Part shown: positions 1 through 64,000 of the stretch, piece after piece
Layout of the letters: each line of letters begins with the position of its first letter
Position numbering within the stretch: position 1 is the first letter of the stretch
The notes under the pieces: model-generated
Told to the model about the DNA's origin: nothing
What the model saw: the letters and a program-made list of their open reading frames with translations, nothing else
Database searches by the model: none
Source of the DNA: Ornithinimicrobium cryptoxanthini
Lineage (GTDB): Bacteria > Actinomycetota > Actinomycetes > Actinomycetales > Dermatophilaceae
Reading direction: 5' to 3'
Assembly (NCBI RefSeq): GCF_023923205.1
Contig: NZ_CP099490.1
Span: forward strand, 372,001 to 436,000
DNA length: 64,000 bases
Made by a program: the position numbers and the translations under genes

Positions 1-738
1 CGGGTGCGCGGGTCGGCCGCCACCGCGCTGCTTGAGGGCTCCGAGCCGGCGGGCTCCCAGGGCACGGTGGTGCTGGTGCGCGACCTCGTCCGCGGCGCGG
101 CGTCGTGGCCCAAGGAGCCGGACCCGGTGGAGCGAGTGTTGAAGGCCGCCGTCCAGGTGACCGCGGCGACCGAGTCGGCCGGGCCGTCGTCGCTGGCGAG
201 CCCGGCCCAGCTGCTGGCCCGGCTGCACGTCGCTGCCTCGGCGGACCTGCTGCCACCGGCCCAGGTGGGCAGGCCACGGGGCCGCGGTGAGGCGTGCCCA
301 GAGTTCGCCGACCTGGGGCCAGCCCCTGCTGCGGAGGAGCTGCCGGAACGGCTCGACGCGCTGTATGACCTGCTCCGGTCGGTGCAGGCAGGCACGTCTG
401 CCCTTGCGGTCGCGGCGCTGGCGCACGCGGAACTGGTCACCGTGCGCCCGTTCGTGACGGGCAACGGCCTGGTGGCTCGGGCACTCGAGCGGGTCGTGCA
501 CCGGGTGGGCGGCCTGGACCCGACGGGTGTCGCCGTCCCCGAGCTGGGCCACAGCCAGAAGGTGGGCGCGGACTACCGAGGTGCCCTCACGGCATACTCC
601 GAAGGTGGCCTTGAGGGAGTCAGGCTGTGGCTGCTGCACTGCGCCGAAGCCGCCGTGACCGGCGCCGGAGCCGGCACGGTCATCGCGGACGCCGTCCTCG
701 CGGGTCGGCTGGCGCCAGGGTCTTCCCAAACCACCTGA
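1..738 (+). CDS. Fic-like protein, degenerate motif (5' partial)
   Basis: The reading frame is open to the left edge, so the N-terminus is missing. The visible 245 residues are mostly helical. They contain a region laid out like the Fic/Doc core motif HxFx(D/E)GNGRxxR, but here it reads RPFVTGNGLVAR (positions 445-480). Arg replaces the catalytic His and Leu replaces the first Arg, while the GNG anion-binding turn and the final Arg remain. Fic enzymes transfer AMP or other phospho-groups to hydroxyl side chains; without the His this one is probably not an AMP transferase. It lies upstream of ssd/tad with the 6C RNA between them. From memory, similar degenerate proteins occur beside actinobacterial tad loci. 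I am confident of the fold family and unsure of any activity. Confidence 0.7.
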   Translation, partial: RVRGSAATALLEGSEPAGSQGTVVLVRDLVRGAASWPKEPDPVERVLKAAVQVTAATESAGPSSLASPAQLLARLHVAASADLLPPAQVGRPRGRGEACPEFADLGPAPAAEELPERLDALYDLLRSVQAGTSALAVAALAHAELVTVRPFVTGNGLVARALERVVHRVGGLDPTGVAVPELGHSQKVGADYRGALTAYSEGGLEGVRLWLLHCAEAAVTGAGAGTVIADAVLAGRLAPGSSQTT

Positions 739-897
739 TCGGCGGGCACAATAGACCTAGCAGAGGCCTTGGGTCGCTGCCGGCGGTGACTATCCGGGCA
801 CCCACGCGCGGGCAGTCCACTGATGGACCGTTCGAGGCCCGGCTTGCCGGTCCCGACAACACGATGCACGCACTGTTCACCGGATGGCCACCGCTGC

Positions 898-924
898 GGA
901 CGACGCCCCCATGGGGCGTCGTCC
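898..924 (+). terminator. Hairpin downstream of the Fic-like gene
   Basis: A perfect 12-bp stem (GGACGACGCCCC / GGGGCGTCGTCC) encloses a 3-nt loop, 160 bp after the Fic-like stop codon. No T-run follows, as is common for actinobacterial intrinsic terminators. It could also act on the opposite strand. Confidence 0.55.
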
Positions 925-1116
925 CATCTCGGGCCCTCGCCGCGCGGCGAATCGGCGAATCAAACGTTATGGCTTTGGTAAAGGGCCGGTTTAGCGAAGG
1001 TAAGTCAGTGGTGAGGCGGAAGGAATCCTGTGCCGTGGGCCAGGGGCCGCTGTAGCGCCCCTGTTCCATACGCTGGCAGGTTGCTCCTGCGGCGGCGCGT
1101 AGTGCATACTTGTCAG
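925..1116. other. Non-coding stretch upstream of the 6C RNA
   Basis: Together with the DNA before the hairpin, this makes about 380 bp without a convincing gene. Open frames here lack start signals and resemble shadows. Positions 955-1015 are less G+C-rich than their surroundings. A promoter for the RNA gene can be proposed at the right end: TTGCTC at 1081-1086 and CATACT at 1105-1110, 18 nt apart. I see nothing else. Confidence 0.4.
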
Positions 1117-1220
1117 TACAGCGCTCCCCGCAAGGGTTGCAGCGCGGGCGTCGCTGGGTCATCCCCCCCTGACCTGCGACGTCGACGGCCCCCGCTCCCC
1201 CCGCGGGGGCCGTCCCCTTT
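1117..1220 (+). ncRNA. 6C: 6C small RNA
   Basis: Two consecutive stem-loops each display a run of cytosines in the loop, which is the defining feature of the actinobacterial 6C RNA. The first (1149-1181) pairs CGTCGC with GCGACG and GGTCA with TGACC around TCCCCCCC. The second (1184-1214) has a perfect 12-bp stem (GACGGCCCCCGC / GCGGGGGCCGTC) around TCCCCCC and is followed by CCCCTTT, so it doubles as an intrinsic terminator. The 5' end is inferred from the -10-like CATACT at 1105-1110. In M. tuberculosis the 6C RNA (B11) lies immediately beside the ssd gene, the same position as here, which strongly supports the call. 6C RNAs are thought to regulate target mRNAs through the exposed C-rich loops. 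Confidence 0.85.
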
Positions 1221-1223
1221 CCC

Positions 1224-1263
1224 GGCAAGCGCGTTGCCGATGAATTCTGGCAAGCGCATTGCG
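1224..1263. promoter_or_regulatory. Pair of near-identical palindromes before ssd-tad
   Basis: Two inverted repeats lie head to tail: GGCAAGCGCGTTGCC (1224-1238) and GGCAAGCGCATTGCG (1249-1263). Each has GCAA/TTGC arms around five bases, and they are spaced 25 bp centre to centre. They sit between the 6C terminator and the ssd start. They look like a double operator for a dimeric repressor controlling the tad operon; the regulator is unknown. Confidence 0.4.
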
Positions 1264-1385
1264 GGGACTCGCCCCATCTGTCGGATATCTCGGCGCTTTC
1301 CACAGCCCACCGCGACACCGCCACCCAGTCCACAGCCCGAGCTCAGGTGCTGTCGCTGCCCTGGCCTGGTTGCCAGGGTGGACTG

Positions 1386-2144
1386 ATGGGGAGAAGGCAG
1401 AGGGGACACCGGAGCGGGACACGACCTGCGGATCAGGCTGAGGGCGGTCTGGTGCTGGGCGTCCTGGGCGGTTGCGGGGGCGTGGGAGCGAGCGCTCTGG
1501 CCACAGCATGCGCGGTGCGTGCTGCGGCGGCCGGTCTGGACGTGGTCCTGGTGGATGGCAACCCGTGGGGCGGCGGTCTCGACATCATGGCAGGACTGGA
1601 CGTGGAGCCGGGCCTGCGCTGGGCCGACCTGGGCGGGGTGCTCGGTGACGTCGACCCCGGGCGCTTGGTCGACGCCCTGCCGGTGGGCCCGGAGCGGGTG
1701 CGGTGCCTGTCGTGGGGAGCAGATCCCCCGGACTCCGCCTCGTCCGACCCAGAACCGGTGCTGTCCGCGCTGCGCCGTGCGGCGGGGCTGGTCGTGCTGG
1801 ACCTTCCGGGTCCGGCTCCCGGCCTGGCTCATCAGCAGTGGTGGGGGTCGTGCGACGAGCTTGTCCTCGTCGTCGAGGCCTCCGTCGTGGGTATCGGTTC
1901 GGCAACGGCGATCGCCGCAGAGGCGCATCAGCTCACCGGGGTCGTCCTGCGCTCACCGTCGGTGCTTGAGGACGCCGAGCTGCAGACCGCGGTCGGGGCT
2001 GCGGTGCTGTCGAGGCTCGGTGACGACAGCACGGTCCATCGGTGCCTGGAGCGCGGCGACCCGGTCGGTGCGCAGCCGGGGCCGTTGTCCGATGCAGCTG
2101 ACGAGGTGCTCGTGGCGGTCCTGCCGGGCCTGCGAGCCGCATGA
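1386..2144 (+). CDS. ssd: Ssd/CpaE-like MinD-family protein
   Basis: A protein of 252 aa with the MinD/ParA/CpaE fold: a P-loop-like strand near the N-terminus (CGGVGAS, residues 30-36), DGNPWGGGLD (switch I-like) and VVLDLPG (Walker B-like). Both lysines of the deviant Walker A motif KGGxGKS are replaced, by Cys and Ala, so ATP use is doubtful. In M. tuberculosis Ssd affects septum formation; in Tad systems CpaE homologues localise the pilus machine to the pole. The ATG at 1386 is preferred because AGGGTGGA precedes it. The stop overlaps the tadA start by 4 bp, so the two are translationally coupled. Confidence 0.85.
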   Translation: MGRRQRGHRSGTRPADQAEGGLVLGVLGGCGGVGASALATACAVRAAAAGLDVVLVDGNPWGGGLDIMAGLDVEPGLRWADLGGVLGDVDPGRLVDALPVGPERVRCLSWGADPPDSASSDPEPVLSALRRAAGLVVLDLPGPAPGLAHQQWWGSCDELVLVVEASVVGIGSATAIAAEAHQLTGVVLRSPSVLEDAELQTAVGAAVLSRLGDDSTVHRCLERGDPVGAQPGPLSDAADEVLVAVLPGLRAA

Positions 2145-3301
2145 GTGCTGTGGACCAGCCGCGCTCAACAGCGGCCAACGACCTGGTGTGGCAACACATC
2201 CGAGGCGGCCGACCGCCGTCAGAGGACGCCGTCACAAGCATCGCCGAGCAGGATGCTGTCCGCCTGGGCAGCGCAGGCGTGGACTCGCTGCGCCGAGAGC
2301 TGCGCGGCGAGGTGCTGGGCGCAGGTCCGCTCGAGCCGCTGCTGGCCGACCCCTCCGTCACCGACGTCCTGGTCAACGGTGTGGACGGAGTGTGGGTGGA
2401 TCGCGGTGAGGGGCTGCAGCAGGAGACGGTCCGTTTCAGCGACGCCGCCAGCGTCAGGCGGCTGGCAGTGCGCCTTGCGGCGGTGGCCGGGGCCCGGCTT
2501 GACGATGCTTGCCCGTGGGTGGACGGACTGTTGCCAGGGGGAGTGCGGCTGCACGGCATCCTCCCTCCACTCGTGGCTGACGGCGCCCATCTGAGCCTGC
2601 GGATCCCGCGGCGGGTCAGCCCGGACCTGACCGCGCTCCAGGGCCTCGGCATGTTTGACGATGATCTCGCCGCGGTGCTGCGTCGTGTCGTCCAGCGACG
2701 CGTGTCGTTCGTGATCACCGGAGGCACCGGGTCGGGCAAGACCACCCTGCTCGGCGCCATGCTCCAGGCGGTGACCCCCACCGAGCGCATAGTCCTGGTC
2801 GAGGACGTGCGCGAGCTGTCGGTGGAGCACCCCCACGTGGTCCGGTTGCAGGGTCGCACGGCCAACGTGGAGGGCCGCGGCGAGGTGACCCTCACGACCC
2901 TGGTCCGTCAGTCGCTGCGGATGCGCCCCGACCGGTTGGTGGTGGGAGAAGTCCGGGGAGCAGAAGTCAGGGAGATGATGAGCGCTCTCAACACCGGGCA
3001 TGAGGGCGGCGCAAGCACATTGCACGCCAACGCGATCGCTGATGTGCCGAGCCGTTTTGAGGCCCTGGGAGCCCTGGCCGGCCTGCCCGCCGAGGCCGTG
3101 CACGCGCAGTTGGCGAGCGCGATCAGCGTCGTGATCCACCTGGCCCGGCACGAGGGGCGCCGGGCCGTCCGCGAGATCGGTGTCATCAGGCGCGCACCAG
3201 CAGGCCGGTTGGCCGAGGTCGTCCCCGCGCTCGTGGCTGGTGTCCGCCTCCCCGGCTGGACCGATCTGTCCACCCTCCTTGAGCTCGAGGTCGATCCATG
3301 A
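2141..3301 (+). CDS. tadA: TadA/CpaF secretion ATPase
   Basis: The hexameric ATPase that powers Tad pilus assembly in the cytoplasm. At 386 aa it is close to the family length. An N-terminal helical domain (about 1-60) is followed by the two-domain secretion ATPase. Walker A is GGTGSGKTT (about 193-201), the Walker B region is RPDRLVVGEVRG (about 262-273), and the His box is HEGGASTLHANA (about 287-298). It overlaps ssd upstream and tadB downstream by 4 bp each, so ssd-tadA-tadB-tadC form one coupled operon. Confidence 0.95.
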   Translation: MSAVDQPRSTAANDLVWQHIRGGRPPSEDAVTSIAEQDAVRLGSAGVDSLRRELRGEVLGAGPLEPLLADPSVTDVLVNGVDGVWVDRGEGLQQETVRFSDAASVRRLAVRLAAVAGARLDDACPWVDGLLPGGVRLHGILPPLVADGAHLSLRIPRRVSPDLTALQGLGMFDDDLAAVLRRVVQRRVSFVITGGTGSGKTTLLGAMLQAVTPTERIVLVEDVRELSVEHPHVVRLQGRTANVEGRGEVTLTTLVRQSLRMRPDRLVVGEVRGAEVREMMSALNTGHEGGASTLHANAIADVPSRFEALGALAGLPAEAVHAQLASAISVVIHLARHEGRRAVREIGVIRRAPAGRLAEVVPALVAGVRLPGWTDLSTLLELEVDP

Positions 3302-4023
3302 CGACGCTCGGCGCGTTGCTCCTGGCGCTGGCCGTGGTGGTGTGGCCGGCGCGCCCGAGCGCACGGGCGGTCCGGTCGCGACTTCGTGGGCCTGCCTTCC
3401 TTGGTGACAAGCACACTCCCCGCCTGGGAGAACGGGCGAGGCGGTTCGGCCGGCGCCTGGGCCTGCTCGGATCCCGTAGTGCAGGAGACACCGGCCAGTG
3501 GCTGAGCGTGCTTGATGAGCTCTCCGCCTCTCTGCGTGCCGGGCTGCCAGCGGGTGAGGCGCTCGCGATGTCAGTGACGACCAGCCCACCGACAGTGCGC
3601 ACCGTCCTGCTTCCGGTGCTGGAGGCAGTCCAGGATGGGCGACCTGGTGCCGTCGCGTGGCTGCGGGCCGCCCGGTCCGCCACGGGCGGAGAGCTCGAGC
3701 TCGTGGCTCGGTCCTGGGCGATCAGCGAACAGCTCGGGGCGCCTTTGGCCGATGCGGTGGAGAGCGCCGCCCGCGGACTGCGCGACGAGCGGGCGCTGCG
3801 CGGACGTCTCGACGCGGCCACCGCCGGGGCCCGGACCACGGCCAACATCTTGACGCTGCTGCCGGTGGCTGGGGTGGGCATCGCGCTGCTCATGGGGATC
3901 GGGCCTGCCGAGCTCTATGGCTCGGTCCCCGCCCTGGTGAGCCTTGCTGCCGGAGGGCTGCTGATCGCCGTCGGGCGGGTCGTGGTCACCCGGATGATCC
4001 ACTGGGTCACGGCGGCGCCGTGA
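3298..4023 (+). CDS. tadB: TadB inner-membrane platform protein
   Basis: An integral membrane protein of 241 aa with one N-terminal membrane segment (about 3-17), a cytoplasmic type II secretion F-like domain (about 65-175), and two C-terminal membrane segments (about 183-200 and 206-226). The motif LDELSASLRAGLPAGEAL is typical of the GspF/TadB domain. With TadC it forms the platform on which TadA acts to extrude Flp pilins. It overlaps tadA and tadC by 4 bp. Confidence 0.88.
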   Translation: MTTLGALLLALAVVVWPARPSARAVRSRLRGPAFLGDKHTPRLGERARRFGRRLGLLGSRSAGDTGQWLSVLDELSASLRAGLPAGEALAMSVTTSPPTVRTVLLPVLEAVQDGRPGAVAWLRAARSATGGELELVARSWAISEQLGAPLADAVESAARGLRDERALRGRLDAATAGARTTANILTLLPVAGVGIALLMGIGPAELYGSVPALVSLAAGGLLIAVGRVVVTRMIHWVTAAP

Positions 4024-4637
4024 CACTTGCTGCCCCCTCCTCCCTCGCTGCCGCCGTCCTCGTCGGGCTCGCGGTCCTGGTCTGGCCGGGCCGGGGTCGC
4101 TCACGCGGTTTCGTGGCAGCAGCGCGTGGGCAGCAGAGCGCCCGACGCGCCTTGCGCACGCTGTGGTCCCGTCGCCGTGAGCATCCCGTCGAGCTGACCC
4201 TCCCGGACGTCCTGGACCTGGTGGCGCTTGCTCTCGATGCCGGGACGAGCACCGTCGGCGCCCTTCGCGCGGCGGGCGACCGGCTGCCTGGGCAAGGTGG
4301 CATGGAGCTGCGCACGGTGGCTGCCGCGCTGGAGTGGGGTCTGCCGGACGAGGCCGCGTGGGGATCCGCGCCGCCGCGGTGGGAGCCCGCCGGTCGCGCA
4401 CTGCGCCTCGCAGCCCGCGCCGGGGTGCCGCCGGCGGGCCTGCTGCGCCGTGCTGCCGACGACCTCAGGCGAGAACGGCTCGGGCAGGTCGACACCGCGA
4501 CGGCCCGGCTCGGCGTGCGGCTGGTCCTGCCGCTCGGTCTGGCCTTCCTGCCCGGCTTCCTTCTGACGACAGTCGTCCCGGTGGTGCTGGCCCTGGCAGG
4601 AGCACTCCTCGCGGGAGGGCCGATCCTGGCGCGCTAG
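4020..4637 (+). CDS. tadC: TadC inner-membrane platform protein
   Basis: A protein of 205 aa starting at a GTG that overlaps the tadB stop (GTGA). It has an N-terminal membrane helix, a short GspF-like domain beginning LPDVLDLVALALDAG, and a hydrophobic C-terminal hairpin (about 165-200). It is shorter than proteobacterial TadC (about 320 aa), as is usual for the reduced actinobacterial Tad systems. It partners TadB as the membrane platform. A divergently placed oxidase gene follows, so the operon apparently stops here and the pilin is transcribed separately. Confidence 0.82.
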   Translation: MTLAAPSSLAAAVLVGLAVLVWPGRGRSRGFVAAARGQQSARRALRTLWSRRREHPVELTLPDVLDLVALALDAGTSTVGALRAAGDRLPGQGGMELRTVAAALEWGLPDEAAWGSAPPRWEPAGRALRLAARAGVPPAGLLRRAADDLRRERLGQVDTATARLGVRLVLPLGLAFLPGFLLTTVVPVVLALAGALLAGGPILAR

Positions 4638-4676
4638 TGGTGGTGCGGTCCCGACCGCCTGGGAAGGACCTGGGCT

Positions 4677-6047
4677 CTAGAGGATCACGCCGGGGTTGAG
4701 GAGGCCATCCGGGTCGAGGGCTGCCTTGATCGCAGCGGTCATCTGCATCACGTCGGCCCCGACCTGGTCGGGGAGCCAGCCCTTCTTGAGGCGGCCGACG
4801 CCGTGCTCGCCCGTGATGGTGCCGTCCAGCGCGATCGCCAGGTCCATGACCTGCCCGAAGGCCAACTGGGCCCGTTGAGTCTGATCGGCGTCGGCGGGAT
4901 CGAAGACGATGAGTGGGTGGGTGTTCCCGTCGCCGGCATGGGCCACCACAGCGATCGTCACGCGCTGGGTGTCCGAGATGGCGGCGACGCCCTCGATCAG
5001 CGCCGGCAGGGCTGGCAGCGGGACGCCGACGTCCTCCAGGAGCAGCGACCCGAGTTTTTCTACGGCTGGAATGGCCGCCCTTCGTGCGGCGGCGAAGGCC
5101 TCTCCCTCAGCAGGGTCGTCGGTGGCGAAGACCTCGGTGGCTCCGTGGGACTCGAAGACCTGCTGCATCAGCGCCACCTCTGCCTGCCCCGCTGCGCCCG
5201 ACGCATCGGACTGGCCGATCAGCAGCGCCGCCGCGTCGCGGGGCAGTCCCATGTGCAACAGGTCCTCGACCGCGTTGAGGGAGACCGCGTCCATGAACTC
5301 CAGCATGGCCGGACGGATCTGTTCGGTGACCGCCAGGACGGCGGCGCTGGCCGCAGAGACGCTAGGGAAGATGCCGACCACGGTGCAGGCGGACGGTTGA
5401 GGGGGGAGCAGTCGCAGGGTCACCTCGGTCACGACGCCCAGCACACCCTCGCTGCCGACGAACAGCCGGGTCAGGGACAGACCGGCCGAGTCCTTGATCT
5501 GCTTGCCACCGAGCCGGACCGCCCGTCCGTCGGCGAGCACCACCTCGAGGCCGAGGACGTAGTCGGCTGTGACGCCATACTTCACGCAGCACAGGCCACC
5601 GGCATTGGTCGCGACGTTGCCGCCGATCGAGCAGATCTCAAACGACGACGGATCTGGCGGATACCACAGGCCGTGCTCGGCAGCGGCCGCCTTGACTTCG
5701 GCGTTCAGCAGACCCGGCTGCACGGTGGCCGTGCGGGTCGCCGAGTCGATGCTGAGCCCACGCATCCGCTCGGTAGAGAGCACCAGCGCGCCGTCGACAG
5801 CCGTGGAGCCGCCGGACAGGCTGGTCCCGGCGCCCCGGGTGACCAGCGGCACGGCGTGGGCCGCGCACCAGCGCAGGGTCGTCTGCACCTCAGCCGTCGT
5901 GGTCGGCCGGACCAGGGCAGCCGGGGTGCCGGCGGCGGGGTCCTGGGCGCGGTCCTGACGATAGCCGGCCAGGATGTCAGCATCGGTGACGACCATGCCC
6001 GTCGGCAGCGCGGCGACGAGGTCAGGCAGCGAGGCGCTCAGGGACAT
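4677..6047 (-). CDS. FAD-linked oxidase, GlcD/D-2-hydroxyacid type
   Basis: A protein of 456 aa of the VAO/PCMH flavoprotein family, resembling GlcD and D-lactate or D-2-hydroxyglutarate dehydrogenases. The N-terminal FAD domain carries RPTTTAEVQ, PLVTRGAGTSLSGG and CSIGGNVATNAGG. The C-terminal domain carries the substrate and metal signatures AHAGDGNTHP and TGEHGVGRLKKGWL. It probably oxidises a D-2-hydroxy acid and passes electrons to quinone or another acceptor; the substrate cannot be read from sequence. The ATG at 6047 (MSLSAS) has GGTGAGG upstream; a GTG 9 nt earlier is possible. It runs against the tad genes and separates tadC from the pilin gene, so it looks inserted. Confidence 0.9.
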   Translation of the reverse strand: MSLSASLPDLVAALPTGMVVTDADILAGYRQDRAQDPAAGTPAALVRPTTTAEVQTTLRWCAAHAVPLVTRGAGTSLSGGSTAVDGALVLSTERMRGLSIDSATRTATVQPGLLNAEVKAAAAEHGLWYPPDPSSFEICSIGGNVATNAGGLCCVKYGVTADYVLGLEVVLADGRAVRLGGKQIKDSAGLSLTRLFVGSEGVLGVVTEVTLRLLPPQPSACTVVGIFPSVSAASAAVLAVTEQIRPAMLEFMDAVSLNAVEDLLHMGLPRDAAALLIGQSDASGAAGQAEVALMQQVFESHGATEVFATDDPAEGEAFAAARRAAIPAVEKLGSLLLEDVGVPLPALPALIEGVAAISDTQRVTIAVVAHAGDGNTHPLIVFDPADADQTQRAQLAFGQVMDLAIALDGTITGEHGVGRLKKGWLPDQVGADVMQMTAAIKAALDPDGLLNPGVIL

Positions 6048-6281
6048 GCGCCTCACCCTACTGACGTGCCGACGGGGTTCTCACCCACGAAGCCCGCCCG
6101 TGACGTGGCGACCAGCCCGCGGGGGGGCGCTCGGTCCACCGAGCCCGTCGCAGTTGGGCCGCGGTCCACAGTCTGGCGTGACCCCCTCGTCCTGGAGCTC
6201 GCTGTCGCGCAGTGTCGAACCAGACGGATCGTCAGGTCCGTGCCCGCCGGAGAGGGGCTCCGGGGGAGGAAGGAGTTCGTC

Positions 6282-6479
6282 ATGAGGATCCAGCGGTTCA
6301 GGTCAGCGGTTCGCAGGTGGCGCCGGCTGCCGGAGGCAGGCATGACCACGGCGGAGTATGCCGTGGGGACGATTGCCGCGTGCGCGTTCGCCGCGGTGTT
6401 GCTGGCCATCGTCCAGTCTGGCGGCATCGAGTCCCTGGTGGTCAAGGTCATCAAGGCGGCGTTGTCGGTCTCCCTGTAG
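6282..6479 (+). CDS. flp: Flp-type pilin (DUF4244)
   Basis: A 65-aa prepilin preceded by an excellent ribosome site (GGAGGAAGGAG). A basic leader ends in Gly and is followed by MTTAEYAVG; Glu at mature position 5 followed by Tyr is the hallmark of type IVb Flp pilins processed by prepilin peptidase. A roughly 20-residue hydrophobic helix follows, which packs the filament core. It should be the major subunit of the Tad pilus. No prepilin peptidase gene is in the window. In relatives it directly follows tadC; here the oxidase gene lies between them. Confidence 0.88.
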   Translation: MRIQRFRSAVRRWRRLPEAGMTTAEYAVGTIAACAFAAVLLAIVQSGGIESLVVKVIKAALSVSL

Positions 6480-6683
6480 GCAGCCGGTGCGCACCACCCC
6501 GACCGAGTCGGCGGGACCTGAACGGGCCCCCGTCACTCGGTCTGGGTGGTGTCCGTCTGCGCGTCTGGGGCTGCCTACCCGTGAGCAGGCGGTCGATCCG
6601 GCCCAGATCCCCTCCTGACGACAGGTGCCCATGCGTAGGATCAGGGATATTCACGATAGTTGTCGTTGGAAAGAAGGCATGCC

Positions 6684-7157
6684 ATGGACGAGGCCACCCT
6701 GACCGACGCGCTGGAGCGCGAGCACCACGAGATCGATGCTGGGCTGGAGGCGTTCGTGGTCGGCATCGAAGCGGGTCAGAACGTCACCGCAGATCTCACT
6801 CGGGCGACCAGCGCCCTGCGACGTCACATCTATCTGGAGGAGGAGTTCCTCTTCCCACCGCTGCGGTCGTCGGGACTGCTGGCGCCGGTGCTGGTGATGC
6901 TGCGCGAGCACGGCGAGATCTGGCGCACCATGGACGCCCTCGAGCAGGAAGTGGCCGACCAGGACGGCCGGGGCGCCACGGAGCGCTGCCGTGAGCTCCT
7001 GTCGCTCCTGGAGGCCCACAACGCCAAGGAGGAGCCGATCATCTATCCCGAGGGTGACGCCAGGCTCAGCGGCGAGGTCAAGGAAGAGTTGCACGCCTTC
7101 ATCCAGCGCGGGACCATGCCGGACGGCTGGGTCTGCGCCATGGCCGCGCCGCGATAA
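6684..7157 (+). CDS. Hemerythrin HHE-domain protein
   Basis: A cytosolic protein of 157 aa with a four-helix HHE cation-binding fold. Ligand motifs are in the expected order: REHHEID (about 12-18), RRHIYLEEE, REHGEIW and EAHNAKEEP, giving the His and Glu/Asp set for a di-iron centre. Such proteins sense or store O2, NO or iron; the specific role is unknown. The ATG at 6684 is supported by AAAGAAGG upstream. The upstream sequence contains ACGATAGTTGTCGT, a weak dyad that could be an operator. It stands alone between the pilin and tadE genes. Confidence 0.85.
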   Translation: MDEATLTDALEREHHEIDAGLEAFVVGIEAGQNVTADLTRATSALRRHIYLEEEFLFPPLRSSGLLAPVLVMLREHGEIWRTMDALEQEVADQDGRGATERCRELLSLLEAHNAKEEPIIYPEGDARLSGEVKEELHAFIQRGTMPDGWVCAMAAPR

Positions 7158-7181
7158 GGCCCCTGGCGTCGGGGCTGAGGT

Positions 7182-7241
7182 GTCCCGTCTGCAGCGAGCG
7201 CGTCCTGCCTGCAGCGAGCGCGTCCCGCCTGCAGGGACCGC
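7182..7241. repeat. Three tandem 20-bp repeats in a 304-bp gap
   Basis: Three head-to-tail units start at 7182, 7202 and 7222, each a variant of GTCCCGCCTGCAGCGAGCGC, with 2-4 differences between units. A diverged fourth copy (GCCTGCAGCGACCGC) is at about 7281-7295. They lie in the 304-bp gap between the hemerythrin and tadE genes (7158-7461). I see no gene in that gap; its right end should carry the tadE promoter. Confidence 0.75.
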
Positions 7242-7461
7242 ATCCCATTCCGATGACGTTCAGGTAGCCCACGATCTGCCGCCTGCAGCGACCGCGTGTG
7301 CAGCCGCTGGTCGTGTCGACCCATCCACAGGGTGAAGGGACAGCGCAGCGCGGTCCACAAGATCGTCCGCAGGCTGGAGGCCAAGGACTGGTGCGCGGAT
7401 GGTGGGGGGACCAGGGTGCGTCGCGGAGGGCGGCGTCACTCGCGACGGGAGGGGCCGGACG

Positions 7462-7821
7462 ATGGAGGATGATGACGCCGGGATGGTGACGGCTGAGCTG
7501 GCGATCGCCATCCCGACACTCGTGGCAGTGCTCGTCCTGTGTCTGAGCGGACTGGGACTCGCGCTGGACCAGATCCGGTGCGTGGATGCTGCGCGGATCT
7601 CGGTGCGGGCAGCGGCTCGAGGGGAGCCGGTCGAGGTCGTGACCGACCTGGCCAGGACGGTTGCCCCCGCGGGGGCGGAGGTCTCGGTCCAGCGGGACGG
7701 TGACCGGGTCACTGTCACCGTGACGGCAGCCCCGCGCACCCGCTATCTCTCGGCGCTACCTCGGGCCAGTGCCACCGTGGAGGCACTTCTCGAGCCAGCC
7801 GCCAGGATGGGGTCACCGTGA
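7462..7821 (+). CDS. tadE: TadE-like pseudopilin
   Basis: A protein of 119 aa. A short acidic leader precedes a prepilin-like site (G followed by MVTAELAIA, Glu at +5) and a single hydrophobic helix (about 13-35), then a small extracytoplasmic domain. This is the layout of TadE minor pilins, corresponding in position to Rv3655c of M. tuberculosis. GGGAGGGG precedes the ATG. The stop overlaps the GTG of the next gene by 4 bp. Confidence 0.85.
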   Translation: MEDDDAGMVTAELAIAIPTLVAVLVLCLSGLGLALDQIRCVDAARISVRAAARGEPVEVVTDLARTVAPAGAEVSVQRDGDRVTVTVTAAPRTRYLSALPRASATVEALLEPAARMGSP

Positions 7822-8237
7822 GGGGCGCGGCCGAGGCCCGGAGGGCGCTGGCACCACGAGGCCGTGCACCACGAGACCGTGGCTCGGCGACGGTGCTGGC
7901 GGTGGGCGCGGTCCTCCTGCTGGTCTCCGTGCTGGTGGCTTTCCTGCTGGTCGGTGCGGCTGCCCAGGGGAGTCTGCGCGCCCGCGCTGCGGCGGACGCG
8001 GCGGCACTGGCTGGAGCCGGAGTGCTCCTGGAGGGCGGCTCCATGGACGCCGCATGCGCTGCTGCGGTGGACCTAGCCGCAGCGAACGGTGCACGCGTGC
8101 TCAGCTGCGACGCCCGTCAGGTCGCCAGCTCAGGACCAGCGCTGCGCGTCGCGGTGGTCGTCGCAGTGCCGGCCCTGAGCGGGGCCGAGGCTCACGCCGT
8201 GGCGCACGCCGGGCTCGTGACCAAAGCCGGTGGCTGA
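7818..8237 (+). CDS. TadE/TadG-like secreted protein (Rv3654c type)
   Basis: A protein of 139 aa starting at the GTG that overlaps tadE. A basic N-terminus ends in DRGSATVLAVGAVLL, a TadG-like transmembrane segment with small residues before it, followed by an Ala-rich helical region (ARAAADAAALAGAG) typical of TadE/TadG-like proteins of the actinobacterial helicase/secretion neighbourhood. The DECH helicase that defines that neighbourhood lies just downstream on the other strand. It is probably a minor pilus component or a secreted partner of TadE. Confidence 0.8.
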   Translation: MRGAAEARRALAPRGRAPRDRGSATVLAVGAVLLLVSVLVAFLLVGAAAQGSLRARAAADAAALAGAGVLLEGGSMDAACAAAVDLAAANGARVLSCDARQVASSGPALRVAVVVAVPALSGAEAHAVAHAGLVTKAGG

Positions 8238-8240
8238 GGG

Positions 8241-8789
8241 TCAGCGCCGGGTGCCGTCACCGCCCGACGTCGGCCCGTCCGGGTGGCTCCGCTGGTGGTC
8301 GCTCGGGAGCGCGATCTCGGGGTCGTGCGTCGGAGCCGCCTGGGAGTCGCTCGGGACCTGTCGCTGATGGCCCGCACCGTCGTGGTGGACCTCGCGCTCA
8401 TAGGGCGCCGGGTCGTTGGCCATCGACTGGTCAGTGCGCGACTGGTCAGTGCGCGAGTGGTCCGCGCGGGTCTCGTCAACCGGTGCAGGCATGGCCTCCC
8501 TGTCGCCGGAGTGGCGTCCGTCCGTGCCACCGTCACGCACCGCCTTGCGCAGCTCCTTGACCTCGTGACGGCGACGACGCGAGGCGCGCAAACCAGCAGC
8601 GAGAGCCACGAGGCCGAGTGCCAGCACGACCAGCGTGGCGGCGCCCAGCAGATACAGGTGCAGCGGGGTCAGCTGGACCGTGAAGACGCCGAGGTCGATG
8701 TCCAGCGGCTCGAGGTCGCTGGTGCCAAAGAACATATAGCCGAACACGACGGCGGCAACGACAATCAGCAGAAGTCCGAGGATGAGCAT
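8241..8789 (-). CDS. LapA-like two-helix membrane protein
   Basis: A protein of 182 aa from ATG 8789, supported by GAGGTG upstream. Two transmembrane helices (about 3-20 and 43-65) are separated by a short external loop in the manner of LapA-domain (DUF1049) proteins. They are followed by RRRRHEVKELRKAV and a polar, low-complexity tail with two copies of RTDQS and many His/Asp residues. The function of such actinobacterial proteins is not known. The stop is 3 bp from the convergent TadE/G-like stop. Confidence 0.65.
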   Translation of the reverse strand: MLILGLLLIVVAAVVFGYMFFGTSDLEPLDIDLGVFTVQLTPLHLYLLGAATLVVLALGLVALAAGLRASRRRRHEVKELRKAVRDGGTDGRHSGDREAMPAPVDETRADHSRTDQSRTDQSMANDPAPYEREVHHDGAGHQRQVPSDSQAAPTHDPEIALPSDHQRSHPDGPTSGGDGTRR

Positions 8790-8860
8790 GGGCACGCACC
8801 TCACGTGTCGATGGAGTCTTCCAGTTCGCCACGACATTAATGGCAGGCGTCGCTATCCGC

Positions 8861-11164
8861 CTATCGAGGGCGCCCCTGCTCCGCAAGCAGGTGCTGCAGC
8901 GCCCGGACCGCACCGACCTTGCTGAGTGGCGAGTTGCCGTTGCCACACTTTGGCGACTGCACACAGGATGGACAACCCACAGCGCACTCACAGGCCTGGA
9001 CGGTCTCCACGGTCGCCGCGAGCCATCGTCGGGCCTGGCGGAAACCCTGCTCGGCGAACCCGGCTCCACCGGGATGCCCGTCATAGACCAGGACGGTCGG
9101 CAGACCGGTGTCGGCGTGCAGCGCGGTGGAGACGCCGCCGATGTCCCACCGGTCACACGTCGCCACCAGCGGCAACAGTCCGATTGACGCGTGCTCGGCA
9201 GCGTGCAGAGCGCCCGGGATCTCGGGCTCGCCGACCCCAGCCAGGGCCAGCTCGTCCTCGGGCAGGGTCCACCACACGGCCATCGTCGACAGGGTGCGCA
9301 CCGGGAGGTCGAGCGGGTGCTCACCGATCACCTCGCCGGTCGGCAGCCGTCGCAGGAACGAGGTGACCTGGCTGGTCACCTCGACCGCTCCGAAGCTGAG
9401 GGTGGCCGCCCCCCACTGGTGCTGGCGGTCTGCCCGCAGGATCCGGAACTCGCTGGTCGACCGCGCCTGGGTGCTCCACCCGGGATCGCCGGCGACCACC
9501 TGCGCGGAAGCGTCGATCAGGTCGAGCTCGCTGACGACATACGGGTGCCCCTGGTGCAGATAGACCGCACCGGTGTGCACGGCCGAGTGCGCCCGCGCCT
9601 CATCGACCGTGCCCAGCACGCGGCCGGTGCGGCTCTCCACGATCCGGACCGTCTGGCCGATGCCGCGCAGTTCCACGTGGTCGCTGGGTCGGTCGGACCT
9701 GGCCCAGAACCAGCCGGCGGGCCGCCGCCGCAGCACGCCGCCGGCGACCAACGCGTCCGCGAGGCGGGCCACCGTCGGGCCGAACCACTGCGTGTCCGCC
9801 TCCGTCAGCGGCAGTTCCGCCGCCGCTGCAGCCAGGTGAGGCGTGAGGACGTGCGGATTCTCCGGGTCAAAGACGCTCGCCTCGACAGGAGCCTCGAAGA
9901 TGGCCTCAGGGTGGTGCACCAGATACGTGTCCAGCGGGTCGTCGGCAGCCACGAGCAGCGCCAGGGACTCGGTGCCGGTCCTGCCGGCCCGCCCCGCCTG
10001 CTGCCACAGTGACGCCCTGGTCCCCGGCCACCCGGCGATCACCACGGCATCCAGCCCGGCAATGTCGATGCCCAGCTCAAGGGCACTGGTGGCCGCCAGG
10101 CCGAGCAGCTGCCGCTCCCGCAGAGCGCGCTCCAGCTCACGACGCTCCTCGGGCAGGTAGCCGCCGCGATAGGCCGCCACCCGGGACACCAGCGTCGGGT
10201 CGACTTCCGACAGGTCGCGCCGGGTCGAGGACGCGACCACCTCGACGCCGACCCGCGACCGGGCGAACGCCACCGTCTGCACGTCCTGCAGCACCAGGTC
10301 GGCCAGCAGCGAGGCCGACTCCGAGACGGCGCTACGACGCGTGTCGGCACTGGTCATCGGCGGCTCCCACAGTGCAAAGGTGGTGGCCTCACGCGGCGAG
10401 CCGTCGTGGGTGACCGCGACGACGTCCTGACCGATCAGGGCCCGCGCCAGCCGGGCCGGCTCCGCGACCGTCGCAGAGGCAAGGAGCACGGTCGGTCGCG
10501 AGCCATAGCGGGCAGCCACCCGCAGCAGCCGGCGCAGCACCGCAGAGGTGTGCGCACCGAAGACGCCGCGATAGACGTGGCACTCGTCGACCACGACAAA
10601 CTTCAGGACTCGCAGGAACGGCGCCCAGTGCTGGTGCCCGGGCAGCAACGAGTGGTGCAGCAGGTCGGGGTTGGACAGCACATAGTGCGCGTGGTCGCGG
10701 ATCCACCGCCGCTCGTCGGTCGGGGTGTCACCGTCATAGACGGCAGCACGCACGTCCGGCACCGCCATCGCCTCGAGCCGAGCCATCTGGTCAGCGGCCA
10801 GCGCCTTGGTCGGAGCCAGATAGAGGGCGGTCGCCCCGCGACCCGTGGGGGCGTGCGAGCCCTCGGCGAGCGCCGTCAGCACCGGCACCAGGAAGCCCAG
10901 CGACTTGCCCGAGGCCGTCCCCGTCGCACAGACCGTATGCCGACCGGTCCGCGCCAGGTCAGCCATCTCCCGCTGGTGCGACCACAGGTGGGTGACCCCG
11001 GCCCCCGACCACGCGGCATACACGCCAGGATCGACCCAGGTGGGCCACGGGACGAGTTCGGCCTCGCGCCGCGGCAGTTGCCGGACGTGGACCAGACGCT
11101 CGCCGCGAGTACCCCGGGCCAAGTGGTCCAGGGTTGCGCGCGGGTCGAAGGTCTGACGAGACAT
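8861..11164 (-). CDS. DECH-box helicase with DUF1998 zinc domain (MrfA type)
   Basis: A superfamily 2 helicase of 767 aa. Motifs in order: ATGTASGKS (Walker A), VVVDECHVYRG (DECH box), LLASATV (motif III), and SALELGIDIAGLDAV with QQAGRAGRTG (motifs IV-VI). The C-terminal DUF1998 region carries CECAVGCPSC followed by CGNGN, a four-Cys metal site. B. subtilis MrfA is a family member involved in repair of mitomycin C damage, so a DNA-repair role is plausible. The gene belongs to the conserved helicase/secretion neighbourhood next to tad genes. ATG 11164 (MSRQTF) is chosen; a GTG 9 nt upstream is equally possible. Confidence 0.9.
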   Translation of the reverse strand: MSRQTFDPRATLDHLARGTRGERLVHVRQLPRREAELVPWPTWVDPGVYAAWSGAGVTHLWSHQREMADLARTGRHTVCATGTASGKSLGFLVPVLTALAEGSHAPTGRGATALYLAPTKALAADQMARLEAMAVPDVRAAVYDGDTPTDERRWIRDHAHYVLSNPDLLHHSLLPGHQHWAPFLRVLKFVVVDECHVYRGVFGAHTSAVLRRLLRVAARYGSRPTVLLASATVAEPARLARALIGQDVVAVTHDGSPREATTFALWEPPMTSADTRRSAVSESASLLADLVLQDVQTVAFARSRVGVEVVASSTRRDLSEVDPTLVSRVAAYRGGYLPEERRELERALRERQLLGLAATSALELGIDIAGLDAVVIAGWPGTRASLWQQAGRAGRTGTESLALLVAADDPLDTYLVHHPEAIFEAPVEASVFDPENPHVLTPHLAAAAAELPLTEADTQWFGPTVARLADALVAGGVLRRRPAGWFWARSDRPSDHVELRGIGQTVRIVESRTGRVLGTVDEARAHSAVHTGAVYLHQGHPYVVSELDLIDASAQVVAGDPGWSTQARSTSEFRILRADRQHQWGAATLSFGAVEVTSQVTSFLRRLPTGEVIGEHPLDLPVRTLSTMAVWWTLPEDELALAGVGEPEIPGALHAAEHASIGLLPLVATCDRWDIGGVSTALHADTGLPTVLVYDGHPGGAGFAEQGFRQARRWLAATVETVQACECAVGCPSCVQSPKCGNGNSPLSKVGAVRALQHLLAEQGRPR

Positions 11165-11324
11165 CAGCGCCACCGTATGCCGTGTGCGACGCCCAACGGG
11201 AAGCCGCGTGTGGGGGATGTCACAGGGGTCGCGTACCGTGACCCCCGTTACAGTGGCGCAGAACCCACCACCAGTTGAAACGGCGTGCCCGGTCGATGAC
11301 GACCGGCGTCTCCCAGGAGGATAA

Positions 11325-11363
11325 ATGCTGAACCCTTCGCACGGTCCCGAGGTGCTGTCATGA
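11325..11363 (+). CDS. Putative 12-aa leader peptide before hppA
   Basis: A short frame (MLNPSHGPEVLS) has the strongest ribosome site in the area, AGGAGG four bases before its ATG. It ends in a TGA that overlaps the hppA ATG (ATGA). hppA itself has only a moderate site (GAGGTG). This arrangement suggests the leader is translated and couples ribosomes onto hppA. No database support is claimed; the evidence is spacing and overlap only. Confidence 0.45.
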   Translation: MLNPSHGPEVLS

Positions 11364-13627
11364 ATGCAGGTGACATCGAACTCGGCTCCGGTGAGATCTC
11401 CATCGTCATCGTCGTCGCCCTCATCGCGCTGGCGGCCCTCGCGATGGGCTTCAAGTTCCGTGCCGAGGTGCTGGCCACCTCGCCGGGCACCCCCAAGATG
11501 CAGGAGATCGGCCAGGCTGTCCAGGAGGGCGCGCAGGCCTATCTGCAGCGCCAGTTCAAGACGCTCGCCATCTTTGTGGTGATCGCCTTCCTGCTGCTCT
11601 TCGCCCTGCCCGCCGACGACACCGCGGTGCGGATCGGTCGGTCCGTCTTCTTCGTCCTGGGCGCCGCCTTCTCGGCCGGCATCGGCTATCTGGGCATGAA
11701 CCTGGCCACCGCAGCCAACATGCGCGTGGCCGAGGCCGCCCGCAACCTGGACCGCGACAAGGGCATGCAGATCGCGTTCCGCACCGGCGGCACCGTCGGC
11801 ATGGCCACGGTCGGCCTGGGTCTGCTGGGCGCCGCGCTCGTCGTCCTCTTCTATCAGGGCGATGCCGCGAAGGTGCTAGAAGGCTTCGGTTTCGGCGCCG
11901 CGCTCCTGGCGATGTTCATGCGAGTCGGCGGCGGCATCTTCACCAAGGCCGCCGACGTCGGCGCCGACCTGGTCGGCAAGGTCGAGGCCGGCATCCCCGA
12001 GGACGACCCGCGCAACGCTGCGACCATCGCTGACAACGTCGGCGACAACGTCGGTGACTGTGCCGGCATGGCAGCCGACCTCTTTGAGTCGTATGCCGTC
12101 ACGCTGGTTGCGGCCCTCATCCTGGGTTCGGCAGCACTGGGCATGGACGGGCTGATCTTCCCGCTCATCATCCCGGCCCTGGGTGCGCTCACCGCGATTG
12201 CTGGTGTCTATCTGACCAAGGCCCGGGCCGGGGAGAGCGCTCTGGTCACGATCAACCGGGGCTTCTACATCTCGGCCCTGGTCGCCGCGGGCGTCTCGGC
12301 AGTCGCCGCGCTCATCTTCCTGCCGAGCGAGCTGCCGGAGCTGGGCCTCGACCCGAGCATCCGGGTCGCCGCTGCCGTCATCATCGGCATCATCCTGGCC
12401 GCGTTCATCCTCTGGCTGACCGGCTACTTCACCGGCACCGAGTCCAAGCCCACCAACAACGTCGCCAAGACCTCACTGACCGGACCGGCCACCGTGATCC
12501 TCTCCGGCATCGGGGTCGGTTTTGAGTCTGCGGTCTACACCGCGGCGACCATCGCAGGCGCCGTCTACATCCTGTTCACCCTCGGCGGTGGCGGGCTGAT
12601 CTTCGCGCTCTTCCTGGTGGCGATGGCTGGCTGCGGCCTGCTGACCACCGTCGGGATGATCGTGGCGATGGACACCTTCGGTCCCGTCTCGGACAACGCT
12701 CAGGGCATCGCTGAGATGTCGGGTGACGTGGACGGCGAGGGCGCCCAGATCCTGACCGAGCTGGACGCAGTGGGCAACACGACCAAGGCGGTCACCAAGG
12801 GCATCGCGATCGCCACGGCGGTGCTCGCGGCCACGGCGCTCTTCGGGTCCTACTACGACGCGATCCAGGTGGCCATCGGCGACCTCACCGGCGGCAGCGC
12901 CGATGACGGTGTCGACATCTTCCAGTCCCTGCTGGTCTTCGACCCGCGCGCGCTGGTCGGCATCATCCTCGGTGGTTCCGTGGTCTTCATGTTCTCCGGC
13001 CTGCTGATCGACGCGGTCACCCGCGCGGCCGGTGCCATCGTCTACGAAGTGCGCCGTCAGTTCCGGGAGAAGCCCGGCATCATGAACTACTCGGAGAAGC
13101 CCGACTACGCCCGCGTCGTCGACATCTGCACCAGGGACTCGCTGCGCGAGCTTGCGACGCCTGGCGTGTTGGCGATCCTGGCCCCGATCGCCGTCGGTTT
13201 CGGCCTGGGTGTGGGAGCCCTGGCCGGCTACCTCGCAGGTGCGATTGGCACCGGCGTGCTGATGGCTGTCTTCCTGGCCAACTCTGGTGGTTCCTGGGAC
13301 AACGCCAAGAAGATCGTCGAGGACGGTCACCACGGCGGCAAGGGCTCCGAGGCGCATGCAGCAGTGGTCATCGGTGACACGGTCGGCGACCCGTTCAAGG
13401 ACACGGCCGGCCCGGCCCTCAACCCGCTGATCAAGGTGATGAACCTGGTCGCGCTGCTCATCGCACCGGCCATCGTCGCGCTGTCCTATGGTGACTCCGC
13501 CAATGACCTGGCGCGCTGGGGCATCGCGGTGGTGGCCATCGCGATTATCGTCGGGTCCGTCTGGGTCACCAAGCGGCGCAGCACCGTCATCGGCGATGAC
13601 GACCTCGTGGAGGCTAAGACCCTCTAG
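11360..13627 (+). CDS. hppA: K+-independent H+-translocating pyrophosphatase
   Basis: A membrane protein of 755 aa with about 16 transmembrane helices, normal for the family. It couples PPi hydrolysis to proton export. The substrate and Mg sites are complete: DVGADLVGKVEAG, EDDPRNAATIADNVGDN (first Asp of DNVGDNVGD at residue 225) and, near the C-terminus, GDTVGDPFKDTAGPALNP. The diagnostic NTTKAVTKG has Lys at residue 476, where K+-dependent enzymes have Ala, so this is a K+-independent proton pump. It lies downstream of a possible leader peptide. A soluble PPase (39994-40521) is also encoded in the window. Confidence 0.97.
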   Translation: MNAGDIELGSGEISIVIVVALIALAALAMGFKFRAEVLATSPGTPKMQEIGQAVQEGAQAYLQRQFKTLAIFVVIAFLLLFALPADDTAVRIGRSVFFVLGAAFSAGIGYLGMNLATAANMRVAEAARNLDRDKGMQIAFRTGGTVGMATVGLGLLGAALVVLFYQGDAAKVLEGFGFGAALLAMFMRVGGGIFTKAADVGADLVGKVEAGIPEDDPRNAATIADNVGDNVGDCAGMAADLFESYAVTLVAALILGSAALGMDGLIFPLIIPALGALTAIAGVYLTKARAGESALVTINRGFYISALVAAGVSAVAALIFLPSELPELGLDPSIRVAAAVIIGIILAAFILWLTGYFTGTESKPTNNVAKTSLTGPATVILSGIGVGFESAVYTAATIAGAVYILFTLGGGGLIFALFLVAMAGCGLLTTVGMIVAMDTFGPVSDNAQGIAEMSGDVDGEGAQILTELDAVGNTTKAVTKGIAIATAVLAATALFGSYYDAIQVAIGDLTGGSADDGVDIFQSLLVFDPRALVGIILGGSVVFMFSGLLIDAVTRAAGAIVYEVRRQFREKPGIMNYSEKPDYARVVDICTRDSLRELATPGVLAILAPIAVGFGLGVGALAGYLAGAIGTGVLMAVFLANSGGSWDNAKKIVEDGHHGGKGSEAHAAVVIGDTVGDPFKDTAGPALNPLIKVMNLVALLIAPAIVALSYGDSANDLARWGIAVVAIAIIVGSVWVTKRRSTVIGDDDLVEAKTL

Positions 13628-13672
13628 AGATCCGAGCAGCTAGAGGCACAGAGCACCTAGTAGCTGAGGCTC

Positions 13673-14635
13673 ATGATCAACAGCGCACAGTCGTCCGGCC
13701 CGGCGGAGCAGCTCCGTCGGGCCGGACGCACTGCTGACCTGCTGCGAGCGCTGCTGACCGAGCAACCGGGCTATCGCCGCCATTGGCGCGCCCACGTGGT
13801 CCGGTCCGGTGAGTCCGAACCACACCAGGGTGCGGTGGCGCGCGTCATCGCACACCACCTCTGGGACACCGGCGAGGTCGACGAGTCCACGGAAGACCTG
13901 CCACGCAAGCTCAAGGACATCGTCGCCCGCGGACTGTCCGGGCGCGGCATCTCGCACCAGTCTCTGCAGTGGTTCATCCGGTCCTTCGAGATGACCGAGC
14001 CGCATGAGACCACGCTGTGGGGGGCCCTCCAGGAGGACCTCGCCGAACAGGCCGACTCCCCACGGCAGGTCAGTGCCGTCCCGCCGCTCCCGGCGGTCTC
14101 CCAGGCGGAGTCCGACCTGCGGGCCAACTACCGGACCCAGTCACTCATCGAGACCTACTCGGTCGGGCCGGATCGGTGCCGCCGGGAGCATCGTCTGGTG
14201 CACGTCCTCCAGGCTGTGCGCGACCTCGACCACGTCAGCTACCGGTTCGACACCAGCGAAGTGCAGGTAGTTGTGCTGCGTGGTGGCAGCGCCGGAGCGC
14301 CGGTGCCCGACCGCACACCCGGCCGCTACGTCCTGGACATCCAGCTCGTCGAACCGGTCCGTGCCGGCGGCCTGACCGCGCTCGAGACTCAGGCGACCTA
14401 CCCGGCCGGCGGGCCGAGAGCCACTCACTTCGTCAGGAGCCTGCGGGCCAGTTCGGGCGGTGTCTCCCTCCGGGTGCAGTTCGACCCGGCGGCGACACCG
14501 ACGTCGGTGCGCTGGCGGCACCGTGGCCGGCACGAGGTGGTGACCACGGTCGTCGAGCTCGATGACGAGCAGGCCGTCCACCATTTCCTGACACCGACCG
14601 AGGACTGTGTCGTCGGCTTTGAGTGGGACTGGTGA
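13673..14635 (+). CDS. Conserved protein of unknown function
   Basis: A cytosolic protein of 320 aa with no signal peptide or membrane segment. The N-terminal third is helical and includes IVARGLSGRGISHQSLQWFI, which resembles, from memory, a helical HTH-like domain seen in several actinobacterial proteins of unknown role. The C-terminal half (about 170-320) is beta-rich and ends acidic-aromatic (VVGFEWDW). GAGG precedes the ATG. Its stop overlaps the start of the methyltransferase gene (GTGA), so the two proteins are co-translated and may act together. I cannot assign a function. Confidence 0.6.
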   Translation: MINSAQSSGPAEQLRRAGRTADLLRALLTEQPGYRRHWRAHVVRSGESEPHQGAVARVIAHHLWDTGEVDESTEDLPRKLKDIVARGLSGRGISHQSLQWFIRSFEMTEPHETTLWGALQEDLAEQADSPRQVSAVPPLPAVSQAESDLRANYRTQSLIETYSVGPDRCRREHRLVHVLQAVRDLDHVSYRFDTSEVQVVVLRGGSAGAPVPDRTPGRYVLDIQLVEPVRAGGLTALETQATYPAGGPRATHFVRSLRASSGGVSLRVQFDPAATPTSVRWRHRGRHEVVTTVVELDDEQAVHHFLTPTEDCVVGFEWDW

Positions 14636-16167
14636 CCTCGCGCAGTGAGCACGCTGCACCCGCGGGGACGGCGGAGCAGCTCGAAGACCTCAGAGCCGAC
14701 CTGGCCCAGGCCCGCTTCACAACGGGTCACCTCGGCGAGCTGCTCGGTGCCGTGGCATCAGCGGCACTCCACCGTGACCAGCCACTTCCGGCGCTGCGGG
14801 CTCTCGAGCGCAGCGACGACCCGGCGGCGTCCCTCGTCCGGCTGCTCGTGCTTGGTCTCGTCGAGCCTGAGGCTCACCTTGAGGCCGCGCTGCCCCGCAC
14901 GGGCGCCAGCGGCCTGGTCGATCTGGGGATCGCCCGGTCTGCGGCCCCGACCGCATCGGCGTCTTCGGCGCCGTCGTTGAGGGCTATCTGCGACCTGCGG
15001 CCCTATGGCGATGAGCGGCACGACTGGTGGCTCGCGTCCGACCTGTCCGAGACCGTCCTGGGGCACGCGCTGCCGACCGATCACGTCCTGGGCATTGGCG
15101 GCGCCTCGACGACGCTCGCCTCGTGGACCCCGCGTCCGCGAGTCGCCCGCGCCCTCGACCTGGGGACGGGGTGCGGGGTGCAGGCGTTGCACCTCTCTGG
15201 TCACGTCGACCGCATCGTGGCGACTGACCTGTCCTCGCGCGCCCTGGGTTATGCCCGGTTCAATGCGGGCCTGAACGGCGTCGACCTCGACCTGCGGCAG
15301 GGGTCGCTGCTGGAGCCGGTCTCAGGGGAGACGTTTGACCTGGTCGTGTCCAACCCACCGTTCGTGATCACCCCGCGGCGTCCTGACGTGCCGCTGTTCG
15401 ACTATCGCGACGGAGGCGCCGCCGGTGACACCATCGTTGCCGGTCTGGTCCGAGATCTCGCGAGCGTCCTCGCGCCCGGAGGCATCGCACAGCTGCTCGG
15501 CAACTGGGAGCTGGGCTCGGGCGAGGAATGGTCCGACCGGGTCGGCGGCTGGCTCGACGGGACCGGCCTGGACGCCTGGGTGATCCAGCGGGAGACCCAG
15601 GACACCGCCGAGTATGCCGAGACCTGGGCCCGCGACGGAGGTCACCGACCCGGCACGGCTGAGTTTGACGACCTGTATGCCGCCTGGCTGGACGACTTCG
15701 CGGCTCGCGGGATCGATCGCATCGGGTTCGGCATCATCACGTTGCAGCGCCCCGTGACCGACCGTGAGCCGTTCCTGGCCCTGAAGGACTGGGCCACGCC
15801 GGTCGCCCACCCGAGCGGACCGGCCGTGCTCGCAGGCCTGGCTGCCCGGACCTGGCTTGCGGAGCACACCGACGACGAGCTCCTGGAGACACCCTGGTCG
15901 GTCCCGGACGACGTGACCGAGGAGCGGATCGGCCGCCCGGGTGACCCGGACCCCATGGTCATTCAGCTGCGACAGGGCGCCGGTTTGCGTCGCACGGTGC
16001 GACTCGACACCATTGCCGCTGGCCTCGTGGGCGCGAGCGATGGTGACCTCACCGCGCGACAGATCCTGAGCGGCATCGCGGTCCTGACCGACCAGCCCGT
16101 GGCTGACCTGACCGCTGGGGTGCTGCCGCTGCTGCGCGAGCTGGTGGCCGACGGATTCCTGCGCTGA
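14632..16167 (+). CDS. Class I SAM methyltransferase (HemK/PrmC-like core)
   Basis: A protein of 511 aa from the GTG overlapping the previous stop. An N-terminal helical domain (about 1-150) is followed by a Rossmann methyltransferase core with ALDLGTGCGVQAL (SAM-binding motif I), VATDLSSRALGYARFN and VSNPPFVITPR. NPPF is the catalytic motif of N-methyltransferases acting on glutamine, adenine or guanine. The C-terminal 150 residues are an additional domain. The substrate is unknown; protein glutamine and rRNA bases are both possible. The coupled upstream gene is a candidate partner. Confidence 0.85.
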   Translation: MTSRSEHAAPAGTAEQLEDLRADLAQARFTTGHLGELLGAVASAALHRDQPLPALRALERSDDPAASLVRLLVLGLVEPEAHLEAALPRTGASGLVDLGIARSAAPTASASSAPSLRAICDLRPYGDERHDWWLASDLSETVLGHALPTDHVLGIGGASTTLASWTPRPRVARALDLGTGCGVQALHLSGHVDRIVATDLSSRALGYARFNAGLNGVDLDLRQGSLLEPVSGETFDLVVSNPPFVITPRRPDVPLFDYRDGGAAGDTIVAGLVRDLASVLAPGGIAQLLGNWELGSGEEWSDRVGGWLDGTGLDAWVIQRETQDTAEYAETWARDGGHRPGTAEFDDLYAAWLDDFAARGIDRIGFGIITLQRPVTDREPFLALKDWATPVAHPSGPAVLAGLAARTWLAEHTDDELLETPWSVPDDVTEERIGRPGDPDPMVIQLRQGAGLRRTVRLDTIAAGLVGASDGDLTARQILSGIAVLTDQPVADLTAGVLPLLRELVADGFLR

Positions 16168-16196
16168 TCGAGGGGAGTTGCCTAGGGCGTGTCTCC

Positions 16197-16526
16197 CTAT
16201 GGTCCTGACGGTGGTCCCGACGTTGCGTGTGGCGGTGTAGTGCCGTCGGATGACGGGCCATCGGGAGTAAGCAAACCCATGGTGATGTATGTCAACGCTC
16301 CCAGAGTCAGCCCGACGCCGATCCAGATCGCCCAGGATGCCCATCCGCGGCGCAGGCGTTGCCCGACAAGGCCAGCGATAAAGACTAAGGGACCGACGCA
16401 CCAGCCGAAGAACCCGAAGATGGAGAGGCCGAGGCCGACAGGGATGGCGAGCACAGCTACCAGCGCTATACCAACAGTGAACTGCGAGTCACCTACACGC
16501 GGCTGAACGGTGCTGGGCCCTGTCAT
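16197..16526 (-). CDS. Small membrane protein inside the IS (passenger gene)
   Basis: A protein of 109 aa preceded by a strong ribosome site (GGAGGTGG, about 7 nt from ATG). Three hydrophobic helices are visible (about 17-36, 38-56 and 65-86), followed by a Pro/Ser/Gly-rich tail. Base composition is visibly lower in G+C than in neighbouring genes. The TAG stop begins at the inner edge of the left inverted repeat, so the gene fills the space between the transposase end and the terminus. The function is unknown. It could be an IS passenger, or host DNA captured by the element. Confidence 0.6.
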   Translation of the reverse strand: MTGPSTVQPRVGDSQFTVGIALVAVLAIPVGLGLSIFGFFGWCVGPLVFIAGLVGQRLRRGWASWAIWIGVGLTLGALTYITMGLLTPDGPSSDGTTPPHATSGPPSGP

Positions 16527-16582
16527 GCCTGACCACCTCCACGGTCTCCGGATGCTCGCGGCCCCAGTTACCTCAATGCCAT

Positions 16583-17458
16583 CTACCGTAGCGCGCGGAG
16601 CCAGATCGTGATGGCACGGAGGACGACTCCACCCCGGTAGGTCAGGGCGAGCTTGTCGTAGCGGGTGCCAGGGCGCGCCACTGCTTGAAGATGTTGAAGG
16701 AGCGCTCGACGACGTTGCGCCGCTTGTAGGCCTCGGTGTCGTAGCTGACCGGTCGCCCGCCCTTGGACCCGCGGCGTTGACGGTTGGCGATCTGATCTGA
16801 GCGTTCGGGGATCACAGCCTGGATGCCGCGCTGGCGCAGGAACTGGCGGTTGGCCGCGAGGAGTAAGCCTTATCGCCCAGCGCCCGCACCGGCGTGATCC
16901 GCGGCCGACCAGGGCAGACGCGGGGCACGCTCAGCGACTTCATGACGTGCTCGAACATCGGGGAGTCCCCGCCCTGGCCCCAAGAGCATCACCAGCGGAC
17001 GCATGTTCCCGTCGCACAGGTGATGGATCCTCGTCGAGAGCCCGCCGCGGGAGCGTCCGACAGCGTGATCAGGCGGCTCCTCGCGCAAATTCGTGTAGTT
17101 CGACAGATCCCCCTGTATCCCGGGGCAGGTTCGTAGCGTGCTGGTGAGCCCGGTTGACCGTGGAGTCGACCGAGACCTCCCAGTCGATCAACCCGGCCGC
17201 GTCGGCCTCGGCGAGCAGCAGCGTCAAGATGGCGTCCCACGTGCCGTCGCCGCTGAAACGGCGGTGGGGGTTCGATACCGTCTGCCACGGCCCGAAGCGC
17301 TCGGGCAAGTCACGCCAGGCGATCCCGGCCTGGTAGCGGTAGGGCCGACCTCTCCGCCCGTCCGAGCGCGGCACCAACGGCTCGATCAACTCCCACTGGT
17401 CGTCGCTTAGCAATGTAGTTCGTGACGCACCCGCAGCGTCCCAACCTTTGGGAGACAC
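16583..17458 (-). pseudogene. IS5-family DDE transposase, multiply frameshifted
   Basis: Reading three frames in turn reconstructs one transposase. The N-terminal part has LSDDQWELIEPLVP and VDSTVNRAHQHA (first Asp). After a shift near 17090, HAVGRSRGGLSTRIHHLCDG follows. After a second shift near 16970, GGDSPMFEHVMKSLS and ALGDKAYSS (second Asp) follow. A one-base deletion near 16860 precedes ANRQFLRQRGIQ, VVERSFNIFKQW (Glu) and the end RAIVIWLRAL. The first shift may be the programmed one known in this IS group; the other two are disabling. The gene is read as inactive. Confidence 0.85.
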
Positions 17459-17461
17459 GCC

Positions 17462-19924
17462 CTAGCCGATGTAGCTCCTGAGGGCCGTGCGGACCGCCTC
17501 CGAGATCGTCTCGTCGCCGCCTAGGACGATGATCTGCGCCGGGTTCAGTCGCTCGAGCTCGGCGATGGTTGCCGTCGGCAGCGACGCCTGCCGGGTCAGC
17601 AGGATCGGACTGTCCAGCGCGGCGATGAGCGGCGCACCGGCCAGCGCGTCGGCATACTCCGCACCGGAAGCGATGAACACCGCCGCCACCCCTGGGGCAT
17701 GGGCGCCCGCGATGGCTGCGGCGGTGCCGTAGCGGTCCGGTCCGGCGACCCGGGTGACCGTGCCGTCCGTGAAGTCACCGAGTGCGGTCAGCACTGTGTC
17801 GGAGACCGCGCCCGGTCCGCCGAGGACCACGATGTTGGCCGGGTTCAGGTGGGTCAGCGCTGCGGCGGTGCTTGCGGGCAGGTCCCCTGGACGGGTCAAC
17901 AGCACCGGGGCGTCGAGAGCTCCGGCGCGGGAGGCACCCGCTATGGCGTCCGGGAAGTCGGTGCCCGCAGCGACAAAGGCGACCTGGACCCCGGTCGGGT
18001 AGGTCATCGCGGCGGCGGCAGCGGTGGCGTAGCGGTCGGGTCCGGCCAGCCGCGTGACCTCGTCGGCTGTGTCCGCCTGGGCGTAGCCCCTCAGTTCCTC
18101 GATCAGTGGTTCCGTCACCGCCGCCGGACCACCCAGCACCACGATCCGTTGCGGTGCCAGCCGGGTCAGCTCGGCCTTCGTCGCATCGGGCAAGCTGTCC
18201 GGTCGGGTGAGCAGCACCGGGCTGTCGTGAAGCCCGCCCAGGGCACCGGCCGGCATCGCGTCGGGGTAGGTCAGCCCGCTGGTCAGGTAGACCACGTCGA
18301 CACCGGGCGCCCATGCGGCAGAGATCGCTGCAGCCGTGCCAAACCGGTCGATGCCGAAGATCCGCTCCGCCTCCTCGGCGGCGCCCTGATCGTTATCGGT
18401 GATGGTCAGTGTCGCGCTGGCTGGCGTGCCGAGGGTCGCACCGACCGGGTTGGTGAGGCTGAGGAGGACGGTCTCGTCGGGTTCGTCGTCGGTGTCGTCG
18501 GTGATCGGCACGGTGAACGACGCGCTTGTGTCACCGGCCGCGAAGGTAAGGGTGCCTGTGGCCGCGGTGTAGTCGCTGCCCGCAGTGGCCGTGCCATCGG
18601 TGGTGGCGTAGTCCACCGTCACGGCAGCTGACCCGGTGGCACTCAGGGTCGCGGTGATGGTGGCCGTGGGGCCGGCCTCGCTGACGGCGTAGGTCGCGCT
18701 GCTGAACGCGACGGCCGGAGGCGGAGGAGCCGCGGTCCAGGTGAAGGTGACGTCGTCGAGTGCCGCGCAGGGTCCGTCCGTGCTGGGGCGCACGCAGGCT
18801 CTGATCGTGTCGGTCCCCACGGTAGCCCCGGTGTAGGTGAGCGTGGCCGTCCCGTCAACGTCGGTCGTGTCAGTGGCAGTGCTGGCATTGGCGCCGGTGA
18901 CGGTGAACTCCACGGGGGTCCCCACTGCGGTGGGAGCGCCTGCGGCGTCGGTCACGGTGGCCGTCACCGTGTGCTCGGCGCCGACCTGCGAGGTGCCGCT
19001 GTCGGGCGACAGGTCCAGGGCGTGGGTGACGGCCCGGGCACCCGCGGAGCAGTCCGCGGCTGGGTTTGCGACCTGAGCCAGCCGCAGGTTGTCCAGGAAG
19101 ACGACCGAATCGTCGGCGACGGTGTCAAAGATGGAAAAATGGACGGTGTGCTCGCCCGCCGTGATCGGTGTCTGGACCACCAGCAAGTCCGTGGCAACAC
19201 CGAAATTGGCGCTCGTGACCGACCCTCCATCGAATGCTGTTCCTGCCCCGTTCGCTGCGCTCCAGCCGAGCTCGATCCATCTTCCGGGCATGATCGGATT
19301 GCCGGCGTTGGGCAGCCCGTCGGGCGCGTCCGCGAAGTTGTTCGGGGCAGTGACCAGCGGCAGGAAGGGCGGCGTATCCATCAGAGACGTGGTCCAGGTC
19401 GAGGTGTCCAGCTCGGCGATGAACGCATCCTGGCTCCCGTACGTGATCCAGTGGTCCTCGGTGAGGAACCTGGCGTCGAATGCCAGGCAGTTGCTCCCGG
19501 TGGGGACGTCGAGGTCGACCTCGAGGATGGTCACGTCGAACTCGACTCCACGGACAGGTGGACCACCGAGGTCCGTGCCCGCATAAGTGCCCGGCAAGGG
19601 GATGTCGGCGACGTCGCCGTTGGACAGGATGGCGAACGTGCTGCCGTCGGTGGGGAAGCCGGTCAGCGCGGTGTCGCCGACGCCCGCCGTGACAGGGTCG
19701 GCCTGAGTCTGGAAGCGGGCACCGGTCACGGTGACCGAGGGGCTGGCCATCGCCGCCGCCAGCTCAGCGGCAGTGCCGGTGCTGACGGCCACCGGGGCGT
19801 AGCCGGTGGTCGGGGCATGGTCGATGGCCATCGCGCTGGAGGAGGCGATCGCCAGGCCGAGCAACGGTGCGACGCTGCCGACGGCCAGTCCGGCTCGCAG
19901 CCGGGACCTGTGGTGGGTGTTCAC
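17462..19924 (-). CDS. Secreted multidomain protein with three CWB2 cell-wall-binding repeats
   Basis: An exported protein of 820 aa. A Sec signal peptide (about 1-33, ending SSAMA) is followed by a choice-of-anchor-like beta domain (about 60-285), an Ig-like Big domain (about 295-395), a Calx-beta domain (about 403-505, with DYATTDGTATAGSDY and EPDETVLLSLTNP), and three CWB2 repeats (about 515-820). Each repeat opens with a variant of RLAGPDRYATAAA and includes IVVLGGPAAV. CWB2 modules bind wall polymers non-covalently; the other domains suggest an adhesin or matrix protein. The GTG start has AAGGAGA upstream. The stop TAG lies in the CTAG target duplication of the IS, which landed exactly at the gene's end without truncating it. 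Confidence 0.85.
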   Translation of the reverse strand: MNTHHRSRLRAGLAVGSVAPLLGLAIASSSAMAIDHAPTTGYAPVAVSTGTAAELAAAMASPSVTVTGARFQTQADPVTAGVGDTALTGFPTDGSTFAILSNGDVADIPLPGTYAGTDLGGPPVRGVEFDVTILEVDLDVPTGSNCLAFDARFLTEDHWITYGSQDAFIAELDTSTWTTSLMDTPPFLPLVTAPNNFADAPDGLPNAGNPIMPGRWIELGWSAANGAGTAFDGGSVTSANFGVATDLLVVQTPITAGEHTVHFSIFDTVADDSVVFLDNLRLAQVANPAADCSAGARAVTHALDLSPDSGTSQVGAEHTVTATVTDAAGAPTAVGTPVEFTVTGANASTATDTTDVDGTATLTYTGATVGTDTIRACVRPSTDGPCAALDDVTFTWTAAPPPPAVAFSSATYAVSEAGPTATITATLSATGSAAVTVDYATTDGTATAGSDYTAATGTLTFAAGDTSASFTVPITDDTDDEPDETVLLSLTNPVGATLGTPASATLTITDNDQGAAEEAERIFGIDRFGTAAAISAAWAPGVDVVYLTSGLTYPDAMPAGALGGLHDSPVLLTRPDSLPDATKAELTRLAPQRIVVLGGPAAVTEPLIEELRGYAQADTADEVTRLAGPDRYATAAAAAMTYPTGVQVAFVAAGTDFPDAIAGASRAGALDAPVLLTRPGDLPASTAAALTHLNPANIVVLGGPGAVSDTVLTALGDFTDGTVTRVAGPDRYGTAAAIAGAHAPGVAAVFIASGAEYADALAGAPLIAALDSPILLTRQASLPTATIAELERLNPAQIIVLGGDETISEAVRTALRSYIG

Positions 19925-20121
19925 AACTGTTCTCCTTCGATCGAGACCGCGTCGGCCTATGGCGAAGGGCGCTCGTGTCGCGGAGTCCGAACCAGTCGGG
20001 GGGGCTGAGCCTTCGAGAAGGGGTCATTCAGAGCAGTCACGGGTGCCCAGTGCAGGCATCTCTATCGCCACTGTGTCGCAGTTGTGTCGCACATCACAGC
20101 TGCCGGAGACAGGGGGTCGGC

Positions 20122-20835
20122 TCAGTGCGACTGGTAACCCTCGCGAGCCAGCTGGAAGCCGCGTCCCGTCGTGAGGTCGGTGCAGTCCACCCCGGCCCGG
20201 TCGCTCAGGCAGGAGATGTCGCCCAGCCGCAGGGTGGTGCCATAGGGCAACACGGCCACGGTCTGGTCGCCGAACTCGTCGGTCGCGCCAAGACCAGGTC
20301 CGGCCCAGGCCCCTCCGGCCGTCACGTCAGCCGCCGACCGGATGTCGTAGGGCAGGCACACCCAGGTCGGGTCGGTCCCCTCCCCGACCGACATCGCGTC
20401 CGCTGTCTCCGGGGTGCACCCCTCAAAAGTCTCCGGGTTGATATCACCCTGCTTCGCGGCATACTGCTTGCCGTCGATCTGGCACACCACGCTGTCCGGT
20501 CGGATCACGCACGCCACGTTGCCCGATGGCATCAGGAACGAGGCCTGGCTGCCTTCCACCAGGACGCTCCCGTCCGCCTGCAGCTGCGCGGTGATCTCCT
20601 GCGGCCCGGCCGGCGCGGTATCGCCGGACTGGTCGGCGGCGCTCGACCCCGCAGTTCCTGACTCAGCCGTGTCCGGCTCGGCGGTCGCCAGCTCGTCGGG
20701 GGAGTCGTCCTGCGTGCTCGACTCACCGTCCGAGACACCTGGGGAGTCGGCGGTCTCGGGTGCGCTCGAGCAGGCGACGAGGACGCCGAGCAGCGTGAGA
20801 CCGAGGACGGGGCGGAGTCGCTGAGTGGGCAGCAT
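20122..20835 (-). CDS. Lipoprotein with SPSGN-type C-terminal domain
   Basis: A protein of 237 aa with a lipoprotein signal (LLGVLVAC, Cys at about 22) and a Ser/Asp/Thr-rich disordered linker (about 25-80). The folded domain contains FLMPSGNVACVI, VCQIDGK, LPYGTTLRLGDISC and GVDCTDLTTGRGFQL. The paired Cys and GxGF ending resemble small actinobacterial exported domains of unknown function (DUF6636-like, from memory). It is anchored on the outer face of the membrane. A TetR operator and gene lie divergently upstream. Confidence 0.7.
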   Translation of the reverse strand: MLPTQRLRPVLGLTLLGVLVACSSAPETADSPGVSDGESSTQDDSPDELATAEPDTAESGTAGSSAADQSGDTAPAGPQEITAQLQADGSVLVEGSQASFLMPSGNVACVIRPDSVVCQIDGKQYAAKQGDINPETFEGCTPETADAMSVGEGTDPTWVCLPYDIRSAADVTAGGAWAGPGLGATDEFGDQTVAVLPYGTTLRLGDISCLSDRAGVDCTDLTTGRGFQLAREGYQSH

Positions 20836-20907
20836 GAGGTCTCCTGGCGGGGACAGGGCAACCTCACGAGGCTAACCGGTGCGGCTTGCAGCCGAGAAAC
20901 CATTTGT

Positions 20908-20923
20908 GAGTGAGTGCTCACTC
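20908..20923. promoter_or_regulatory. TetR-type operator
   Basis: A palindrome with 7-bp arms, GAGTGAG-TG-CTCACTC, ends 17 bp before the tetR start and lies between the divergent lipoprotein and tetR-ABC genes. Its length, symmetry and place fit a site for the adjacent TetR repressor, which would control its own operon and possibly the lipoprotein. Confidence 0.7.
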
Positions 20924-20940
20924 CACCTAAGATCCTCGGC

Positions 20941-21540
20941 ATGTCTCCTCGCGCGCCGGCGCTGCCCCCCGACCAGCGCCGCGCGGTCATTGTGACGGCG
21001 GCTCTCGGCATCCTTCGGGTCAAGGGTCCGTCGGCCACCACGCGGGAGATCGCCGACGCCGCCGGAATTGCGGAGGGCACGTTGTTCCGCGCCTTCGCCA
21101 CCAAGGAGGACCTGATTGGTGCGGCGCTGGAGCAGGCGTTCGAGCCGACGCCGTTGATCGAGGCACTGGCGGCGATCGAGCCCGACCAGCTGCTGCGCGA
21201 GCGGCTGGTCGCCGCCGTGACGATCATCCAGACGCGCTATCTCGAGGTGTTCGAGCTGCTGCACGCCATGGGTCTGGTGCACCCGCCCGACCACGACAGG
21301 CGCAGCCACGACACACACAAGCACGACCGGGGCTCTGGGTGGCAGCAGCAGGTCATCGACCAGCTGGTGGCGCTCGTCGCCCCGGACGCGGAGCAGCTGC
21401 GCGTGCCCCCGGCCCAGCTCATCGAGGTCGTCCGGTTGCTCACCTTCGCCGGCAGCCACCCCATCCTGACCCGGGGGAGCGTGCTCGCCCCGGACATCAT
21501 CGTCGACGTGCTGCTGGACGGCACCCGGAAGGCCCGCTGA
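20941..21540 (+). CDS. TetR-family regulator of the ABC exporter
   Basis: A protein of 199 aa. The N-terminal HTH is complete (TTREIADAAGIAEGTLFRAF, then TKEDLIGAAL), followed by an alpha-helical ligand domain with a His/Asp-rich loop (HPPDHDRRSHDTHKHD, about 118-133) that is unusual and could bind metal. ATG 20941 is chosen because it lies just after the operator. The stop overlaps the ATG of the first ABC gene by one base (TGATG), so the repressor and exporter are coupled. It probably represses this operon until a toxic ligand binds. Confidence 0.88.
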   Translation: MSPRAPALPPDQRRAVIVTAALGILRVKGPSATTREIADAAGIAEGTLFRAFATKEDLIGAALEQAFEPTPLIEALAAIEPDQLLRERLVAAVTIIQTRYLEVFELLHAMGLVHPPDHDRRSHDTHKHDRGSGWQQQVIDQLVALVAPDAEQLRVPPAQLIEVVRLLTFAGSHPILTRGSVLAPDIIVDVLLDGTRKAR

Positions 21541-23270
21541 TGCTGATCAGACTCCTGCGCGCTCATCTCGCGCCCTACCGATGGCCCATCGTGGTGCTGC
21601 TGGTGCTGCAGCTGGTCAGCACGATCGCCTCGCTCTTCCTGCCCAGCCTCAACGGCCGGATCATCGACGAGGGCGTGGCGATCGGCCAGACCCGTCCGAT
21701 CCTGGAGCTGGGCGCGATCATGCTCGGCGTCTCGCTGCTGCAGGTCGCCGTCACCATCGTGGCGACCTATCTCGCCTCCCGCACGGCCGCCTCCGTGGGC
21801 CGGGACGTGCGCGGCTCGATCTTTGACCGGGTCGCCTCATTCAGCGCGCAGGAGGTCGGCCACTTCGGTGCGCCCACCCTGATCTCGCGGTCCACCAACG
21901 ACGTCACCCAGGTGCAGACCGTCCTGTTCATGGGCCTGACCCTGATGGTGGGCGTGCCGATCATGATGATCGGCGGCATCGTGATGGCGCTGCGCGAGGA
22001 CGTCGGTCTCTCCTGGTTGATCGCGGTCGCCGTGCCGCTGCTCGCTCTCGTCGTCGGCCTGATCATCCGCCAGATGGTCCCGCAGTTCACCCTGATGCAG
22101 AAGTCGATCGACTGGGTCAACAGGGTCCTGCGCGAGCAGATTACCGGCATCCGCGTCGTCCGCGCCTTCGTGCGCGAGGACCACGAGCGGGCCCGCTTCG
22201 CCGAGGCCAACACGCAATACACCGGCACCGCGCTCGCAGTGGGCAAGCTGATGGCCTTCGTCTTCCCCATCGTGATGCTCATCTTCAACGCCTCGACGAT
22301 CGCGGTGCTCTGGTTCGGCGCCTATCGCGTCGACGCCGGTCAGATGCAGATCGGCTCCCTCACCGCCTTCATGGCCTACCTGATGTTCGTGCTCATGTCG
22401 GTGATGATGGCGACCTTCATGTCGACGATGATCCCGCGAGCCGCGGTCTCCGCCGGTCGCATCGTCGAGGTGCTCGACACCACCAGCACCGTGGTCGAGA
22501 CGGATGAGCCGGTCGCCATCCCCGAGGGGCCTGTCGCCGTCGAGTTCCGCGACGTGCAGTTCCACTACCCCGGTGCCGAGGTCCCGGTCCTGCGCGGGGT
22601 GACCTTCACCGCACGGCCCGGCGAGACCACCGCGATCATCGGCTCGACCGGTGCCGGCAAGTCCACCCTGCTCTCCCTCATCCCGCGACTGTATGACGTG
22701 ACCGGCGGGGCGGTCCTGATCGGCGGGGTCGACGTGCGGGACTCCCGACTCGACGGCGTCTGGCGACGGATCGGACTGGTGCCGCAGAAGCCCTATCTGT
22801 TCACCGGGTCGGTGGCCGACAACCTGCGCTACGGCGACGGCGAGGCGACCGAGGAGCAGCTGTGGGAGGCGCTGCGGATCGCGCAGGGCCACGACTTCGT
22901 GCGGGCCATGCCCGAGGGCCTGGACTCGGCGGTCGCCCAGGGCGGCGGCAATGTCTCTGGTGGGCAGCGACAGCGCCTGGCGATCGCCCGGGCGCTCGTG
23001 CGCAGGCCTGACATCTATCTGTTTGACGACTCGTTCTCGGCCCTCGACCTGACGACCGACCGCAGGTTGCGCGCGGCGCTCGAGCCAGAGACCGCCCAGG
23101 CCACCGTCATCGTGGTGGCCCAGCGGATCTCCACGATCCTGGGTGCCGACCAGATCGTGGTCCTCGAGGACGGCGTGGTGGTCGGCGTGGGGACGCACGA
23201 CGAGCTCCTGCTGGACTGCACGACATACCAGGAGATCGTCAGCTCCCAGGCCGTGGCGGAGGTAGCGTGA
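21540..23270 (+). CDS. ABC exporter half-transporter, degenerate-site subunit
   Basis: A protein of 576 aa: six-helix type IV exporter membrane domain (about 1-310) and a C-terminal ATPase. Walker A is GSTGAGKST (368-376) and the signature is NVSGGQRQR. The Walker B region reads YLFDDSFSALD, with Asp497 where the catalytic Glu should be, and the switch His is Gln528 (VVAQRIS). This is the degenerate half of a heterodimeric exporter of the TM287/288 or LmrCD type. Its partner follows directly with a 1-bp overlap. It likely exports a drug or lipid. Confidence 0.92.
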   Translation: MLIRLLRAHLAPYRWPIVVLLVLQLVSTIASLFLPSLNGRIIDEGVAIGQTRPILELGAIMLGVSLLQVAVTIVATYLASRTAASVGRDVRGSIFDRVASFSAQEVGHFGAPTLISRSTNDVTQVQTVLFMGLTLMVGVPIMMIGGIVMALREDVGLSWLIAVAVPLLALVVGLIIRQMVPQFTLMQKSIDWVNRVLREQITGIRVVRAFVREDHERARFAEANTQYTGTALAVGKLMAFVFPIVMLIFNASTIAVLWFGAYRVDAGQMQIGSLTAFMAYLMFVLMSVMMATFMSTMIPRAAVSAGRIVEVLDTTSTVVETDEPVAIPEGPVAVEFRDVQFHYPGAEVPVLRGVTFTARPGETTAIIGSTGAGKSTLLSLIPRLYDVTGGAVLIGGVDVRDSRLDGVWRRIGLVPQKPYLFTGSVADNLRYGDGEATEEQLWEALRIAQGHDFVRAMPEGLDSAVAQGGGNVSGGQRQRLAIARALVRRPDIYLFDDSFSALDLTTDRRLRAALEPETAQATVIVVAQRISTILGADQIVVLEDGVVVGVGTHDELLLDCTTYQEIVSSQAVAEVA

Positions 23271-25276
23271 TGACCGAGGGGATCAAGTCGGACGAGGAGA
23301 AGGCCGCCGAGGCCCGCCGCGGACCGCGGGGGAGCCACCACGGACCCGGGGGCGGCATCGGCGTTCCCACCGAGAAGGCCGCAAACTTCGGCACCAGCGC
23401 CAAGCGGCTCATCGGGCTGCTGCGGCCAGACCGGGTCGCCGTCACCGCGGTGGTCGTGCTGACGTCGATCGCGGTGGTGCTCAACGCGATCGGCCCCTAC
23501 ATCCTGGCCCGGGCGACGGACCTGATCTTTGCCGGCTTCTTCGGCAGGCAGCTGCCTGCGGGAGTCACCCAGGAGCAGGCGGTCGGGGGGCTGCGTGCCC
23601 AGGGGGAGGACACGCTGGCCGACATGGTCGCCGCGATGGACTACCTGGTGCCGGGACAGGGCGTCGACTTCGCGGCGCTCGCCCAGGTCCTGCTGCTCGT
23701 GCTCGGCATCTATCTGGTCGCCTCCGCGTTCTCCTGGATCCAGGCCCGCCTGCTGGTGGTCGTCGTCAACCGCACCATCTTCAACCTGCGCCGCGACGTC
23801 GAGGACAAGCTCAACCGGTTGCCGCTGCCCTACTTTGACAAGCAGCCGCGCGGGGAGCTGCTCAGTCGCGTCACCAACGACATCGACAACGTCTCGCAGA
23901 GTCTGCAGCAGACGCTGAGCCAGCTGTTGAACTCGCTGCTCACCGTCGTCGCGATGGTGGTGATGATGTTTGTGCTGTCGCCAACGCTGGCGCTGGTCGC
24001 GCTCATCACCATCCCCGTGTCGGTGGTCGTCACCGCAGTCATCGGCAGCCGTGCGCAAAAGCAGTTCAAGCGCCAGTGGAAGCACACCGGTGAGGTCAAC
24101 TCGATCGTGGAGGAGACCTTCACCGGGCACGAGCTGATCAAGGTGTTTGGTCGCCAGGACGCGAGTCGGCGCACCTTCGACAAGTCCAACAACGACCTGT
24201 TCGAGGCCGGCTTCGGCGCCCAGTTCGTCTCCGGCATCATCATGCCGACGATGATGTTTGTCGGGAACCTGAACTATGTCGTCATCGCCGTCCTCGGCGG
24301 CCTGCGCGTCGCCTCCGGCACGATGAGCCTCGGGGAGGTGCAGGCGTTCATCCAGTACTCCCGCCAGTTCACCCAACCGCTGACCCAGGTCGCCTCGATG
24401 GCCAACCTGATGCAGTCCGGTGTCGCCTCGGCCGAGCGTGTCTTCGAGGTGCTCGATGCTCCCGAGCAGCAGCGGGAGTCAGCCCGCCCGGTCGCTCTTG
24501 ACAACCCGCACGGTCAGGTCGCGTTTGAGGACGTCTCGTTCTCCTACGATCCCCAGCGGCCGTTGATCCACGACCTCGATCTCAGCGTCGAGCCCGGGCA
24601 GACGGTGGCGATCGTGGGGCCGACCGGCGCCGGCAAGACGACGCTGGTCAACCTGCTGATGCGCTTCTATGAGCTGGACGGTGGACGGATCACCCTCGAC
24701 GGGCTGGACATCACCGACCTGACCCGTCGGGGCCTGCGCTCGCGGATCGGCATGGTGCTCCAGGACACCTGGCTGTTCCAGGGCACCATCCGGGAGAACA
24801 TCGCCTACGGCCGCCCGGACGCGACTGAGGCCGAGATCGTGCAGGCCGCCGAAGCGACCTACGTCGACCGCTTCGTGCGCACCCTGCCCGACGGCTATGA
24901 CACCGTCCTGGACGCCGAGGGCGGCAACGTCAGCGCGGGTGAGAAGCAGCTGATCACCATCGCCCGGGCCTTCCTGTCCGATCCGGCGCTGCTGATCCTG
25001 GACGAGGCGACGTCGTCGGTGGACACCAGGACCGAGCTCTTGCTGCAGCACGCGATGGCCGCGCTGCGCAGCGACCGCACCAGCTTCGTCATCGCCCACC
25101 GGCTCTCGACGATCCGGGACGCGGACCTGATCCTGGTGATGGAGGACGGCGGGATCGTGGAGCAGGGCACCCACGCGGAGCTGCTGGCCGCCGGCGGTGC
25201 CTATGCGCGGCTCTATCAGTCGCAGTTCGCCGGGTCGGTCGTGGATGTCGACGAGGAGCTGACGACCACAACCTGA
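23270..25276 (+). CDS. ABC exporter half-transporter, canonical subunit
   Basis: A protein of 668 aa. An N-terminal cytoplasmic extension of about 45 residues rich in Gly/Arg/His precedes six membrane helices and the ATPase. There is an insertion between helices 1 and 2 (about 90-145). Walker A is GPTGAGKTT, the signature is NVSAGEKQL (modified LSGGQ), Walker B is LILDEATSSVD with catalytic Glu579, and the switch is IAHRLST with His610, so this half supplies the active ATP site. ATG 23270 overlaps the preceding stop and has GGCGGAGG upstream. It ends before a strong terminator. Confidence 0.92.
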   Translation: MTEGIKSDEEKAAEARRGPRGSHHGPGGGIGVPTEKAANFGTSAKRLIGLLRPDRVAVTAVVVLTSIAVVLNAIGPYILARATDLIFAGFFGRQLPAGVTQEQAVGGLRAQGEDTLADMVAAMDYLVPGQGVDFAALAQVLLLVLGIYLVASAFSWIQARLLVVVVNRTIFNLRRDVEDKLNRLPLPYFDKQPRGELLSRVTNDIDNVSQSLQQTLSQLLNSLLTVVAMVVMMFVLSPTLALVALITIPVSVVVTAVIGSRAQKQFKRQWKHTGEVNSIVEETFTGHELIKVFGRQDASRRTFDKSNNDLFEAGFGAQFVSGIIMPTMMFVGNLNYVVIAVLGGLRVASGTMSLGEVQAFIQYSRQFTQPLTQVASMANLMQSGVASAERVFEVLDAPEQQRESARPVALDNPHGQVAFEDVSFSYDPQRPLIHDLDLSVEPGQTVAIVGPTGAGKTTLVNLLMRFYELDGGRITLDGLDITDLTRRGLRSRIGMVLQDTWLFQGTIRENIAYGRPDATEAEIVQAAEATYVDRFVRTLPDGYDTVLDAEGGNVSAGEKQLITIARAFLSDPALLILDEATSSVDTRTELLLQHAMAALRSDRTSFVIAHRLSTIRDADLILVMEDGGIVEQGTHAELLAAGGAYARLYQSQFAGSVVDVDEELTTTT

Positions 25277-25287
25277 CGCGACACACG

Positions 25288-25322
25288 GCAGTGGCCCCGA
25301 CCGTGCTGGTCGGGGCCACTGC
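25288..25322 (+). terminator. Terminator after the ABC exporter operon
   Basis: A perfect 15-bp stem, GCAGTGGCCCCGACC / GGTCGGGGCCACTGC, with a 5-nt loop starts 12 bp after the exporter stop. There is no T-run. Confidence 0.8.
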
Positions 25323-25339
25323 TGTCGCGGACGCCGTCC

Positions 25340-25411
25340 CGTCTTACAGCCTGCTCCGTATCTTCGAGCCGGTTGTAGCACGCTGCCAGATACACGAGCG
25401 GCTGTAAGACG
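25340..25411. repeat. Long imperfect inverted repeat (72 bp)
   Basis: Arms of 24 nt (25340-25363 and 25388-25411) pair at the outer 12 bases (CGTCTTACAGCC / GGCTGTAAGACG) and the inner 6 (GTATCT / AGATAC), with a mismatched middle and a 24-nt loop. It lies between the exporter terminator and the doxX 3' end. It could be a second terminator, a structured RNA or a miniature mobile element. Confidence 0.55.
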
Positions 25412-25444
25412 TCGGTGGGTCCGCTGTCGTGCGGCGGGGTGAGT

Positions 25445-25503
25445 CGACGAAACCGCTATCAAAAGGCGGGGGTGGCCGACGAAACCCCTATGAAATTGGG
25501 GGT
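25445..25503 (-). repeat. Two tandem hairpin units 3' of doxX
   Basis: On the minus strand, just past the doxX stop, two related units lie 32 bp apart. Each has a short G+C stem around an A+T loop (CCCCAATTTCATAGGGG, then CCGCCTTTTGATAGCGG) followed by TTTCGTCG. The order stem, loop, T-rich tail suggests tandem intrinsic terminators. The shared tail and loop show the units arose by duplication. Confidence 0.6.
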
Positions 25504-25913
25504 CAGACGGTGAAGAGCGGCTCGGTGATCGTCAGGCCCAGGTCGGGCACGAGGACGAAGAGCGCGAACAGGGCGAGCGCGCCGCCGACCAGCGAGAGGG
25601 TCTTGTTGAACTGGACCTGCTCGTTGGCCTTGGCCTCACCCTCCTCGTTCCAGTAGCGGTGCATCAAGAAGGGGATCGGCGCGATGGCGACCAGGAGCAG
25701 CAGCGAGCCCAGGTCGCCCCAGACGCCCAGGAGCACCGAGAGGGCGCCGACGACCATCAGCACACCGGACACGATGGTGCTGAGCTTGGGTGCGGGCACG
25801 TTCTTGAACTGGGCATAGCCGGCCATGGCCTCGGTGGCCTTGAGGTGGCCGATGCCTGAGGCGAGGAAGATGACAACGAAAAGGACGCGGGCAATGAGGA
25901 CGACTACGTCCAT
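25503..25913 (-). CDS. DoxX-family membrane protein
   Basis: A protein of 136 aa with four hydrophobic helices (about 3-20, 45-63, 68-84 and 108-127). It has the DoxX features ARVLFVVIFLASGIGHL at the N-terminus and FLMHRYWNE in the loop after the third helix. GGAGG lies 8 nt before the ATG. DoxX proteins are small membrane proteins linked to redox and thiol stress in mycobacteria; the biochemical role is unsettled. A palindromic element upstream suggests regulation. Confidence 0.85.
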   Translation of the reverse strand: MDVVVLIARVLFVVIFLASGIGHLKATEAMAGYAQFKNVPAPKLSTIVSGVLMVVGALSVLLGVWGDLGSLLLLVAIAPIPFLMHRYWNEEGEAKANEQVQFNKTLSLVGGALALFALFVLVPDLGLTITEPLFTV

Positions 25914-25928
25914 GGGGAACCTCCGTGA

Positions 25929-25956
25929 TTAGTTGAACGATTAACTAACTGTTCAA
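25929..25956. promoter_or_regulatory. Overlapping dyads upstream of doxX
   Basis: Two interleaved inverted repeats: TTGAAC (25933-25938) with GTTCAA (25951-25956), and TTAGTT (25929-25934) with AACTAA (25943-25948). The A+T-rich block stands out in this genome and sits within 45 bp of the doxX start. It fits an operator for a MarR-like dimer overlapping the promoter; the regulator is not in the window. Confidence 0.5.
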
Positions 25957-26024
25957 GGCAAGAGGCCGGCTGGTTTCTTCCCCGGCGGTTGGTGATGCTC
26001 GCCACACAGCCGGCGAGGGCTGGG

Positions 26025-26030
26025 TAGCCT
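26025..26030 (+). promoter_or_regulatory. -10 box TAGCCT, leaderless start of DUF4442 gene
   Basis: TAGCCT ends 6 nt before ATG 26037. Transcription would begin at or next to the start codon, and no ribosome site is present. Confidence 0.55.
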
Positions 26031-26036
26031 AGTGCG

Positions 26037-26540
26037 ATGAGCCAGGTCCTCCGCCTCTGGGAGAAGCTCGACGGTATGCCGATGGGCAGCAGGGCGTTCT
26101 CCCTCCTGTTCGGTCTCAAGGCGCCCTACTTTGCGACCGTGCGTCCCCACTTCACGGTGCTGGCGCCCCACCGGGTCGAGCTGACGATCCGCAAGCGCTG
26201 GGGCGTGCAGAACCACATCGGGACCATGCACGTGATTGCCATCTGCAACGGGCTCGAGGCCGCGATGGGCGCGCTCGCGGAGGCGACGGTCCCGGCGGAC
26301 AAGCGGTGGATCCCCAAGGGGATGGAGGTGGCCTATCCGGCGAAGGCGGACTCTGACGTCACCTGCATCGCCGAGACCGACCCCGAGCAGTGGACCGGTG
26401 ACGATCCGGAGGTCCCTGTCCGGGTGCGTGCTGAGCGGGCCGACGGCACCGTCGTCGTGGAGGGTGTCATCCACCTGTGGGTCACGCCGCGTCCGGAGCG
26501 GGCCGGCCCGGCGACGGTCGCAGCCTCCTCCACGTCGTGA
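26037..26540 (+). CDS. DUF4442 hotdog-fold protein
   Basis: A cytosolic protein of 167 aa related to hotdog-fold thioesterases of the PaaI/DUF4442 group. HFTVLAPHRVELTIRKRWGVQNHIGTMH corresponds, in two adjoining parts, to the strand, loop and Asn/His region that opens the central helix, and ICNGLEAAMGALAEA is the hotdog helix. It may act on acyl-CoA or acyl-ACP, but the substrate is unknown. The gene appears leaderless. Its stop overlaps the GTG of the following kinase gene by 4 bp, so the two form an operon. Confidence 0.82.
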   Translation: MSQVLRLWEKLDGMPMGSRAFSLLFGLKAPYFATVRPHFTVLAPHRVELTIRKRWGVQNHIGTMHVIAICNGLEAAMGALAEATVPADKRWIPKGMEVAYPAKADSDVTCIAETDPEQWTGDDPEVPVRVRAERADGTVVVEGVIHLWVTPRPERAGPATVAASSTS

Positions 26541-27457
26541 GCCCCCGCCCGCGCCCCGAGGTCACGATCGATCTCGACCTGGTCCGGCGCCTGCTCGCCG
26601 ACCAGCATCCCGACCTGGCGCGGCGACCCCTCAGTCCGCTCGGGGAGGGCTGGGACAACGCCCTGTTCCGGCTCGGTCAGCACTTCCTGGTGCGGCTCCC
26701 GCGACGGGAGCTGGCGGCCCGCCTCGTGGCCCACGAACACCGGTGGCTCCCCGAGATCTCCCGTCTGGTCGACCTGCCGCTCCCGGTGCCGGTGCGCCAC
26801 GGCCGGCCCACGGCATACTTCCCCTGGTCCTGGTCGATCGTGCGGTGGGTCGAGGGTCGGCCCGCGGCCGGCAGCGCTGTCGCCGGGCGGGGCCGCTGGG
26901 CGGGCACGCTCGCACGCTTCGCCGCCCAGCTGCACCAGCCCGCGCCACCCGGCGCTCCGCACAATCCGGTGCGCGCAGTCCCGCTCGCCGAGCGGGACGA
27001 GGTCACGCGGGAACGGTTGGCGGCCTGTGGCGACCCTCGGGCCGACCAGCTGACGGCGCTGTGGGGCCGGCTGCTGAACACCCCGGTCCACCAGGGGCCC
27101 CCTAGCTGGGTGCACGGGGACCTGCACCCGTTGAACCAGGTCGTGCACCGGGGCAACCTCGCGGCGGTGATCGACTTCGGTGACCTGAGCGCCGGTGACC
27201 CCGCCTGCGACCTCGCCACCGCCTGGCAGACCTTTGACTGGGAAGGGCGGGCTGCTTTCGTGGTGCGCTATGCCGAGCTCGCCGGACGCGACGAGGCGCT
27301 GTGGCAACGGGCCCGGGCGTGGGCGGTGTGTCACGCCGCGGTCTCGCTGGCGCTGTCGGCCGATGACCCCGTCTTCGCCGAGATCGCCGAGCACACTGTC
27401 ACCCAGCTCCTCGATGCCCCCGACGCTCGCCTGCCGCACGCTTCCCAGGCTCGCTGA
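26537..27457 (+). CDS. Aminoglycoside phosphotransferase-like kinase
   Basis: A protein of 306 aa with the APH/choline kinase fold. The N-lobe has LGEGWDNALFRLG (nucleotide loop) and FLVRLPRRE (Lys/Arg strand). The catalytic loop is HGDLHPLNQ (His193, Asp195) and the metal motif is VIDFGDLSAGDP (Asp213). This subgroup phosphorylates small hydroxylated molecules; being chromosomal and widespread, it is more likely metabolic than a resistance gene. The GTG overlaps the DUF4442 stop. Confidence 0.85.
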   Translation: MSPRPRPEVTIDLDLVRRLLADQHPDLARRPLSPLGEGWDNALFRLGQHFLVRLPRRELAARLVAHEHRWLPEISRLVDLPLPVPVRHGRPTAYFPWSWSIVRWVEGRPAAGSAVAGRGRWAGTLARFAAQLHQPAPPGAPHNPVRAVPLAERDEVTRERLAACGDPRADQLTALWGRLLNTPVHQGPPSWVHGDLHPLNQVVHRGNLAAVIDFGDLSAGDPACDLATAWQTFDWEGRAAFVVRYAELAGRDEALWQRARAWAVCHAAVSLALSADDPVFAEIAEHTVTQLLDAPDARLPHASQAR

Positions 27458-27616
27458 GCTGCCGGAGCAGGCGGCCGTGGATCGCCGGACCAGTCGTGGC
27501 CCGGTCGGGGCACTGCTTCCGGTGGTGGACGCGAAATGGGCTACCGTGACGCCCGAGTCCCCGTGTCGAGGTCGCGACGAATCCGCGGCACACGGGAACC
27601 GTGAGAAGGAGATCCC

Positions 27617-30403
<2,787 letters not shown>

Positions 30404-30417
30404 GCAGTTCGGTGGAG

Positions 30418-30555
30418 CCCGACAAGGTGACCCCAACCCGAGAAGGTGACCTCCAACCCGACAAGGTGACCCCCAACCCGACGAACTAAGTCGGGCTAGG
30501 GATCACCTTCTCGGGTCGAGCATCGCGCGCTGGCCGCGCTGGGTCGAGCATCGCG
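30418..30555. repeat. Direct and inverted repeats 3' of topA
   Basis: Three head-to-tail units (30418, 30437, 30457) are variants of CCCGACAAGGTGACCCCCAA. A fourth start (CCCGAC at 30477) pairs with GTCGGG (30490-30495) in a hairpin. An inverted copy (TCACCTTCTCGGG, 30503-30515) can pair over 13 bp with the second unit (30437-30449). GGGTCGAGCATCGCG then occurs twice (30513 and 30541). The block separates topA from a convergent gene and probably terminates both. Confidence 0.65.
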
Positions 30556-30579
30556 AGCCGCGTTGACTAAGCGGTGTGC

Positions 30580-31833
30580 TCAGCTGTGGTCGACCAGCTC
30601 GCGGAGGTGCCGACTGGAGGCGCCGTGGCTGTCCTGGCCCGCCTGGCTGCCCTGACCCGCCGGACCGTCCTGCGCCGTCGCGGCAGCGAACGCCTGGCGC
30701 AGGTCGGCGACGATGTCGGCCGGGTCCTCGAGCCCGACCGAGAGCCGCAGCACAGAGGCGGCGGGGCGGGCCTCCGGCGCGACCGGACGGTGGGTCAACG
30801 AGGCGGGGTGCTGGATCAGGCTGTCCACCCCACCCAGGGAGACCGCGTGGGTGATCAGCCGGCACGACTGGGCGACCGCCGCCGCCACGGCATACGACTC
30901 CACCGCGAAGGCCAGGACCGAGCCCGCACCACTCATCTGGGTGCCCACCAGACCTTGCGGGTCGCACCCCTCGATGCTGGGGTGGAAGACCTGGGAGACC
31001 GCGTCCTGCTTGGTGAGCCAGTGCGCCACCACCTGGGCGTTGTCCTGCTGGGCTCGCACCCGCACGGGTAGCGTCTGCAGCCCGCGGTGCACCTGATAGG
31101 CCGCCATCGGGTGGAGCAGCCCACCGGTCAGTGCGCGAATCGACCGGATGCGCCCTGCCCACTCGGCGTTGGTGGCGACCAGGCCGGCCATGATGTCGCC
31201 GTGGCCACCGAGGAACTTGGTGGCCGAGTGGAGCACGATCGTGACGCCGAGCTCAAGGGGCCGTTGCAGCACCGGGGTGGCAAAGGTGTTGTCCACCACC
31301 ACGGGCACGTCGCCGGCCTGGCGCACCAGCGCGGTGAGGTCGACCAGGTCAAGGGTGGGGTTGGCCGGGGTCTCCACCACGACCAGGCCCGTGTCGGGCT
31401 CGATCGCCGCCGCGACACCATCGGCCTCGACCCAGGTCACCCGCGTGCCGAGCAGGCCCGTCGCCAGGATGTGGTCCGTGCCGCCATAGAGCGGCCGCAC
31501 GGCGACGACGTGCGGCTTTCCGGCTGCGACGGCGGCGAGCAGGGTCGCGGACAGGGCGGCCATGCCGGAGCCGAAGGCCACCGCCTGCTCGGCGCCCTCG
31601 AGCCGGGCCAGAGCCTCCTCGAGGCGCCCGACCGTGGGGTTCCAGAGACGTTGGTAGACCAGTGAGTCGCCCGCCGCAGGGGTGCCTCCGGTCGCTAGGT
31701 TCTCGTATGACGCGCCGCCGGTCTCGACGTTGCCGACCGGATAGGTCGTGGACAGGTCGATCGGGGGCACGTGCGCGCCCAGTGCGGTCAGGTCCTCGCG
31801 TGCGGCGTGCACGGCGTCGGTGTCGAATGACAT
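30580..31833 (-). CDS. Cys/Met-metabolism PLP-dependent enzyme (cystathionine synthase/lyase family)
   Basis: A fold-type I PLP enzyme of 417 aa. YQRLWNPTVGRLE (Tyr60, Arg62, phosphate binding from the neighbouring subunit) and HSATKFLGGHGD (Schiff-base Lys206) are intact, as is DNTFATP (Asp181). The position of the catalytic Cys of methionine gamma-lyase (LYGC) is LYGG here, so a classical methionine gamma-lyase is unlikely; cystathionine gamma-synthase/lyase or an O-acyl-homoserine sulfhydrylase-like role fits better. The C-terminal 25 residues are low complexity (Gln/Gly/Ser). AAGGAG precedes the ATG. A divergent Lrp-type regulator is the likely controller. Confidence 0.85.
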   Translation of the reverse strand: MSFDTDAVHAAREDLTALGAHVPPIDLSTTYPVGNVETGGASYENLATGGTPAAGDSLVYQRLWNPTVGRLEEALARLEGAEQAVAFGSGMAALSATLLAAVAAGKPHVVAVRPLYGGTDHILATGLLGTRVTWVEADGVAAAIEPDTGLVVVETPANPTLDLVDLTALVRQAGDVPVVVDNTFATPVLQRPLELGVTIVLHSATKFLGGHGDIMAGLVATNAEWAGRIRSIRALTGGLLHPMAAYQVHRGLQTLPVRVRAQQDNAQVVAHWLTKQDAVSQVFHPSIEGCDPQGLVGTQMSGAGSVLAFAVESYAVAAAVAQSCRLITHAVSLGGVDSLIQHPASLTHRPVAPEARPAASVLRLSVGLEDPADIVADLRQAFAAATAQDGPAGQGSQAGQDSHGASSRHLRELVDHS

Positions 31834-31968
31834 GGCTGCTCCTTGATCAAGCGGTGGGCCCCGTTGCCCGTGCTTCTATGATGGATGATCTGCGGTGAGA
31901 ATGGCAACATGCCTCAACTCCTGCGATGAGGTCGGTGAATGACTACTGATTCTGCGACATACGCACGG

Positions 31969-31974
31969 TAGGAT
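31969..31974 (+). promoter_or_regulatory. -10 box TAGGAT, leaderless start of the Lrp gene
   Basis: TAGGAT ends 6 nt before ATG 31981 in the 147-bp region shared with the divergent PLP enzyme gene. The expected transcript starts at the initiation codon. Confidence 0.55.
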
Positions 31975-31980
31975 GGCGGC

Positions 31981-32478
31981 ATGGCGAAGATGGTTCACCC
32001 CGAGTCCAACGTCCCGCTTGACCGCACCGACCGGCGCCTGGTGGAGCTGCTCCAGAAGGACGGTCGGATGCCCAACGCGACGCTCGCCCGCGAGGTGGGT
32101 GTGGCCGAGTCCACCTGCCTGGTGCGGGTGCGCTCCCTGCGTGAGCGTGGTGTGATCCGCGGCATCCACGCCGACATCGACCCCGCCATGGTGGGCCGTC
32201 CGGTGCAGGCCATGATCGCCGTCCGGTTCGGTGGTCACCGGCGCAGCCACTTCGAGCAGTTCCGTGAGGAGGTGCCCCGTCTCCCCGGTGTCCTGAGCGC
32301 CTACCACGTCAGCGGCGCGACCGACTATTTTGTGCACGTCGCCTGTGAGTCGGCGGACGCCCTGCGCGACTTCGTCCTCGACCACCTGACCAACCGGCCC
32401 GGCGTCCTGCACGCCGAGACGGCGCTGATCTTCGACATGCTCAAGGGCGAGGGCAACCTCACCGAGCCGCTGGACTGA
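31981..32478 (+). CDS. Lrp/AsnC-family regulator
   Basis: A protein of 165 aa. The N-terminal winged HTH (DRTDRRLVELLQKDGRMPNA, then LAREVGVAESTCLVRVRSL) is followed by the RAM/AsnC ligand domain (about 65-155) with LPGVLSAYHVSGATDYFVHV. It probably senses an amino acid and controls the divergent PLP enzyme, a common pairing for catabolic lyases. It appears leaderless. The start of tmk follows 65 bp downstream with its own promoter. Confidence 0.9.
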   Translation: MAKMVHPESNVPLDRTDRRLVELLQKDGRMPNATLAREVGVAESTCLVRVRSLRERGVIRGIHADIDPAMVGRPVQAMIAVRFGGHRRSHFEQFREEVPRLPGVLSAYHVSGATDYFVHVACESADALRDFVLDHLTNRPGVLHAETALIFDMLKGEGNLTEPLD

Positions 32479-32531
32479 GTCGCCTCGCACGGTGCCTGTG
32501 GGTGGCGGCGGATCCTGTCAGCCCGGTCACC

Positions 32532-32537
32532 TAGGCT
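32532..32537 (+). promoter_or_regulatory. -10 box TAGGCT, leaderless start of tmk
   Basis: TAGGCT ends 6 nt before the GTG at 32544, with no ribosome site between. Confidence 0.5.
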
Positions 32538-32543
32538 CTGCGT

Positions 32544-33209
32544 GTGCCGATCACCCCGCCCCCGTCGACGCCGCAGCACGCTGGCCTCTTCGTCTCCTTC
32601 GAGGGAGGCGACGGCGCCGGCAAGTCCACCCAGCTGCGGCTGCTCGGCGCTGCGCTCGAGGAGCTGGGGCGTGAGGTGGTGCTCACCCGCGAGCCGGGCG
32701 GCACCGACCTGGGGGCGGCGATCCGCCAAGTGCTGTTGCACGGTGACCACGTCGCCCCGCGGGCAGAGGCGCTGCTCTTTGCGGCCGACCGCGCGCACCA
32801 CGTCGCCACAGTGATCCAGCCGGCGCTCGACCGCGGCGCCGACGTGCTCACCGACCGCTACCTCGACTCCTCGATCGCCTATCAGGGGGTGGCCAGGGCG
32901 TTGCACCATGACGACGTGCGCGACCTGTCGCTGTGGGCGACGCAGGGGCTGCTCCCGGATCTGACCGTGCTGCTCGACGTGACGGCCGCGCAGGGGCGCG
33001 CCCGCCGTGGGGGAGTGCACGACAGGCTGGAGCGCGAGGACGACACCTTCCACGAGGCGGTGCGCCAGGGCTTCCTCCGGCTGGCCGCGCAGGACACCGA
33101 CCGCTATCTCGTCCTCGATGCGGCGGCCGACCCGGCCCAGCTGCACGAGGCCGTGTGCCGTGAGCTGGGGGCCCGTCGCCCCGACCTTGCCAGGCTGGCC
33201 CTGCGATGA
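32544..33209 (+). CDS. tmk: Thymidylate kinase
   Basis: A protein of 221 aa that phosphorylates dTMP to dTDP. The P-loop is FEGGDGAGKST (about 19-29), followed by LTREPGGTDLG (DR/EPG motif), TDRYLDSSIAYQG (substrate site) and a lid region with RRGGVHDRLE. It starts at GTG behind a close -10 box. Its stop overlaps the holB ATG by 4 bp (ATGA), the usual tmk-holB pair. Confidence 0.96.
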   Translation: MPITPPPSTPQHAGLFVSFEGGDGAGKSTQLRLLGAALEELGREVVLTREPGGTDLGAAIRQVLLHGDHVAPRAEALLFAADRAHHVATVIQPALDRGADVLTDRYLDSSIAYQGVARALHHDDVRDLSLWATQGLLPDLTVLLDVTAAQGRARRGGVHDRLEREDDTFHEAVRQGFLRLAAQDTDRYLVLDAAADPAQLHEAVCRELGARRPDLARLALR

Positions 33210-34369
33210 GTGTCTTCGACGACCTCGTCGGCCAGGAGCCCCTCGTGGAGCAGCTGCAGCACTCTGCCGCCAACCCCGCTGCGATGACCCACGCCTGGCT
33301 CTTCACCGGACCGCCAGGGTCTGGACGGTCCAAGGCCGCTCGGGCCTTCGCCGCCGCGCTGCAGTGCGAGGGCGGCGGGGTCCCGGGGTGCGGTGAGTGC
33401 CAGGCCTGTCGGACCGTGCTGGCGGGCAGCCACGCCGACCTGATCGTCGAGGCGACCTCCGAGACGTTCATCCGGGTCGGACGCGCCCGGGACCTCGCGC
33501 TGGCTGCTGGGTCCCGGCCGACGGTGGGCCGGTGGCGAGTGCTGATCATCGAGGACGCCGACCGCCTCAACGACCAGGCTGCCGACGCGTTGCTCAAGAG
33601 CCTGGAGGAGCCGCCCCCACGCACCGTCTGGATGCTGTGCGCCCCCTCGCTGGAAGACATTCTGGTGACGATCCGGTCCCGCTGCCGCCACATGCGCCTG
33701 CGCACCCCGCCGGTGGACGCTGTCGCCGAGCTCCTGGTGCGCCGGGACGGGATCGACGCCGCGATGGCGCACTATGCTGCGCGCGCTGCCCAGTCGCACA
33801 TCGGCATCGCCCGACGGCTGGCTCTCGACGAAGGTGCCCGGACCAGGCGCCACCGGGTCACCTCGATCCCGCTGAGCCTGACCAGCCTGGGCGCCGCGCT
33901 CAGCGCCGCGGACGAGCTGAGCACTGCTGCCACAGAGGGCGCCACGGGCAGCGCCGCCGACGAGGCGGACGAGGCTCGCGCGGTGCTGCTCAGGCAGCTC
34001 GGGGCCGACCCGTCCGCGCGCACCCAGCCCCCCGCCATACGCACGCACCTGAAGGAGTTTGACGAGCGTCAGAAGCGGTTGAGCCGGCGCCGTCAGCACG
34101 ACACGATCGACGCGGCACTGACCGACCTGAGCTCGGTCTATCGCGACGCGCTGGTGCTCGGGACCGGCGCCGGGATCGAGGCGATCAACTCCACCGAGGT
34201 CCCGGTGCTGCGCGAGCTCGCCAGGGCCTTCAGCCCCGACCAGCTGTTGCAGGCGCTCGACACCATCGGGCTCGCCCGACAGCGGCTCATCGCCAACGGT
34301 TCGCCGTTGCTGGTGCTAGAGGCGATGATGGTCGGGTTGATCCTGCCCACGGCGAGGCAGGGCGCGTGA
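33206..34369 (+). CDS. holB: DNA polymerase III delta' subunit
   Basis: A clamp-loader subunit of 387 aa. VGQEPLVEQL, HAWLFTGPPGSGRSKAA, a four-Cys zinc site (CEGGGVPGCGECQAC) and VLIIEDADRLNDQAADALLKSLEEPP are all in place. The P-loop Lys is Arg (GSGRS), as expected for delta', which does not hydrolyse ATP. The SRC motif is present as RSRCRH. Coupled to tmk by a 4-bp overlap. Confidence 0.95.
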   Translation: MSVFDDLVGQEPLVEQLQHSAANPAAMTHAWLFTGPPGSGRSKAARAFAAALQCEGGGVPGCGECQACRTVLAGSHADLIVEATSETFIRVGRARDLALAAGSRPTVGRWRVLIIEDADRLNDQAADALLKSLEEPPPRTVWMLCAPSLEDILVTIRSRCRHMRLRTPPVDAVAELLVRRDGIDAAMAHYAARAAQSHIGIARRLALDEGARTRRHRVTSIPLSLTSLGAALSAADELSTAATEGATGSAADEADEARAVLLRQLGADPSARTQPPAIRTHLKEFDERQKRLSRRRQHDTIDAALTDLSSVYRDALVLGTGAGIEAINSTEVPVLRELARAFSPDQLLQALDTIGLARQRLIANGSPLLVLEAMMVGLILPTARQGA

Positions 34370-34422
34370 TCAGACGGGTGGGGCGCATCATCAAGGAAGA
34401 GGACCAGACCGTGCAGGTGACG

Positions 34423-36036
34423 ATGAGTGCGCGCAGGACAGGACCGGATCGCAGGGTTGGTTGGTGGAGCAGGCTCACCGTCGGAGGGGCTCTGATCGGT
34501 CTGCTCGCCGCCGGGTGCACCGGAGCTCCGACCAGCGCGCCGCCAGAGGGTGGGACGCCCGAGGGCGGATCTTCGTCCGAGGCTCCAGGCGGGGGCGGGA
34601 ACGGTGCTCCCACCGAGGGCGGGTCTGCCGGCCCTGCCGGCGAGGTCCCCGCGGGGCTCGAGACCTTCTATGAGCAAGAGCTGGCCTGGCAGGAGTGTGA
34701 GGGTGGCGAGTGCGCGACGCTGAGCGTCCCGATCGACTACGAGGAGCCGGACGGCGCGACGATCGAGCTCGCCCTGCTGCGCGTGGCTGCAGCAGGAGAC
34801 CGCCAGGGTTCGCTCGTGGTCAACCCCGGTGGCCCCGGCGTGTCCGGTGTGGACTACGCGCAGCAGGCCGGACTCGTCGTTTCCGGTGAGGTGCAAGAGC
34901 AGTTCGACATCGTCGGCTTCGACCCTCGCGGCGTGGCGCGCTCGGCACCGATCGAGTGCTTCGACGACGCCCAGATGGATGACTACATCGGGTCCGACCC
35001 CAGCCCGGACGACGCTGCCGAGGAGGCCGCCAGCGAAGAGCTGGTGAAGGAGTTCGTCGCGGCGTGCGAGGCCAATGCGGGGGAGCTGCTCTGGCACGTG
35101 TCGACCGTTGAGGTCGCCCGCGACATGGACGTGCTGCGTGCGGCCCTCGACGAGGACCAGCTCGACTACCTGGGCGCTTCCTACGGCACCTTCATAGGAG
35201 CGACCTACGCCCAGCTGTTCCCGGCCAACGTCGGGCGCTTCGTCCTGGACGGCGCCGTCGACCCGACCATGTCGAGGCTGGACAGGGGGCTCGGTCAGGC
35301 GGCGGGGTTCGAGCAGGCGACCCGAGAGTATGTCCAGAGCTGCGTCGATAGCGGTGACTGTCCCTTGGGCGACGACGTCGACTCGGGCATGGCGGGCCTG
35401 CGGGCGTTCCTGGCTGACCTCGATGCCAACCCGATCCCGCTCGAGGGAGACGCAGCCGGTGAGCTGACCGAGGGATGGGGGGTGTACGGCGTCATCGTGG
35501 CGATGTATGACGAGGGCGCCTGGCCGATCTTGACCACCGCCCTGCGCAGCGCACAGGAGGGAGACGCCACCATGCTGATGTTCCTGGCCAACATCTATGT
35601 CGGCCGCACGGCGGACGGCATCTACGAGAGCAACAAGATGCAGGCCATCACCGCGGTGAACTGTCTCGACCGCGCCGCCGAGCCCGACCCCGATGAGGAC
35701 GAGGTGCTGCGTCAGTTCGAGGAGGTTGCGCCGACGTTCGGCAAGTACCTCGCCGGCGAGGGCGCCTGTGCCTACTGGCCCGAGACCGCCCAGACGGTGT
35801 TGGACGACTACAGCGCCGAGGGTGCCGCCCCGATCGTGGTGATCGGGACGACGCGCGACCCGGCGACGCCCTATGCGTGGGCCGAGGCGCTGGCCGACAC
35901 GCTGTCCTCAGGGGTCCTGCTCACCTACGACGGTGACGGTCACACGGCCTACGGGCGGTCGAACGACTGCATCGACGATGCCGTCGACGCCTACCTGCTC
36001 GAGGGGACGGTGCCGCAGGACGGGCTGTCCTGCTGA
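34423..36036 (+). CDS. Secreted lipoprotein alpha/beta hydrolase (tripeptidyl aminopeptidase type)
   Basis: A protein of 537 aa from ATG 34423; a GTG at 34366 overlapping the holB stop is the alternative but gives an overlong signal sequence. The lipobox LLAAGC (Cys33) is followed by a Gly/Ser/Pro-rich linker. The hydrolase has NPGGPG (oxyanion region), FDPRGVARS, the nucleophile elbow GASYGT (Ser253), Asp in GTTRDPATP and His in GDGHTAYGR, with the TAP-like C-terminal domain typical of Streptomyces tripeptidyl aminopeptidases. It probably trims peptides outside the membrane. Confidence 0.88.
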   Translation: MSARRTGPDRRVGWWSRLTVGGALIGLLAAGCTGAPTSAPPEGGTPEGGSSSEAPGGGGNGAPTEGGSAGPAGEVPAGLETFYEQELAWQECEGGECATLSVPIDYEEPDGATIELALLRVAAAGDRQGSLVVNPGGPGVSGVDYAQQAGLVVSGEVQEQFDIVGFDPRGVARSAPIECFDDAQMDDYIGSDPSPDDAAEEAASEELVKEFVAACEANAGELLWHVSTVEVARDMDVLRAALDEDQLDYLGASYGTFIGATYAQLFPANVGRFVLDGAVDPTMSRLDRGLGQAAGFEQATREYVQSCVDSGDCPLGDDVDSGMAGLRAFLADLDANPIPLEGDAAGELTEGWGVYGVIVAMYDEGAWPILTTALRSAQEGDATMLMFLANIYVGRTADGIYESNKMQAITAVNCLDRAAEPDPDEDEVLRQFEEVAPTFGKYLAGEGACAYWPETAQTVLDDYSAEGAAPIVVIGTTRDPATPYAWAEALADTLSSGVLLTYDGDGHTAYGRSNDCIDDAVDAYLLEGTVPQDGLSC

Positions 36037-36043
36037 TCCGTCG

Positions 36044-36127
36044 CCAGGTGCCCGGGCCAGGGGCGACGCTGACTCGCTCCGCGCGTGCCAGGTGCCGGGC
36101 ACCGACGCTGATTCGCTCCGCCCGTCC
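36044..36127. repeat. Imperfect tandem duplication of about 40 bp
   Basis: CCAGGTGCC...GACGCTGACTCGCTCCG (from 36044) is repeated as CCAGGTGCC...GACGCTGATTCGCTCCG (from 36088) between the hydrolase stop and the tRNA gene. It is non-coding, and its role is unknown. Confidence 0.55.
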
Positions 36128-36168
36128 TCGATCGGTTATCCTCCCTGGGCACCCTGTGAGCGGTGCGC

Positions 36169-36245
36169 GCCGCCTTAGCTCAGTCGGCTAGAGCGATTCA
36201 CTCGTAATGAATAGGTCGCCGGTTCGATTCCGGCAGGCGGCTCCA
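36169..36245 (+). tRNA. tRNA-Thr (CGU anticodon)
   Basis: A full cloverleaf: acceptor stem GCCGCCT/AGGCGGC, D-arm GCTC...GAGC, anticodon stem ATTCA/TGAAT with loop CTCGTAA (anticodon CGT, reading ACG), T-arm GCCGG TTCGATT CCGGC, discriminator T and an encoded CCA. A terminator follows after 5 bp. Confidence 0.97.
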
Positions 36246-36250
36246 GACTC

Positions 36251-36287
36251 AAAGGGCCCACCCCGAGCAACTCGGGGTGGGCCCTTT
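36251..36287 (+). terminator. Terminator of tRNA-Thr
   Basis: A perfect 17-bp stem, AAAGGGCCCACCCCGAG / CTCGGGGTGGGCCCTTT, with a CAA loop. The ends give an A-run and a T-run, so it can also stop the convergent DUF3352 gene. Confidence 0.9.
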
Positions 36288-36319
36288 GGCGTCGCGCCTG
36301 GTTCAGGCTGCGGTGCTGC

Positions 36320-37921
36320 TCACTCGTCGGCCACGAAGCGCAGCGTGAAAGTGCCGTTGCCGTCGTCACCCAGCGTGGCGCTGAAGCCGACCGCGGCGAG
36401 CTGCTCGAGCGACTCGCGTGCCTGTGCGTCGGCGACCTCGGCGAGGTAGAGGTCCTCGATGGCGTTGATGTTGAGATAGAACACCGAGTCGGCGTCCTCA
36501 GCATTGGGCACTGCGTCCTGGAACGTTGTGTGGTTGCCCAGCGCGCCACCCTCAGCGACCGCGTCGACATACGGACGGCTGACACCGACCGTGAAGACCC
36601 CGTCGTCGGAGCGCCGCAGCGCGATCCGCTCGGCCTCCGGCTCACCCGTGAGCTCGAAGGCGCGCATGAGCAGGTCCTCGGCCTTCGCGGTGTCGGTCTC
36701 GGTGCGGTAGGCGATCGCCCAGTTGTCGAAGTCCTCCAGGTCGTCCTGCAGATCCAGGATGCCTGGCCCGACGGACAGCACGAGGCTGGAGCCGAGCAGG
36801 GTCTGGATGTCGTCCGGCAGGGTGAAGCCGGCCTCGGCGGCCTGCGCCTCGGCGTCGGCCATCTCGGTCGGCAGCTGCTCCTTGAACGCGGCATAGGCCC
36901 TGGCCAGGAGCTGGTCGCCGTGCTCCTGGCTGATCGCTGCGACGGTGTCCTCCGGCAGGTCGAGGACCAGGTGCCCGCTGTCGCCACCCTCGATGCCAGC
37001 GGCGTCGATCCCGCGGGTCACGCCGTGCACCTCGATGTTGCCCTCAGCGAAACGGAGCGCGGCGGCATAGCGGCCGGTGGCAGCGTCCTGGGCGAGGTCC
37101 GACTGACCGGTCAGGCTGCCGAGCAGGCCGTAGGCCGACGGCGACAGGCTCGCGGCATCGTCCATCGACTGCTGCGCCAGGGGGCTGTCGGCTAGTGCGG
37201 CCAGTGGTTCGACATCGACCCAGCCGGACAGCACGCCCTGGTCGCCGAGCGCGTCCATGTCGCTGCGGAACGTTTCCTTGTCCGCGAGCGTCCCGGCCTC
37301 CACGAGGTCCTGCATCCCACCGACGGCGGCCGTCGTGGTCAGCACGGCGTAGTCACCGTGGAAGTACCAGTCGAGACCATCCTCACCCTCACTGGCGTTG
37401 GTCGCCTCCTGCAACTTGGTCAGCCCCGCGTCAGCGCCCTCCTCGTCCTTGACCTGCAGGGCGATGCCGAAGTAGGGCTCCTCGCCGCCGTTGGGCACGA
37501 TGCCCAGAGCCATCCGGTCACCGAGCCAGGGCTCGATGTCCTCCCGGTAGTCGATCGCGGCGAACGCCTCGTCCTCCTCGGCCATCCAGTCGAAGGCCTT
37601 CTCCCGGATGTCACCGTCCCGGAGGGTCTCAAGGACATCCTCGTCCAGTCCCTGGAAGAAGCGGACGGCCGCGATCTTCTCTCCGACACTGGGGTTGATG
37701 TCCAGGCTGACGTAGGCGGCCGTCTCGGCGGGCAGCGCACTCGAGGGCTGGTCGCCGCCCCCACCGAGCATGCGGGTTGCCGCCCAGGCACCTCCGCCGA
37801 TCACCAGCGCGGCTAGGACGGCTAGCGCGATGAGCAGGAAGGACCTGCTCCGGGGAGGTGTCGGTTCGGCATACGCATGGCTCTGTGGCCGGTCAAAGGT
37901 TCCGGCGGGTGGTGCGGTCAT
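36320..37921 (-). CDS. DUF3352 membrane-anchored protein
   Basis: A protein of 533 aa from ATG 37921 (GGGGGAG just upstream). A Pro-rich cytoplasmic N-terminus (about 1-25) is followed by one transmembrane helix (SFLLIALAVLAALVIGGG, about 27-45) and a large exported region. The latter starts LPAETAAYVSLDINPSVGEK, the entry motif of DUF3352, and repeats similar alpha/beta units with AFDWMAEE and a C-terminal VFTVGVSRPYVDAVA. Family members are widespread in actinobacteria and have no settled function. Confidence 0.8.
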   Translation of the reverse strand: MTAPPAGTFDRPQSHAYAEPTPPRSRSFLLIALAVLAALVIGGGAWAATRMLGGGGDQPSSALPAETAAYVSLDINPSVGEKIAAVRFFQGLDEDVLETLRDGDIREKAFDWMAEEDEAFAAIDYREDIEPWLGDRMALGIVPNGGEEPYFGIALQVKDEEGADAGLTKLQEATNASEGEDGLDWYFHGDYAVLTTTAAVGGMQDLVEAGTLADKETFRSDMDALGDQGVLSGWVDVEPLAALADSPLAQQSMDDAASLSPSAYGLLGSLTGQSDLAQDAATGRYAAALRFAEGNIEVHGVTRGIDAAGIEGGDSGHLVLDLPEDTVAAISQEHGDQLLARAYAAFKEQLPTEMADAEAQAAEAGFTLPDDIQTLLGSSLVLSVGPGILDLQDDLEDFDNWAIAYRTETDTAKAEDLLMRAFELTGEPEAERIALRRSDDGVFTVGVSRPYVDAVAEGGALGNHTTFQDAVPNAEDADSVFYLNINAIEDLYLAEVADAQARESLEQLAAVGFSATLGDDGNGTFTLRFVADE

Positions 37922-38265
37922 AACTCCCCCTGGGGTCGTGTAGGTGGATCGGAACGGCCGCGGAGTCCGGTCCGCGGCGGTTCTGGGACGTGCCCTATGC
38001 GCCCCACGATACCGCCTGCCGGACTTCGTGATCAGATCGTTATCTGGTGATCGAAAGAACCCTGCGGCGCTCTCGTGACGTAGTGACCTGCTGAAAAACA
38101 AGCATGTGATTTCGCACAGTCGGCACAACGGGGCTCGAGTGACCACTGATAGGGCTGTGACCTGCGCAAATGTGTGGGGCTGGAGTTTCTATTGTGGCGC
38201 CTAGGGCTTAGCGTCAGGGCGGTTGCACCCCTTTGCCCCGTGCAATCACCTGACGATGGAAGTGA
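37922..38265. other. 344-bp divergent regulatory region
   Basis: The gap lies between the divergent DUF3352 and NlpC/P60 genes and is less G+C-rich near 38010-38200. TATTGT at 38188-38193 is a possible -10 element for the hydrolase. I looked for the c-di-AMP riboswitch often found before actinobacterial wall hydrolases and did not find its conserved core. No gene is visible. Confidence 0.4.
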
Positions 38266-39852
38266 GTGGTTGTGGCCCGCCCCGGACGCCCGACGAGGTA
38301 TGGCGCGCTCGTCACGAGTGCCTTCCTCCTGATCTCTGCAGCACCCGCGACCGCAGAGGAGCACATCCCCTCGCAGGACGAGGTGCGAGCGGCCAGGACG
38401 TTGGTCACCGACACCGAGGGCAGGGTCGGCGAGCTCGACGCGCTCATGCAGACCTACACGGCAGAGCTGCGCAGCGCTCAGCAGGTGGCCCAGATCGCCA
38501 GCGAGGAGTCGGCCGTCGCTCGCTACGAGGCGGACGAGGCTGCTGCAGAGTCCGAGCGACTGGCCGAGGAGGCACAGGCCGCCAGGCAGGAGGCCGACGA
38601 TGCCACCCAGGTCCTCGGCAGACATGCGGCGGAGGCCTACAAGTCCGGTGGCCTGTCGACCCTTGAGCTCTTGTTGTCGGCCGGTCCTGAGGACCTGATG
38701 GAGCGGGCTGGCTCGCTCGAGGTGGTCAGCCGCATCCGGTCACGTGACGCCGACGATGCTGCTCTGGCCTCCGGCACGGCCCAGGCGCTGGAGCGGGAGG
38801 CGGCCCTCGCGGCGGCTCAGGCCCAGGCCGCTGCCATCCGGGCCGATGAGGCCGAGTCCGCGGCGTCGTCCGCGGTCGAGGCGGCGCAGGCCAAGAGTCA
38901 TCAGCTGGGCACCGAGCGGGAGGCGACTCTGCTGGAGCTCGCGCGACTGCGACAGGTGTCGGTGGACACGGAGCGCACCCGCCAGGAAGCGCTCCAGGCG
39001 CAGGCGGACCAGCGTGCCGCTGAGGCTGAGCAGCGCCGGGTCGAGGCGCAGCTGGCCCAGGAACAGCTCGCCGCGGCCCAGCTGGCGAAGCAGGACCAAG
39101 CGGCACCGGCACCCACCGCCGATGCCGGTGGACAGCTGCCCGAGAACCCGCCGCCCAGCGTGCTGCCGCAGCCCTCGCCGGCGCCGAGCCCCGCCCCGAC
39201 GCCCCCTCCGGCGCCGAGCCCGACACCGCCGGCGCCGAGCCCGACTCCTCCGCCCGCACCCAGCCCGACGCACCCTCCGGCGCCCGCTCCCAGCCCGGCG
39301 CCGACTCCTCCGCCCCCCGCGCCGACGCCGACGCCTCCGCCCCCCGCACCGGCGCCGACGCCTCCGCCCCCCGCACCGGCGCCGACACCTCCGCCCCCCG
39401 CGCCGACGCCGACACCTCCGCCGGCCCCGACTCCTCCGCCTGCCCCCGCCCCGCCGCCCCCACCGCCGGCTCCGGCTCCGGGTGCGGAGACCGCGATCGG
39501 CTGGGCCCACCAACAGCTCGGCAAGCCCTACATCTGGGGTGGTGAGGGACCGGACGGCTTCGACTGCTCAGGACTGACCAAGGTGGCCTGGGCGCAGGCC
39601 GGTGTGCAGCTGACCCACTCGAGCCGGATCCAGTATCAGCAGACGGCGAAGGTGCCCGTGAGTCAGGCCCAGCGTGGCGACCTGCTGTTCTATAGCTATG
39701 ACGGCACGAGCGCCGGGATCTTCCACGTCGCCATCTATCTCGGTGACGGCCAGGTCATCCACTCGCTGCGTGACTGGTCGAGCTGGAGCGGCACCAAGGT
39801 GACCGGGATGTATTACGCCACTGGGCTGTTGCCTCAGGCTGGCCGCCCCTGA
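38266..39852 (+). CDS. NlpC/P60 peptidoglycan hydrolase with coiled coil and Pro-rich linker
   Basis: An exported protein of 528 aa. A signal peptide ends near ISAAPATA. A long Ala/Glu/Arg coiled coil (about 35-280) resembles RipA/CwlO-type hydrolases. A linker of Pro-Ala-Pro-Ser/Thr repeats of about 110 residues (about 295-405) follows, then the NlpC/P60 domain with GFDCSGLTKVAW (Cys434), FHVAIYLGDG (His487) and a third His at 499. It cleaves the stem peptide (gamma-D-Glu to diaminoacid bond in this family), probably at division sites. The start may instead be the GTG 6 nt downstream. Confidence 0.9.
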   Translation: MVVARPGRPTRYGALVTSAFLLISAAPATAEEHIPSQDEVRAARTLVTDTEGRVGELDALMQTYTAELRSAQQVAQIASEESAVARYEADEAAAESERLAEEAQAARQEADDATQVLGRHAAEAYKSGGLSTLELLLSAGPEDLMERAGSLEVVSRIRSRDADDAALASGTAQALEREAALAAAQAQAAAIRADEAESAASSAVEAAQAKSHQLGTEREATLLELARLRQVSVDTERTRQEALQAQADQRAAEAEQRRVEAQLAQEQLAAAQLAKQDQAAPAPTADAGGQLPENPPPSVLPQPSPAPSPAPTPPPAPSPTPPAPSPTPPPAPSPTHPPAPAPSPAPTPPPPAPTPTPPPPAPAPTPPPPAPAPTPPPPAPTPTPPPAPTPPPAPAPPPPPPAPAPGAETAIGWAHQQLGKPYIWGGEGPDGFDCSGLTKVAWAQAGVQLTHSSRIQYQQTAKVPVSQAQRGDLLFYSYDGTSAGIFHVAIYLGDGQVIHSLRDWSSWSGTKVTGMYYATGLLPQAGRP

Positions 39853-39890
39853 CCCGTGGGTCGGGACAGACTGGGAGCACCCGCAATGCG

Positions 39891-39933
39891 GAGAAGGGGC
39901 CCGTTGGCGCTGTGCGTCACCGGGCCCCTTCTC
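39891..39933 (+). terminator. Terminator between the NlpC/P60 gene and ppa
   Basis: A 13-bp stem, GAGAAGGGGCCCG / CGGGCCCCTTCTC, with a 17-nt loop, followed by GAACTTTT. It serves the hydrolase gene and possibly the convergent ppa. Confidence 0.75.
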
Positions 39934-39993
39934 GAACTTTTCGGGGTGCTTCTCGAATTCTGCGGGGCTGTGCTGGGGTCCTCCGAGCCGGAG

Positions 39994-40521
39994 TCAGTGC
40001 CCCTGGTTGCCTGGACCTGCCCAGCGAGCTGTGCTCAGTCCCGCATCCTTGGCCCGCTGCACGGCCTCGTGGTAGGTCTGCTCGGACTCGGCGCGACCGG
40101 CCCAGTGGGCACCCTCGACCGACTTGCCGGGCTCCAGGTCCTTGTAGACCTCGAAGAAGTGCTGGATCTCCAGGCGGGTGTGGTCACCGATGTGCTCGAG
40201 TTCGCGGATGTGTGCCTTGCGGGGGTCGTCTGCGGGCACGCAGATGATCTTGTCGTCACCACCGGCCTCGTCACGCATGTGGAACATGCCGATGGGGCGC
40301 GCCGCGACGAGGCAGCCGGGCCAGGTCGGCTCGTCCAGCAGCACCAGCGCGTCCAGCGGGTCCCCGTCCTCTCCGAGGGTGTCCTCGATGTATCCGTAGT
40401 CGGCCGGATAGCGGGTGGCCGTGAACAGCATCCGATCAAGACGGATCCGGCCGGTGGCGTGGTCCACCTCGTATTTGTTGCGGCTCCCCTGCGGGATCTC
40501 GATGGTCACATCGAAGTTCAT
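39994..40521 (-). CDS. ppa: Inorganic pyrophosphatase, family I
   Basis: A soluble, Mg-dependent PPase of 175 aa. [29 protein letters not shown] and [10 protein letters not shown] (metal-binding Asp cluster) are intact, as is DDPRKAHI. It hydrolyses cytosolic PPi, pulling biosynthetic reactions forward. It is divergent from dacB across about 100 bp, as in mycobacteria. Confidence 0.97.
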
Positions 40522-40618
40522 GAGGTCAACCCTTCGTGGTCGGGGCGTCGTGTCGGTGCCAGTGGTTATTCTGTGGAGCCAGTTTCACTCACTCAGGCCG
40601 TTCGAGAAAGCAGGCGCC

Positions 40619-42073
40619 ATGCAGGGACGTCGCCGGGCGAGCGCAGCCGTGCTGTCACTGTGTCTCGTCGTGCCAGTCACCGCAGCCTATGCCGGATCGG
40701 GCGACCTCGACGGCTCGGCCCAGGTTGCCGCTCCCTCCGCCAGCCCCGTGATCGGGGTGGCAGCGGCACAGGTTGCCGTGCGCCCGCACATCGCGCCGCA
40801 GCCGCCGCCGGTGCTTGTGCCCGTGAGCCGGGGTCGACCGGTCGACCCAGCGGTCCTGGGCTCGTTGATCCAGGACGAGCTGAGCAGCGAGTGGCTTGGG
40901 GACCCGGCCCACGTCGCCGTCACCGTGCGTGATGTGGACACCGGTGAGCACCTCTTCGACCAGAACGCCGACCGAGCACTGACCCCGGCGTCCACCACCA
41001 AGCTGCTCGCGGCCGCGGCGATCGTCACGTCCCTGCCGATGGACGAACCGTTCCGGACCACGGTGGTGACGGGGGAGGAGCCTCACAAGATCATCCTCGT
41101 CGCCGGTGGCGACATGCTGATCGCGCGTGGGGCGGGGGACCCCACTCAGGTTGAGGGCAGGGCGGGACTGGCCGATCTAGCGGACCAGACCGCGGCCGAG
41201 CTCACCTCCCGCGGGCTGGGAGCCGAGGACACGCCGGTGCGCGTCGAGCTCGACACCAGTTATGCCCAGGGACCGGACCGCGCGCCCGGGTGGACTGACT
41301 ACTGGCTGACCGAGGGCTACACCGGACGGATCACCATGTTGGCCCTGGTCGAGGACCGTGCCATCCCCTTCCATCCCGCACCGGCCGACCCCGCCCAGGC
41401 CACGAGCCTTGCGTTCAAGGATGCTCTCCGCGAGCGCGGGATCGCGCTTACCGGTGGCCCCAGGACCACGGCGGCCGAGGTGGTCGCACCGGAGGGGGCC
41501 GAGCTGTTGGCAGAGGTCGAGTCGGCCCCCGCTCGTGACGTGCTCTCGGAGGCCCTCGCCAGCAGCGACAACGCCATGGTCGAGCAGCTGGCACGACAGG
41601 CGGCGGTCGCCGACGGCGTCGGAGCCGATCCGGACTCCGTGAAGGCCTGGGTGCTCGAGCAGGTCGCCGGCTACGGCGTGGATGTGGCCGGCGTCCAGCT
41701 GGCGGACGTCTCCGGGCTCTCGGACGGCACAAGCATCCCCGCCCGAGTGCTCGGGGACCTCCTGGTGGTCGGAGCCGACGGGGATGATCCCGGCCTGCAG
41801 AGCGTCTTGGGTGAGCTGCCCATCGCGGGCTTCTCGGGCACTCTGTGGGACCGGTTCCACCTGGACCGACACGCGCCAGCCGTGGGTGTGGCGCGCGCCA
41901 AGACGGGCGCCCTGCCCGGCGTCACGACACTGGCTGGTCTCGTCGTGACCCAGGACGGGCGGATGCTCGCCTTCGCCGTGCTCGCCGATGACGTCGGACG
42001 AGACGGCGCGGGGCTGGAGGCACGCTCGGTCGTCGACAGCATCGTCGCCGAGCTGGCCGTCTGCGGTTGCTGA
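40619..42073 (+). CDS. dacB: D-alanyl-D-alanine carboxypeptidase, PBP4/DacB type
   Basis: An exported class C penicillin-binding protein of 484 aa. A signal peptide ends near AAYAG. Active-site motifs are STTK (in LTPASTTKLLAAA), SSDN (in LASSDNAM) and KTG (in RAKTGALPG). It trims or cleaves peptidoglycan peptides. ATG 40619 gives a sensible signal peptide (MQGRRRASAAVL). A -10-like TATTCT is at 40567-40572. Confidence 0.93.
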   Translation: MQGRRRASAAVLSLCLVVPVTAAYAGSGDLDGSAQVAAPSASPVIGVAAAQVAVRPHIAPQPPPVLVPVSRGRPVDPAVLGSLIQDELSSEWLGDPAHVAVTVRDVDTGEHLFDQNADRALTPASTTKLLAAAAIVTSLPMDEPFRTTVVTGEEPHKIILVAGGDMLIARGAGDPTQVEGRAGLADLADQTAAELTSRGLGAEDTPVRVELDTSYAQGPDRAPGWTDYWLTEGYTGRITMLALVEDRAIPFHPAPADPAQATSLAFKDALRERGIALTGGPRTTAAEVVAPEGAELLAEVESAPARDVLSEALASSDNAMVEQLARQAAVADGVGADPDSVKAWVLEQVAGYGVDVAGVQLADVSGLSDGTSIPARVLGDLLVVGADGDDPGLQSVLGELPIAGFSGTLWDRFHLDRHAPAVGVARAKTGALPGVTTLAGLVVTQDGRMLAFAVLADDVGRDGAGLEARSVVDSIVAELAVCGC

Positions 42074-42080
42074 GAGCGGC

Positions 42081-42479
42081 TCAGAGCGTGCTCGGCGGCA
42101 GATGCCCTGCCTCGATAGCCGTCGCCACGTCCCGGATCGCCTGACGGCTCTCGACCCAGTCCCCGGCCGACTCCTCCCAGCTGGGCTGCCATCCCCGTCG
42201 GGCCTCGATCGTCCAGTGCGCCCCAAACAGGACCCGGCCCAGGATCGCGAAGGGCAGCACCAGCAGCAGGAGCAGGAGCTCGAGGCCCGCGACGAGAACC
42301 AGCAGCAGGAACGGCAGCATCAGGATTAAGGCGATGCCCCCGATGACCAGGCTGATCGGATCGTCTCCCAGTGCGGGAGTGTCTGGCATGGCCTCCAGTG
42401 CGCCTCTCACGCGGCGACGCCACGGCACCCACCGTCGGCTCACCCGCCACGTCTGCCCCGTCGGATCCTTGACCTTCAC
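42081..42479 (-). CDS. Small membrane protein of unknown function
   Basis: A protein of 132 aa from GTG 42479. The basic N-terminus (VKVKDPTGQTWRVSRRWVPW) is followed by a long hydrophobic stretch, probably two helices (about 42-85), and a cytosolic tail with SWEESAGDWVESRQAIRDVA. Repeated Leu codons make the membrane part highly hydrophobic. It is convergent with dacB, 8 bp apart, and looks leaderless. I do not recognise the family. Confidence 0.65.
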   Translation of the reverse strand: MKVKDPTGQTWRVSRRWVPWRRRVRGALEAMPDTPALGDDPISLVIGGIALILMLPFLLLVLVAGLELLLLLLVLPFAILGRVLFGAHWTIEARRGWQPSWEESAGDWVESRQAIRDVATAIEAGHLPPSTL

Positions 42480-42486
42480 GCAGGGA

Positions 42487-42492
42487 AGGGTA
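42487..42492 (-). promoter_or_regulatory. -10 box TACCCT, leaderless start of small membrane gene
   Basis: On the minus strand TACCCT ends 7 nt before GTG 42479, with pyrimidine-rich DNA and no ribosome site between. Confidence 0.45.
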
Positions 42493-42666
42493 GTGCCGGA
42501 TCCGGCCCGACGAGAATCTGTGTCCACAACCCCCCGCGGCACCCTCATGTGCAGTCCGGCCGCAACCCCGTCGGCACTCTCGTGTGCGGTCCGACCGCAG
42601 CCCCGCGGCACCCTGGCCCGCGCCTCAGGGCTGCACTCGTGCGCAGCCCTCGTCGGAGCTTCCCAT

Positions 42667-42672
42667 TAGGTT
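42667..42672 (+). promoter_or_regulatory. -10 box TAGGTT, leaderless start of metalloprotease gene
   Basis: TAGGTT ends 7 nt before ATG 42680; no ribosome site is present. Confidence 0.5.
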
Positions 42673-42679
42673 GGGACGT

Positions 42680-43804
42680 ATGACGGACGATCTGGTGAAC
42701 GACCCGAGCCCCGCCACCGCACCGGGCGCCGACGAGCCTGCAACGGGGGAGGGCGCAGGCGCTGACTACGTGGACTGGGAGTTCGCCGCGTCGGCAGGGC
42801 GCCGCTTGGCGCCGGCCGGGCCGAGCGTGTCCCGGGACGAGATCGACCAGCTGGTCGCCGAGCTGCGGGAGGCCACCAGGACGGCGGTCGCACCGGTGGC
42901 CGACACCAGCGGGCTGCACGCACCGCAAGATGCCCCGAGTCCCCTCGTCGTCGACCGGGGCGGGTGGATCGAGGCCAACGCGGTCTCGATGAAGGGCATG
43001 CTCGCGCCGGTGCTCGACCACGTGGTCGCAGCCCGGGCCAGGGGGCGCCAGCCGGCAGAGGGGATGCGCAAGGTCGGGGGCCGGGTGACCGGTGCCGAGG
43101 TCGGGAGCATGCTCGCCTGGGTGAGCACCAAGGTGCTGGGGCAATATGACCTGGCGCCGGAGAGCACCCCGCGGCTGCTCCTGGTCGCGCCCAACATCAT
43201 GACCGCCGAGCGCGACCTGGGCGTGGTCCCGAGCGACTTCCGACTCTGGGTCTGTCTGCACGAGGAGACCCACAGGGTCCAGTTCACCGCCGTGCCGTGG
43301 CTGCGTCAGCACATCCTCGACGCCGCTCGTGACATCGGCACCAAGCTGGTCCCGGAGCCGGACCAGACGAGCCAGCGACTGCAGCAGATCGTCACGGCTC
43401 TGCCGGGCGTCATCCGCGGGGACACCGACATCACCCAGGTGCTGGCCACCCCCGAGCAACGGGAGAAGCTGGCCGAGATCACCGCCGTCATGTCCCTGCT
43501 GGAGGGGCACGCCGACGTCATCATGGATGACGTCGGTCCGTCGGTCATCCCCACCGTGGCCACCATCCGGGCGAAGTTCCAGCAACGCCGCAAGGGCTCG
43601 GGCTCGGTGGACAAGATCCTGCGCAGACTGCTCGGCATGGACGCCAAGATGGCGCAGTACCGCGACGGCGCCGTCTTCGTGCGCGCCGTCACCGACCAGA
43701 TCGGCCGCGAGGGCTTCAACCGGGTGTGGGAGTCACCTGAGACGCTGCCGCGACCCACTGAGATCGCCGACCCCGCCGCCTGGGTGCGCCGGGTCCACGG
43801 CTGA
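42680..43804 (+). CDS. Zinc-dependent metalloprotease-like protein (DUF2342)
   Basis: A protein of 374 aa with a conserved HEETH (His194-His198) zinc motif in LWVCLHEETHRVQFTAVPWL and a downstream LLEGHADVIMDDVG that can supply the third ligand. This is the actinobacterial family annotated as F420-biosynthesis-associated or zinc-dependent metalloprotease (Rv3626c type); proteolytic activity is unproven as far as I know. There is no signal peptide. The order dacB, this gene, tilS, hpt matches M. tuberculosis. Confidence 0.88.
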   Translation: MTDDLVNDPSPATAPGADEPATGEGAGADYVDWEFAASAGRRLAPAGPSVSRDEIDQLVAELREATRTAVAPVADTSGLHAPQDAPSPLVVDRGGWIEANAVSMKGMLAPVLDHVVAARARGRQPAEGMRKVGGRVTGAEVGSMLAWVSTKVLGQYDLAPESTPRLLLVAPNIMTAERDLGVVPSDFRLWVCLHEETHRVQFTAVPWLRQHILDAARDIGTKLVPEPDQTSQRLQQIVTALPGVIRGDTDITQVLATPEQREKLAEITAVMSLLEGHADVIMDDVGPSVIPTVATIRAKFQQRRKGSGSVDKILRRLLGMDAKMAQYRDGAVFVRAVTDQIGREGFNRVWESPETLPRPTEIADPAAWVRRVHG

Positions 43805-43809
43805 GCCCG

Positions 43810-44805
43810 GTGGCCGGTCCGCCTCCCGCCGTTGCGGCCACGAGGGTGGCGGTGCGGCGGACGCTGACGACGCTGGGCCTGCGCGGACAACCGGTCCTGG
43901 TGGCGTGCTCCGGTGGCGCTGACTCGCTGGCGCTCGCGGCAGCTGCTGCGTTCGTGGTGCCGCGGGAGGGCGGGACGCTCGGCGCGCTCGTCGTCGATCA
44001 CGGACTGCAGGCCGACTCGGCCGACATCGCGCGGGCCGCTGCGGAGCAGTGCCGTGGCCTCGGCGTCACCGACGTCGAGGTCCTGCAGGTCACGGTGACC
44101 GATCGCGGGGATGGGCCGGAGTCCGCGGCCCGGGACGCGCGCCTGGCCGTCCTCACCGACGCGGCCGAGCGCGGGGCCGCGGCCGCCGTCCTGCTGGGCC
44201 ACACGCGTGACGACCAGGCCGAGCAGGTGCTCCTGGGCCTGGCCCGGGGCTCGGGAGCCCGGTCGCTTGCAGGCATCCCACCCGCCCGCCTGGCGCGGCC
44301 CGGGTCGCCGGTCCTGCTGGTGCGCCCCTTCCTGTCGGTCCCGCGCAGCACGACCGAGGCCACCTGCCGAGACCTCGGTCTGTCCCCCTGGGCTGACCCG
44401 CACAACGACGACGAAGCGTTCATGAGAGTGCGCGCCCGCCGGGTCCTGCCGGTCCTGGAGCGGGAGCTGGGCCCCGGCATCGTGGCCGCCCTTGCCCGCA
44501 GCGCAGACCTACTCCGGGACGATGCCGACGCGCTCGACGAGGCCGCACGCACGGCATACCTCCGCCTTGGTGAGCCACCGTGGCCGGTCAGTGGCCTGAC
44601 CGACCTGTCCGGCGCCGTGCGTCGCAGGGTATGGCGCGAGCTGGCGCTGCGGTCCGGTGCCCCGTCGGGGGCGCTCACCGCAGAACACCTGCGGACCGTG
44701 GACCAGCTGGTGACCCACTGGCGGGGGCAGGGACCCGTGGACCTTCCGGGCGGGCTGCGGGTGCATCGCCGGGGCGAGCTGATTTCGCTCGCCAACAGCG
44801 CCTAA
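43810..44805 (+). CDS. tilS: tRNA(Ile)-lysidine synthase
   Basis: A protein of 331 aa with the PP-loop SGGADS (34-39) and the following LVVDHGLQADSADIA and LLGHTRDDQAEQVLLGL motifs. It adds lysine to C34 of tRNA-Ile(CAU) so that AUA is read. The C-terminal domain is short, as in other actinobacteria. GTG start 5 bp after the metalloprotease stop, so probably the same operon, followed by hpt. Confidence 0.95.
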   Translation: MAGPPPAVAATRVAVRRTLTTLGLRGQPVLVACSGGADSLALAAAAAFVVPREGGTLGALVVDHGLQADSADIARAAAEQCRGLGVTDVEVLQVTVTDRGDGPESAARDARLAVLTDAAERGAAAAVLLGHTRDDQAEQVLLGLARGSGARSLAGIPPARLARPGSPVLLVRPFLSVPRSTTEATCRDLGLSPWADPHNDDEAFMRVRARRVLPVLERELGPGIVAALARSADLLRDDADALDEAARTAYLRLGEPPWPVSGLTDLSGAVRRRVWRELALRSGAPSGALTAEHLRTVDQLVTHWRGQGPVDLPGGLRVHRRGELISLANSA

Positions 44806-44841
44806 GGTTGGAGCGCCACCCCGCCGAGCACAGGAGATGAC

Positions 44842-45393
44842 GTGGACGCCGAGCACATGGGTGCAGACCTGGAGAAGGTCCTGCTCACCGAGGAGCAGAT
44901 CCAACAGCGTCTGCAGGAGCTGGCCGAACAGATCTGGGGCGACTACCGGGACAAGGACGTGCTGCTGGTGGGGGTGCTCAGAGGCGCGGTCGTGGTCATG
45001 GCCGACCTGATGAGAGCGCTGCCCGGGACCGCCGAGATGGACTGGATGGCGGTGTCGTCCTACGGCTCGGGCACCAAGTCCTCTGGTGTGGTGCGGATCC
45101 TCAAGGACCTCGACACCGACATCACCAACCGGCACGTCCTGATCGTCGAGGACATCATCGACTCCGGCCTGACGCTGAGCTGGATCCGCTCCAACCTCGA
45201 CTCCCGCAGCCCGGCATCCGTGGAGATCTGCACGCTGCTGCGCAAGCCCGAGGCGGCCAAGGTGGAGATCAACGTGCGCTATGTCGGGTTCGACATCCCC
45301 AACGACTTCGTGGTCGGCTACGGGCTGGACTACGCCGAGAAGTACCGCAACCTGAGGGTCGTCGGCACCCTCGCCCCGCACGTGTACTCGTAG
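44842..45393 (+). CDS. hpt: Hypoxanthine phosphoribosyltransferase
   Basis: A purine salvage enzyme of 183 aa. The PRPP-binding motif [14 protein letters not shown] and the flexible-loop region [11 protein letters not shown] are intact, as is [17 protein letters not shown] near the C-terminus. CAGGAG lies a few bases before the GTG. Following tilS and preceding ftsH is the standard actinobacterial order. Confidence 0.96.
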
Positions 45394-45498
45394 GCTTCAC
45401 GACGCCGCAGCGCGCATGGGAGGACGTGTGCGTCGGTGACGTCTGGAACACTAGGACGCTCTGGCACGTTGTCGGCACCAGACCAGGCTTTCTTCGGC

Positions 45499-45534
45499 AG
45501 GAGGACCGGGGCCCATCCGCCCCGACAGTAAATG
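45499..45534 (+). promoter_or_regulatory. Hairpin between Shine-Dalgarno and ATG of ftsH
   Basis: AGGAGG (45499-45504) is 27 nt from the ATG, too far for normal initiation. A perfect 6-bp stem (CGGGGC 45507-45512 / GCCCCG 45519-45524) with a 6-nt loop lies between them. If folded it leaves 9 nt between the site and the ATG, an ideal spacing. No in-frame earlier start is possible because TAA immediately precedes the ATG. Confidence 0.6.
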
Positions 45535-47553
45535 AACAAACAGCGCACGCGTGGCCCCTGGATGTGGATCGTGATGGTCCTCGGACTGGGCATTCTGTGG
45601 TACTCCCTCATGATGCCCAGCGCCTACGAGCGCATCGACACGTCCGAGGCCCTGGACCTGATCAGGACCGACAAGGTCGCTGAGGCGGTCCTGACCCCCG
45701 ACCGCATCGACCTGGTGCTCACCGACGGCGAGACCTTCAGCAACGACGAGGTCACCGACGCCGACCGGGTGCAGGCGTTCTATGTCCCGTCGCGCGGCGA
45801 GATGCTCGTCGACGAGTTTGAGGCGCACCCGCCGACGGAGGCGTTCACCGACGACCCGGCACAGCCCAACTGGTTCGCCTCGTTGCTGATGACCGTGATC
45901 CCGCTGTTGCTGATCCTGGGTCTGTTCCTCTTCCTGATGACCCGCATGCAGGGAGGCGGCCGCGGCGTCATGCAGTTCGGCAAGTCCAAGGCCAAACTGG
46001 CCTCCAAGGACATGCCGAAGGTCACCTTCGCCGACGTGGCCGGAGCGGACGAGGCCGTCGAGGAGCTGCACGAGATCAAGGAGTTCCTCGCCGAGCCCCG
46101 CAAGTTCCTCGAGGTTGGTGCCAAGATCCCCAAGGGTGTCCTGCTCTATGGCCCGCCCGGAACCGGCAAGACCCTGCTGGCTCGCGCGGTGGCCGGGGAG
46201 GCCGGAGTGCCGTTCTACACCATCTCGGGTTCGGACTTCGTCGAGATGTTCGTCGGTGTCGGTGCCTCCCGAGTGCGCGACCTGTTCAAGGAAGCCAAGG
46301 AGAACGCTCCCGCGATCATCTTTGTCGATGAGATCGACGCCGTCGGTCGACACCGCGGCGCGGGCATGGGCGGCGGTCATGACGAGCGCGAGCAGACTCT
46401 CAACCAGCTGCTGGTCGAGATGGACGGCTTCGACGCCCACGCCAACGTGATCCTCATCGCGGCCACCAACCGTCCCGACATCCTGGACCCTGCACTGCTG
46501 CGCCCGGGCCGCTTCGACCGCCAGATCGCTGTGGAGGCGCCCGACATGCTCGGCCGTCTGCACATCCTCCAGGTGCATTCCAAGGGCAAGCCGATGGGTG
46601 CCGACCTGGACCTGATGACGGTCGCGCGCCGCACCCCGGGCTTCTCCGGTGCTGACCTTGCCAACGTGCTCAACGAGGCAGCACTGCTGACCGCCCGTCG
46701 CAACGAGACCGTCATCGAGGACCACCATCTCGACGAGGCGATCGATCGCGTCATGGCTGGGCCGCAGAAGCGCAGTCGCATGATGAGCGCGAAGGAAAAA
46801 AAGATCACCGCCTATCACGAGGGCGGTCACGCGCTGGTCGCCGCCGCGATGCACAACACCGACCCCGTGAGCAAGGTGACGATCCTGCCGCGTGGCCGGG
46901 CCCTGGGTTACACGATGGTGCTGCCGGCTGATGACAAGTACTCCACCACGCGCAACGAGCTGCTCGACCAGTTGGCCTACGCACTGGGCGGTCGTGTCGC
47001 CGAGGAGATGGTCTTTCACGACCCCACGACCGGTGCCTCCAACGACATCGAGAAGGCCACCGGATTGGCCCGCAAGATGGTCACCGAGTTCGGCATGAGC
47101 GAGCGAGTGGGTGCGATCAAGCTCGGTGCGGGCAGCGGCGAGGTCTTCATGGGCCGCGACATGGGCCACGGGCGTGACTACTCCGAGGACCTGGCCGGGG
47201 TCGTCGACCAGGAGGTGCGTCGCCTGATCGAGGCCGCCCACGACGAGGCCTGGCACGCACTGAACGACAACCGCCACGTGCTGGACCGGTTGGTCCTTGA
47301 GCTCCTCGAGAAGGAGACGCTCAACGCTCCCGCCCTGGCTGAGCTCTTCGAGGACATCGTCAAGCGCTCCGAGCGTCCCGTCTGGCTCAGCAGCGACCAC
47401 CGCACGGTCCACACCGCCGGCCCCGTGCTGACCGAGGCTGAGCAACGCGCGATGGCCAACGGCCACCACCCGCCCTCGGACGGTCAGGAGCACCCACCCG
47501 CCAAGATCATCGAGGTTCCGGACGGCGGCCACGTCGGCAGCGGTGAGCACTGA
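45532..47553 (+). CDS. ftsH: ATP-dependent zinc metalloprotease FtsH
   Basis: A membrane AAA+ protease of 673 aa. Helix 1 (about 10-28) and helix 2 (about 116-138) flank an extracytoplasmic domain. Walker A is GPPGTGKT (from 207), Walker B is IIFVDEID, and the second region of homology is [20 protein letters not shown]. The protease site is HEGGH (429-433) with the downstream Asp in [10 protein letters not shown]. It degrades misfolded membrane and regulatory proteins. The His/Pro-rich tail ends with HVGSGEH. The GTG candidate start of folE lies inside its 3' end. Confidence 0.97.
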
Positions 47554-48124
47554 GATGGACCTGCCCCGGATCGAGGCAGCGGTGCGCGAGATCCTGTTCG
47601 CCGTCGGTGAGGATCCGGACCGGGAGGGACTGCGGGACACCCCCGCACGGGTAGCCCGCGCCTACACCGAGACGTTTGCCGGGTTGGCGCAGGACCCGGA
47701 GACCGCACTGTCCGCGACGTTCGACGTCGCGCACGAGGAGCTGATCCTGGTGCGTGACATCGCTCTCTACAGCACGTGCGAGCACCACCTGGTGCCGTTC
47801 CACGGGGCAGCCCACGTGGGCTACATCCCGGGACAGGACGGTCGGGTGGCCGGACTGTCCAAGTTGGCCCGTCTGGTCGAGGTGTATGCGCGCCGGCCCC
47901 AGGTCCAGGAGCGGTTGACCACGGAGATCGCCGAGGCGCTGGTGGCGCAGCTGGACCCGCGCGGCGTGATCGTGGTCATCGAGGCGGAGCACCTGTGCAT
48001 GTCGATGCGAGGTGTCCACAAGCCGGGGGCCACGACCATCACCTCGGCGGTGCGGGGTCAGCTGACCGACCCAGCCACGCGCGCGGAGGCCATGAGCCTG
48101 ATCCTGGCCGACCGGGGCCGGTGA
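47543..48124 (+). CDS. folE: GTP cyclohydrolase I
   Basis: A protein of 193 aa catalysing the first step of folate synthesis, GTP to dihydroneopterin triphosphate. Zinc ligands appear in [13 protein letters not shown] and [12 protein letters not shown]; the GTP site includes [20 protein letters not shown] in two adjoining parts. The GTG at 47543 overlaps ftsH; ATG 47555, two bases after the ftsH stop with GGTGAG before it, is an equally good start. It heads the folE-folP-folBK-DUF3180 operon. Confidence 0.96.
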
Positions 48125-48131
48125 GCCAGCG

Positions 48132-49088
48132 GTGTCATCCGCAACACCGGGTCCAGACGTCCCGAACGGTGTGACTGGTCGGCCTGGATCCGACCACGAC
48201 GAACCAGCCCACCGGCCTTTCCCGCTGATCATGGGGGTGGTCAACGTGACCCCCGACTCCTTCAGCGACGGAGGCCGCTGGTTCGAGCCTGCGGCAGCGG
48301 TCGAGCACGGGCTGGCACTGCTCGGGCAGGGCGCAGACCTGCTCGACGTCGGTGGCGAGTCCACCCGCCCAGGTGCGGAGCGTCCGACCGAGCGTGAGGA
48401 GCTGGACCGGGTCATCCCCGTGGTCGCGGCCCTGGCCGCTCAGGGCGCGCGGATCTCCATCGACACGATGCGCTCCCGGGTCGCCGCGGAGTCCCTCGAC
48501 GCCGGTGCCACGCTGATCAACGATGTCTCCGGTGGCCTGGCAGACCCGCAGATGGCAACCATGGCAGCACGCAGCGGGCTCCCCTTCGTGGCGATGCACT
48601 GGCGGGCCCACTCGGCACACATGCACCGCGAGGCTCGCTATGCCGATGTCGTCACCGAGGTTGTCGCAGAGCTGCTCGAGCGCGTCGAGGCACTGGTGGA
48701 GGCTGGCGTGGCCCGCGAGGCGATCATCCTCGACCCCGGCTTCGGCTTCAGCAAGGACGCCGGCCACAACTGGGAGCTCCTGGCTGGCCTCGACCAGGTC
48801 ACGGCCCTGCCTCATCCCGTTCTGGTAGGCACCTCCCGCAAACGGTTCCTGGGGCGTCTCGGTGCGGCTGTGGGGTCCACCGTCGGACCCGCCCCGTCGG
48901 GTGAGCCCACCCCGTCGGGTGCCCTGTCGCCCCCGACGCCGCCCGCCGAGCGCGATGCCGCCACGGCGGCGACCAGCCTGCTCGCGGCCCAGGCCGGCGC
49001 GTGGGCCGTCCGGGTGCACGATGTGCCTGGCACCCGGGACGCGCTCGCCGTCTGGGCCCATGTGCACGCGGCAGGGGGACGCGCGTGA
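48132..49088 (+). CDS. folP: Dihydropteroate synthase
   Basis: A TIM-barrel enzyme of 318 aa joining p-aminobenzoate to the pterin; the sulfonamide target. MGVVNVTPDSFSDGG, LLDVGGESTRPGA, SIDTMRS, INDVSGG, DPGFGFSKD and GTSRKRFLG are all present. A Pro/Ser/Gly-rich insertion (about 258-278) lies between the SRK loop and the last helices. The N-terminal 30 residues are polar and may be over-extended. It overlaps the folBK start by 4 bp. Confidence 0.96.
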   Translation: MSSATPGPDVPNGVTGRPGSDHDEPAHRPFPLIMGVVNVTPDSFSDGGRWFEPAAAVEHGLALLGQGADLLDVGGESTRPGAERPTEREELDRVIPVVAALAAQGARISIDTMRSRVAAESLDAGATLINDVSGGLADPQMATMAARSGLPFVAMHWRAHSAHMHREARYADVVTEVVAELLERVEALVEAGVAREAIILDPGFGFSKDAGHNWELLAGLDQVTALPHPVLVGTSRKRFLGRLGAAVGSTVGPAPSGEPTPSGALSPPTPPAERDAATAATSLLAAQAGAWAVRVHDVPGTRDALAVWAHVHAAGGRA

Positions 49089-49951
49089 CTGATCGGATCA
49101 CGCTGTCCGGCGTGACGGCATACGGCTATCACGGGGTCCTGGCGAGCGAGAAGGCGGAAGGGCAGGAGTTCTCCGTCGACCTCGTGCTGGAGGTTGACCT
49201 GACCCGAGCGGCCGCGACCGACGACCTCCGTCACACAGTGAACTATGCCGAGGTGGCCGCCGACGTCGTCGCGATCCTCGAGGCACCCGCGCAGGACCTG
49301 ATCGAGACCGTGGCGGGGCAGATCGTCGACTCCGTGCTCACCCGGCCCCTGGTCGAGGCCGTGACGGTGACGCTGCACAAGCCGCACGCGCCTGTGGGGG
49401 TGCCGTTCGGGGACGTGACTGTCGAGCTGCGCCGAGAGCGGGACGTCCCGGTCGTGATCGCACTGGGAGCCAACCTGGGCAGCGACCCCGCAGACACGAT
49501 CGATCGTGCTGCCGTGCGGCTGGCCCAGGTCCCGGGACTGTCGCAGGTGGTCCTCTCACCGTTGTTCGAGACCGATCCGGTCGGCGGTCCGGAGCAGCCG
49601 ACCTACACCAATGCCGTGGCGCTGGCCCGGACCTCCCTCGCGCCCGGACGGTTGCTGTCGGTCCTGCACGAGATCGAGGCCGATTTCGGGCGCACGCGGG
49701 AGATCCGTTGGGGGGCAAGGAGCCTGGACCTGGATCTCATCCAGGTCGGTCAGCCCGGTCAGCCCACCGAGTCGCAAAGTGACGACCCGGCGCTGACCCT
49801 GCCGCACCCCCGCGCGCACGAGCGAGCCTTTGTGCTGGCTCCATGGCACGCCGTGGACGAGGCTGCGCAGCTGCGCGTCGGTGACCTGGTCGTGCCGGTG
49901 GCGGAGCTGCTCGACGCCGTTGCTGACCAGGGGGTTCGCGCACGTGAGTGA
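49085..49951 (+). CDS. folBK: FolB-FolK fusion: dihydroneopterin aldolase / HPPK
   Basis: A bifunctional protein of 288 aa carrying two successive folate steps. Residues 1-118 are dihydroneopterin aldolase (YGYHGVLASEKAEGQEF with the conserved Tyr/His and Glu, HTVNYAEV, VTLHKPHAP). Residues 122-288 are 6-hydroxymethyl-dihydropterin pyrophosphokinase (VIALGANLGSDP, FETDPVGGPEQP, YTNAVA, RWGARSLDLDLI, LPHPRAHERAFVLAPW). In M. tuberculosis these are separate adjacent genes. No stop or start lies at the junction (RRERDVPVV). GTG start overlaps folP. Confidence 0.95.
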   Translation: MTDRITLSGVTAYGYHGVLASEKAEGQEFSVDLVLEVDLTRAAATDDLRHTVNYAEVAADVVAILEAPAQDLIETVAGQIVDSVLTRPLVEAVTVTLHKPHAPVGVPFGDVTVELRRERDVPVVIALGANLGSDPADTIDRAAVRLAQVPGLSQVVLSPLFETDPVGGPEQPTYTNAVALARTSLAPGRLLSVLHEIEADFGRTREIRWGARSLDLDLIQVGQPGQPTESQSDDPALTLPHPRAHERAFVLAPWHAVDEAAQLRVGDLVVPVAELLDAVADQGVRARE

Positions 49952-50468
49952 CATCGCCGGCGTGCGTGCCTCGGCCGTGGCGATGGTGGCCGTGGCCTCC
50001 ACCGCTGGCTGTGTGCTGCTCTTGCGTGGCTGGCGGGCGCTGGGCAAAAACCTGCCGGACGTGCCGTGGATCGGCATCGGGCCTCTGCTGCTCCTGATCC
50101 TCGTCGTGCTGGTCGCGGGCTGGCAGGTGCGGCGCTATGCCCGGTATCGCACGCAGGAGGGTGCGTCGAGGCGGGCGCCCCAGCGCGTCACCCCCCAGCG
50201 CGCCCGGGGCACTCTGGTCGCGGGTCAGTCGGCCGCGCTCGGCGGTGGTGCCCTAGTCGGCTGGTATCTCGCCATCGCCCTCGTCCACCTGCCCAACGTC
50301 GACGTGGTCTCAGTGCGGCAGATGGTGGTGCGGGCCGCGATCAGCGCCCTCGTGGCGCTCGCACTGGCAGGCGCCGGGCTGCTGACTCAGCACTGGTGCC
50401 GGCTGCCGCCAGGCGAGAACGATGACGACGAGGACGAGCCGCCGCGCGGCGTCAGCTACGTCTCCTAG
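49944..50468 (+). CDS. DUF3180 membrane protein
   Basis: A protein of 174 aa with four hydrophobic segments (about 9-24, 40-57, 92-112 and 125-148) and a basic loop after the second (RRYARYRTQEGASRRAPQR), ending in an acidic tail. It has the DUF3180 layout that follows folK in most actinobacteria. The GTG overlaps folBK by 8 bp. Function unknown; conserved linkage suggests a link to folate or to the membrane nearby. Confidence 0.85.
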   Translation: MSDIAGVRASAVAMVAVASTAGCVLLLRGWRALGKNLPDVPWIGIGPLLLLILVVLVAGWQVRRYARYRTQEGASRRAPQRVTPQRARGTLVAGQSAALGGGALVGWYLAIALVHLPNVDVVSVRQMVVRAAISALVALALAGAGLLTQHWCRLPPGENDDDEDEPPRGVSYVS

Positions 50469-50478
50469 CGGTCGCTCG

Positions 50479-50519
50479 CAAAGCGCCCTACCTCGGCGTT
50501 TACGCAGGTCAGGGCTTTG
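50479..50519 (+). terminator. Terminator of the folate operon
   Basis: CAAAG and GCCCT, then ACCT, pair with AGGT, AGGGC and TTTG across a 12-nt loop, with two single-base bulges. It ends 28 bp before the HNH gene. Confidence 0.6.
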
Positions 50520-50546
50520 TCGGTGGTGTGTGGTTGAGTGTTTGGT

Positions 50547-51953
50547 ATGGCGATCACGGGGACTGGGGTGGGAGTCGGGGAAGCGTTCTCCGGCTCGGGT
50601 TCCCTGACGCCGGAGATGGTCGAGTTGATGTTCGCGCAGTGGGAGCGGGAGCAGGCCAGCGATGACTGGGAGGCCGCGCGGGACGCGGCTCAGTGGCGCG
50701 CGATAGATGAGGCCCTGGCCCAGGAGCAGGTGTCAGGGTGGGCGGCTGAGGAGCTGGCGGGAGGGTTGGTTGCTGCGGGGCGGGGCCTGGACCGGGCGGG
50801 GGTCGACGCGGATGAGCTGGTGCGGGTCTTTGACGCCTCGATGAGCGATGGTCTTGAGGCGGTGGGGCAGTTGCGGGCGAGGTTGGACGGGATTGCTTTC
50901 TCGTTGGCGTTCGAGGCCGCGTCGCGGGGGTTGCACACCGCGGTGGGGCTCTCGTTGGTGGACTGGTTGCGGGTGCGGTGTCCGATGCTCTCGAAGCAGG
51001 AGGCGTGCCAGGTCCAGGACGTGGTCCGCGCCGCGGGACACCATTGGGGTGCGCCGTTGGCTGAGGCGGTCCGCACGGGGACCGGGGCGGTGCACCGGGT
51101 GGCGAAAGTCGCTAGGACGATGCGCCGGCTGGCGGGTTCGTTGGATGTGGATCAGCAGCAGGACTACGCGAAGATCGCCACCGGCGCGGCGACTAACCCG
51201 GGCATCAGTGACCAGGACCTGGATGTGGTGTGCCAGAAGTTGTTGATCGACCTGTTGGATGAGAAGCCGCGTGAGGAGGCCAAGGCCACCGCCCAGGAAC
51301 TGCGGCGGGTCACCTCGCGGCCGCTGGGTCGGGGGATGACCCGGTTCACCGTCGATGCCCCGGAAGGGGATGCGGGGCTCATCGACGGGGTGCTGTGCGG
51401 TCCGTTGGCCGCGCCGACACCGGCTGAGGACGGGACACCGGATGGGCGGATGCCGGGGCAGCGGAAGTATGACGCGTTCTGGTTGACGTTCAACCGTGGC
51501 ACGTCCAACCCTGGTGCCCCGCCCTCGTCGGCGCGGGCGTCGGTGATCGTGACGGTCAAGGCGGACCCGGCGACCGGGCGGCCTGAGGGGGCGGCGGTCA
51601 GCAGCACCGGTGCGGTGATGGACGCGGCCCAGGCGGGACGGTTGGCGTGTGTGGGGGATGTGACCCCGATCGTCCTGGGTGAGCACGGCGAACCCCTCGC
51701 GCTGGGGCGCACGGTGCGGTTGGCGACACCGGGGCAGTTCAAGGCGCTGATGGTCCGTGACGGGCAGTGCACCTATCCGGGGTGTTCGGTGCCCGGGACG
51801 TGGTGCGATTCGCATCACCTGATCTGGTGGTGTCGTGGTGGCGGCACCGACCTCGAACTCTTGGTCTTACTCTGCCCTCGGCATCACACGTTGGTCCACG
51901 ACCAAGACCTGATGGCCACCATCACCGGCTCCGTCGTGACCTGGCACGTGTGA
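50547..51953 (+). CDS. HNH endonuclease-domain protein (DUF222, 13E12 type)
   Basis: A protein of 468 aa. The DUF222 helical domain (about 30-330) is followed by an HNH motif at the C-terminus: RDGQCTYPGC, CDSHHLIWW and LLVLLCPRHHTLVHD, with paired Cys for zinc. This is the REP13E12-like family that occurs in many copies in actinobacterial genomes and behaves like a mobile or decaying repeat. Codon use is distinct from the neighbours, richer in TTG and GGG. ATG 50547 is chosen; a GTG 9 nt upstream is possible. Inserted between the folate operon and nuoD. Confidence 0.88.
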   Translation: MAITGTGVGVGEAFSGSGSLTPEMVELMFAQWEREQASDDWEAARDAAQWRAIDEALAQEQVSGWAAEELAGGLVAAGRGLDRAGVDADELVRVFDASMSDGLEAVGQLRARLDGIAFSLAFEAASRGLHTAVGLSLVDWLRVRCPMLSKQEACQVQDVVRAAGHHWGAPLAEAVRTGTGAVHRVAKVARTMRRLAGSLDVDQQQDYAKIATGAATNPGISDQDLDVVCQKLLIDLLDEKPREEAKATAQELRRVTSRPLGRGMTRFTVDAPEGDAGLIDGVLCGPLAAPTPAEDGTPDGRMPGQRKYDAFWLTFNRGTSNPGAPPSSARASVIVTVKADPATGRPEGAAVSSTGAVMDAAQAGRLACVGDVTPIVLGEHGEPLALGRTVRLATPGQFKALMVRDGQCTYPGCSVPGTWCDSHHLIWWCRGGGTDLELLVLLCPRHHTLVHDQDLMATITGSVVTWHV

Positions 51954-51968
51954 ACACCACGCCCCACA

Positions 51969-51988
51969 GCCCGGCCCCACGGCCGGGC
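51969..51988 (+). terminator. Hairpin after the HNH gene
   Basis: GCCCGGCC / GGCCGGGC with a 4-nt loop, 16 bp after the stop, followed by CTTC. It lies in the 162-bp gap to the convergent nuoD, in which I see no gene. Confidence 0.65.
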
Positions 51989-52115
51989 CTTCAAGCATGT
52001 CCGGCCTCGGTCCAGGGCGCGCTTTCGGGCGCCGTCGTGGTCCAGGTTGGCCTTTGGCACAGTCGCGGTCCAGGCCTGGCATCCGGGCGTGGGCCGGGCA
52101 GTCGACCGCCGAGAG

Positions 52116-53285
52116 CTACTTGTCGATGTCGCCGACGACGAAGAACGTGGACCCGAGGATCGCCACCATGTCGCCGATCAGGGCTCCGGGCAGCAACTCG
52201 GACAGCACCTGGACGTTGTTGAAGGACGCCGACCGCAGCTTCAGCCGCCACGGCACCTTGTCGCCGCGGCTGACCAGGAAGTAGCCGTTGAGCCCGAGCG
52301 GGTTCTCCGTCGCCTGGTAGTGCTCGCCCTCCGGCACCTTGAGCACCTTGGGCAGCTTTACGTCAATCGGGCCGTCCGGCAGTCCGCGCAGCACCTCCGT
52401 GCACCGCTCCGCCAGGTCGAGACTCACCTCCACCTGCTCCAGCAGCACCTCGAGCCGGGCATAGCAGTCGCCGGCGGTGCGGGTGACCACGCGCCCGGGG
52501 CCATCTGGGCCGAAGAGCTCGGCATAGGCGAGGTAGGGCTCGTCGCGCCGCAGGTCGATGTCGAGCCCGGAGGCCCGCGCGATCGGTCCGGACACGCCAT
52601 ACTGCCGCGCCTGTTCGGTGGTCAGCACACCGACGCCCACGGTGCGCCCACGCAGGATCGGGTTGTCGATCAGCATTGCCGCCACGTCTGGCAGCCGCCG
52701 TCGCACTGCCGACACAGCCATGTCGACTCGGTCCAGCCAGCCCTCGGGGATGTCCTCGCGCAGCCCGCCGACCTGCGCGATCATGTAGTGCATCCGGCCG
52801 CCCGAGATCTCCTCCATCACGGCCTGCAGCTCCTCGCGCTCCCGGAACGCATAGAAGATCGGCGTGATCGCGCCCAGCTCGAGCGGGTAGGACCCCAGGA
52901 ACATCAGGTGGTTCAGCGCGCGGTTGAGCTCGGCCAGCAAGGTGCGCGCCCAAGTCGCTCGTTCGGGCACCTCCATGCCCAGCATCGACTCCACGGCCAG
53001 AGCGACGCCGATCTCGTTGCTGAACGCCGACAGCCAGTCGTGCCGGTTGGCCAGCACCATGATCTGTCGATAGTCGCGCACCTCGAAAAGCTTCTCCGCC
53101 CCACGGTGCATGTAGCCCACGATCGGCTCGGCGGCCACGATCCGCTCACCGTCGGCGGTGATGCGCAGACGCAGGACGCCATGGGTTGCCGGGTGCTGTG
53201 GGCCGATGTTGAGCACCATCACGGTGGTGGTCAGCCCAGCAGTCCCCAGCCCGATGTCCAGTTCCCTGTGCGGCACCCGACCCAC
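52116..53285 (-). CDS. nuoD2: NADH-quinone oxidoreductase subunit D-like protein (orphan copy)
   Basis: A protein of 389 aa homologous to the 49-kDa complex I subunit (NuoD/NDUFS2). [23 protein letters not shown] (Arg61), [16 protein letters not shown] and a C-terminal VVGDIDK are in the correct order. It is shorter than typical NuoD (about 440 aa) and has no other nuo genes nearby, matching the second nuoD seen in Streptomyces. It may replace NuoD in a variant complex. Its GTG start comes one base after the stop of the upstream methyltransferase gene, so the two are coupled. Confidence 0.92.
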
Positions 53286-53286
53286 G

Positions 53287-54246
53287 CTAGCCGAGGTCGC
53301 CCGATCGGCGGAGCGTCGTGGCCCACCAGAAGGCGCCGAGTCCCGTCGGTGCGGTCAGCGTCGCCAGTGCGTTGGCACGCTGCAGCTCCAGCAGATAGGC
53401 ACTCGGATCGGCCCGGGCCAGGTCCTGGTCCGGCAGCGGCCGGCGACCCAGCAGGTCGTGCAGGATGTCGCGCTGGCGGACCAGGCGGTCGGCGCCGAGC
53501 GCGTCGACCGCGACGTGTGCCGTCAGGTCGCAGGAACCGTCGGGCACCGGTGGCACGCTCACGCCGTCGCGGTATCCGATGAGCGTTCCCTCCACCGGCC
53601 GGTCATCGCGGGTGTGTCCGTAGTCCACGGCGACCACCAGTCCGCTCAGCACCCGCGAGCAGAGGTCGGCGTATGCCGTGTCCCGGGGGCGGCCGATCTC
53701 GGCCCGGCGCACGTGGTCCGGGACATGGGTGTCGAGCCAGTCCAGGTCGGCTCCCGACACCAGCTCGTCCGCTCGCTCGTCGCCCGTCGCAGGGTCGACC
53801 GTGACATAGCGCCACGGACCGTCAGGGGAGCGCAGAACCACCGGGCAGGGGACGACGTCGAGCCACTCGTGAGCGATGACCAGCACGTCGTCCAGTCCAG
53901 CGAGCTCCGCAGGGAGGCCGAGGCCACCGGGGGAGCGCAGCCAGTCGACACCGTCAGGCAGGTTGCTCGGACGGTCCACCACGTCGACGCCCCGCAGCGT
54001 CCGAGTGCGGTCAATGCTGTGCAACTCTCGCAGGAGCTCGCCGCGGCCCGCACCGATCTCCACGATGGTGCTCAGCCCATGTCGATCGGCCAGCGCCACG
54101 ACTGCCTGGGCAAGGACCTGCCCGGTCCCTGGGATCCCCTGGGCAGAGGTCGAGAAGTGTCCGGCTGGTCCCTCGGCACGCCGATAGAAGCCTTCAACGC
54201 CATAGAGCGCCTCCTGCCAGGCGGCCTGCCACGAGGTCCACGTCAC
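53287..54246 (-). CDS. MidA/NDUFAF7-like SAM-dependent methyltransferase
   Basis: A protein of 319 aa. It carries the family landmarks [35 protein letters not shown] (SAM motif I), [12 protein letters not shown] (the conserved Glu-Asp region), [13 protein letters not shown] and [18 protein letters not shown]7, the mitochondrial member, dimethylates an arginine of NDUFS2, the NuoD homologue, and is required for complex I assembly. Here the gene lies directly upstream of nuoD in one transcript with a 1-bp gap. GTG 54246 is chosen. The family call is from remembered signatures and is fairly secure. Confidence 0.82.
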
Positions 54247-54248
54247 GA

Positions 54249-54282
54249 CCCCTAGTCTCGCGCGTCCCCTAGTCTCGCGCGT
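54249..54282. repeat. Tandem 17-bp duplication at the methyltransferase promoter
   Basis: CCCCTAGTCTCGCGCGT occurs twice without a gap (54249-54265 and 54266-54282), immediately upstream of the methyltransferase GTG. On its coding strand each copy contains GAGACT, a weak -10-like hexamer; the proximal one is about 7 nt from the start. Confidence 0.65.
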
Positions 54283-54390
54283 CGGGAGAGTGACGCTGCG
54301 CTGGGCCGGGGCAGGAGGCATGGTGGACCTGTGCGCGAACACTTACAGGTGGGAGTCTCACCTGCCACCGACCCATCAGGAGACAACCGC

Positions 54391-54918
54391 ATGAGCGCTC
54401 CAGTGACAGGTGGGAGCGCCCACAGCACGACCGAGAGCCCGATTGGCACCCTCACGCTCGTGACGGACGGGGATGCGCTGACCGGCCTCTACATGGAGAG
54501 CCACCGGCACGCGCCCGACCCGCAGTCGTGGGGGCCGTCGCGGGCCCCCGCTGAGTCGGCGCCGGTGGTCCGCGCTGCGATCAGCCAGCTGTCGGCATAC
54601 TTCAGGGGCGAGCTCACGCACTTCGACCTCGCGCTGGCACCCAGCGGGACGCTATTCCAGAAGCAGGTCTGGGAGCAGCTGCTGCGGATCCCCTATGGCG
54701 AGACCGCCAGTTATGGAGAGCTGGCCGCGCTGCTCGGCAACCCGGGTGCCTCACGTGCGGTCGGGCTGGCCAACGGGCGCAACCCGATCTCGATCATCGT
54801 GCCGTGCCACCGCGTCGTCGGCGCGGCGGGTCAGCTGACGGGGTATGGCGGGGGCCTGGAGCGCAAGCAGGTCCTGTTGGCGCTGGAGCAGCGGGTCGCG
54901 GGCCACTCGCTGTGGTGA
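54391..54918 (+). CDS. ogt: Methylated-DNA--protein-cysteine methyltransferase
   Basis: A protein of 175 aa that removes methyl groups from O6-methylguanine by suicide transfer to Cys. The C-terminal domain has FQKQVWEQLLRIPYGETASYGELA, in two adjoining parts, SRAVGLANGRNP and the active site IVPCHRVVG. ATG 54391 has AGGAGA upstream. A dyad CAGGTG...CACCTG at 54346-54364 lies before it and may be regulatory. Confidence 0.94.
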   Translation: MSAPVTGGSAHSTTESPIGTLTLVTDGDALTGLYMESHRHAPDPQSWGPSRAPAESAPVVRAAISQLSAYFRGELTHFDLALAPSGTLFQKQVWEQLLRIPYGETASYGELAALLGNPGASRAVGLANGRNPISIIVPCHRVVGAAGQLTGYGGGLERKQVLLALEQRVAGHSLW

Positions 54919-55024
54919 GCTCGCGGGCGTCAGTCGCGTGAGTCCCTTGAGTCGGCGGTGGCCGCGACGGCTGTCCCTGTGTCCTCCGGCGAGCCGGCTT
55001 TGGGGGATGGCGTGTGCCGCTGGG

Positions 55025-55030
55025 TAGTCT
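55025..55030 (+). promoter_or_regulatory. -10 box TAGTCT, leaderless start of lysS
   Basis: TAGTCT ends 6 nt before GTG 55037, leaving no room for a leader or ribosome site. Confidence 0.55.
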
Positions 55031-55036
55031 GGGGCA

Positions 55037-56548
55037 GTGACTCAGAGCCCTGCCACCGATCCCGACGCCACGCCGGCTACCGACGTCCCCGAGCAGGTCC
55101 GGGTGCGCACCGCCAAGCGGGCACAGTTGCTGGAGGCAGGGATCGAGCCCTACCCCGTGCAGGTTCCGGTCACCCACACCATCGCCGAGGTCCGCGAGCG
55201 CTGGGGGCACCTGGAGACGGGCGAGGAGACGACCGACGAGGTCGGGGTCGCCGGCCGGGTGGTCTTCGTCCGCAACACCGGCAAGCTCTGCTTCGCGAGC
55301 ATCCAGTCTGGTGACGGCACCCGCCTGCAGGTCATGCTCAGCCTGGCAGTGGTCGGTGAGGAGTCCCTCGCGTCGTGGAAGTCGCTCGTCGACCTGGGCG
55401 ACCACGTCTTTGTGCACGGCCGGGTCATCTCCAGCCGACGCGGTGAGCTGTCGGTGATGGCCACGTCGTGGCAGATGGCGAGCAAGTCGCTGCGACCGCT
55501 GCCGGTGCTGCACAAGGAGCTCTCCGAGGAGCAGCGGGTGCGGCGCAGGTATGTCGACCTGATCGTGCGTGACGAGGCTCGCCAGATGGTGCTGGACCGG
55601 GCCGCCGTCATCCGCGCGATCCGTCGGACTCTCGAGGACGACGGCTTCATCGAGATCGAGACGCCGGTGCTGCAGTCGGTCCACGGGGGGGCCACGGCAC
55701 GCCCGTTCCACACCCACCTGAATGCCTTCGACCTGCCGGTGACAATGCGCATTGCGCTTGAGCTGCACCTCAAGAGGGCGGTCGTCGGTGGCATTGAGCG
55801 GGTCTATGAGATTGGGCGGGTCTTCCGCAACGAAGGGATTGACTCCTCCCACAGCCCGGAGTTCACGATGCTGGAGGCCTATCAGGCCTACGGTGATCAG
55901 ACGACGATGGCAGATCTCACTCAGCGGATGATCTTGGCCGCTGCCGACGCTATGGGTGGTCGACAGATCGACACTCCCGAAGGTGTCGTCGATCTTGATG
56001 GTGAGTGGCGATGGTTGCCCTTCTATGAGGCCTTGTCCGCCGAGCTCGGGATGCAAATTGACATTTCAACAAAGGCCGATGAGCTGACCCGCCTTGCCGC
56101 CGAGCGAGAGGTGCCTGTTGACCCCTCGTGGGACGAGCAGAAGATTGCGCTGGAACTCTTTGGCGAACTCGTGGAGCCCCACATCATCCAGCCGACCTTC
56201 GTCTGCGACTTCCCCGCAGCCGCGCAGCCATTGGCGCGACCGCACCGGTCTGAGCCCGGCGTGATCGAGGCCTGGGACCTGATTATCGGCGGCACGGAGC
56301 GGGGCACGGCCTTTTCGGAGCTGATCGACCCCGTGATCCAGCGGGAGCGGCTCATGGAGCAGTCCCGACGTGCTGCGCAGGGCGATGACGAAGCCATGGA
56401 GCTGGACGAGGACTTCTTGCGTGCCCTAGAGCATGCGGCGCCACCCATGGGCGGTCTCGGGATCGGCATCGACCGGGTGCTCATGCTCCTGGCTGGCGTG
56501 GGAATCCGGGAAACCATCCTCTTCCCCTTTGTGAAGCCGGAGGCCTGA
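55037..56548 (+). CDS. lysS: Lysyl-tRNA synthetase, class II
   Basis: A protein of 503 aa. An N-terminal OB-fold anticodon domain (about 75-175) is followed by the class II catalytic core. Motif 1 is in FIEIETPVLQ, motif 2 is FRNEGIDSSHSPEFTMLEAY, and motif 3 is GGLGIGIDRVLMLLAG. From about 55720 codon use becomes less G+C-biased (AAT, ATT, TTG), which continues into the next two genes. It precedes lsr2 as in mycobacteria. Confidence 0.97.
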   Translation: MTQSPATDPDATPATDVPEQVRVRTAKRAQLLEAGIEPYPVQVPVTHTIAEVRERWGHLETGEETTDEVGVAGRVVFVRNTGKLCFASIQSGDGTRLQVMLSLAVVGEESLASWKSLVDLGDHVFVHGRVISSRRGELSVMATSWQMASKSLRPLPVLHKELSEEQRVRRRYVDLIVRDEARQMVLDRAAVIRAIRRTLEDDGFIEIETPVLQSVHGGATARPFHTHLNAFDLPVTMRIALELHLKRAVVGGIERVYEIGRVFRNEGIDSSHSPEFTMLEAYQAYGDQTTMADLTQRMILAAADAMGGRQIDTPEGVVDLDGEWRWLPFYEALSAELGMQIDISTKADELTRLAAEREVPVDPSWDEQKIALELFGELVEPHIIQPTFVCDFPAAAQPLARPHRSEPGVIEAWDLIIGGTERGTAFSELIDPVIQRERLMEQSRRAAQGDDEAMELDEDFLRALEHAAPPMGGLGIGIDRVLMLLAGVGIRETILFPFVKPEA

Positions 56549-56549
56549 G

Positions 56550-56735
56550 ATGGGCTGGTGGGACACCCTGTGGCCCATTGTCGCAGCGCTGCTGCCATCG
56601 GCGGGCCTGCTCTTCCTCTTCTATGTGATAATGCGCCGCATCATAGAGGCGGATAGACGTGAACGTGCCGCCGAACGGCGTTGGCAGGCCGAGCGGGATG
56701 CGGCGAGGAGCAACTCCGAGACCGATCGTTCCTGA
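56550..56735 (+). CDS. Small single-pass membrane protein
   Basis: A protein of 61 aa starting 2 nt after the lysS stop. One transmembrane helix (about 7-29, WPIVAALLPSAGLLFLFYVI) is followed by a highly charged helix (EADRRERAAERRWQAERDAAR). Such proteins commonly sit between lysS and lsr2 in Micrococcales, as far as I recall. Function unknown. Confidence 0.75.
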   Translation: MGWWDTLWPIVAALLPSAGLLFLFYVIMRRIIEADRRERAAERRWQAERDAARSNSETDRS

Positions 56736-56838
56736 ACGCGTTGTGGATTAAGCCATCGACTTGTCCCATTCCTTGTGGGACAGTATCTTTAGACTTATCG
56801 TTTTAGCGATCATGACCCAATCATTCGAAGGAGACCAC

Positions 56839-57168
56839 ATGGCCCAGCGCGTGCAAGTGATTTTGGTGGACGACCTCAACGGCGGAGAAGCGACGGAAAC
56901 TGTCGAGTTCGCACTGGACGGCGTCACCTACGAGCTCGACCTGTCGGACGAGAACGCGACGAAGCTCCGCGACGACTTTGCCCAGTGGATCGGCGTGGCC
57001 CGACGTTCCGGCGGGCGTCGCCAGGTCCGCCGCGGCGCAGGTGGCTCCGGCGCGTCCCGCGAAGAACTTGCCCGGATCCGCGACTGGGGTCGCGCCAACG
57101 GCTTCAAGGTCAGTGACCGCGGTCGGGTGTCGCGCGAGCTGCAGGACGCCTACGCCGCGGCCAACTGA
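56839..57168 (+). CDS. lsr2: Lsr2 nucleoid-associated xenogeneic silencer
   Basis: A protein of 109 aa from ATG 56839 (GAAGGAGA upstream). The N-terminal dimerisation domain (QRVQVILVDDLNGG, VTYELDLSDENATKLRD) is followed by the C-terminal DNA-binding domain, in which FKVSDRGRVSREL holds the RGR minor-groove hook. It silences A+T-rich DNA, in the manner of H-NS. Its own upstream region (56736-56838) is conspicuously A+T-rich, which would allow autorepression. Confidence 0.95.
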   Translation: MAQRVQVILVDDLNGGEATETVEFALDGVTYELDLSDENATKLRDDFAQWIGVARRSGGRRQVRRGAGGSGASREELARIRDWGRANGFKVSDRGRVSRELQDAYAAAN

Positions 57169-57192
57169 GCCAGCGCAGCACTCAGCACGCGA

Positions 57193-57229
57193 CAGGCCGG
57201 GGCGGACCGACATGGTCCGCCCCGGCCTG
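57193..57229. terminator. Bidirectional terminator between lsr2 and ligD-pol
   Basis: A perfect 16-bp stem, CAGGCCGGGGCGGACC / GGTCCGCCCCGGCCTG, with a 5-nt loop lies between convergent genes and serves both. Confidence 0.85.
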
Positions 57230-57236
57230 AGCTCTG

Positions 57237-58097
57237 TCACACGAACGCGTCGAAACGGACCTGGGTCAGCGCCGCTGTGCCGTCGGCGGCCGTCGTGATC
57301 TCGTCCCAGCTCCGCGGTGTCGCGACCTGGGGACGGTCCCGGCCCCGCATCGACCAGGGGCAGATCGTTGTCTTGGCCGCGTTGTTCTGCGACCAGTCGA
57401 GGAACACCTTGCCGGCCCGCCGGGCCTTGGTCATCTGCCACAGGACCAGGTCGGGGTGCTGCTCGGTGAGTTGTTGAGCCAGGGCCTTGGTCACGGCGCT
57501 GACCTCGTCGGAGGTCCGCTCACCGTCGAGCGCGGCATACAGCTGCATGCCCTTGCTGCCGCTGGTGACCGGCTCGCACTCCAGGCCGACGTCGGCCAGG
57601 CGGTTGCTGACGAGCACGGCCACCCGGGCGCACTCGGTCAGGCCCGCGCCCGGGCCCGGGTCCAGGTCGATGACCAGACGATCTGGCGGCTGGGGCACCC
57701 CGTCCTTGTCGACCCGCCACTGCGGCACGTGCAGCTCGAGTGATCCGAGGTTGACCAGATAGACCAGGCCAGCCAGGTCCTCCACCAAGGGATAGGTCAC
57801 CGTGGTCCCACCGGAGCGCGACCCGTGCCCGGACAGGGTGACCCGGGGCAGCCAGTCCGGCACCCCGCTGGGGACGTTCTTCTCAAAGAAGCTCTCGCGC
57901 GCGACGCCGTGTGGCCACCGCACCCGCGTCACCGGACGCCCCGCCAGTCGGGGCAGTAGCCGGTCCGCGATCTGCACGTAGTAGTTGAGCACCTCGCCCT
58001 TGGTCGTCCCCGTCTCGGGATAGAGGACCTTGTCGAGGCTGCTGACCCTCAGCGTCCGCCCCGCCACGTGCACGCTCTGCGACTCTCCAGCAGCCAT
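57237..58097 (-). CDS. ligD: LigD-type primase-polymerase domain protein
   Basis: A stand-alone NHEJ polymerase of 286 aa in the archaeo-eukaryotic primase family. It has LDKVLYPETGTTKGEVLNYY, ELHVPQWRVD, the catalytic LVIDLDPGPG (two metal-binding Asp), GSKGMQLYA and the terminal PQVATPRSWDEI. It fills gaps with ribonucleotides during end joining. The ligase is encoded separately upstream with a 1-nt stop/start overlap (TGATG), and no phosphoesterase domain is found in either, so LigD is split here. Confidence 0.93.
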   Translation of the reverse strand: MAAGESQSVHVAGRTLRVSSLDKVLYPETGTTKGEVLNYYVQIADRLLPRLAGRPVTRVRWPHGVARESFFEKNVPSGVPDWLPRVTLSGHGSRSGGTTVTYPLVEDLAGLVYLVNLGSLELHVPQWRVDKDGVPQPPDRLVIDLDPGPGAGLTECARVAVLVSNRLADVGLECEPVTSGSKGMQLYAALDGERTSDEVSAVTKALAQQLTEQHPDLVLWQMTKARRAGKVFLDWSQNNAAKTTICPWSMRGRDRPQVATPRSWDEITTAADGTAALTQVRFDAFV

Positions 58098-59047
58098 CAG
58101 CGATCCTCTCCGACCAGGTCATCCGGCGTCAGGTCACCGCGCCAGCTCTTGAAGGCGGGCTGGCGCAACCGACCTGCCGAGGTGGTGCCCAGCGCCGCGA
58201 TGTCGACGACCAGCTCCGGGGCGAGCCACGTCGCGCCGGCCCGGTCCACCCGCGGGACCTCGTCGGCGAAGGGGCACTCACCCTCGGGCACCTTCGCGAT
58301 CAGCTCAGCCAGACGACTGCCCGCCCGACCCGCCAGCCCGCTGCCGACGCGACCGCGATAGCTCAAACCTTCTGCCGTTGGCACTCCGACCAGGAGCGAC
58401 CCCAACTTGGCCCGGCCGGTCTCCGGACGCCACCCGCCCACGACGAAGCTCTCGGTGCCGCGGTGCGGGAACTTCAGCCAGTCCTGACTGCGCACCCCGG
58501 GCTGATAGGTGCTGGACACCCGCTTGCTGACGATGCCCTCGAGTCCCTGCTCAGCGGTGGCACGCCACAGGCCCGTCCCATCGGCATACTGCGGTGAGAC
58601 CTGCCACCGGGCGCGCTCCGGCACGATCTGCTCCAGGGCCTCCCTGCGAGCCGACCACGGGAGCGGTGCGAGATCAAGTCCGTCGACGCCGACCAGGTCA
58701 AAGATCACGTATGTCGTGGGGCGGGTGGATGCCAGCAGTCGCCCCTTGGCTGCGGAGGTGGTGTGGACCCGTTCGACCAGCTGGCTGAAGGAGGGGGCGC
58801 CGTCGACGAAGGTCACGGCCTCCCCGTCGAGGAGCAGGTCATGACCGAGGTCGGCCAGACCCTCCAGCTCAGGGAAGGCCACCGTCACATCGCGCTCGCT
58901 GCGGGTGGTCAGTCGCAGCACGCCATCTTGGACGTGGGCCAGCAGTCGGATGCCGTCCCACTTGAGCTCGTGCGCCCAGCCGTCACCCTCGGGAATCCCG
59001 GGGCCGTGCCCTGTGGGCCGGCCCGGAGTGGCGAGCATGGGTCTCAT
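58097..59047 (-). CDS. ATP-dependent DNA ligase, LigD-type
   Basis: A protein of 316 aa. Nucleotidyltransferase motif I is ELKWDGIR (adenylated Lys29), motif III is LLLDGEAV, motif IV is LEGIVSKR and motif V is DWLKFP. The OB domain follows (VGGWRPETGRAKLGSLLVG). It seals double-strand breaks held by Ku. ATG 59047 faces the ku start across only 17 bp. It is co-translated with the polymerase gene. Confidence 0.93.
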   Translation of the reverse strand: MRPMLATPGRPTGHGPGIPEGDGWAHELKWDGIRLLAHVQDGVLRLTTRSERDVTVAFPELEGLADLGHDLLLDGEAVTFVDGAPSFSQLVERVHTTSAAKGRLLASTRPTTYVIFDLVGVDGLDLAPLPWSARREALEQIVPERARWQVSPQYADGTGLWRATAEQGLEGIVSKRVSSTYQPGVRSQDWLKFPHRGTESFVVGGWRPETGRAKLGSLLVGVPTAEGLSYRGRVGSGLAGRAGSRLAELIAKVPEGECPFADEVPRVDRAGATWLAPELVVDIAALGTTSAGRLRQPAFKSWRGDLTPDDLVGEDR

Positions 59048-59052
59048 GGGTC

Positions 59053-59059
59053 CATCCTG
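59053..59059. promoter_or_regulatory. Overlapping -10 hexamers of the divergent ku/ligase promoter
   Basis: The heptamer CATCCTG reads CATCCT on the plus strand (59053-59058), exactly 6 nt before GTG 59065 of ku. On the minus strand it reads CAGGAT (59059-59054), exactly 6 nt before ATG 59047 of the ligase. Both keep A at -11 and T at -7. The geometry predicts two leaderless transcripts from one bidirectional promoter. Confidence 0.5.
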
Positions 59060-59064
59060 TAACA

Positions 59065-60093
59065 GTGAGAGCGATTTGGAAGGGCGCGGTGTCGTTCGGG
59101 CTGGTCAATGTCCCGGTGCGGCTCTACTCGGCCACGGAGAACCACGACCTGAGCTTCCACCAGGTGCGCAGGTCCGACGGCAGCCGCATCCGTTACAAGC
59201 GGGTCGCGCAGACGGACGGGGAGGAAGTTCCCTACAAGGAGATCGCCAAGGCTTATCAGACCGAGGACGGCAAGTCCGTCATCCTCACCGACGAGGACTT
59301 CGAGTCCCTTCCCAACCGCTCCAGCAAGGAGATCGCGGTCGAGAAGTTCGTGCCGATCGAACAGATCGACCCGATCCTCTACGACAAGCCCTACTACATC
59401 GAGCCGGACGGCATGGGCGCCAAGGCCTACGGGCTGCTCCGGGAGGCGCTGCGCGAGAGCGAGCGCGTGGCGGTCGTCACCGTGTCGGTGCGGACCCGGA
59501 TGACGATGGCTGTGCTCCGGGTCATCGATGACGTGATCGTCCTGCAGACCCTCCTGTGGCCCGATGAGGTGCGCGACTCGGGGGCGCTCAACAACCTCGA
59601 CGAGGTCTCCAACCCCAAGGACTCAGAGGTCGCGATGGCCCGGATGCTCATCGACTCGATGGCTGGTGACTTTGAGCTCGAGGAGCACGAGGACGACTAC
59701 CAGATCGCGGTCGAGGCGCTCGTGAAGTCCAAGATCGAGGGCGGCGACGTCACCGAGTCCCCGGACCAGGCCGACGAGGAGGAGTCCGGCGAGGTCGTCG
59801 ACCTGCTCGCAGCCCTGCAGCGCAGCGTCGACCGGGCCAAGGCCTCACGCGGGGAGGACCCCGAGGAGACGACAAGCTCCGCGCCGCGCACATCGGCAGC
59901 CAAGAAGTCGACCTCCAAGAAGTCGGCGACCCAGAAGTCGACCGCGCAGAAGTCTGCAGGCACCAAGAGCGCCGCCAAGAAGAGCGCGGACACCAAGAGC
60001 GCCACCAAGAAGACCACGGCCAAGAAGACGACGGCCAAGAACACCACCGCTAAGAAGTCGTCGAGCGGGAGCAGCGACAAGAAGGCTGGGTGA
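59065..60093 (+). CDS. ku: Ku protein of non-homologous end joining
   Basis: A protein of 342 aa. The core (about 1-255) forms the homodimeric DNA-end ring: AIWKGAVSFGLVNVPVRLYSA, in two adjoining parts, opens it, then RIRYKRVAQTDGEEV and KPYYIEPDG. From about 275 a lysine-rich tail of KKST/TKSA/TTAKK repeats continues to the end, as in mycobacterial and Streptomyces Ku, where it strengthens DNA binding and lets Ku slide or recruit ligase. Divergent from the ligase-polymerase pair. Confidence 0.96.
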   Translation: MRAIWKGAVSFGLVNVPVRLYSATENHDLSFHQVRRSDGSRIRYKRVAQTDGEEVPYKEIAKAYQTEDGKSVILTDEDFESLPNRSSKEIAVEKFVPIEQIDPILYDKPYYIEPDGMGAKAYGLLREALRESERVAVVTVSVRTRMTMAVLRVIDDVIVLQTLLWPDEVRDSGALNNLDEVSNPKDSEVAMARMLIDSMAGDFELEEHEDDYQIAVEALVKSKIEGGDVTESPDQADEEESGEVVDLLAALQRSVDRAKASRGEDPEETTSSAPRTSAAKKSTSKKSATQKSTAQKSAGTKSAAKKSADTKSATKKTTAKKTTAKNTTAKKSSSGSSDKKAG

Positions 60094-60144
60094 GCGCAGG
60101 CGGCCTCGTTCCCGCCTACCGGTGGCGCGCTGGGTCCGCAGGAT

Positions 60145-60194
60145 GGTCAGGCGGCAGGTTCCAGTCCACGGTCAGGCGGCGGATTCCAGTCCAC
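60145..60194. repeat. Tandem 25-bp duplication between ku and a lipoprotein gene
   Basis: GGTCAGGCGGCAGGTTCCAG plus TCCAC (60145-60169) is followed directly by a copy with two changes (60170-60194), and GGGTCAGG begins a third. It lies between convergent genes; no hairpin terminator is obvious here. Confidence 0.7.
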
Positions 60195-60197
60195 GGG

Positions 60198-60842
60198 TCA
60201 GGGAGCGGTGGTGTCAGCCGAGTCGCCGTTCTCGTGGATCTTGCTGGGGCTGCAGCCGACGCTCTGGTCCATCTCACGCACCATGCGGGTCAGCGACTGG
60301 TCCAGCAGCGCGGTCGCGGCGCCCTCGGCGTCCAGCGGTGCGCGCACGGTGAAGACGATGGGCACCGGCGGGGAGTCCTCGGGCGCACCGGGGCCTGCCT
60401 TGCAGGGGACGACGGACACCGCGAGTGTGTCTGCGACGTAGGAGACGCCGAGGTGCTCAGGGCCCGGTTGGGCACCCTCGATCGCCTGGACCTCGGCGAG
60501 CCGCGCATCAGCCTCCCCGGGCACGTTGCGGTGCATCGCCAGGCTCATCGCGACCTCCGTGCCACCGTCGTCGGTGGGCAGCAGGACGTCGCACTGATAG
60601 ATGTCCTCCTCGCTGATGGCGTCGACCTCCGTGGCCTCTGCGGAGCGGCCATCGGTCGCCGCGTCGAGGGCATCCTTGCGGATCAACCGGCAGAACCAGC
60701 GGTCGTCTGTCGCCTGGCCAGCATCGACCGTCGCAGTGGTGGGCGTCGTCTCGTCCTCCGAGTCGCCGGAGGTGCAGCCGGACAGGATGGTGCCAGCCAG
60801 CAGGGCCAGAGACAGGGCTGCGGTGGTGGTGCGACGCTTCAT
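60198..60842 (-). CDS. Putative lipoprotein of unknown function
   Basis: A protein of 214 aa from ATG 60842 (GAGGAG upstream). A lipoprotein signal LALLAGTILSGC (Cys about 23) and a Ser/Asp/Thr linker precede a compact domain containing WFCRLIRKDALDAATDG, YQCDVLLPTDDGG and SVVPCKAGPG, with Cys pairs that may form disulfides. It resembles small actinobacterial solute-binding-like lipoproteins of the DUF3558 kind, but I cannot assign it firmly. Confidence 0.6.
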   Translation of the reverse strand: MKRRTTTAALSLALLAGTILSGCTSGDSEDETTPTTATVDAGQATDDRWFCRLIRKDALDAATDGRSAEATEVDAISEEDIYQCDVLLPTDDGGTEVAMSLAMHRNVPGEADARLAEVQAIEGAQPGPEHLGVSYVADTLAVSVVPCKAGPGAPEDSPPVPIVFTVRAPLDAEGAATALLDQSLTRMVREMDQSVGCSPSKIHENGDSADTTAP

Positions 60843-60956
60843 GTGGGGGACTCCTCGTGGACCGGTTGGCCTAGCGGCCGGTGCGGCGGTGATTATCGCC
60901 CACGTTCCTGAGCGCGGGCCGAGAGCTGTGCCGGCCGCCGCGCGTGGGGATCGTCG

Positions 60957-60974
60957 GCTACGCCGAGGGCGAAC
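60957..60974 (+). promoter_or_regulatory. ClgR-type activator box upstream of clpC
   Basis: GCTACGCCGAGGGCGAAC fits the published ClgR consensus WNNWCGCYNANRGCGWWS in all but the first position. It is 145 bp before the clpC ATG, with a possible -10 (TATGGA, 60997-61002) about 22 bp downstream. ClgR activates clp genes in Corynebacterium, Streptomyces and Mycobacterium. The rest of the 276-bp gap (60843-61118) shows no gene. Confidence 0.65.
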
Positions 60975-61118
60975 ACAGGGGTTCTGGCCGCCAGGGTATG
61001 GAACAGTGCTCCGCACGACGGCGTTGGGCTGAGCAGACGCAAGTAGCATCAGGGTGAGGGAGTGTGTCCCGGCGGTTGCCGGCAGGCCCCGAGCCCGGAT
61101 CGATTGTCAGGAGTGACG

Positions 61119-63629
61119 ATGTTCGAACGGTTTACCGACCGCGCCCGCCGAGTGGTGGTGCTCGCGCAGGAAGAAGCGCGGATGCTCAACCACAACTACA
61201 TCGGCACTGAGCACATCCTGCTCGGGCTCATCCACGAGGGCGAAGGGGTGGCAGCCAAGGCGCTGGAGACCCTTGACATCTCGTTGGACGCCGTCCGCGA
61301 GCAGGTCCAGGAGATCATCGGCCAGGGGCAGCAGTCCCCGACCGGTCACATCCCCTTCACGCCCCGTGCCAAGAAGGTCCTCGAGCTCAGCCTGCGTGAG
61401 GGGCTGCAGCTGGGCCACAACTACATCGGCACCGAGCACATCCTGCTCGGGCTGATCCGCGAGGGCGAAGGGGTCGCGGCCCAGGTGCTGATCAAGCTCG
61501 GCGCCGACCTCAACCGGGTGCGCCAGCAGGTCATCCAGCTGCTCTCCGGCTACCAGGGCAAGGAGGCCGCGACCGCAGGCGTCGGTGCCGGGGCCCAGGA
61601 GGGCACGCCGGCGGGCTCACTGGTCCTGGACCAGTTCGGCCGGAACCTGACCCAGGCCGCCCGCGAGGGCAAGCTGGACCCGGTGATCGGTCGTGAGAAG
61701 GAGATCGAGCGGGTCATGCAGGTGCTGTCCCGGCGCACCAAGAACAACCCGGTGCTGATCGGTGAGCCCGGCGTCGGCAAGACCGCCGTCGTCGAGGGCC
61801 TGGCCACCGACATCGTGCGCGGTGAGGTGCCGGAGACACTGAAGGACAAGCAGCTTTACACGCTGGATCTCGGGTCGCTGGTCGCGGGATCCCGCTATCG
61901 CGGTGACTTCGAGGAGCGCCTCAAGAAGGTGCTCAAGGAGATCCGCACCCGCGGCGACATCATCTTGTTCATCGACGAGATCCACACCCTGGTCGGTGCC
62001 GGCGCTGCCGAGGGGGCGATCGACGCCGCCAGCATCCTGAAGCCGATGCTGGCCCGCGGTGAGCTGCAGACCATCGGTGCCACGACGTTGGACGAGTACC
62101 GCAAGCACATCGAGAAGGACGCCGCCCTGGAGCGACGCTTCCAGCCGATCCAGGTCAACGAGCCGACGCTCAGCCACGCGATCGAGATCCTCAAGGGTCT
62201 GCGCGACCGCTACGAGGCGCACCACCGGGTCTCGATCACCGACGGCGCGCTCGTGGCTGCGGCCACCATGGCCGACCGCTACGTCAACGACCGCTACCTG
62301 CCGGACAAGGCGATCGACCTGATCGACGAGGCCGGGGCACGGTTGCGGATCCGCAGGATGACCGCTCCGCCGGACCTGCGTGAGTTCGACGAGAAGATCT
62401 CGCACACCAAGCGCGAGAAGGAGTCGGCCATCGACGCCCAGGACTTCGAGAAGGCGGCGCGGCTGCGGGACGAGGAGCACAAGCTCACCCAGGCCCGCGT
62501 CGAGCGCGAGAAGGAGTGGAAGTCCGGCGACATGGACGTCGTGGCGGAGGTCGACGAGGAGCTCATCGCTGAGGTCCTGGCCGCGGCCACCGGCATCCCG
62601 GTCATCAAGCTCAGCGAGGAGGAGTCCAGCCGCCTGCTCAACATGGAGGACGAGCTCCACAAGCGCATCATCGGCATGGACGACGCGATCGGTGCCCTGT
62701 CGCAGGCGATCCGGCGCACCCGCGCCGGGCTGAAGGACCCCCGTCGCCCCGGCGGCTCGTTCATCTTCGCCGGGCCCACCGGTGTCGGCAAGACCGAGCT
62801 GGCCAAGACGCTCGCCGAGTTCCTGTTCGGCGATGAGGACGCCCTCATCACGCTCGACATGTCTGAGTACTCCGAGAAGCACACCGTCTCGCGGATGTTC
62901 GGCTCGCCCCCCGGCTATGTCGGCTACGAGGAGGGTGGGCAGCTGACCGAGAAGGTGCGGCGCAAGCCGTTCTCGGTGGTCCTCTTCGACGAGGTCGAGA
63001 AGGCCCACCCAGACATCTTCAACAGCCTGTTGCAGATTCTGGAGGACGGTCGCCTGACCGATGCCCAGGGCCGGGTGGTGGACTTCAAGAACACCGTGAT
63101 CATCATGACGACCAACCTGGGCACCCGCGACATCGCCAAGGGCATCTCGCTCGGCTTCTCCGGCGGCAACGACGGCAGCAGCGACTACGAGCGCATGAAG
63201 AACCGCGTCACGGACGAGCTCAAGCAGCACTTCCGCCCCGAGTTCCTCAACCGCGTGGACGACACCATCGTCTTCCCGATGCTCTCGCAGTCCGAGATCG
63301 TCCAGATCGTCGATCTCATGATCGCCAGCCTGGACGAGCGGCTCAAGGACAAGGACATGGGCATCGAGCTGACGCCCACGGCCAAGAAGCTGCTCGCGCA
63401 CAAGGGCTACGACCCCGTGCTGGGCGCCCGTCCCCTGCGCCGCGCGATCCAGCGTGAGATCGAGGACGCCCTCTCCGAGAAGATCCTCTATGGCGAGCTG
63501 GTCCCGGGACAGATCGTCCTGGTCGACGCCACGGCCGAGGACCGGACCGGTGAGTTCACCTTCTCCGGTGCGGAGAAGTCGCCGACTCCTGACACGGTGC
63601 CGGTCGAGGAGGCCCAGCCGGGCGCCTGA
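61119..63629 (+). CDS. clpC: ATP-dependent Clp protease ATP-binding subunit ClpC
   Basis: An AAA+ unfoldase of 836 aa. Two N-terminal Clp repeats (about 5-145, each with [13 protein letters not shown]) bind adaptors and arginine-phosphorylated substrates. D1 has Walker A GEPGVGKT (from 215) and FIDEIH. A short UVR-containing middle domain ([15 protein letters not shown]) marks ClpC rather than ClpB. D2 has Walker A GPTGVGKT (from 552) and [10 protein letters not shown]. It feeds unfolded proteins to ClpP and is essential in mycobacteria. CAGGAG precedes ATG 61119. Confidence 0.97.
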
Positions 63630-63670
63630 CCAGGAGCGCTCCAGCGCAACACCACTCGCGTGACACACGC

Positions 63671-63711
63671 AGGACATGGTCCGGATTCTCTGGGAATCCG
63701 GGCCATGTCCT
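63671..63711 (+). terminator. Terminator of clpC
   Basis: An 18-bp stem with one G-T wobble (AGGACATGGTCCGGATTC / GAATCCGGGCCATGTCCT) and a 5-nt loop. Its last base is the first T of the -10 box of the next gene. Confidence 0.85.
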
Positions 63712-63716
63712 ACGTT
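63711..63716 (+). promoter_or_regulatory. -10 box TACGTT, leaderless start of the FemAB-like gene
   Basis: TACGTT abuts the clpC terminator and ends 6 nt before GTG 63723. The same geometry is seen at several other genes in the window. Confidence 0.5.
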
Positions 63717-63722
63717 GGGTGG

Positions 63723-64000
63723 GTGCGCCTTCACCTGAATGAGATCCACGACCCCCGCGCCTACAACGAGGTCGTGGCGGCGATGCCCCTGAGCAGTCCT
63801 CTCCAGGGCTGGGCCTACGGTGAGGGTCGCCGGGTGCTGGGTTACCACCCCATGCGCTTCCTGATCACCGACGACCGGGGCAGCACGGTCGGCGCGATGC
63901 AGCTGCTGCGCCAGCAACTGGTGCCGGGGGTCAACGTGCTGTATGCCGCACGAGGTCCGGCACTGGAGTCGCTGGACCTCCTGCCGCACCTGGCAGCGCC
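63723..64000 (+). CDS. FemAB-like peptidyltransferase (3' partial)
   Basis: The first 92 codons of a gene cut by the window edge. LSSPLQGWAYGEGRRVLGYHPMRFLI, in two adjoining parts, and GAMQLLRQQLVPG match the start of the FemA/FemX GNAT-like fold (the usual LQSxxWGxxK motif followed by a strand). Such enzymes transfer an amino acid from aminoacyl-tRNA to the lipid II peptide to form interpeptide bridges. Most of the protein lies outside the window, so the family call is tentative. Confidence 0.7.
   Translation, partial: MRLHLNEIHDPRAYNEVVAAMPLSSPLQGWAYGEGRRVLGYHPMRFLITDDRGSTVGAMQLLRQQLVPGVNVLYAARGPALESLDLLPHLAA

Follow-up and report, generated by a model that had tools for sequence, protein, structure and literature searches.

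We believe the gene pair analysed here encodes NuoD2, the D subunit of a second complex-I-like enzyme, together with a dedicated MidA-type arginine methyltransferase. Taken as a whole, with the docking and donor scheme that we attach to it, this reading is probably right. NuoD2 would be the subunit on the cluster N2 side of the second enzyme. MidA would dimethylate Arg61 on freshly synthesized NuoD2, either ahead of docking on NuoB2 or during it, and the methyl-arginine would pack beside cluster N2 in a mitochondria-like way. Electrons would be supplied by a donor of low potential, most likely ferredoxin that the 2-oxoglutarate oxidoreductase KorAB, encoded nearby, has reduced, and would reach N2 by way of the two NuoI2 4Fe-4S clusters. 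Entry through NuoI2 is expected because nuo2 encodes no NADH module. The final acceptor is probably bound unlike in ordinary complex I, since the quinone-ligating Tyr is replaced by Trp in every NuoD2 read.

Features of the nuoD2-midA pair; positions are those of the window, the whole stretch of 64,000 nucleotides that was analysed
Feature	Position	Strand	Remarks
nuoD2	52116-53285	-	GTG start, 389 aa; Pfam PF00346 Complex1_49kDa 6e-70
Arg61 codon of HRGAEK/MHRGAEKL	53105-53103	-	equivalent of human NDUFS2 Arg85; predicted methylation site
Trp84 codon	53034-53036	-	aligns with quinone-ligating Tyr87 of T. thermophilus Nqo4 (PDB alignment)
loop LELGAIT, residues 135-141	52863-52883	-	retained with full nuo2, missing with BCI-only nuo2
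midA-like SAM-dependent methyltransferase	53287-54246	-	PF02636 50.1 bits; fold match to COG1565/MidA structures

The coordinates bear out the initial annotation, which had midA ending one base ahead of nuoD2: a single base separates the TAG stop (53289-53287) from the GTG at 53285. The codon for Arg61 in MHRGAEKL also reads as claimed. The longest midA ORF starts at 54342; alignment with homologues makes the GTG at 54246 the likely start. That longest ORF overlaps by 12 bases a divergent O6-methylguanine-DNA methyltransferase gene (54331-54918). Between the fol operon and nuoD2 lies a DUF222 protein with a weak HNH endonuclease match (50538-51953), and LigD polymerase-like, DNA ligase-like and Ku-like ORFs at 57237-60093 form, by eye, a non-homologous end-joining set.

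The close coupling of the two genes proposed at first holds in some lineages and not in general, the pair being neither always adjacent nor always co-directional. The genes are convergent in several genomes of family f20, and in one genome (G226) they lie 39 kb apart on one contig, the sole clear separation among the pairs whose coordinates were compared. G276 was rejected as an unlinked case: both of its genes lie near contig ends. nuoD2 and midA share one conserved neighbourhood, whose genes are by eye fol, ftsH, lysS and others. Joint loss of the two could for that reason be a single deletion.

Both proteins belong where the initial annotation put them. The methyltransferase passes the 23.3-bit cut-off of Pfam Methyltransf_28 (PF02636, the MidA/NDUFAF7 family) with 50.1 bits, and its predicted fold agrees. 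A sequence search of the PDB gives 1zkd and 4f3n, solved COG1565 proteins, and the model (pLDDT 95) matches the COG1565 entries 4g67 (5.8e-18) and 4f3n as well as the MidA entries 5ztz (2.1e-15) and 5zu0. The alignment contains a glycine-rich motif, which we take to be an element of the SAM-binding domain. In 1zkd and 4f3n an Asn precedes the Glu of the 'NE..D' motif; most of the 17 aligned proteins have His, Thr or Trp there instead. A PF02636 search finds a single such gene in the genome. NuoD2 is a member of the 49-kDa/NuoD family by full-length NuoD alignment and by the Complex1_49kDa profile. It scores 374.4 bits against the NuoD equivalog TIGR01962, under the 459.35 cut-off, and 364.2 bits against NF004739, over the cut-off of 360. 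The main NuoD of the same genome (NuoD1) is just 38% identical to it.

What does NuoD2 belong to? The initial annotation called it an orphan, and this reading was rejected after a search for NuoB led to a second copy in the same genome. That copy is the second gene of an operon, nuo2, which occupies 699,098-708,231 on the contig that also carries the nuoD2-midA pair, roughly 273 kb away from it. Its order is A2 B2 C2 H2 I2 J2 K2 L2 M2 N2, and the operon as read contains no D, E, F or G. Nine of its proteins are confirmed by Pfam, with complex I domains in A2, B2, C2 (PF00329), H2, J2, K2, L2 and N2 and 4Fe-4S domains in I2; M2 is assigned from its homology to the main NuoM and from its position. 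None of the nuo2 loci read in other genomes has a D, and E, F and G are likewise missing from the nuo2 loci read. Counting the unlinked NuoD2, the genome encodes an 11-subunit set of A, B, C, D and H-N. The gene is thus stand-alone in its position and in no other sense, since ten other nuo2 genes lie elsewhere in the genome. Most likely, on this comparative evidence, NuoD2 is the D subunit of the nuo2 enzyme, encoded unlinked. The initial suggestion of a variant complex I survives in this form.

Co-occurrence supports that assignment. We surveyed 196 Actinomycetes genomes, evenly drawn and including our own, and called NuoD2 (E <= 3.4e-76) in 80 of them. NuoD2 and NuoB2 occur together in 79 genomes, NuoD2 alone in 1, NuoB2 alone in 1 (G004, a draft) and neither in 115. 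NuoB2 scored at least 186 bits in 55 genomes; in 25 it was a weaker second match, whose operon context was checked where fetched, and in G005, G044 and G029 it is a fragment at a contig edge. A second NuoB match in eleven of the genomes without NuoD2 was counted as not NuoB2: G003, which has a second nuo1-type operon, and ten at 57-78 bits (G009, G031, G070, G098, G115, G129, G133, G149, G180, G184). The loci read among these eleven are those of G003, G098, G129 and G180. One genome, G169, has NuoD2 and MidA with no NuoB2 found in its 94% complete draft; this may be a gap or a real exception.

MidA follows NuoD2 almost as closely. Across the 196 genomes the two occur together in 73, NuoD2 alone in 7, MidA alone in 1 and neither in 115, and a contig-edge fragment in G018 changes the first two figures to 74 and 6. 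PF02636 finds MidA in 71 genomes, 70 of them with NuoD2; a family-specific profile applied at the locus added G111, G113 and G169. For the 116 genomes without NuoD2 the search for MidA relied on PF02636 alone; this profile misses 4 of the 74 known, so a diverged MidA could escape it there. Six genomes with NuoD2 (G100, G110, G120, G138, G156, G182) have no MidA by PF02636 genome-wide or by the specific profile at the NuoD2 locus. In the single genome with MidA only, G059, the contig ends 1.4 kb past the gene. A survey of 148 genomes of the same family gives 126 with both genes, 2 with NuoD2 alone, 2 with MidA alone and 18 with neither. No MidA was found in the first two (G229, G237) by an alignment-based genome-wide search; the MidA-only genomes (G274, G325) are fragmented drafts and both have NuoB2. 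The Fisher values for these co-occurrences are tiny, and they ignore relatedness. The pairing is not due to chance, because 74 of the 80 genomes with NuoD2 have MidA and 1 of the 116 without it does. Linkage and co-occurrence are thus kept across relatives, as the initial annotation proposed to check.

The residues beside cluster N2 polarize the question of which enzyme NuoD2 serves. In our alignment of 134 NuoD2 and 25 NuoD1 sequences (hydrogenase-like rows G129 and G174 were dropped from 136, and G098 and G180 from 27) the target arginine is present in 134/134 NuoD2, and all 25 NuoD1 have Thr. The NuoB1 partners of these Thr-bearing NuoD1 have Arg in 25/25, and NuoB2 has Thr in all 37 partners readable at the site; G029 is cut off there, and the NuoB2 sequences of the others were not fetched. 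It is important to realize that 80 of the 134 are best-scoring relatives, hence close kin; named genera among these best 80 of at least 583 include Ornithinimicrobium, Janibacter, Streptosporangium, Nonomuraea and Kribbella. The same exchange is known between species as an intersubunit arginine switch: in T. thermophilus the NuoD residue is Thr, and a NuoB Arg (Nqo6 R83) occupies the room that the NuoD Arg would take, and in Yarrowia the two are reversed (PMC8042128; here and below, published systems are described from portions of the papers cited). Judged by alignment, then, NuoD2/NuoB2 is in the Arg/Thr, or mitochondrial, state and the main NuoD1/NuoB1 is in the Thr/Arg state, both within one cell. 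Each D suits its own B because the states match in this way. In the 22 genomes where both D subunits were read, NuoD2 is the sole NuoD modifiable at this site, since NuoD1 has no Arg.

This argues against NuoD2 being an alternative D that takes the place of NuoD1 in the main complex I of 14 subunits, with MidA marking the variant. Most NuoD2 genomes do have further NuoD matches (the main NuoD usually gives two), and no second membrane arm was found in the reduced nuo2 loci described below, both of which such a replacement would suit. However, NuoB1 has its Arg (25/25) where the Arg of NuoD2 would have to sit, NuoB2 accompanies NuoD2 in 79 of 80 genomes, and more than 100 genomes with a main NuoD have no NuoD2. 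Two genomes of genus g4, G111 and G243, have NuoD2 and no nuo1: searches for NuoB, NuoD and NuoH find one NuoH, one NuoB and no NuoD1, and nuo2 with NuoD2 and MidA is their only complex I. The idea of a spare part for nuo1 was rejected on the arginine switch and these two genomes, and we regard a replacement D as very unlikely.

Is MidA, then, the enzyme that acts on NuoD2? Across the genomes read, MidA tracks the arginine state of NuoD. Where MidA was seen at the locus, the motif HRGxEK is found in 116/116 NuoD2, a set with many close relatives. In genomes without MidA it is found in 3 of 8 NuoD2, the others reading HRSAEK (three times), HRSDEK and HRGVDK. Two further sets fall outside these groups: 18 NuoD2 whose fetched stretch shows no MidA, all of them with HRGxEK, and 3 whose MidA is partial or decayed, of which two have HRGxEK and one (G147, decayed) has HRSAER. 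Loss of MidA and change of the motif give 2 supported independent contrasts (6 on all branches), too few for a test, with G147 excluded. The conserved arginine offered as evidence in the initial annotation is confirmed as a fact and is weak on its own, being kept in 8/8 NuoD2 without MidA and also in E. coli, whose Arg carries no modification (PMC3750175). The Arg evidently needs no MidA, because all eight retain it.

It could be argued from this retention that MidA and NuoD2 are mere genomic neighbours, with MidA acting on some other substrate. Both do sit in one conserved neighbourhood, and the MidA of Wolbachia has been proposed to methylate DNA (PMC12455994). On the other side, PF02636 finds MidA in just 1 of the 116 genomes without NuoD2, the full motif is in 116/116 with MidA versus 3/8 without, and both genes are retained despite varying orientation and spacing. 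We think the neighbours-only view unlikely, if less so than a replacement D. The idea of MidA and NuoD2 as enzyme and substrate is well supported by comparative evidence, and MidA probably modifies Arg61 of NuoD2, presumably by methylation.

The nuo2 locus comes in two forms, a full form with nuoH2 after nuoC2 and a BCI-only form, B2-C2-I2, with no space for H2 between C2 and I2. The full form was read in 18 genomes. In G007, G010, G029, G082 and G113 the end of a contig or of the stretch read truncates it, and in G139 and G082 no A2 was detected in the loci read. The BCI-only form was found in 28 genomes across several families, with C2 not detected in the locus of G100. Four loci deserve mention in their own right. 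G026 (L080 9544-11849) is intermediate: its nuoH2 is broken into several tblastn pieces, the stretch read shows no J-N, and the locus looks like a full operon in decay. G278 (L246 11868-13291) is BCI-only and G157 (L078) full, and they are coded as one genus, which means transfer or recent reduction. In G082 (L128 2191-9214) nuoB2 and nuoC2 are about 5 kb apart, the operon being interrupted.

The quinone site of NuoD2 differs from that of the main enzyme in both forms. Where NuoD1 has the quinone-ligating Tyr (25/25), NuoD2 has Trp (134/134); the one miss to the search pattern is most likely G048, which reads NRFDW. The other ligand, His38 in T. thermophilus numbering, has an equivalent in our NuoD2 (His35) and is lost in some BCI-only NuoD2. 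The loop LELGAIT presumably lines the quinone cavity. Its pattern, [ED][LIVM]G[AG]x[TS], is present in 18/18 NuoD2 of the full form and 0/27 of the BCI-only genomes with a NuoD2 sequence. The predicted model of a BCI-type NuoD2 retains the NuoD fold. Repeated loss of membrane arm and loop was rejected as an explanation: both change once on the NuoD2 tree, a quick tree with long branches. As that tree stands, the association counts as a single contrast; alternatively there are two subfamilies, with transfer or differential loss.

The BCI-only form could be a functionless relic in decay, given the lost loop, the His38 lost in some, the long branches, the broken nuoH2 and missing J-N of G026 and the undetected C2 of G100. 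Against decay, NuoI2 (best copy) keeps its 8-Cys pattern in 28/28 BCI-only genomes, all four Cys of NuoB2 are present in these genomes too, 23 by pattern and the other 5 by eye, Arg and Trp are invariant in the NuoD2 read, and the B2-C2-I2 trio is retained across several families. We give the relic little credence. A possible role, which we put forward tentatively and at somewhat less than even chances, is that across many actinobacterial lineages the quinone module has separated from its membrane arm, and that NuoB2-C2-I2 and NuoD2, methylated by MidA where it is present, form a soluble Fe-S wire from a 2-oxoglutarate oxidoreductase to a non-quinone acceptor, with the methyl-Arg tuning N2. 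The form would point to a membrane-free complex I quinone module. Searches of the open-licence literature that were not aimed at the BCI-only form alone found no report of it.

The candidate for the oxidoreductase is Kor. Of the 80 genomes, 53 have KorA no more than 10 kb from NuoB2 and 27 have it no more than 1 kb away; these are lower bounds from hand-entered coordinates, since genes on other contigs count as misses. korAB and nuo2 are divergent in the loci where both were read, and korAB is close in 15 of the 28 BCI-only genomes, with fragments only in G173. Kor is found in 157/196 genomes, including many without nuo2, and at least seven genomes with NuoD2 have no Kor match (G111, G056, G100, G110, G120, G147, G165), so an obligatory partnership was rejected. 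Proximity is circumstantial, and we consider Kor a likely but non-obligatory donor to nuo2.

How does this compare with what is known? The claim of the initial annotation that no such pairing had been described in bacteria needs qualification. Nqo4 of Paracoccus denitrificans carries a symmetric dimethyl-Arg65 (PMC3750175), and action of alphaproteobacterial MidA on NuoD has been proposed in work cited by PMC9006661. For Actinobacteria the claim stands as far as the open-licence literature goes, in which we found no report of a MidA-NuoD pairing or of a switch within one cell. The likeness to Paracoccus is a bacterial NuoD methylated at the equivalent Arg; the difference is that its complex I is alphaproteobacterial, and a second NuoD goes unmentioned in the portion of that paper used here. 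In mitochondrial complex I, NDUFAF7 (MidA) methylates Arg85 of NDUFS2 (PMC3829151). That system has in common with ours the methyltransferase family, the Arg of NuoD within HRGxEK and a NuoB partner in the Thr state, given for Yarrowia (PMC8042128). Here, in contrast, the predicted enzyme goes with a second NuoD, the main NuoD has Thr and NuoD2 is without the quinone Tyr.

The second operon is not new in itself. A nuo2 with nuoD2 elsewhere has been published for Streptomyces (PMC3765725, PMC8388888), and a third paper describes its function as unclear and lists C, D, E, F, G and L as missing (PMC9239103). All three resemble our case in a second nuo operon with D encoded elsewhere, but the portions of them used here mention neither a methyltransferase nor an arginine switch, and our genome does have C2 (PF00329) and L2. 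The nuo2 of Streptomyces and relatives would thus gain a probable assembly factor, MidA, and a candidate electron donor. The 11-subunit complex I of Desulfitobacterium, without NuoEFG, has the same set (A B C D H I J K L M N) and a proposed ferredoxin-type donor; its nuoD is inside one operon, whereas here D is unlinked and with MidA (PMC11238625). A further parallel is the switch between Thr/Arg and Arg/Thr in NuoD/NuoB by N2 (PMC8042128). T. thermophilus and Y. lipolytica differ in it as species, and here both states are found in one genome, in two complexes. This is a natural control within the cell, a Thr/Arg complex I without need of a methylase beside an Arg/Thr one accompanied by MidA. 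Deletion of midA should affect only the second enzyme because the Arg/Thr state is there alone, and the comparison bears on why mitochondria methylate an Arg beside cluster N2.
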